Virus record (IMG/VR): IMGVR_UViG_3300042863_000825
Coordinates: 1 to 24,221 of that record
Strand: one strand, 5' to 3'
Length of the DNA: 24,221 nt
DNA from: a virus
Part shown: positions 1 through 24,221 of the stretch, in pieces
Position numbering within the stretch: the stretch's first letter is position 1
Layout of the letters: each line of letters opens with the position of its first letter
Made by a program: the position numbers and the translations under genes
The notes under the pieces: generated by a model
The model's input: only the letters and a program-made list of their open reading frames with translations
Database searches by the model: none
Told to the model about the DNA's origin: nothing

Positions 1-604
1 GATTATCCATAGCTTTTTGTATTTTGCTATCAACTTCTCTCTTTAATGTCTCTACTTCACGGTTTATTTCTCTACGAGCGGCAGTAAATTCACTATTAAT
101 TTCTTTACGGGTTGATTCCATATCTTTGCGAATTGCGGCCGCTTCAGTTCTGGCCCTTTCTAGGTCCTCACGGACAGCCTTACGCATATCACGCATTTCA
201 CTCTCGGTTTCACGTTGTGCATTCTTAACACTACGTTCAACTTGCTCAGTTACAGATTCATTACGGCGAATATCATTTTTTAAATCAGTCTTAATATCAC
301 GGGTGTAATCAGCACCTTTTTGACTATTCTCCTCAATGACCGCTAAACGTTTATCAAATCCACTTAAATCTGGAGCACTGTATTCAGCAATCTTTTTCTT
401 CATACCCACATAGTCTTTATAGACTTCAAATGTTCCATAAAGTCCACCTAATATAGATGATACAATTGTGGCTGCAACCATTAGTTTTGCTGGGGTAAAT
501 TCATATCCACCAATACTGATTACAGTATCTTTACTTGCGTACTTTTTAGCGGCAGCTTCTAGCTCATCCACTTTAGCATTTACGTTTTTTATTTCTTCTG
601 CCAT
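1..604 (-). CDS. Membrane-anchored coiled-coil protein, C-terminus outside window
   Basis: Open minus-strand frame of 201 codons running off the left edge without a stop. The ATG at 604 follows AGGAG at good spacing. After about 40 polar residues comes one hydrophobic segment (about residues 43-60, LMVAATIVSSILGG...), then a long charged helix rich in Glu, Arg and Lys with heptad-like spacing (about 75-201) and many ERxxxEx and RKEI-type stretches. This looks like a single-pass inner-membrane protein with an extended cytoplasmic or periplasmic coiled coil. It is the last gene seen of a minus-strand run also holding the 29-residue peptide and the adhesin-like gene. Family not recognised; function unknown. 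Confidence 0.8.
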   Translation of the reverse strand, partial: MAEEIKNVNAKVDELEAAAKKYASKDTVISIGGYEFTPAKLMVAATIVSSILGGLYGTFEVYKDYVGMKKKIAEYSAPDLSGFDKRLAVIEENSQKGADYTRDIKTDLKNDIRRNESVTEQVERSVKNAQRETESEMRDMRKAVREDLERARTEAAAIRKDMESTRKEINSEFTAARREINREVETLKREVDSKIQKAMDN

Positions 605-619
605 TTTCTTTCTCCTAGT

Positions 620-709
620 TTATTTTAAAATTAGATAACAAGTTACTACAATGATTGCTGTAACTACTACTATTCCACACACTATATCATAGATAAGTTC
701 ACCATTCAT
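620..709 (-). CDS. 29-residue transmembrane micropeptide
   Basis: Short frame beginning MNGELIYDIV and ending LILK. The start is supported by GAGGGA just upstream, and the stop lies 15 bases before the next gene's ATG. Residues about 8-27 are almost all Ile, Val, Leu, Thr and Cys, so one membrane helix makes up nearly the whole peptide. It fills the gap between the adhesin-like gene and the coiled-coil gene, with 10 bases upstream and 15 downstream, as expected for a real operon member. Possible roles are a holin-like or regulatory membrane peptide, but nothing in the sequence decides this. Confidence 0.55.
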   Translation of the reverse strand: MNGELIYDIVCGIVVVTAIIVVTCYLILK

Positions 710-719
710 ATCATTTCCC

Positions 720-3326
720 TCATTTATATTGTTGATTAACCATCTCTTGATGTTTAGCATCGCTACCACTAGTTAACCCACGTAGTAACCTAACATTGTC
801 AACTGTTCGTTGATTCCTATATACTTCTTTTATTTCATAAAATGATGCATCTTTTAATACAAAAGAATAAGCATTGAATCCAGTAGGTACACTGGCTATT
901 AATGCAATATCAATAGAACCTGCCAATTCATTTGGCAATACATTTTTATTCACTGAACTTGCAGGTTGAGTTATATTGTTTTGCATTAACTCAAAACGCT
1001 GTTGCATTATTATTTCTGATAATGGATTACCTGCTTTACCTACACCACTAAAGCTAGACATTTGATATTGCGGAGTCTCAACTTCTAACTGTCTTGAATC
1101 TAACTTGGGTTGATACATTGGTACAGGTTGATTAGACGACATTGTTACATTAGCAGAACTGGATGGTATCAGTGGGTTATACGCAAACAAATTACGATTA
1201 ACTGTTATGCCGGTACCACTGTTAGTTTGTTGTTGAGTTTCAATCTCTGGTAGTACAAGTGGTTTAAGCATAACTAGTTGAGTTGACTGAGTATCTTGTT
1301 GTTGAGGTGTATATGCTTGTTGTACTTGCATTGAGTTAGCGGTAGTTTGTGAATATGGTTGAGTCTGTTCTTGCTGAGGCGGTGGTAATAATGTTACTAC
1401 GCTAGAACTTGATTGAGTTTGTACTTGTTGTGTTTCTTGCTGGGGACCTTGCACTTGTACAATAGTTGTTGATTGAGTTTGTACTTGCTGTGTGTCTTGT
1501 TGCTGTTGCACCTGAGGACCTGCTCTAGTCGTTTGTTGTACTTGTGTACTAGCTTGCACAGTTTGTTGAGACTGACTAACTTGGGTAGCAGTTTGTTGAC
1601 TTGCTTGTGTAGTTTGACTAGAGAATTGTGCGGCTGCTGTGGCACTATTAGCACTCATATCTTGATTCACACTGATTGCTAAATTACTGCTAGCCTGTGA
1701 ACTTTGCATAGAACCTTCTAATGTCTTAGCGGCACTTTGTACTGCGGCATTTTGTGTAGCTTTGTCTTTTTCTTGTGCAGATTTAAGTACACTCATTGCT
1801 AATTTGCTAGGTCCTGCACTCGGTCCTGCTTGTTGTTGTGGTGAGCTAGATGCAGTAGTTTGTGCTGGACCGCCTGCAGGTTGAGGTGATGTAGATGCAG
1901 GTCCTGCTTGTTGTTGATTAGGTTGTGATGGATTGTCTTGTGCCATACTAGGATTTTGATTATCATCTTTCATGGGTCCTGTATTTGACTGTGGTTGCCG
2001 GTGTGACTGCTGTTGCTGTTCTGGTTGAGGATTACCTTGATCCATATTACCAGTTGGAGATGACATTGGATTTATATTACCAGCTGAAGGTGTACTAGAA
2101 CCTGAGGCTGATGCAACCGTTGATCCTAATAACATATTTTTAGCAAACGCAACTGAATAACCAGAACAAGTTGTACTATGCAACGGGTTAGCCACACACG
2201 GATCTGATGTGTACATTAAACTTGCTGAAAAATTACCTATAGATGATCCAGTACCCTGAGTACCACCATAAAGCCTAACGTTACCCAATGATGTTTGGGT
2301 CAAACTAGTTGGCAACAAATATTGCCCACTTACTGATCCACTAGTACCGTCACCGGTTAATGTGTGATTTTTTGAGAATAATGATTGATTATTGCTATTA
2401 GTAAGTTGTGCCGTAACACTTGCTTGAGCAGGAATATTCATATACCAACTGCATGACCCATCTTGATTCGTAGCAGTACACCCTGACCAACTCTGTCCCA
2501 CAGTATAATCAAATCCATAGTTAAAGCCATGCACTTTGGCACCGATGCCCCCATTTTTTAATGCTGTATTAATGGCAATCATCTGATTTATTGAAGTACC
2601 CCATGCATCAGGATTTGGCAATATGTTATTACTAGTTATGATATTATTAAATCCTGTGCAAGTTGGGCTATAAGCAGGATTAGTAGCACAAGGATCGATA
2701 CGATATTTTAAACTAAAACTAACATTAAAAATCTCAGGACCATAATTTCCTGCCCAGAAGTTATTATCACGGCCTACAAATCCCACTTGTGCATTACTAT
2801 AATTTGAGGCAGTAAGTGGAGAAGCAAATGTTTCACTGAAGTTAAAATTAGTCCAGTTATATTTTCTATCAGTCTGTGCTGAATAATCATAGTTTGCTGC
2901 CAAACCGCCACCAGCATTATATAACTTAACATAAGCGGCTAGATAATCTTGTCTAGCATCATCCCAACCATTACCATTTTTAGCCATAAATCCAAAATTA
3001 AACCCACTAAGTTGTACACCGGTACCACCTGCGGCTAATGCTCGATTTATATTGATAACTTGATTTAAATCCGCGGTGCCGTAACTAAAGTTAATAATGC
3101 CACTAGAATTAATACTAGGATTAGGACCGCAATTGCCAGGCTGTCCAGCACCAAAGCATAATTGATTAACATAGACCCCGTTGTTCCACGTACTAGTAGT
3201 AGATGTAGGAGCAGTACCGTAATTTATTAAATTACCAGTAGTACTATCTACTTGACTATTACTTGAAAGCGTTATGAACGAGGATGCCAAGCAAAGCGCC
3301 AATGCCAACTTTCTTGTAAGTGTCAT
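720..3326 (-). CDS. Large secreted adhesin-like protein, duplicated N-terminal domain, Gln/Ser-rich stalk
   Basis: 868 residues. A signal peptide (MTLTRKLALALCLASSFITL) is followed by two related domains, about residues 75-228 and 229-390. Both contain NQxI.IN.AL..GG.G...GFN(F/Y)GF near the start and end in SL.Y..DPC..NP..S.TC.G(F/Y). Paired Cys (213/223 and 376/387) suggest disulfides outside the cytoplasm. Residues about 400-720 are low-complexity Gln, Ser, Thr and Pro with repeated QVQTQS-type units, like a flexible stalk. A more ordered C-terminal part follows. The ATG at 3326 has AAAAGGAAC upstream, although it lies inside the 3' end of the preceding gene. Best read as a virion fibre or decoration protein, or a secreted surface protein. 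Family not recognised. Confidence 0.85.
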   Translation of the reverse strand: MTLTRKLALALCLASSFITLSSNSQVDSTTGNLINYGTAPTSTTSTWNNGVYVNQLCFGAGQPGNCGPNPSINSSGIINFSYGTADLNQVININRALAAGGTGVQLSGFNFGFMAKNGNGWDDARQDYLAAYVKLYNAGGGLAANYDYSAQTDRKYNWTNFNFSETFASPLTASNYSNAQVGFVGRDNNFWAGNYGPEIFNVSFSLKYRIDPCATNPAYSPTCTGFNNIITSNNILPNPDAWGTSINQMIAINTALKNGGIGAKVHGFNYGFDYTVGQSWSGCTATNQDGSCSWYMNIPAQASVTAQLTNSNNQSLFSKNHTLTGDGTSGSVSGQYLLPTSLTQTSLGNVRLYGGTQGTGSSIGNFSASLMYTSDPCVANPLHSTTCSGYSVAFAKNMLLGSTVASASGSSTPSAGNINPMSSPTGNMDQGNPQPEQQQQSHRQPQSNTGPMKDDNQNPSMAQDNPSQPNQQQAGPASTSPQPAGGPAQTTASSSPQQQAGPSAGPSKLAMSVLKSAQEKDKATQNAAVQSAAKTLEGSMQSSQASSNLAISVNQDMSANSATAAAQFSSQTTQASQQTATQVSQSQQTVQASTQVQQTTRAGPQVQQQQDTQQVQTQSTTIVQVQGPQQETQQVQTQSSSSVVTLLPPPQQEQTQPYSQTTANSMQVQQAYTPQQQDTQSTQLVMLKPLVLPEIETQQQTNSGTGITVNRNLFAYNPLIPSSSANVTMSSNQPVPMYQPKLDSRQLEVETPQYQMSSFSGVGKAGNPLSEIIMQQRFELMQNNITQPASSVNKNVLPNELAGSIDIALIASVPTGFNAYSFVLKDASFYEIKEVYRNQRTVDNVRLLRGLTSGSDAKHQEMVNQQYK

Positions 3327-4827
3327 CTATTTGTTCCTTTTGAAGTTTTGGTAACTTTTCTGGATTTGCTTCCCACGCTGCCTTAGCTTGTTCGCCAATC
3401 TTACCTTCATATGGGCAAGGTGTACCTGCTGCCAACATAGCATCAAACACACGACGGTCTTGACACATAGTAGCAACTGCGGCTACCTTCATACCCATAT
3501 CATATAATGTTTTAGATAATTTTAGTCGTTCACAATTTAAATCACGTGATGTACTACCTGCACCTACACCAAAGATTTGTGTTTGTATACTACCACTAGT
3601 TCCAGTACTACACAAATCAGCATTACCACCACTCATCATTGCAGGAGCAACAGCAGTTGGTGGAGGTTGAATTACCTTTTGTGTAATCGTACTCTCGTTT
3701 TTATTAATATTAGTTACTTCACCACTATTAATGTTTTGATTGACGTTGGCATTTTGATTGACGTTGGTATTAGTACTTGAACTAGTATTATTATTGTTAT
3801 TAGTCATAGTACCATTATTGGTATTCTGATTAATGTTGGTCATCGTGCCACTGTTGATGTTATTGTTTGTGTTACTTGTTGTAGCTGTAGTATTATTGAT
3901 ATTACGGTTAGTCATGTCACCTGTGTTAACATTGTTATTAGTATTTGTACTGGTACTCGTATTAACATTGTTGTTATTGTTATTCATTGTACCATACTGA
4001 TAATTTGTATTTGTACTTGTACTAACATTGTTATTGTTGTTGGTATTTGTACTTGTGGTTTGATTAACGTTGTTATTGTTATACGTCATTGTACCACTGT
4101 TAATATTGTTATTTGTATTAACATTTGAACTTGTACTGGTGCTTGAATTGATATTACGATTAGTCATATCACCGGTGTTAACGTTATTGTTGTTATTAGT
4201 ATTGGTACTAGTTGTTGTATTAGCATTATTGTTATTGTAAGTCATTGTACCAGTATTAACGTTATTGTTAGTATTAACGTTAGTGCTTGTACTTGCTGAT
4301 GTACTATTATTATTATTGTTAAATGTCTGCGTACCACTATTAACGTTGTTGTTAGTGTTAACATTAGTGCTTGTACTTGTGCTAGCGTTGACATTGTTGT
4401 TATTATTAGTCATTGTACCAGTATTAACGTTATTGTTATTAAATGTCTGTGTACCACTATTGACATTGTTATTGTTGTTGGTATAAGTGACACTACCACT
4501 CATAACGTTGTTATTGTTATTATTGTTGGTCATTACACCATTATTTGTATTGGTATTGATGTTGGTATTAGTTGTACCACCTGTTAAGTTGGTATTATTG
4601 TTATTAGTAATAGTTCCGCTATTAACGTTGTTTGTATTAACCGTGCTAACACTATTACTAGTGCTGTTAGTATCAACCAAAGATTTACTATCATAAGTAC
4701 CTTGATTGATGATGCCTGTAGTTCCGGTAGTTGTACCACCCGATGAACTAGATGTGCCGGTCGTAGTAGTTTGTGCCAATGCACCCGTAACAAATGCAAT
4801 AGCCAATGCTATTATTGTTTTTTTCAT
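3259..4827 (-). CDS. Secreted Asn/Thr-repeat protein with Cys-containing C-terminal domain
   Basis: 522 residues. Signal peptide MKKTIIALAIAFVTGALA. Residues about 60-390 are an irregular tandem repeat built from NTNNNVNTGTMTNNNN-like units (Asn, Thr, Val, Ser, Gly only), giving a long fibrous or solenoid-like region. About residues 400-522 form a distinct domain with several Cys (ADLCSTG, LNCERLKLS, ATMCQDRRVFDAM, GTPCPYEG) and a short hydrophobic tail (about 508-519). The start has an upstream purine-rich stretch, and the AGATAAATAT motif lies about 55 bases upstream. The last 68 bases overlap the start of the adhesin-like gene in another frame. The two secreted repeat proteins probably work together, perhaps as a virion fibre or surface structure. 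Function unknown. Confidence 0.85.
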   Translation of the reverse strand: MKKTIIALAIAFVTGALAQTTTTGTSSSSGGTTTGTTGIINQGTYDSKSLVDTNSTSNSVSTVNTNNVNSGTITNNNNTNLTGGTTNTNINTNTNNGVMTNNNNNNNVMSGSVTYTNNNNNVNSGTQTFNNNNVNTGTMTNNNNNVNASTSTSTNVNTNNNVNSGTQTFNNNNNSTSASTSTNVNTNNNVNTGTMTYNNNNANTTTSTNTNNNNNVNTGDMTNRNINSSTSTSSNVNTNNNINSGTMTYNNNNVNQTTSTNTNNNNNVSTSTNTNYQYGTMNNNNNNVNTSTSTNTNNNVNTGDMTNRNINNTTATTSNTNNNINSGTMTNINQNTNNGTMTNNNNNTSSSTNTNVNQNANVNQNINSGEVTNINKNESTITQKVIQPPPTAVAPAMMSGGNADLCSTGTSGSIQTQIFGVGAGSTSRDLNCERLKLSKTLYDMGMKVAAVATMCQDRRVFDAMLAAGTPCPYEGKIGEQAKAAWEANPEKLPKLQKEQIDDTYKKVGIGALLGILVHNAFK

Positions 4828-4881
4828 CTTTCTTTCCTTATTTTTATTATTTTGTTGAGTAAAAGATGTTTTTTACTATTG

Positions 4882-4925
4882 ATATTTATCTAGAAATGGG
4901 TTAATAAAACTATGTAGATAAATAT
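4882..4925. promoter_or_regulatory. Divergent pair of late-promoter-like AGATAAATAT motifs forming an inverted repeat
   Basis: ATATTTATCTA at 4882-4892 and TAGATAAATAT at 4915-4925 are perfect 11-base inverted copies, 22 bases apart, in the only gap between the divergent secreted-repeat gene (minus) and the small plus-strand gene at 4946. Each copy points at its own gene. The core resembles the T4 late promoter element TATAAATA and variants of it in related phages. Promoter function is inferred. Confidence 0.55.
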
Positions 4926-4945
4926 ACATAAAGGGGAACACAACT

Positions 4946-5101
4946 ATGAGTTGGTTTAAACACAAGCCCAGAACTAAAACACCACCCAAACTACAGCCTC
5001 ACCATTCAAGTCCTATCGCAGAAAAGATATTAAAAGAGACTAAAAGAGAAGTTACTGCTACTATAGATGATAAAGATATAGAAAAGAAAAAGAAAAAATG
5101 A
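4946..5101 (+). CDS. Small basic protein, 51 residues
   Basis: Begins MSWFKHKPRTKTPPK and ends in a run of lysines (DIEKKKKKK-type tail). The ATG is preceded by AAGGGGAA at good spacing and by the AGATAAATAT motif at 4916-4925. Its stop overlaps the next start as ATGA, so translation is probably coupled. It is Pro- and Lys-rich with no hydrophobic segment, hence likely cytoplasmic or a virion-associated small protein. No family recognised. Real coding is supported by the ribosome binding site, the overlap and the fit to the intergenic space. Confidence 0.6.
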   Translation: MSWFKHKPRTKTPPKLQPHHSSPIAEKILKETKREVTATIDDKDIEKKKKK

Positions 5102-5280
5102 CTGGCAGAGAGTTACAGATAATGTACCAACAATGGTGCCATGGTAATGACCAATATAATTTTCGTTGGTTAGACTTTGTAGAAATGGCCGCAAGACAGT
5201 TTAAACAACCAGAAAGTGAAGTGTTGAGAGAGTTACAAAAACACTATTGGTTTGTTAAAAATAACAAAGAATGTAAGTAA
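5098..5280 (+). CDS. Small conserved-type phage protein, 60 residues
   Basis: Starts on the ATGA overlap with the preceding 51-residue gene and ends 53 bases before the glycine-rich gene. It is aromatic-rich (QQWCHGNDQYNFRW, KHYWFV), mostly helical in character, with no signal peptide or membrane segment. The position between late-promoter-like motifs suggests co-expression with structural genes, perhaps as an assembly factor, but no homologous family is recognised. Confidence 0.65.
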   Translation: MTGRELQIMYQQWCHGNDQYNFRWLDFVEMAARQFKQPESEVLRELQKHYWFVKNNKECK

Positions 5281-5285
5281 TTTAC

Positions 5286-5295
5286 AGATAAATAT
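5286..5295 (+). promoter_or_regulatory. Late-promoter-like motif upstream of glycine-rich fibre gene
   Basis: AGATAAATAT, identical to the pair at 4882-4925, lies 38 bases before the ATG at 5334. A small hairpin (ATGGTA, loop TTA, TGCCAT, about 5305-5319) and an AAGGAAAT ribosome binding site follow. Inferred T4-type late promoter; no start site can be read from sequence alone. Confidence 0.5.
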
Positions 5296-5333
5296 AAGCA
5301 TATTAATGGTATTATGCCATATAAGGAAATACA

Positions 5334-6191
5334 ATGCAAATAAGTAGTGGAATAGTTTTTACTAGTGGACTTAGTATAACCGGAAGTGATGCTACCGCAC
5401 CATCAACTGTAGAATATCTTGTAGTAGCAGGTGGCGGCGGCGGAAGTTTTGGTGCAGGCGGCGCAGGTGGTTTACTAACTGCCTCAGGATTTGCGGTTGC
5501 CACTGGTACTGCAATCACTGTAACAGTCGGTGCAGGTGGGGCTGGGCAAAACGCATTAAATACAACAGGAACAAACGGCGCAGATTCAGTATTTAGTACA
5601 ATTACATCAACTGGAGGTGGTGGTGGCGCTCCTGCAACTGGAATTTTAACAGGCTTGAACGGTGGTTCTGGCGGCGGTGGTGGTAATAATGGTATTGGTG
5701 GTACTGGTGTTTCTGGTCAAGGCTTTGCTGGTGGAACCGGTTATACCGACAATGCTAGTTACGGATTGGCCGGAGGTGGTGGCGGGGCTTCTGTTGTTGG
5801 ACAAAGTCTAAATAGCGCATCTAACGCAGGTGGCAACGGCGGTGCTGGTACAGCATCATCAATCTCTGGTTCTTCTGTGACTTACGCCGGTGGCGGTGGC
5901 GGAGGTGGAAACGTAACTGGGTCCAGGACAGGGGGCACTGGAGGGATAGGCGGTGGTGGAAATGGTACAATGTCCGGGAGCGCAACGTCCGGAACAACCA
6001 ATTTGGGTGGTGGTGGTGGTGGTGCTGGTAATGCAAATGGTACTGGTGGTTCCGGTGGCTCTGGAATAGTAATCATTCGCTACGCAGATAGTTATCTAGC
6101 GGCAACAACTACTACTGGATCTCCAACAATAACAACAGCAGGTGGGTATAGAATATATCAATGGACCAGTTCAGGTTCAATAACATTCTAA
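5334..6191 (+). CDS. Glycine-rich tail-fibre tip / adhesin-like protein
   Basis: 285 residues, dominated by glycine clusters (GGGGG, GGAGG) separated by short Ser, Thr, Asn and Ala linkers from about residue 35 to 245. The N-terminus (MQISSGIVFTSGLSITG) looks like an attachment segment. The entry motif VEYLVVAGGGGG and the closing GGYRIYQWTSSGSITF are hallmarks of glycine-rich domains found in phage and bacterial surface proteins. In T-even-like phages such polyglycine segments build the receptor-binding tip of adhesins. No signal peptide. AAGGAAAT precedes the ATG. Likely a late virion protein contacting the host surface; receptor unknown. Confidence 0.8.
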   Translation: MQISSGIVFTSGLSITGSDATAPSTVEYLVVAGGGGGSFGAGGAGGLLTASGFAVATGTAITVTVGAGGAGQNALNTTGTNGADSVFSTITSTGGGGGAPATGILTGLNGGSGGGGGNNGIGGTGVSGQGFAGGTGYTDNASYGLAGGGGGASVVGQSLNSASNAGGNGGAGTASSISGSSVTYAGGGGGGGNVTGSRTGGTGGIGGGGNGTMSGSATSGTTNLGGGGGGAGNANGTGGSGGSGIVIIRYADSYLAATTTTGSPTITTAGGYRIYQWTSSGSITF

Positions 6192-6224
6192 GGGTAAATC
6201 TTATTAGTATATTCTCTAGTTGTA

Positions 6225-6233
6225 TGATATACT
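6225..6233 (+). promoter_or_regulatory. Possible extended -10 promoter
   Basis: TGATATACT: a -10-like TATACT preceded by the TG of an extended -10, 20 bases before the TTG start at 6254 and just upstream of the AGGAG ribosome binding site. The -35 region is weak. It could serve the two secreted proteins that follow. Confidence 0.35.
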
Positions 6234-6253
6234 ATAACGAATAGGAGAATATC

Positions 6254-6571
6254 TTGAAATCACTTTATTTAATACTACTAACTTTAGGAATATCAACATG
6301 CTCCTATTCACAAGAGCTAAAAGATACTATAGAAGCAGAACTACCCTGTTACAACACAACAGACCTATTTAAAAATCTTAGAGAAAAATATAAAGAAATG
6401 CCTCTACTAACAGGCAAGGCAACAGATATAGCTAGGTCAACTCTCAGTGTTTGGATGAACCCAACTGATAAGAATTGGACAATCGTTGCTACTACACAAG
6501 ATATTAGCTGTATAGTTGGAATGGGTACTGATATTAAATTATTTAATTATAAGACAGGAACATCAATATGA
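6254..6571 (+). CDS. Small secreted protein upstream of DD-peptidase
   Basis: 105 residues, started by TTG at 6254 behind a good AGGAG site; no in-frame ATG explains the N-terminal signal. MKSLYLILLTLGISTCSYSQ is a Sec signal sequence; the STC motif is a poor lipobox, so signal peptidase I cleavage near SYSQ is more likely. The mature part contains a core of the type VWMNPTDKNWTIV...ISCIVGMGT with two remaining Cys, a pattern seen in small periplasmic proteins of phages and marine bacteria. The stop overlaps the next start as ATGA, linking it to the D,D-peptidase homologue. Function unknown, but the coupling suggests a shared periplasmic role. Confidence 0.75.
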   Translation: MKSLYLILLTLGISTCSYSQELKDTIEAELPCYNTTDLFKNLREKYKEMPLLTGKATDIARSTLSVWMNPTDKNWTIVATTQDISCIVGMGTDIKLFNYKTGTSI

Positions 6572-7299
6572 TTAAAAAATTAATTACAGTACTGGCACTA
6601 ACAGCTTCATCTGCATACGCTACCCCATTAACTGCACAAGCTTGGATAGTTGCTGATAGTAATGGTAGAATATTTGAAGCTTCTAATATGTCTGAAATAC
6701 GTAGCATAGCTAGTATCACTAAACTAATGACAGCTATGGTTGTATTAGATAGTGGTCAATCACTTACAGAAATAATTCCAAAAAAACTCTACAACAAACA
6801 ACTAACAAGAGAAACATTAATTGATTTGGCAATCGTTAAATCAGATAACACCGCAGCCAAAATGTTATGCGATTACTATCCGGGAGGATATGATAACTGT
6901 ATCAGTGCAATGAACACTAAAGCAACGTCATTACAAATGATTAACAGTACCTTTACCGACCCTACTGGATTGTTAGCTACAAACGTTAGCACAGCACAAG
7001 ATTTAATTAAACTAGTATTTGCAGCCAGCAAGTATCCATTGATAGTAGAAGCAAGTAATATGGATGCAGTACGTTGGAGTATCAATAAGAAGAAAAATAT
7101 AGAGTTTAGAAATACTAATACACTGGTAGGACCAGATAATTCATTTCTAGTAAGCAAAACAGGATGGATTACTAAATCAGGTGGATGTATTGTTATGATG
7201 ATTAATACTGTAAATGGAATCAGGACCGTAGTCCTGTTGGGGTCAAAGAATACTAAAACTCGTATCCCAGAAGCTAAGATGCTATCTACGCTTTATTAA
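6568..7299 (+). CDS. Secreted serine D-Ala-D-Ala carboxypeptidase/endopeptidase homologue (S11, PBP7-like)
   Basis: 243 residues. Signal peptide MIKKLITVLALTASSAYA, then a penicillin-binding-protein fold with all three active-site motifs: SxxK as SITK (49-52, nucleophile Ser49), SDN (92-94) and KTG (197-199). The DPTGL segment typical of the family is also present. Such enzymes cleave D-Ala-containing peptides or cross-links of peptidoglycan in the periplasm. Length is short compared with host PBP5, closer to the catalytic domain of PBP7, with no C-terminal membrane anchor. An ATGA overlap couples it to the small secreted protein. A phage copy could loosen or remodel the wall at lysis, or alter it against superinfection. 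Confidence 0.85.
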   Translation: MIKKLITVLALTASSAYATPLTAQAWIVADSNGRIFEASNMSEIRSIASITKLMTAMVVLDSGQSLTEIIPKKLYNKQLTRETLIDLAIVKSDNTAAKMLCDYYPGGYDNCISAMNTKATSLQMINSTFTDPTGLLATNVSTAQDLIKLVFAASKYPLIVEASNMDAVRWSINKKKNIEFRNTNTLVGPDNSFLVSKTGWITKSGGCIVMMINTVNGIRTVVLLGSKNTKTRIPEAKMLSTLY

Positions 7300-7565
7300 T
7301 CTCTAGGTCCAAACTTACTGCTATCTTTCTTAGGTACATAATCAACCCCGGGTACCGGGCTATAGTCTTTTGTAAGACTTGGAATCATCTCATCACCATA
7401 CTTCAATGTAATATAGCTGAATGTTCCGCTATTAGTAGTTTCTTTCAAACCAATCATTAAATGTCTATGCCATGATATTTTCATATCAACAACCTTCTTA
7501 ATATTGTTGTCTGTTAGTATATCTGTGAAATTGTTGTTTTCACGGTAAAAAGTATAATATTTCAT
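7296..7565 (-). CDS. Hypothetical protein, 89 residues
   Basis: Last gene of the cupin/MazG/dCMP deaminase operon. ATG at 7565 is chosen over an upstream TTG because it forms an ATGA overlap with the preceding gene and has GGA at suitable distance. Begins MKYYTFYRENNNF and ends in a Pro/Lys/Asp-rich tail. No signal, membrane segment or recognised motif. Its stop overlaps that of the convergent DD-peptidase gene. Function unknown. Confidence 0.65.
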   Translation of the reverse strand: MKYYTFYRENNNFTDILTDNNIKKVVDMKISWHRHLMIGLKETTNSGTFSYITLKYGDEMIPSLTKDYSPVPGVDYVPKKDSSKFGPRD

Positions 7566-7762
7566 TTTTTCCAAAGTATAAAGTTTATGTAATCGGGTTC
7601 TGTTTCAAAATAGAAATCATATAATCCACCATCACGACCTGCGGGTACTTGACAATCATAACCCCAATCATTGGCACAGTTTCGTTGACACCAATCAATC
7701 ACAGGTTTTAATTCTCCGTAACCAATTGTAATCTTAGTTTTGTATTGAGTATCGGGTGACAC
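7562..7762 (-). CDS. Hypothetical protein, 66 residues, GTG start
   Basis: Starts with GTG at 7762, inside the 3' end of the dCMP deaminase gene (29-base overlap), and ends in an ATGA overlap with the next gene. Contains WCQRNCANDWGYDC, a compact set of Cys and Trp residues, and a C-terminal FYFETEPDYINFILW block of the sort seen in small conserved phage proteins. The start is the weakest point: only AAGG lies upstream. Function unknown. Confidence 0.65.
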   Translation of the reverse strand: MSPDTQYKTKITIGYGELKPVIDWCQRNCANDWGYDCQVPAGRDGGLYDFYFETEPDYINFILWKK

Positions 7763-8234
7763 TTACGTTGCCTTGTTCTAAAAATTCTAATCCTTTAGTA
7801 TCTCTATATGCTTCTCTATAAAAGACATTTTTGATACCAGATTGATATATAGCTTTTGCACAATGTATGCAGGGTGCATGTGTTATGAACAATGTAGCAT
7901 CCTCGCTAGATTCAGTACTTGCGGACACCTTGGCAATTGCGTTCATTTCAGCGTGGAGTACCTCATCCTTAGTAACTAACCGATATCTACGATTACTTTC
8001 TACTGTACTATCATATTCTTCTAATGGGTATAGTTGTCCATCCCAAACATCTCCGGGCATGTATTCTTTATATTCACATTCGTTAGTCCATCCAGTTGGC
8101 ATACCGTTGTATCCTGTACCTAGAATCTTGTTGCCCTTAACGATAACAGCACCAACATTTAATCTAATAGCTGAACTTAGCTTACTAGTTAGGTCAGCTA
8201 TATCCATGTAATAGTCTATAAATTTTTGTTTCAT
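7734..8234 (-). CDS. dCMP deaminase
   Basis: 166 residues, zinc-dependent deoxycytidylate deaminase that converts dCMP to dUMP, feeding dTMP synthesis during phage DNA replication. The zinc and catalytic motifs are HAE (94-96, with Glu96 the proton shuttle) and PCIHC (121-125), plus the N-terminal VGAVIV and GTGYNGMPTG segments typical of the family. A longer insert (about 53-85) precedes HAE, as in phage T4-type enzymes. Its start overlaps the previous gene by ATGA. A MazG-like gene lies in the same operon, so the operon serves nucleotide pool control. Confidence 0.93.
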   Translation of the reverse strand: MKQKFIDYYMDIADLTSKLSSAIRLNVGAVIVKGNKILGTGYNGMPTGWTNECEYKEYMPGDVWDGQLYPLEEYDSTVESNRRYRLVTKDEVLHAEMNAIAKVSASTESSEDATLFITHAPCIHCAKAIYQSGIKNVFYREAYRDTKGLEFLEQGNVSVTRYSIQN

Positions 8235-8470
8235 TTAATATAGAATTTCTTAATATGTATTTTTGCACTACGATCGGATAAGATACTTAGCACATAGTTT
8301 GATTCATTATATTTTTTGCAAAAAACTTCACCTAATCTGTACTCACCTTTGAGTTGTTCAAATAGAAACTCTTTGCAAAAATCGTCAAATTCTTCCTGTG
8401 TAATTTTAAACTCTTTTTGTCCTTTACCTAGAGTTTGTAAGTCTAGTTGTTGCGCCATTTTATCAAACAT
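8231..8470 (-). CDS. Hypothetical protein, 79 residues
   Basis: Begins MFDKMAQQLDLQ. ATG at 8470 is preferred to an adjacent in-frame TTG. A weak GGGA lies about 8 bases upstream. The middle is acidic and helical (ITQEEFDDFCKEFLFEQL) and the end basic (SAKIHIKKFYIK). It is coupled by ATGA to the dCMP deaminase gene. No recognised family. Confidence 0.65.
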   Translation of the reverse strand: MFDKMAQQLDLQTLGKGQKEFKITQEEFDDFCKEFLFEQLKGEYRLGEVFCKKYNESNYVLSILSDRSAKIHIKKFYIK

Positions 8471-8473
8471 CAA

Positions 8474-9010
8474 TTAATCCCACAAAGCTCTAAAGTATTT
8501 TCCAAATAGATCCAAACCTTCTTGGATTCTATCTTCATGTAATTGATGACCTTCAGCATCATACCAATGTTCATCGGGATTCTTATCAACCATTTGCCAT
8601 GTATCTTCTACTTTACCTGTCATAGGATTAGGATATGTTTTATCACTTTTAACCCAATCATACTTACTATTACCATGGTGATATTTGTCACCATAATCTT
8701 CAAATGCAATTTGTTGGAAACTCCAAATCATTTTATCTAGTGTTTCATCCCAACGTTTAGCACCATCATTCCATGCTTCATCGTGTGATTCAATATAGAA
8801 ATCAAAGCTTTGTTGTGTACTATATTCCTCGCCACCAACATCTACAAAATCATGAGGGATACCCTGTTTGGTTTGTTTCAATTGAATCAATGCTGGATAG
8901 ATAATAGTAGCTAGAGTGTGATCTAATCCCCAGGTATCAAATCTATCAACTTGTACATTGATTTTCCTACGATTCCCTTTTTTAGGATAATTACCAATAT
9001 TTATTTTCAT
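8474..9010 (-). CDS. Conserved phage protein of unknown function, 178 residues
   Basis: The N-terminal half carries RFDTWGLDHTLATIIYPALI.LK.TK.G.P, followed by a RWDETLDKMIWSFQQI segment. This pattern (D.W..DHTLA.II.P.L.QLK followed by W...LD.MIW.F) recurs in uncharacterised proteins of many T4-like and other myoviruses, so it supports phage origin. No signal peptide or membrane helix; acidic overall. Start overlaps the preceding gene by ATGA. Function unknown. Confidence 0.8.
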   Translation of the reverse strand: MKINIGNYPKKGNRRKINVQVDRFDTWGLDHTLATIIYPALIQLKQTKQGIPHDFVDVGGEEYSTQQSFDFYIESHDEAWNDGAKRWDETLDKMIWSFQQIAFEDYGDKYHHGNSKYDWVKSDKTYPNPMTGKVEDTWQMVDKNPDEHWYDAEGHQLHEDRIQEGLDLFGKYFRALWD

Positions 9011-9333
9011 ACTTTTTCAGTTACCTTGCCTTCAATAAATGCAACAAAATAATCCCCGTGCTTTACAGTAGCGTATTCAATTTTCTTGTATTCTCTACTT
9101 AACTGTGCCAGTTGCTCTAGTGAATTACCTTGACAAATAAAATCATTTGTGTCACGGTCATATAACAGTATAGTATTATCTACTTGTTCTGTCTCTAATT
9201 TAAAAACAGTGGGTCTAGTTTCTTCTTGTATGATAAGATATGAACGAATGTTTTTACGTAATTTATACATGGTATAGAACTCGCCCATAACCCAACCCAA
9301 GGCTAAAATAAGAATGATATCAAGTAATGTCAT
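9007..9333 (-). CDS. Small single-pass membrane protein, 108 residues
   Basis: An N-terminal hydrophobic segment (residues about 2-20, TLLDIILILALGWVMGEFY) followed by positive residues (KLRKNIRS) suggests an uncleaved anchor with the rest in the cytoplasm. The C-terminal domain is a small beta-rich region. Sits between MazG-like and DHTLA-type conserved phage genes in the nucleotide operon, with an ATGA overlap downstream. Function unknown. Confidence 0.7.
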   Translation of the reverse strand: MTLLDIILILALGWVMGEFYTMYKLRKNIRSYLIIQEETRPTVFKLETEQVDNTILLYDRDTNDFICQGNSLEQLAQLSREYKKIEYATVKHGDYFVAFIEGKVTEKV

Positions 9334-9337
9334 ATTT

Positions 9338-9619
9338 TTATTTATTAATAGTTAAGTTAGACCACTTCTTTAGTTTTTTAAACTTATTCTTTTTAGCCGT
9401 TTCTAAACCCTCAACTGTTATACCCACATTGTTATCTGTAATCAATTCAACCATAGCCAATAGATCACCCAATTCTTCTTCGAGCATTTGGATATTAGTC
9501 ATTGGTTTATTTGGTTTCATTTGATCTGGCCCGAATCTAAAACACTTGCTAACAGCTTGTGTAACTTCGGCACATTCTTCCTGTAAGATTAAAAGAATTT
9601 CTCTTGTATCTTCGTTCAT
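9338..9619 (-). CDS. MazG-like nucleotide pyrophosphohydrolase
   Basis: 93 residues, a single all-alpha NTP-PPase domain. Metal-binding motif EExxE is at 14-18 (QEECAEVTQA) and ExxD at 49-52 (EEELGDLLAM). Such enzymes hydrolyse (d)NTPs to monophosphates and pyrophosphate, and phage versions are thought to adjust nucleotide pools. The C-terminus is a short Lys-rich helix. ATGA overlap with the upstream gene. Operon company with dCMP deaminase fits: both act on deoxynucleotide pools. The actual substrate cannot be told from sequence. Confidence 0.85.
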   Translation of the reverse strand: MNEDTREILLILQEECAEVTQAVSKCFRFGPDQMKPNKPMTNIQMLEEELGDLLAMVELITDNNVGITVEGLETAKKNKFKKLKKWSNLTINK

Positions 9620-9846
9620 TTGTTATTCCATCTGTAGTTATTTAATTCTGCTACCACTTCATCTAATGATTCTTGTACTTCCCAAATGCCATGAGGAGGA
9701 CAAAAAACATAAGTGATATTTTCAATTATACCATCTTCTTTTTTAGCAAGATTGGGAGTATTATACACTGTTGCAATCAAATCAATATTGATTGCAATTT
9801 TATTGCCTTTGTGTGCGTCGCTGGCATTTGTAAGAGAGATAAACAT
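9616..9846 (-). CDS. Small conserved phage protein, 76 residues
   Basis: MFISLTNASDAHKGNKIAIN at the start and IWEVQESLDEVVAELN at the end give a compact beta-strand/helix layout. The C-terminal V.ES.DEV...L. pattern is reminiscent of FlbD-type small proteins, but the match is loose and no flagellar role is claimed. ATGA overlap with the MazG-like gene and a 2-base gap upstream. Function unknown. Confidence 0.7.
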   Translation of the reverse strand: MFISLTNASDAHKGNKIAINIDLIATVYNTPNLAKKEDGIIENITYVFCPPHGIWEVQESLDEVVAELNNYRWNNK

Positions 9847-9848
9847 TA

Positions 9849-10007
9849 TTAAAATCCAATCATATCGGTTAAGTATTTAAAAACAATTGCAAAATTAACT
9901 GCAAAAACAATTCCATCCATGTAATATATCCATTTAGGACTATTAGTATAATCTTTAGTTACAAGTAGGTAAGCAAAGAACAGTGTTGCAAAAACATTAA
10001 TTATCAT
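9849..10007 (-). CDS. Small two-helix membrane protein, 52 residues
   Basis: Begins MIINVFATLFFAYLLVTKDY and ends YLTDMIGF. Two hydrophobic stretches (about 3-17 and 32-44) are separated by a short polar loop containing NSPKW, suggesting a helical hairpin in the membrane. The ATG overlaps the cupin gene's stop as ATGA, with TAGGAAAC upstream, and the stop is 2 bases before the next ATG. It fills the gap exactly, so it is very probably real. A holin-like hairpin is possible, but the operon context is metabolic. Confidence 0.65.
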   Translation of the reverse strand: MIINVFATLFFAYLLVTKDYTNSPKWIYYMDGIVFAVNFAIVFKYLTDMIGF

Positions 10008-10519
10008 TGTTGTTTCCTATTTGCCTTACTCATTACATATTTTTCGTGATAGGGTTTCCAATCATTCAAGTAATGGTCATGTTTAATCCAACGATGTATA
10101 CCTTTCTTTGCTTGTACTAGAAAGCCCCATTCACGTTGTTGTTTGCCCATGAAGAACAATGTAGTAGCTGGTTGTTCACCATCTAATTCAAGCCAATGAT
10201 ATTCACCTGGACCACGCTTAATAATACTACCTGGGCCGCGCCATGTTTGAAATTCTGTAAGCATTTTGCCATCACTATCAAACACTGGTGTATGTTCCCA
10301 ATACCCACCTTTAAGGACAATAGTCATATAGCCCCAGGGATGGTCATGAAAGATAGGATCATCACTACGAACAATCTTATGTAATGTAACATTGAAGGGG
10401 AACCAACTACGATCTTTTAGAAATAAATAGTAGCGGTGCATATAATCTTCGCCTGTCCTACGATCAGGAATCAAACGATAACGACCTAACTTATTCATTA
10501 CTTTGTGAAATAAACTCAT
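10004..10519 (-). CDS. Cupin-fold protein
   Basis: 171 residues. A double-stranded beta-helix signature is visible: FHDHPWGY (57-64, His58 and His60), WEHTP (74-78) and GEYHWLEL (105-112, His108), spaced as metal ligands of a cupin. N-terminal MHRYYLFLKDRSWFPFNVTLHKI precedes it. Substrate unknown; related small cupins include dioxygenases and sugar-binding proteins. It heads a ten-gene operon under a strong extended -10 promoter and ends in an ATGA overlap. TAGGAG lies upstream of the ATG. Confidence 0.75.
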   Translation of the reverse strand: MSLFHKVMNKLGRYRLIPDRRTGEDYMHRYYLFLKDRSWFPFNVTLHKIVRSDDPIFHDHPWGYMTIVLKGGYWEHTPVFDSDGKMLTEFQTWRGPGSIIKRGPGEYHWLELDGEQPATTLFFMGKQQREWGFLVQAKKGIHRWIKHDHYLNDWKPYHEKYVMSKANRKQQ

Positions 10520-10542
10520 TACTATCTCCTATCTGATTGACT

Positions 10543-10571
10543 ATTATAACATACAATTGAATTAAACACAA
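10543..10571 (-). promoter_or_regulatory. Sigma70 promoter of the cupin/MazG/dCMP deaminase operon
   Basis: On the minus strand, TTGTGT (10571-10566), a 17-base spacer and a perfect TATAAT (10548-10543), with the TGT of an extended -10 directly before it. The predicted start near 10536 gives a leader of about 17 bases that still includes the AGGAG site of the cupin gene. It overlaps no gene. Confidence 0.65.
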
Positions 10572-10583
10572 GGCTAAAGGCAG

Positions 10584-10607
10584 AAAAAGGGTGACGAATC
10601 ACCCTTT
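10584..10607 (-). terminator. Rho-independent terminator after the winged-helix gene
   Basis: Minus strand AAAGGGTGA, loop TTCG, TCACCCTTT, with the run of T continuing to five (10588-10584). A 9-bp stem with a UUCG tetraloop and U tract is a textbook intrinsic terminator. It separates the regulator gene from the promoter of the cupin operon. Confidence 0.85.
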
Positions 10608-10613
10608 ATTCAC

Positions 10614-10629
10614 ATCTCAAATTTGAGAT
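10614..10629. promoter_or_regulatory. 16-bp perfect palindrome behind the regulator stop codon
   Basis: ATCTCAAATTTGAGAT is a perfect palindrome touching the stop codon of the winged-helix gene, 6 bases before the terminator stem. In RNA it can fold as a first short hairpin of a tandem terminator; in DNA it could be an operator. Which applies is undecided. Confidence 0.5.
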
Positions 10630-10889
10630 TAAACAAGGCCCATTGCCATGGCCTTGTAACCAGCGGCTACAACTTCACGACTTGGTGTACCCAAACGATA
10701 CTTAGTGTAAGTACCACCAAGTTTGTTTGTACGCTTGTTAGCGTAGATTGCCAAACCGCCACGCAAGCGCAAATCGCTTACTGTAGCTGTTGGGTTAGCA
10801 AATCCAAAACGTTGGGTAATTTGCTTTGCAGTCAATTCTGCACCTTGCTCAAATGCCTGAATAAGGCGTGCTTGTTTAGTTAATGTCAT
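10629..10889 (-). CDS. Winged helix-turn-helix DNA-binding protein
   Basis: 86 residues from the ATG at 10889, chosen over a start 11 codons upstream because AAAGGAAA lies at the right distance before it. Residues 18-43 (ELTAKQITQRFGFANPTATVSDLRLRG) match a helix-turn-helix in which the second helix ends with VSDLR, followed by a short wing (GLAIYANKRTNK...YTKYRLG). The protein is basic. It is transcribed alone, between an inverted repeat covering its own promoter and a strong terminator. It probably acts as a phage transcriptional regulator, possibly autoregulated. Target genes unknown. Confidence 0.8.
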   Translation of the reverse strand: MTLTKQARLIQAFEQGAELTAKQITQRFGFANPTATVSDLRLRGGLAIYANKRTNKLGGTYTKYRLGTPSREVVAAGYKAMAMGLV

Positions 10890-10932
10890 TTTATTTTCCT
10901 TTAAAAATTTCGCTGTTCTCACAACGTGTTAC

Positions 10933-10964
10933 TATTGTATAACAACTAGTAGTTATATACAATA
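10933..10964 (-). promoter_or_regulatory. Promoter of the regulator gene inside a 32-bp inverted repeat (likely operator)
   Basis: Arms TATTGTATA (10933-10941) and TATACAATA (10956-10964) are perfect inverted copies, with inner AAC/GTT also pairing around TAGTA. On the minus strand TTGTAT (10962-10957), a 17-base spacer and TACAAT (10939-10934) form a plausible promoter lying wholly within the repeat. Both hexamers sit in the arms, as expected for an operator blocking RNA polymerase. Confidence 0.55.
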
Positions 10965-10986
10965 TCTTTTGGTCACCTAGTTTAAT

Positions 10987-11835
10987 TTAGATGTCCAAAA
11001 ACTTTAACTCAAACACATCGGCTTGAGGATCAGCACCCTTGTAACCACGAGGATTACATACCACACGGGTAGTGCCAATATTATAATCAAATGGGTCATG
11101 CATGTGACCGTGTGTTACTAATACTAATTGTGGATGATCTAATATGAATTCACTCAATTCACTATGATATCCACCATTCATTATATAATGAACATTATGT
11201 TTATATCTGTCATGCGTACTCATTGCACTAGGTGCATGATGTCCTACAAATACAACTTTCTTATCCTTCATATCAGCTAACACCTGCTTCAAATAACTTA
11301 GTGTTTGCTGATGACGGTGTACAGTATGTGCAGGACGTAACTTACTATATCCATGCTCATCATTACGAATTACACGATAATCATTCATCATATCACTTAA
11401 CGCATGTAGTGTTAATGGATCACTTTTATTACAATCAGTCCACAATGTAGCACCAATAAAGGACACTTCATTGATAACCTTAATATCGTTTTCAAGGAAG
11501 TAAACATTTGGATATGTAGCACAAGCTTCACGCAAGTGATCTAAACTAGCCTTCCATCTTCCTTGATAGAATTCATGGTTACCTGCAACATAAACAACAT
11601 GAGGAAACTCATTGCTTACTCTAGTAAGGAAAGCACGGAATCGTTGTGCGGCTTTTTGTCTTACGCCCAATTCTGTATAAGATTCATATGGGCTAATTAC
11701 AGTTGGGGGATGATTATGTAAATCTTCTGCAATCATAATATCGCCGGATAGGATAAGGACCTCAGCACTCTCGGTGTTCTTAAGGTCAATATCTGAGAAT
11801 TCTAAATGGAGGTCACTGCACAATGCGATTTTCAT
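10987..11835 (-). CDS. Calcineurin-like metallophosphoesterase
   Basis: 282 residues with the full set of metal ligand motifs: SDLH (7-10), SGDI (30-33), GNHE (85-88), GHH (198-200) and GHMH (243-246). This is the two-metal phosphoesterase fold seen in nucleases, cyclic nucleotide phosphodiesterases and phosphatases; the substrate cannot be told from sequence. Last gene of the minus-strand block starting with the promoter cassettes, 5 bases after the preceding gene. No Shine-Dalgarno sequence is evident (TAGATAAAATG), so reinitiation is likely. A degenerate relative lies at 16806-17498. Confidence 0.9.
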   Translation of the reverse strand: MKIALCSDLHLEFSDIDLKNTESAEVLILSGDIMIAEDLHNHPPTVISPYESYTELGVRQKAAQRFRAFLTRVSNEFPHVVYVAGNHEFYQGRWKASLDHLREACATYPNVYFLENDIKVINEVSFIGATLWTDCNKSDPLTLHALSDMMNDYRVIRNDEHGYSKLRPAHTVHRHQQTLSYLKQVLADMKDKKVVFVGHHAPSAMSTHDRYKHNVHYIMNGGYHSELSEFILDHPQLVLVTHGHMHDPFDYNIGTTRVVCNPRGYKGADPQADVFELKFLDI

Positions 11836-11840
11836 TTTAT

Positions 11841-12083
11841 CTAACTATGTCTCAAAATAAAGAATACTTCATCTGTATTAATTTTTATTCTACTCAAAGA
11901 ACCTTTTGCATCCAATATATATTCAATATCGTAATTGTATTTGTTCTTTAGTAAATTTTTTACTAGGGGTCTAAAATCTCCCTGAATATACCTAGTATCT
12001 TTTGTCTCTTTTCCAATTAAATTACAAACAGCAATTGCAACATTTCCGTGTTTCCAAGGATCAGTCATGTCAATGTCAATCAT
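11841..12083 (-). CDS. Hypothetical protein, 80 residues
   Basis: MIDIDMTDPWKHGNVAIAVC at the start and a C-terminal region with alternating beta strands (YDIEYILDAKGSLSRIKINT). No membrane segment or motif recognised. The start overlaps the SWIM-domain gene's stop as ATGA and the next gene begins 5 bases after its stop. Function unknown. Confidence 0.65.
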   Translation of the reverse strand: MIDIDMTDPWKHGNVAIAVCNLIGKETKDTRYIQGDFRPLVKNLLKNKYNYDIEYILDAKGSLSRIKINTDEVFFILRHS

Positions 12084-12409
12084 ACTAACTCCGCAATATG
12101 TTTACATGTACCCCGATACATATATCCCGGGCATGTGCAACTTTTTTCTTCTGTGTCAATAGAATAAGTATTACCTTTACTACCGGACACTTTAATGATT
12201 GTACTCTTTTCTTTGATTGCCTTAAAAGGATTTGGCTTTGCTGTAATAAACTTACGACCACGTTTATCTATTGTGATCGGGTTTTTGAAATAGTGAGGAG
12301 TAGTAGAACCAACCTTGATGTATGCAACCATTTTGGATCCATCAAGCAAGTATGTATGATTAGCATTATTGCTATCATTCCAAACTGTTGTTTCTACTAC
12401 TGCTTCCAT
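12080..12409 (-). CDS. SWIM zinc-finger protein
   Basis: 109 residues. The C-terminal CTC(P)GYMYRGTCKH (Cys91, Cys93, Cys102, His104) fits the SWIM zinc finger, CxCx(n)CxH, a small DNA- or protein-binding module. The N-terminal about 75 residues contain basic stretches (TIDKRGRKFITAKPNPFK) that may contact nucleic acid. The protein is only the SWIM module plus this leader, far shorter than SWIM-containing helicases or transposases. It lies 1 base after the preceding gene and is coupled by ATGA to the next. Likely a small regulator or adaptor; partner unknown. Confidence 0.75.
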   Translation of the reverse strand: MEAVVETTVWNDSNNANHTYLLDGSKMVAYIKVGSTTPHYFKNPITIDKRGRKFITAKPNPFKAIKEKSTIIKVSGSKGNTYSIDTEEKSCTCPGYMYRGTCKHIAELV

Positions 12410-12410
12410 A

Positions 12411-12902
12411 TTAAGCTACCTCTGTTTCTTCTTGTGCAATACGATCTTCTTCGTCCTTAATTGCGGACTCTAATGTAACAAAGGCTCCGTCGTGGTCACA
12501 AACAAACCAAACAGCTTTGCCATCAATGTTGCGCAGGATATAATCATATTCCTGATGTTCGCACTTATTAAAATAATCATGGATATCATTGTAATAGCGA
12601 GCCTCGGAACCTACTTCACCACGATCACGACCATAGAATGTAGTCATGTCTTTATACAAATGAGAATATTCAACCAATGTCATGTCTTCCACATCATAGT
12701 GACTGAAGGGATGCTTTGTACCAATTTGTGGACGCAAACTAGACAGATCACCCAAGTCAATCAGGTCACGCAAGATAAAGGGATTAGAATAATGCTCAAA
12801 CAACATTTTACCGTTGTGAGCCAAATAACCATCCCAGTGTGAATACACTTGGCCAATAGTACCATCAGCAAATTCGAGAGCGATTGTAGAACGTGTTGCC
12901 AT
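12411..12902 (-). CDS. Conserved phage protein (MATRSTIALE family)
   Basis: 163 residues. The opening MATRSTIALEFADGT followed by GQVYSHWDGYLAHNGKML is a pattern shared by uncharacterised proteins of many phages and some plasmids. No signal or membrane segment; acidic C-terminus. It has its own strong promoter cassette at 12937-12965 and an AAAGGAC ribosome binding site, and heads the stretch reaching to the metallophosphoesterase. Function unknown. Confidence 0.8.
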   Translation of the reverse strand: MATRSTIALEFADGTIGQVYSHWDGYLAHNGKMLFEHYSNPFILRDLIDLGDLSSLRPQIGTKHPFSHYDVEDMTLVEYSHLYKDMTTFYGRDRGEVGSEARYYNDIHDYFNKCEHQEYDYILRNIDGKAVWFVCDHDGAFVTLESAIKDEEDRIAQEETEVA

Positions 12903-12936
12903 TTTGTAAGTCCTTTATTTAACTGTTTAAGATTCT

Positions 12937-12965
12937 ATTATATACCCAAATCCATTTATTGTCAA
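12937..12965 (-). promoter_or_regulatory. Consensus sigma70 promoter cassette 1
   Basis: Minus strand TTGACA (12965-12960), 17-base spacer, TATAAT (12942-12937): both hexamers are perfect. The predicted start near 12930 gives a leader of about 28 bases with AAAGGAC before the ATG at 12902. From the -35 to the ribosome binding site it is nearly identical to cassette 3. Confidence 0.9.
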
Positions 12966-12969
12966 ATTT

Positions 12970-13194
12970 TTAGCCACGAATTTCAAACGCAAATTCAGTG
13001 CCGGCCCGTGTGACATAAATCTTACGGCCATAGACCGTAATGTAACCCCATTCACCGTCTTGGTAAATGTCGTGCGGGTCTTTTTCAATAGTGACATTAC
13101 GGACTATTTCACAAAAACCATTGCGCCACGTGGGCAATTTTTGCTTGAAATACTTGTCGTTGTCACGTTGAACAATAAAGATTTTTGATTTCAT
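12970..13194 (-). CDS. Hypothetical protein, 74 residues, probable leaderless mRNA
   Basis: Starts MKSKIFIVQRDNDKYF at 13194. A longer frame to 13284 is rejected because it would begin upstream of the promoter and inside the preceding gene. The ATG lies only 6 bases downstream of the perfect TATAAT of cassette 2, so transcription should start at or next to the A of the ATG, leaving no leader or Shine-Dalgarno sequence. The protein is small, basic and beta-rich (GYITVYGRKIYVTRAGTEFAF). Function unknown; probably an early accessory gene. Confidence 0.65.
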   Translation of the reverse strand: MKSKIFIVQRDNDKYFKQKLPTWRNGFCEIVRNVTIEKDPHDIYQDGEWGYITVYGRKIYVTRAGTEFAFEIRG

Positions 13195-13200
13195 AAATGT

Positions 13201-13229
13201 ATTATATACCCAAAACCATTTATTGTCAA
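13201..13229 (-). promoter_or_regulatory. Consensus sigma70 promoter cassette 2
   Basis: Minus strand TTGACA (13229-13224), 17-base spacer, TATAAT (13206-13201). The TGA inside TTGACA is also the stop codon of the upstream 88-residue gene. The next ATG is 6 bases after the -10, implying a leaderless transcript. Downstream of the -10 it resembles cassette 4 (TATAATACAT). Confidence 0.88.
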
Positions 13230-13492
13230 ATTTGATATGAGCAATAACCACGGATTTTACTCTGTTTATTAGTAAAACTCTCATTGAATTTTACTTCATA
13301 ACCCTTGGCCTTAAGAGCCGCCATCAGTGTTGACAAGTCACAGTCTTCCTCAAGAAACGCATTAGTACCATTTTGGTAACTATAAGGAGTAATTTTATCA
13401 GCGATGCCAAGCTTGACCAGTCGTGCTTTGGGGAAACGTGCCCAAGCGTGTCCTGGATCACCGAATACCTTGATAGAAATTTTCTTAGTCAT
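13226..13492 (-). CDS. Conserved small phage/plasmid protein, 88 residues
   Basis: Contains FGDPGHAWARFPKARLVKLGIADKI near the start, then EEDCDLSTLMAALKAKGYEVKF and a C-terminal NKQSKIRGYCSY. The FGDPGH.W....LV.LGI..KI.....LEEDCD pattern is known from uncharacterised proteins of phages and plasmids. AAGGAC precedes the ATG. It is 9 bases behind the preceding gene and so is transcribed with it from cassette 3. Its stop codon TGA forms part of the -35 of cassette 2. Function unknown. Confidence 0.75.
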   Translation of the reverse strand: MTKKISIKVFGDPGHAWARFPKARLVKLGIADKITPYSYQNGTNAFLEEDCDLSTLMAALKAKGYEVKFNESFTNKQSKIRGYCSYQI

Positions 13493-13501
13493 TTTTAGTC
13501 C

Positions 13502-13768
13502 TTAGATAATGTTAACTTGTACATCGTGGTTGACACCTTGGAAATTACTACGAGTTCCGTAGCCTACTGGAATCTCTTTTTTGCCACAACTCTTGGCCAA
13601 ATCACGGGAGCATTGCAGGTGTTGTAGTGCCGAAATAACCGCAACACGATGTGAACTAGTAGCAAAGTTCTCAATGTCAGAAACCTTGCAATACATACCA
13701 AATCCGTCAACGATAAAACGAATCTTTTGGTTGTTATTCATACCGGGGATAACTTGTTGTGTACGCAT
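13502..13768 (-). CDS. Hypothetical protein, 88 residues
   Basis: Begins MRTQQVIPGMNNNQKIRFIVDG and has a helical centre (SSHRVAVISALQHLQC). It resembles small conserved early phage ORFs but no family is named. Strong promoter (cassette 3) and an AAAAGGAC ribosome binding site. Forms a two-gene unit with the next 88-residue gene. Function unknown. Confidence 0.7.
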   Translation of the reverse strand: MRTQQVIPGMNNNQKIRFIVDGFGMYCKVSDIENFATSSHRVAVISALQHLQCSRDLAKSCGKKEIPVGYGTRSNFQGVNHDVQVNII

Positions 13769-13801
13769 TTTCTAGTCCTTTTCTTTACTGTCTAAGATTC
13801 T

Positions 13802-13830
13802 ATTATATACCCAAATCCATTTATTGTCAA
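13802..13830 (-). promoter_or_regulatory. Consensus sigma70 promoter cassette 3
   Basis: Minus strand TTGACA (13830-13825), 17-base spacer, TATAAT (13807-13802). The upstream gene's stop codon TGA lies within the -35 hexamer. The leader is about 27 bases, ending in AAAAGGAC. Spacer and leader match cassette 1 almost base for base. Confidence 0.9.
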
Positions 13831-14057
13831 ATTCTGGCTACTTTTTGATCCATCATTTCGGACAATATAAACTTAGCAACATTCAATTGTTTGCGTACAG
13901 CCTCGTTACGACCCATAGAACCCAATTCCTGAGCATCTGAAAGGATACCCATCACGACCATTTCAAGACCTGACAATTTAGCAGTAATGCTGTCCATATA
14001 TTGCTCACGGATAGCTTGTTCAGTCATACCGTAGCAGTTAGTTTCGAAATTAGTCAT
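13827..14057 (-). CDS. Small conserved phage protein, 76 residues
   Basis: Nearly all helical: AIREQYMDSITAKL, then GLEMVVMGILSDAQELG, then RKQLNVAKFILSEMM. The GLEMVVMGILSDAQE...R..LNVAK.ILSE pattern occurs in uncharacterised phage proteins. First gene behind cassette 4, with AAAGGAGC as ribosome binding site. Its stop is embedded in the -35 of cassette 3. Function unknown; probably an early gene. Confidence 0.75.
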   Translation of the reverse strand: MTNFETNCYGMTEQAIREQYMDSITAKLSGLEMVVMGILSDAQELGSMGRNEAVRKQLNVAKFILSEMMDQKVARI

Positions 14058-14087
14058 TTTGAGCTCCTTTAATCAATCTATACATGT

Positions 14088-14116
14088 ATTATAGACCCAA
14101 ACCCATTTATTGTCAA
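14088..14116 (-). promoter_or_regulatory. Consensus sigma70 promoter cassette 4
   Basis: Minus strand TTGACA (14116-14111), 17-base spacer with two changes from cassette 1, TATAAT (14093-14088). It begins 2 bases after the clpP stop codon, so clpP transcripts can read through into it. The leader of about 24 bases carries AAAGGAGC. Confidence 0.9.
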
Positions 14117-14118
14117 AT

Positions 14119-14715
14119 TTAGGACATGTTGCGTTTTTGCAACACATTATCAGCTAGTCCATACGCTACAGCCTCACTTGCACTCATAAAAAAGTCACGT
14201 TCCATATCCTTAGCAAGTTCTTCAAACGTCTTACCAGCACTATTGTGGTCAACATAGATTTGTGTTAAAGACTTCTTCATAGCCAAAATCTCTTTAACTT
14301 GAATTTCCATATCAGTAGCTTGACCACGGGCACCACCTGAGGGTTGGTGAATCATGTGCCGAGCATTGGGTAGAATACTGCGTTTGCCTTTTGCACCGGC
14401 TTGACCTAGCAAACTACCCATTGAACATGCCTGACCCATTACAATAGTTTGTACATCAGGTTTGATAAACTGCATACAATCATAGATTGCCATACCAGCT
14501 GTAACAGAGCCACCCGGACTGTTGATATAGACACTGATATCTTTATCAGAATCTTCGCTTTCCAAATATAATAGTTGAGCAACGATTAGATTTGCCATTT
14601 GGTCATGTACCTCACCTTCAAGCAAGATAACACGGTCACGTAGTAAACGACTATAAATGTCATAGCTACGTTCACCTTTACTTGTTTGTTCTAATACCAT
14701 TGGGACTAAGCTCAT
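14119..14715 (-). CDS. clpP: ATP-dependent Clp protease proteolytic subunit ClpP
   Basis: 198 residues, the usual ClpP length. Start at 14715 is fixed by AAGGAA upstream; a longer frame would run into the divergent gene. Catalytic triad Ser98 ([10 protein letters not shown]), His123 (MIHQPSGG) and Asp174 (ERDFFMS); the oxyanion/handle region [16 protein letters not shown] (64-79) and C-terminal EAVAYGLAD are intact. The N-terminus ([23 protein letters not shown]) keeps the axial loop and hydrophobic-pocket residues used for docking to ClpX/ClpA. It forms a tetradecameric serine peptidase chamber with an AAA+ unfoldase; clpX lies 4 kb away on the same strand. Promoter with -10 TATAAT at 14793-14788. 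Likely active. Confidence 0.97.
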
Positions 14716-14739
14716 ATTGTTTCCTTCTTTAAAAATGTT

Positions 14740-14768
14740 TTGCGATAAATACTTAATAGTGCTATAAT
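14740..14768 (+). promoter_or_regulatory. Promoter of the plus-strand gene at 14795
   Basis: TTGCGA (14740-14745), 17-base spacer, TATAAT (14763-14768). A GATAAATA element (14744-14751), similar to the late-type motif, overlaps it, so early and late expression of the same gene are both possible. Confidence 0.55.
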
Positions 14769-14787
14769 ATAGCATATTATTTGAGAT

Positions 14788-14816
14788 ATTATACATGAGA
14801 TATACTGAATTTGCAA
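14788..14816 (-). promoter_or_regulatory. clpP promoter overlapping the divergent gene's start
   Basis: Minus strand TTGCAA (14816-14811), 17-base spacer, TATAAT (14793-14788). The spacer contains the ATG of the divergent gene. The predicted start near 14781 gives clpP a leader of about 65 bases. Confidence 0.5.
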
Positions 14817-15871
14817 AGGTTTTGGTTGAAGCTGTTGACCAATTAAAGACTGTTACCAAACACGATGTGGAACAGACATTGCGTAAAGCTGGGTATGAAG
14901 ATTTCAAAATTAACGGCAATAAAATCAATGTTTTGGTACAGATACCCGATGGTGCAAAGAAAGCCGAATTCCGTAATGATATCCTACAAGAAGTATTAGC
15001 AGTACTTAAAAAAGCTTATCCACACGATGGTGTAGAGTATTCAAGTGATCCAGGTATTAGCAGTTTAGGCGGTATAATCTTTGGTAATAGTCCTGTACAA
15101 GTTGTTGTAAAAGACAGTGGTAAACAGGGTGAAAAAAGTGCTGGAGTAGCTAACGAACTTGAGTTAGCTGGTATTATTCAATCTGTAGTTGAAACATATG
15201 GATCAGCTAATGTAACGTTTGTCGATCCTCGTGGCAAGAAGATGACCATTAAGAACTGCATTAATGTTGATGTTGCAGGACGTGATACAGGTGGACGTAA
15301 GAAAGCCGATGTTGTATTACAAAGCCCTAAAGGATTCTTACCAATTAGTATTAAGAAACTAGATGCTGATATGTGGGAAAGTGCTGACAATTTGTTTGGT
15401 CAACGTGCCCGTAGCGTATTAGATAGTTTAGTCAAAGACGGCCATGTTAAGCTTAACAAGATCGGCGAACGAAAGTTAAAGACCGATACAGTTCCTGTAT
15501 ATGAATTGAGTAAAGAGATTGTTATGGAGCCTACTGAAGAAGAAGCATTGAATGCTATCTTTGGTAGTGACTTGAATCCTAAAGGTGGAATTGTTATTCA
15601 GACCTTTAAGCCAGAGCATTTTGTACAAGATGGTGCTACTGTAACAGTTGATGCACATGCTGTTATTACTAGTGCAGCCGACATACCAGAAAGTCATTTG
15701 ATGGTTTGGTTATTACGCAATGATAGCACACGTAACGGTGGTAGTTTAGGTGTTGCTGGTATTCGTCCCTTAGGAGTTACATTAACTCGCGGTATAGGTA
15801 AAAAGGGTACAAAAGACGTTATCTTAGTGGATCAACACGGTAACGTAGTTAAGAATCCAAATATCAAGTAA
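14795..15871 (+). CDS. Phage protein with a possible PD-(D/E)XK-like nuclease core
   Basis: 358 residues, no signal peptide. The centre reads [12 protein letters not shown] (117-128), then [19 protein letters not shown] (169-187 region) and [17 protein letters not shown]. An acidic helix, then ADVVL followed after about 10 residues by an S.K strand, is the layout of restriction-endonuclease-like folds (E ... D ... xxK), but the usual Glu before the Lys is Ser here, so the call is tentative. The C-terminal part ([20 protein letters not shown] region) is beta-rich. It diverges from clpP with intertwined promoters and abuts the SprT-like gene tail to tail without any gap. Alternative: a structural or DNA-binding protein. 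Confidence 0.7.
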
Positions 15872-16363
15872 TCAGCATTTAGCAAAAGTTTGATGCTTAA
15901 GCCAACGCTTTTGTCCATGGCCTACTTTTAATGAAATCCCATGTTTAGCTAGTCTTTCTCTATGAGCATAGAAGCTAGGACCATGACTCATTATTCTATC
16001 CTTACCTTCACGTTCACGTTTAGCTCCGTCAATATCCCATTGATATTGATGAACCATTTCATGTGCTAGAGTAGTAATTAACCATTGTTTACAGAACCAT
16101 TTATCCATGAGACGGATTTTGCAATAGGTTTTGCGATATTTAACAATTTCAAAACTGCCAAAACACATTCCCCAGTATTTCCTACAGCGGGGTGTAACCT
16201 CAATTTCAGGCATATTTAACTTATTGTTAAAGCATGCCTGATTGATTATTTTATATAGTTCTACTACCTCAGCGTTATTTGTTCGGTAGCTTAGACGTTT
16301 TTGGTAACCGATACTTGGTAGCGGTTCACGCATTAGTTTGGAAAGTTCGGATCTTTTTGTCAT
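15872..16363 (-). CDS. SprT-like zinc metalloprotease-domain protein
   Basis: 163 residues. HEMVH (101-105) plus His127 (SHGPSFYAHRERL) give the SprT zinc site, preceded by NMPEIEVTPRCRKYWGMC and ITTLA. SprT/Spartan-type proteases of this family can degrade proteins bound to DNA; small SprT-like proteins are frequent in large phages. The C-terminus (GHGQKRWLKHQTFAKC) is basic. No Shine-Dalgarno sequence precedes ATG 16363 (AATAAATACAGTATG). Convergent with the plus-strand gene that ends at 15871. Cleavage of DNA-protein crosslinks during replication is an inference from the family. Confidence 0.85.
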   Translation of the reverse strand: MTKRSELSKLMREPLPSIGYQKRLSYRTNNAEVVELYKIINQACFNNKLNMPEIEVTPRCRKYWGMCFGSFEIVKYRKTYCKIRLMDKWFCKQWLITTLAHEMVHQYQWDIDGAKREREGKDRIMSHGPSFYAHRERLAKHGISLKVGHGQKRWLKHQTFAKC

Positions 16364-16405
16364 ACTGTATTTATTGTAGCAGGACCCTGTAATCTAGCAA
16401 TATAT

Positions 16406-16433
16406 TAGGAAAAATAACCGTTTTATTGTCCTA
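16406..16433. other. Imperfect hairpin between divergent genes
   Basis: TAGGA and TCCTA (5 bp) enclose AATAA and TTATT (5 bp) around the loop CCGTT, with a small internal bulge. It lies between the sprT-like gene and the plus-strand membrane gene, near where their promoters should be. No good -35/-10 pair was found here for either gene. Confidence 0.35.
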
Positions 16434-16461
16434 GAGTAAATATATGTTTAGGAGAAATTAA

Positions 16462-16794
16462 ATGGAAATTATTATAGGATTGGTCATTTTGGCCGGCATT
16501 GCTTGGTTCTTTTTTATGCGTGATAAGAAAACAGAAGTTTCTGCAACTGACAAGGTAGAAGAACCGGCTAACGTAACTGCCCCGTACAAAGTACCGGAAC
16601 CAGCCGCTACTACACCAATACCATTGGAAGTAGAAATACTTCCAGCTGGAACAGAAGCTTCAATTGCGGCACCTGCAAAAGCACCAGCAAAGCCAAAAGC
16701 GGCCGCAAAGCCAAAAGCAGTTGCTAAAGCTCCTGCTAAAGCTCCTGCGAAAGCTAAAGCCTCAGCAAAACCAAAAGTTACTATAGCTAAGTAA
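16462..16794 (+). CDS. Membrane-anchored protein with Lys/Ala/Pro-rich (histone H1-like) tail
   Basis: 110 residues. Residues 2-18 form one membrane helix (EIIIGLVILAGIAWFFF) followed by MRDKK, placing the rest in the cytoplasm by the positive-inside rule. A Pro/Glu linker (about 30-70) leads to a C-terminal tail (71-110) made of PAKAPAKPKAAAKPK-like repeats, like the C-terminal tails of histone H1 or bacterial AlgP/Hc1-like proteins, which bind DNA. TTAGGAG precedes the ATG. A membrane protein with a DNA-binding-like tail could tether phage DNA or membrane-associated replication sites; this is inference. Confidence 0.75.
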   Translation: MEIIIGLVILAGIAWFFFMRDKKTEVSATDKVEEPANVTAPYKVPEPAATTPIPLEVEILPAGTEASIAAPAKAPAKPKAAAKPKAVAKAPAKAPAKAKASAKPKVTIAK

Positions 16795-16805
16795 CTACTC
16801 AATTA

Positions 16806-17498
16806 ATGAAAATAGGGTTTGATGTAATCAGCGACTTGAATTTGCTTCCCGGCGAAGTTTTCGATTGGGAAGGTAAAACAACAAGTTTATATTGTATTAT
16901 AGCAGGTAACATCAGCAGTGATTTACGTACTATACATCAAACCCTATTACATTTATCACATGTTTATCAAGGTGTATTCTATATTGCCGGTACATTAGAA
17001 TATGACGGGACACATAATATTAAATCCCGAACAGGTGACCTTTTTAATCTATGTAGGTCTATACGAAATGTAGCGTACTTACATAATCATGTTGTAATTT
17101 TAGATGGTGTTGCTATTTTAGGGACAAATGGATGGTATAGTACAGACCTAAATCACTCTGTATTACAGCCCGAAGAAATAGATAATGAGCGGTATGATGA
17201 TATCGGTTATTTGGGAAATACTATAGAAAAATTACAGTTACATTTAGATGTAAAAAAAATATTAATAGTCAGTCATTCGCCACCTGGACATGAACTCTTG
17301 TTCGGAGAAGAGACTGATGATATATATACAATACCTCCACTTAAATTAAGTTTAATAAAAGACTTGGAAGGTAAGGTATGTACTTGGATTTACGGTAGTT
17401 ATAATAAAACTGTTGATGTAGTATTAGATGAAATCAACTATATTAACAATAGTTATTATAAAAAAAATCCTTATTGGGCCAAACGAATAGAAGTTTAG
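16806..17498 (+). CDS. Degenerate metallophosphoesterase homologue (likely pseudoenzyme)
   Basis: 230 residues. Its order of segments follows the intact phosphoesterase at 10987-11835: ISDLN (8-12) for SDLH, AGNIS (33-37) for SGDI, AGTLEY (61-66) for AGNHEF, VSHSPPG (155-161) for VGHHAPS, and YGSYN (196-200) for HGHMH. Only Asp10 and His157 of the metal ligands survive, so catalysis as a phosphoesterase is unlikely. The frame is fully open with ordinary codon use, so the protein is probably still made, perhaps as a binding or regulatory subunit. No Shine-Dalgarno sequence; 11 bases after the previous gene. Its stop overlaps the clpS stop on the other strand. Confidence 0.8.
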   Translation: MKIGFDVISDLNLLPGEVFDWEGKTTSLYCIIAGNISSDLRTIHQTLLHLSHVYQGVFYIAGTLEYDGTHNIKSRTGDLFNLCRSIRNVAYLHNHVVILDGVAILGTNGWYSTDLNHSVLQPEEIDNERYDDIGYLGNTIEKLQLHLDVKKILIVSHSPPGHELLFGEETDDIYTIPPLKLSLIKDLEGKVCTWIYGSYNKTVDVVLDEINYINNSYYKKNPYWAKRIEV

Positions 17499-17803
17499 TT
17501 TGTTTCAGACTCTACTTTAACTTGTAGGGGATAGCCTTGACTACGTGCCGATACAGTAACTTCAATACCTTTCTGTTCTGCAATCTCATACGGCAATACA
17601 GCAACAACTGCACTACCCTGACTGTGAATACTTTCAGTAATATGAGCCGCAGTGTCATCAGTATAATTAAAATATTCAATTAAACTTCCCACAACAAACT
17701 CCATACTTGTTACTTCGTCATTAAGATAAATGATTTTAAACAAGGGTGGTTCAGCAAGATTAAGGTTGGGTTTGATTGTGACTTTTGTTTCTGTTTTAGA
17801 CAT
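17495..17803 (-). CDS. clpS: ClpS-like adaptor (N-degron recognition)
   Basis: 102 residues. ClpS fold signature: PPLFKIIYLNDEVTSMEFVVGSL (19-41), IHSQGSAVVAVLPYEIAEQKG (59-79) and ARSQGYPLQVKVE (87-99). Of the E. coli ClpS residues lining the N-end pocket, the LND (27-29), Met34, Glu35 and His60 are kept; the second Asp is Glu30 and the Pro is Ser33. An unstructured N-terminus of about 18 residues, needed in the family to work with ClpA, is present. ClpS delivers proteins with bulky N-terminal residues to ClpAP. No clpA gene is in the window, so the partner is probably host ClpA. No clear ribosome binding site; a stable hairpin lies just upstream. Confidence 0.9.
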   Translation of the reverse strand: MSKTETKVTIKPNLNLAEPPLFKIIYLNDEVTSMEFVVGSLIEYFNYTDDTAAHITESIHSQGSAVVAVLPYEIAEQKGIEVTVSARSQGYPLQVKVESETN

Positions 17804-17820
17804 ATTGTTAATTTAGTTAT

Positions 17821-17842
17821 GTGTGCGAGTTACCCCGCACAC
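17821..17842 (-). other. 7-bp hairpin between hsp20 and clpS
   Basis: GTGTGCG and CGCACAC (17821-17827 and 17836-17842) enclose an 8-base loop. On the minus strand it lies between the Hsp20 stop (17866) and the clpS ATG (17803) and is followed by ATAACTAA, not a T run, so it is not an ordinary terminator. It may stop exonucleases, be a processing site, or tune clpS translation, which lacks a visible Shine-Dalgarno sequence. Confidence 0.55.
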
Positions 17843-17865
17843 TTATTTAGTGAAGTTCTATTATA

Positions 17866-18309
17866 TTACTTAGTGTAACTAATAGCAATAGCTTTTGGCT
17901 TCTTTTCTTCAGGAACAATTCGTTCCAGATTGATAGTTAAGATGCCATCTTTCATTATTGCACCGACAACTTCCACATGTTCAGCAATTGTAAACTCACG
18001 GATAAATCCACGGTCACTAATACCTTTGTGTAAGTACTCCATCGCAGTATCTTCTACCGCTTTATCACCAGTAATAGTTAATACACGGTTGTCTAGTTTG
18101 ATACTGATTTCACCCTCAGCAAAACCGGCACAAGCTACTTCAATATTGAAGGTATCTTCTGTTAGTTTTACTACATTATAAGGGGGATAGTTTGAATGTC
18201 CTTGTTGAGCATTCATTCTCATTAACTCATCAAACATGTTATCGAAGCCGATACCAAATTTGTGAATTGATGGAATGTCCAAGGAACGAAGGGTTAAAGT
18301 TTTTGTCAT
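17866..18309 (-). CDS. Small heat-shock protein, Hsp20 family (IbpA-like)
   Basis: 147 residues. Residues 41-130 form the alpha-crystallin domain: YPPYNVVKLTEDTFNIEVAC, AGF, the RGFIREFTIAEHVEVVGA block and GILTINLER. A C-terminal IAI (141-143) matches the IxI motif used for oligomer assembly, and VPEEKKP precedes it as in IbpA. It holds unfolding proteins in soluble form without ATP. AGGAG lies before the ATG. The leader carries a hairpin at its 5' end. Company with ClpP, ClpX and ClpS suggests a joint role in phage protein quality control. Related phage-encoded Hsp20 proteins are known in marine T4-like phages. Confidence 0.94.
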   Translation of the reverse strand: MTKTLTLRSLDIPSIHKFGIGFDNMFDELMRMNAQQGHSNYPPYNVVKLTEDTFNIEVACAGFAEGEISIKLDNRVLTITGDKAVEDTAMEYLHKGISDRGFIREFTIAEHVEVVGAIMKDGILTINLERIVPEEKKPKAIAISYTK

Positions 18310-18340
18310 ATTTTTCTCCTATTAAGCAAGATGACTATTT

Positions 18341-18364
18341 GTAGACCCGACCGTCGGCATCTAC
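18341..18364 (-). promoter_or_regulatory. Stem-loop at the 5' end of the hsp20 leader
   Basis: GTAGA/TCTAC (18341-18345 and 18360-18364) and CCGA/TCGG (18347-18350 and 18354-18357) stack around a CCG loop. It starts about where transcription from the -10 at 18375-18380 should begin, and lies upstream of the ribosome binding site, which it does not cover. A 5'-end hairpin could stabilise the mRNA; a thermosensor role is possible but not shown. Confidence 0.5.
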
Positions 18365-18369
18365 ATACG

Positions 18370-18380
18370 TATTTATTATA
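18370..18380 (-). promoter_or_regulatory. -10 element of hsp20, overlapping a late-like AATAAATA
   Basis: Minus strand TATAAT (18380-18375) with no good -35 at 16-18 bases, overlapping AATAAATA (18377-18370), which resembles the late-type motif. Either reading puts the transcript start at about 18364-18368. Confidence 0.4.
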
Positions 18381-18415
18381 ATAAAAATACGCAAAAAAAT
18401 CTATTATTTAGGAAC

Positions 18416-18634
18416 TCAGAAGTCTTTTTTGGGAAGACTTTGGTCACGCAAGAACTTGTTCCAACGTCTTTTAGCCTGACTTTTCGCTAGTTTACGTTTC
18501 ACGGTGGGTTTCACAAACTCTTGACGATCACGTACCTCTTGTAAGGTACCGTAGTCTGTTATCATCTTTTTGAATTTGCGTAATGCCTTTTCGGTATTAC
18601 CATCATTAACTAAAACTTTGCGTCCTCTAATCAT
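18416..18634 (-). CDS. Ribosomal protein bS21 homologue
   Basis: 72 residues, matching bS21 in length and layout: VLVNDGNTEKALRKFKKMI (8-26), LQEVRDRQEFVKPTVKRK (31-48) and a basic tail AKSQAKRRWNKFLR. bS21 sits near the 3' end of 16S rRNA in the 30S subunit and influences start-site recognition; phage copies are known and may reprogram host ribosomes. The first codon overlaps the clpX stop as ATGA, so it is translated together with ClpX. An AGATAAATAT motif inside the clpX 3' end may give it an additional late promoter. Confidence 0.9.
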   Translation of the reverse strand: MIRGRKVLVNDGNTEKALRKFKKMITDYGTLQEVRDRQEFVKPTVKRKLAKSQAKRRWNKFLRDQSLPKKDF

Positions 18635-19836
18635 ATTGCGGCTTTTGGTTGTAAAATCTGCTCCTGATTAATATTTATCTTTTTAATGTTATTTTCACGG
18701 TACTTCTTAGTGTTATACATATGAGGCATTAAAACCTTCTCAATCTCAGTATGTAAACCACGTGCACCTGTCTTTAATTTCATTGTGTTTTCAGCTAGTT
18801 GTGAGATAGCATCTTCTGTAAAATCTAACTCAATATCATCTAAACTAAGCAAATACTTATATTGGTCAATATAGTTGTTCTTTACCTTAGTCAGAACTTT
18901 AACCATTTCTTCTTTAGTCAAATTCTCTACACTAACTGTTGTAGTGAATCGACCAATAAATTCAGGAATCATTCCGAATCGTGTTAAATCATCAGGGCTG
19001 ACCATAGACAAGTCACCCTCTTTACGTGCATCTTTAATATCAGCCCCAAAGCCAATACTTGTGCCGTTCAAACGATTGTTAACAATATCTTTTAATCCAA
19101 CAAATGCACCACCGGCAATGAATAAGATATTCTTAGTATTAACTTCTAGCATATCACCACCGGGATGTTTACGTCCGCCACCTGCTGGGATACGACATGT
19201 TGTTCCTTCAACCATCTTTAATAATGCTTGCTGAACACCCTCACCTGATACGTCACGTGTAATACTTGCACCTTCACTTTTACGGGCAATCTTGTCAATC
19301 TCATCTACAAAGACAATACCACGTTCTGCTAGTTTAACATCACCACCGGCAGCATTTAATAACATGCTAATCATTGATTCAACATCATCACCTACATATC
19401 CTGCTTCAGTTAAACTGGTAGCATCAGCTACAATAAAGGGCACTTCTAAATATTTGGCTACAGTTTTTGCTAATAGTGTTTTACCACTACCAGTTGGACC
19501 AATCAATAAGACGTTACCCTTTTGTATTTCTAAATCTTTTGGTGGGTTATTAATACGTTTATAATGATTAGCAATAGCTACGCTAAGAACCATTTTGGCA
19601 TTAGTTTGACCAATAATATGCTGGTCTAAGAACTCTTTGATAGTTTCTGGATCAAATCTAATATAATCCTTTTCAATCTTTTCTTCCTCAAGATTTTTAT
19701 CATCGTGCATTAATTGAGTGCATAATTCAATGCACTCACTACATATAGCTACATCTTCTCCCACAATGAGTTTATTTACTACATCTTTATGATTACCGCA
19801 AAATGAGCAGTGGCTTAATTTTATTTCTGTTGACAT
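18631..19836 (-). CDS. clpX: ATP-dependent Clp protease ATP-binding subunit ClpX
   Basis: 401 residues, near full length for ClpX (E. coli 424). N-terminal zinc-binding domain with Cys10, Cys13, Cys32 and Cys35. AAA+ motifs: Walker A GPTGSGKT (113-120), pore loop GYVGD (146-150), Walker B GIVFVDEID (173-181), RKH loop (222-224), arginine finger in EFIGRF (292-297), sensor-2 GARG (357-360). The IGF loop (261-263), which docks to ClpP, is intact. It unfolds tagged or selected proteins and feeds them to ClpP. Upstream are two lipoprotein genes in the same direction; downstream bS21 overlaps by ATGA. No clear ribosome binding site precedes the ATG. Confidence 0.97.
   Translation of the reverse strand: MSTEIKLSHCSFCGNHKDVVNKLIVGEDVAICSECIELCTQLMHDDKNLEEEKIEKDYIRFDPETIKEFLDQHIIGQTNAKMVLSVAIANHYKRINNPPKDLEIQKGNVLLIGPTGSGKTLLAKTVAKYLEVPFIVADATSLTEAGYVGDDVESMISMLLNAAGGDVKLAERGIVFVDEIDKIARKSEGASITRDVSGEGVQQALLKMVEGTTCRIPAGGGRKHPGGDMLEVNTKNILFIAGGAFVGLKDIVNNRLNGTSIGFGADIKDARKEGDLSMVSPDDLTRFGMIPEFIGRFTTTVSVENLTKEEMVKVLTKVKNNYIDQYKYLLSLDDIELDFTEDAISQLAENTMKLKTGARGLHTEIEKVLMPHMYNTKKYRENNIKKININQEQILQPKAAI
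18671..18680 (-). promoter_or_regulatory. Late-promoter-like motif inside clpX, upstream of bS21
   Basis: Minus strand AGATAAATAT, identical to the motifs at 4882-4925 and 5286-5295, 36 bases before the bS21 ATG and inside clpX codons near the C-terminus. The distance to the start matches those of the structural genes. Could uncouple late bS21 synthesis from ClpX. Confidence 0.4.
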
Positions 19837-19860
19837 ATTAATACTTATCTTGTTTATTCT

Positions 19861-20841
19861 TTAAATAAATTTTTGACAAAACTTTTTAGGAACAACCGCT
19901 AAATCAATACGTGATATATCGGCTGATGCTAATTTACTATTCTGATTAAATTTTATTTCTATTTTGTGTTTTTCCATAGTAGATTTGTTGATACCTACAT
20001 TGATAGTTCCTACATAGTTAATGCTATAAAAGGGTTTGTTCCTACGAAATACCGCATCAGGTGTGAAGCATTCACTATGCTGTAATGTGTTATGAATATC
20101 TTTAACTTCTACCATAATCCTTACTTCATTTAAGTCCATCATTGCATCTAAAATCTTATTTGGAATAATAAACTCATTAAAATAAAACTTATTACCTACT
20201 ACTCTGATAGTAGACGGAGACTTTTGCATTAAACCATTACTACCATCCTGTACTAAATTTAATGCATCTGTTAATGAATTAATATAATGTTCATTCCAAT
20301 GCATCTCATATGGTACAATTAAGGTTAGATTACGATAAGTATCCATCTTAAGAGTGTAATCACTTTGCTTGATGTTATATGCCCGTTTAGGATAATCGTT
20401 CAATATACTACTGAGGATCTTATCACCATTTTGTTTGTTTTCTAGGAATGATGAATATTGTGTATTGTGTTTTGCCCCATCAATATTTTTACTGTCTTTT
20501 CCTGAGGATAGTATTCTATCACTTAGCCTGATTAAAGATAATTTAACATCAACCACTACTTGAATCTTATTACCAATATTTTGTTGAGAGATAACTTTGT
20601 ACTCATCAACAAAGGCTGAACTATAAGCTAGGATTTCATTCTTAACAAGTTTTTCGTTGTATGATTCACGTTCACTAGCAATCACTACACCAACTTGGTA
20701 TTCAATTGCTTCTTTAAACGCATTGTTTTTTGCTTCTTCGTATGTATTACCTACACCAGTGGTACGAATGTAATTATCAGACTTAGAGGTAGATGCACAT
20801 CCAATAAGTATAAAACATACCGTTAGCAATAATAACCGCAT
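19861..20841 (-). CDS. Outer-membrane-type lipoprotein, FlgT/LPP20-like N-terminal region
   Basis: 326 residues. Lipobox LIGC with Cys15; residue +2 is Ala, not Asp, so the Lol rule predicts outer-membrane sorting. Residues about 25-105 (TTGVGNTYEEAKNNAFKEAIEYQVGV...YSSAFVDEYKVIS...VVVDVKLSL) follow the G.G.T.EEA...A...A...V pattern of LPP20/FlgT-type domains. The remainder (about 120-326) is unrecognised, with a late Cys pair (252-326 region). Lies 24 bases upstream of clpX and 2 bases after the other lipoprotein gene. A role in surface modification or superinfection exclusion is inference only. Confidence 0.75.
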   Translation of the reverse strand: MRLLLLTVCFILIGCASTSKSDNYIRTTGVGNTYEEAKNNAFKEAIEYQVGVVIASERESYNEKLVKNEILAYSSAFVDEYKVISQQNIGNKIQVVVDVKLSLIRLSDRILSSGKDSKNIDGAKHNTQYSSFLENKQNGDKILSSILNDYPKRAYNIKQSDYTLKMDTYRNLTLIVPYEMHWNEHYINSLTDALNLVQDGSNGLMQKSPSTIRVVGNKFYFNEFIIPNKILDAMMDLNEVRIMVEVKDIHNTLQHSECFTPDAVFRRNKPFYSINYVGTINVGINKSTMEKHKIEIKFNQNSKLASADISRIDLAVVPKKFCQKFI

Positions 20842-20843
20842 AA

Positions 20844-21479
20844 TCAGTTACCGAATTTTTTACGTAGTTGATTAGAAACCATTTCAGATTCTTTGTCCCA
20901 ACGTATAGTTACAGAGACTTCTTGTGGTCCTATCACTTCTTGTTTGATAACTTTGAATCCTCGCAGAATGCCCTGAGAATTAACACGGATTGTTTCACTT
21001 AATTGGTATGCGGTATCGTTAGAATTTTCACGCACAGAATGATTAGTGTCTTTTTCAGCGTCACTATCACTCATAGAAACAACCTCACCTGTTGTAGTAC
21101 GTGATTTCATCCGATCACTTGCTTTCTCGACATTCTTAGCAAGTGTATTAGTAACACGGGTACTTGACACCTCTTCTTGGATGAAATGACGTACACTTGC
21201 CCTAGCACGGTCTGACGCACGAATTAATGCTGTTCTACGGTTGTTTTCACTATTACCATTAGAACTAGCTGTACCGACGGATTCGATGGAAATAATATCA
21301 CAGTTTGATTTATCTAATGAATACCATTTGCAATCTGTTTCGATTTTAATAGTATCTTGTTTAAATGAGGTAGAAAGCTTTTGATTCCTAATCTGGTCAA
21401 ACTCGCCCTCGCCTCGTTGTATGGTTGAACATCCCACTAATGCAACAATGGATGCTAGTGCTAATAATTTGAGTTTCAT
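20844..21479 (-). CDS. Lipoprotein, LPP20-like
   Basis: 211 residues. Signal MKLKLLALASIVALVGC with lipobox LVGC, Cys17; Ser at +2 predicts outer-membrane sorting. The body contains RRTALIRASDRARASVRHFI (about 81-100), a charged Ser/Thr/Asp-rich stretch, and SETIRVNSQGILRGFKVIKQEVIG..EVSVTIRWD, the helix-then-strand pattern of LPP20-like lipoproteins. GGAG lies at good distance before the ATG, and a promoter candidate lies at 21510-21538. Only 2 bases separate it from the second lipoprotein gene, so the two are likely made together. Confidence 0.75.
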   Translation of the reverse strand: MKLKLLALASIVALVGCSTIQRGEGEFDQIRNQKLSTSFKQDTIKIETDCKWYSLDKSNCDIISIESVGTASSNGNSENNRRTALIRASDRARASVRHFIQEEVSSTRVTNTLAKNVEKASDRMKSRTTTGEVVSMSDSDAEKDTNHSVRENSNDTAYQLSETIRVNSQGILRGFKVIKQEVIGPQEVSVTIRWDKESEMVSNQLRKKFGN

Positions 21480-21509
21480 TTAAATCTCCAATAAGTTTAA
21501 GATATGTAT

Positions 21510-21538
21510 ATCCTAACACAATATTGATTTAATGTCAA
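21510..21538 (-). promoter_or_regulatory. Promoter candidate of the lipoprotein-clpX operon
   Basis: Minus strand TTGACA (21538-21533), 17-base spacer, TAGGAT (21515-21510, four of six consensus). The -35 directly follows the stop of the upstream membrane-protein gene. A start near 21503 would give a leader of about 24 bases with GGAG. Confidence 0.55.
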
Positions 21539-23062
21539 TTATTTTTGGTTCTTTAGGAACAATTCTATCTGTTCTTTTTCAGTTTCGGACAATAAATCCA
21601 AATCGTATTCGCCCTTTTCTATCTTTTCAACCAAATATTTAATATAATTTTGGTTATGTAGATAGGTGTCTGATTGTTCCTTTTGTATCTCAATCCATTT
21701 GCGTCCGTCATACTTATAAACACGGTTTGGTAATGAATCTACACGTACAAATACGTCACCTTTATTGGCTTCATTTGGAAATTTAATTCCAAAATTTGTA
21801 CTAATTGTACGTTGACTATCAGCAGTTACCATAAAGATATCCGGGCGTAAACTCTTTAATGCTTCCTTCTGATAATGCTTATCTTCAAACACTACATATC
21901 CACCTTCTAATTCCTTATAAGGTTTGTAGGATTCAATTACTACTTCTGTATTAGTTTCCTCAACAGTTTCCTGTTTTGGAGCAACCATCGGTTTAACATC
22001 AAAACTTACAAATGGTTTACTTAAATAAGGATGTTGCTCTAATAAAGATTTTGGTTCTTCTGATATATTATCCTTAACATCGCATAGTTTATTTGGGCAA
22101 AATAGACCTATACCAGGAGCATTCATTAACTCAGTACCGCACATATAACAGTTGATTGGTTCGTTGACCGATTCTTTAATCTGTTTAATTTGTTCATCGG
22201 TTAATGGACCATCATCAGGCTCGTATGCTGGTTCGGTGACAGTGGGAGTCGATGGTGTTTCATTCCCTAGAGGGCTGTCACCCTCCTCATCTTCTTCATC
22301 CCATTCTTTACTTGCATTAGCTGCCAATACAAGTGCAATAGCTAAAGGATCGAACACAATAACCAATAAGATAATAACCCAACGTACTGCTGCCTCTAGT
22401 GTATTGTTATCAGCGTTATCACCATATATCAATGCGGCAATATATTTTATCGGGCCCACTTCTGCTTCTACTTTACGATTCTCTGCCGCAATAGGTGCTC
22501 GTTCTTCATTAAGTTTAGCAATTTCTTTCTGAGCATCACCGATATCTTTTTGTAGTTTAGTGCGTTCACCAGCTTGTTGTCTGCGAATTTGTACAGCACG
22601 TTCAGCACTATTCTCACTATCACCACGGCTTAAACGCTGGTCAACTTGATTGTCCATTTGAGTTAATGCTTTACGTGCTAACTCAATATTGTCTCGTTGT
22701 GTTTTAATTTTCTCATCGTATAATGACAGTTTGGCTTGACTATCACCGGTACTAATGCCATGCTCCATATGTGCTTTACTTAAGAAGCCAAATATACCCA
22801 TACTAGTAAGTAATGCTAATGCAATAACGGCAGGTACAAGATATAGTTTTAATAACCAACCTGCTCGGTTCCAATACTTACGTAGCCAAACAGTGGTAGT
22901 AATCTTTCCTATTTCAAGTATACCTCCCATGATAATAACAGGAATAACCGCACCTGCAAAGATAGCGGTTAAGCCAATAATACTATACCAGGCAGCTACC
23001 GAACTAAGCGATAGTGCTACTAATAATGTGAGAGTTGAGAATGATAAAAATTTAAGGCGCAT
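21539..23062 (-). CDS. Four-helix membrane protein with coiled coil and zinc ribbon
   Basis: 507 residues. Hydrophobic segments at about 8-26, 28-50, 68-94 and 226-248. Residues 108-200 between helices 3 and 4 form a charged coiled coil (YDEKIKTQRDNIELARKAL...QKDIGDAQKEIAKLNEERAP). After an acidic, Pro-rich linker, Cys305, Cys308, Cys322 and Cys327 (CYMCG...FCPNKLC) form a zinc ribbon. The C-terminal half contains a beta-rich domain ending KYDGRKWIEIQKEQ and an acidic helical tail. Similar coil-containing membrane proteins are reported in marine T4-like phages; no function is established. No Shine-Dalgarno sequence; 7 bases after the preceding gene. Confidence 0.8.
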   Translation of the reverse strand: MRLKFLSFSTLTLLVALSLSSVAAWYSIIGLTAIFAGAVIPVIIMGGILEIGKITTTVWLRKYWNRAGWLLKLYLVPAVIALALLTSMGIFGFLSKAHMEHGISTGDSQAKLSLYDEKIKTQRDNIELARKALTQMDNQVDQRLSRGDSENSAERAVQIRRQQAGERTKLQKDIGDAQKEIAKLNEERAPIAAENRKVEAEVGPIKYIAALIYGDNADNNTLEAAVRWVIILLVIVFDPLAIALVLAANASKEWDEEDEEGDSPLGNETPSTPTVTEPAYEPDDGPLTDEQIKQIKESVNEPINCYMCGTELMNAPGIGLFCPNKLCDVKDNISEEPKSLLEQHPYLSKPFVSFDVKPMVAPKQETVEETNTEVVIESYKPYKELEGGYVVFEDKHYQKEALKSLRPDIFMVTADSQRTISTNFGIKFPNEANKGDVFVRVDSLPNRVYKYDGRKWIEIQKEQSDTYLHNQNYIKYLVEKIEKGEYDLDLLSETEKEQIELFLKNQK

Positions 23063-23069
23063 CTGATAT

Positions 23070-23282
23070 TTAGTCTAACGTTACATCAAATAAGTGACTA
23101 TAATAACTAAGAAATTCGGCAACAGGTAAAACAAGTTTCTGAGGAATATTAGGACCGCGAGACACATGATATGTAACTAAATAATCCCCGCGATCCTCGT
23201 CGGTCTTTTTTACTTGTATTACTTCAATCTTGTTGCCATCTTCAAACACATAAAATTGTCCTACTAGAGTAAGTGCGTTCAT
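23070..23282 (-). CDS. Hypothetical protein, 70 residues
   Basis: Begins MNALTLVGQFYVFEDGNKIEVIQVKK; beta-rich start, then DRGDYLVTYHVSRGPNIPQ and a helical end (VAEFLSYYSHLFDV). The start overlaps the preceding gene's stop as ATGA. Family not recognised. Confidence 0.65.
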   Translation of the reverse strand: MNALTLVGQFYVFEDGNKIEVIQVKKTDEDRGDYLVTYHVSRGPNIPQKLVLPVAEFLSYYSHLFDVTLD

Positions 23283-24221
23283 TTTGAATTATGGTACACG
23301 TCAAACTGCGCCCACTGGCCTCGCCAGTTGTCATGTTCACTGTCCATACCTTCGTCATCAAGTTCATCACCATCATATACTAATCGGGTTACAACACTTG
23401 TGCCTTGAATATCCCAGTTAAAGACTTTAAGTTTCTTAGGTTCAAACACACCTTCGATACTTGTTTGGATGCAACTGCCTTTGCCACCTTGTGTCCACAT
23501 CAACCAGTAACCCTTACCTAGATGTTCTGGATATAGTTCTTCTAATTCTTCACTGCAATCATAACGACTATCTTCTTCACCGTGTGCTTCACTAAAGAAT
23601 GATTCTAAGTCACCGTCATAGATAGTTTCACCTTCACTATTTTCAATAGTCATATGAGTATCATCTTGGTCAAATCCCCAGAATGAATGTTTACCTTGAT
23701 ACTCATAGTAAGGCAAATCAAATCGTGCCGCTTTAGGAGTATTATTCTCATCGTAATCATAGTTCTCGTTAAGGGCATCACTCAAATCATTTTCGTGTTC
23801 TTCACTACTCCAATGTTCGTATTGTTGTTTCTTAATCTTATGCACACCGATCTCACGTGTGCGACCCCACACACGAATTGTATATGTATCTTCAGGATAA
23901 CTTTCCTTCAATGAATCGTCATCTACTACATTGAAGGCTGCATCAAGGTCTTCAAACTCTGCTTTGAGTTCTTCTAATGCTTCTTCTAGTTCATTTTCAT
24001 CAACTAGTTCCTCATCTTCTTCCTCAGTTTCCTTAGCCCAACGTGCAGAACGTTCTGCACTTTCTTTTTCTGCTATGACACCGGCTTCTGTTAATTCAGT
24101 ATCACTTTCACAGTATGGGCAAATTTTTCTAGGATCATCAATTTCATTTCCGTCTTTATCCATCCAAGACCACTCGGCATCATAACTTTGGCCAGTCCAC
24201 TTGCACTTAGTACATTTATGA
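23279..24221 (-). CDS. Acidic protein with N-terminal zinc ribbon, 5' end outside window
   Basis: The frame stays open to the right edge. An ATG at 24163 exists, but the in-frame codons before it read HKCTKCKWTGQSYDAEW, giving a CxxC that pairs with ICPYCES just inside (about 15-18 residues after the ATG). The four Cys make a zinc ribbon, so the true start is outside the window. After it comes a very acidic coiled segment (EEDEELVDENELEEALEELKAEFEDLD) and a domain rich in Trp, Tyr, Asp and Glu (YWLMWTQGGKGSC, NWRGQWAQFDVYH). No membrane segment. ATGA overlap with the next gene. Possibly nucleic-acid- or protein-binding; function unknown. Confidence 0.75.
   Translation of the reverse strand, partial: HKCTKCKWTGQSYDAEWSWMDKDGNEIDDPRKICPYCESDTELTEAGVIAEKESAERSARWAKETEEEDEELVDENELEEALEELKAEFEDLDAAFNVVDDDSLKESYPEDTYTIRVWGRTREIGVHKIKKQQYEHWSSEEHENDLSDALNENYDYDENNTPKAARFDLPYYEYQGKHSFWGFDQDDTHMTIENSEGETIYDGDLESFFSEAHGEEDSRYDCSEELEELYPEHLGKGYWLMWTQGGKGSCIQTSIEGVFEPKKLKVFNWDIQGTSVVTRLVYDGDELDDEGMDSEHDNWRGQWAQFDVYHNSK

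Follow-up and report, generated by a model that had tools for sequence, protein, structure and literature searches.

The window analysed here, a 24,221-bp fragment of an uncultured jumbo-phage-like virus record, encodes a genuine ClpS protein at positions 17495–17803. Judging from its sequence, a model of its fold and the gene set of its relatives, we consider it probable, at roughly two chances in three, that this protein is a working N-degron adaptor of a jumbo phage, most likely serving a phage-encoded ClpAP, and that ClpX is not its partner. An earlier sequence-only reading of the same DNA had described a viral ClpS without ClpA. The ClpS homologue is borne out by its open reading frame, its Pfam score and its modelled fold; the missing ClpA is most likely explained by the shortness of the fragment.

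The clpS gene and its neighbours

The clpS open reading frame starts with ATG and has exactly the limits given in Table 1. Residues 1–20 of the product comprise an N-terminal extension and an EPP junction, and residues 21–100 form the core. The window ClpP is closer to cellular ClpP than to head-maturation proteases, and from its sequence (23 protein letters not shown) and our knowledge of the family we take a Ser-His-Asp triad to be readable in it. The statement that only ClpX is encoded here is correct insofar as ClpX is the sole Clp unfoldase within the 24 kb, but the window is a fragment, and ClpP is encoded in it as well.

Table 1. Features of the window
Feature	Position	Strand	Product	Evidence
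clpS	17495–17803	–	102 aa, ClpS-family N-degron adaptor	ORF, Pfam, NCBIfam, model
clpP	14119–14715	–	198 aa, full-length ClpP peptidase	NF001368, 313 bits, over cut-off
clpX	18631–19836	–	401 aa, C4 zinc finger and AAA module, IGF (ClpP-docking) loop	NF003745, 522.6 bits, over cut-off
hsp20	17866–18309	–	147 aa, Hsp20/IbpA-like small heat-shock protein, adjoins clpS	profile matches
bS21	18416–18634	–	72 aa, ribosomal protein bS21 homologue, between hsp20 and clpX	profile matches
SprT-like	15872–16363		SprT-like metallopeptidase, near clpP and clpS	
Carboxypeptidase	6568–7299		D-alanyl-D-alanine carboxypeptidase	PF00768
dCMP deaminase	7734–8234		dCMP deaminase	
mazG	9338–9619		MazG	
Dioxygenase-like	10004–10519		cysteine-dioxygenase-like protein	
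Phosphoesterase	10987–11835		metallophosphoesterase	
SWIM	12080–12409		SWIM zinc finger protein	
Low-complexity ORF	3259–4827		large, signal-peptide-like start	
Low-complexity ORF	720–3326		large, signal-peptide-like start	

The two low-complexity reading frames overlap by 68 bases; one is Asn/Thr-rich, with TNNNNVN repeats, and the other is Gln/Ser-rich. No tRNA was found in the 24,221-bp window, and a near-identity search among isolated phages gave no match to it. Near-identical environmental contigs were found (L002–L005, with ClpS 99–100% identical), and at least 584 viral contigs were confirmed to encode relatives of the window ClpS.

Identity and fold of the ClpS protein

The window protein scored 79.7 bits against the Pfam ClpS family (PF02617), well above the cut-off of 23. 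Nine NCBIfam ClpS models also matched, all below their equivalog cut-offs (the best at 70.4 bits against 149), indicating that the protein belongs to a divergent branch. Sequences of solved ClpS structures matched it with E values down to 1.3e-13.

A structural model was built with AlphaFold2 on 46 phage ClpS sequences. The best of five models, the only one to reach this value, had a mean pLDDT of 76.5, with 82–88 in the core and 47–60 in the N-terminal tail. Its best Foldseek match was Caulobacter ClpS (E 1.6e-9), and it superposed on the Caulobacter and E. coli proteins with Z scores of about 17 (best 17.4, rmsd 0.6 Å over 80 residues, to Caulobacter ClpS). Thus the structure prediction proposed earlier as a check returned the ClpS alpha/beta fold. 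The disordered N-terminal extension noted at that stage was also recovered: the first 18–20 residues are of low confidence, as expected of disorder, and are followed by the junction prolines. The EPP junction is invariant among 75 distinct ClpS sequences of the clade, in line with the tandem prolines typical of ClpS junctions (PMC9663308).

When 84,980 species genomes were scanned with the window ClpS, a single relative (66% identity) was found, and the scan thus pointed to no close bacterial donor lineage. This sole relative lies on a contig (L169) binned as an actinobacterial MAG; it is possibly a phage contig within the bin.

Conservation of the N-degron pocket

The residues of the N-degron pocket have well-known individual roles, and equivalents of all of them (E. 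coli N34, D35, T38, M40, V43, H66 and L99) are present in the window protein. L27-N28-D29, M34, E35 and H60 align with E. coli V33-N34-D35, M40, E41 and H66, so that LND, Met34, Glu35 and His60, named earlier as pocket residues, are all present and in the order given. Among the 75 clade sequences N28, D29, T32, V37, H60 and L93 are invariant, as are the equivalents of E. coli F42 and G69; 70 of the sequences retain M34, and 59 retain E35. Also conserved in the clade are E73, E76 and K78, which correspond to E. coli E79, E82 and K84, and we take E79 and K84 to be putative ClpA-contact residues.

Three changes from E. coli at or near the pocket are considered here. The sequence-only reading had suggested that Asp-to-Glu and Pro-to-Ser changes next to the pocket could shift specificity. 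Both changes are real (E30 at the position of Asp36, S33 at that of Pro39), but they differ in meaning. At the Pro39 position, 60 of the 75 sequences have Ser and the other 15 have Thr, so the loss of proline is fixed in the clade. The Asp36 position is Glu in 26, Asp in 24 and Asn in 24; as these occur in about equal thirds, the Asp-to-Glu change is drift within the clade rather than a clade signature. In E. coli, D36 and E41 lie beside the pocket and make acidic residues after the degron unfavourable (PMC12258705), and both sites are acidic in the window ClpS. The third change had been overlooked and is more notable than either of these: the position of E. coli Met62, which lines the pocket in ClpS structures, is T56 in the window, and Thr (74/75) or Ser (1/75) in the clade. 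Thr at the Met62 position together with Ser or Thr at the Pro39 position could change or weaken binding.

These clade-wide substitutions would also fit a ClpS retained in some other role, such as that of a decoy or a chaperone-like cofactor, with little N-degron binding. Even the pocket histidine is gone from the ClpS proteins of Vibrio phage 2.275 (L172) and Agrobacterium phage Atu_ph07 (L178), where Asp and Glu respectively are found, yet both phages encode ClpA. The invariance of N28, D29, T32, V37, H60 and L93 in 75 relatives argues against this explanation, which we regard as improbable. The protein is a ClpS of the N-degron type in which both the pocket scaffold and the delivery tail are intact, and a role in N-degron proteolysis is its natural reading. 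The N-degron pathway role proposed earlier thus retains its basis in scaffold and tail, and loses the absence of ClpA that had been attached to it.

ClpX, ClpP and Aat in related phages

ClpX was found in 49 of 50 relatives, and ClpP likewise in 49 of 50. In nearly all relatives, and in Pseudomonas jumbo phage PA5oct, clpX and clpS lie in one conserved block, which could suggest that ClpS has switched partner and serves the phage ClpX encoded close by. Since bS21 and Hsp20 belong to this block as well, however, closeness is not specific; the N-domain of ClpX is the usual C4 zinc finger, unrelated to Clp_N; and no sequence change in ClpS points to ClpX docking. With ClpA encoded elsewhere in the relatives, the earlier suggestion that ClpS evolved to serve phage ClpX becomes unnecessary. 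It has no positive evidence in its favour, and we consider it very improbable.

No aat-like gene, proposed previously as a target for searching, turned up in any of the 50 relatives' records searched. The phage thus appears to be without the L/F-transferase Aat, in which case its N-degrons would have to be supplied by the host enzyme or by endoproteolysis.

ClpA is encoded far from clpS in related phages

The same 50 records were searched for the Clp_N domain of ClpA. Open frames of about 750–770 aa bearing this domain were found in 16, located 52–72 kb upstream of clpS or, in one subgroup, 36 kb downstream. G002 (116 kb) and G003 (349 kb), the long relatives nearest to the window, are collinear with it at 85–86% nucleotide identity over about 15 kb, and each encodes a full-length ClpA of 758 aa on the same strand as clpS, 59.6 and 59.7 kb upstream respectively. 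ClpA was present in 10/10 records in which the sequence upstream of clpS exceeds 100 kb, and in 0/22 with short flanks on both sides. Three records with 67–71 kb upstream of clpS were without ClpA, which counts against this reading, although the distance between the two genes can reach 72 kb. Only 6.4 kb of sequence lies upstream of clpS in the window. With clpA 52–72 kb upstream or 36 kb downstream in the relatives, a 24-kb window could therefore not have shown it.

The relatives' ClpA proteins that were tested matched TIGR02639 best, at 776–795 bits; because these scores are below the cut-off of 993, the phage protein is a divergent ClpA. In G002 and G003 (795 bits) it has an N-domain, two AAA modules, pore loops with KYR and GYVG motifs and an IGF ClpP-docking loop; among solved structures E. 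coli ClpA comes closest, with an alignment spanning residues 5–738. A separate scan of viral contigs yielded 332 ClpA relatives, some of which share samples with close ClpS contigs; sample 3300027969 contains one contig 99% identical in ClpS and another with a ClpA of the clade.

Full-length ClpA homologues were also found in four of the four ClpS-encoding jumbo phage isolates examined (Phosso, Vibrio 2.275, PA5oct and Atu_ph07). An apparent lack of ClpA in Phosso with the Clp_N model was rejected, as the phage has a full-length homologue at 42% identity. The best match in the phage collection, 'Acinetobacter phage MD-2021a' (L170, CAKLQF020000008.1), was dropped as phage evidence; its record resembles a bacterial chromosome and carries argC, clpS and clpA side by side. 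Contig G034 (IMGVR_UViG_3300027749_002876, 524,565 bp; L107, L113, L202 and L216) contains two copies each of clpS, clpX, clpP and clpA, and represents either a joined genome pair or a large duplication.

A ClpS without ClpA is thus not borne out by the relatives. A clpA gene elsewhere in the genome had been named beforehand as counting against that idea; it is present in the closest sequenced relatives and in the isolated jumbo phages, and from the relatives we infer it for the window's own phage.

This gene content also bears on the proposal, published for jumbo-phage ClpS by Iyer et al. 2021 (PMC7824862), that the adaptor mainly loads host ClpAP, steering it towards N-degron substrates or away from other work. 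Bacterial ClpS does redirect ClpAP and inhibits ssrA-type degradation (PMC9663308), and the putative ClpA-contact residues of phage ClpS resemble the bacterial ones. With their own ClpA and ClpP, however, the close relatives and all four isolated phages would not need the host unfoldase, and the host may be without ClpA. As the main function, host loading therefore seems unlikely to us; redirection of host ClpAP in addition to phage ClpAP is possible.

Proposed mechanism and comparison with known systems

In the mechanism that we favour, service to phage ClpAP, the ClpS core would hold the N-terminal residue of a substrate (Leu, Phe, Tyr or Trp type) and dock on the N-domain of ClpA. The flexible N-terminal extension would enter the ClpA channel, and ClpA would take over the substrate and unfold it into ClpP, other ClpA substrates being disfavoured meanwhile. 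ClpS and ClpP would be those of the window and ClpA the phage's own, predicted from close relatives to lie about 60 kb upstream. ClpX would be another unfoldase working with this ClpP, not a partner of ClpS. Substrates would acquire their N-degrons through host Aat or endoproteolytic cuts, with the phage apparently lacking Aat.

The window ClpS is 36–40% identical to bacterial ClpS (E. coli, Caulobacter; PDB 3o2b, 3dnj). It shares their fold, the N-D-x-x-T-x-M scaffold, the His66 and Leu99 equivalents and a disordered extension with junction prolines. It differs in having Thr for Met62, Ser for Pro39 and Ile for Val65, and a shorter extension (about 20 residues), and its gene is not beside clpA. 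In phage PA5oct, clpX, bS21, hsp20 and clpS follow one another on one strand as they do here, and other parts of the genome encode ClpP and a ClpA homologue; its ClpS is only 32% identical to the window protein and has Met at the Met62 position. Met is also kept there in Phosso, whereas Vibrio phage 2.275 has Thr, as in the window. Atu_ph07 likewise encodes its own ClpS, ClpA, ClpX and ClpP, but in its ClpS the pocket Asn and His are replaced by D and E, and ClpB is reported in addition.

Phage ClpS is already known (Iyer 2021, PMC7824862), as is the full phage set of ClpX, ClpA, ClpB, ClpP and ClpS, described in 2018 for Atu_ph07 (PMC6102473). The pocket change seen across the clade may be new, as may the regularity with which ClpS is paired with ClpA, ClpP and ClpX among these very common uncultured phages. 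A 24-kb fragment can produce a false 'missing partner'. Earlier discussion cast phage ClpS as hijacking host ClpAP; here it is nearly always accompanied by phage ClpP and ClpX, and by ClpA wherever the contig is long enough, which points to a phage protease that is complete in itself and has a specificity testable with peptides. As a tentative suggestion, on which we would not bet, a widespread clade of aquatic jumbo phages may carry such an N-degron protease, with its own ClpS, ClpA and ClpP and without Aat, in which the pocket, altered by Thr in place of Met62 and Ser/Thr in place of Pro39, would recognise different N-terminal residues and so determine which proteins of the host or the phage are degraded in the course of infection.
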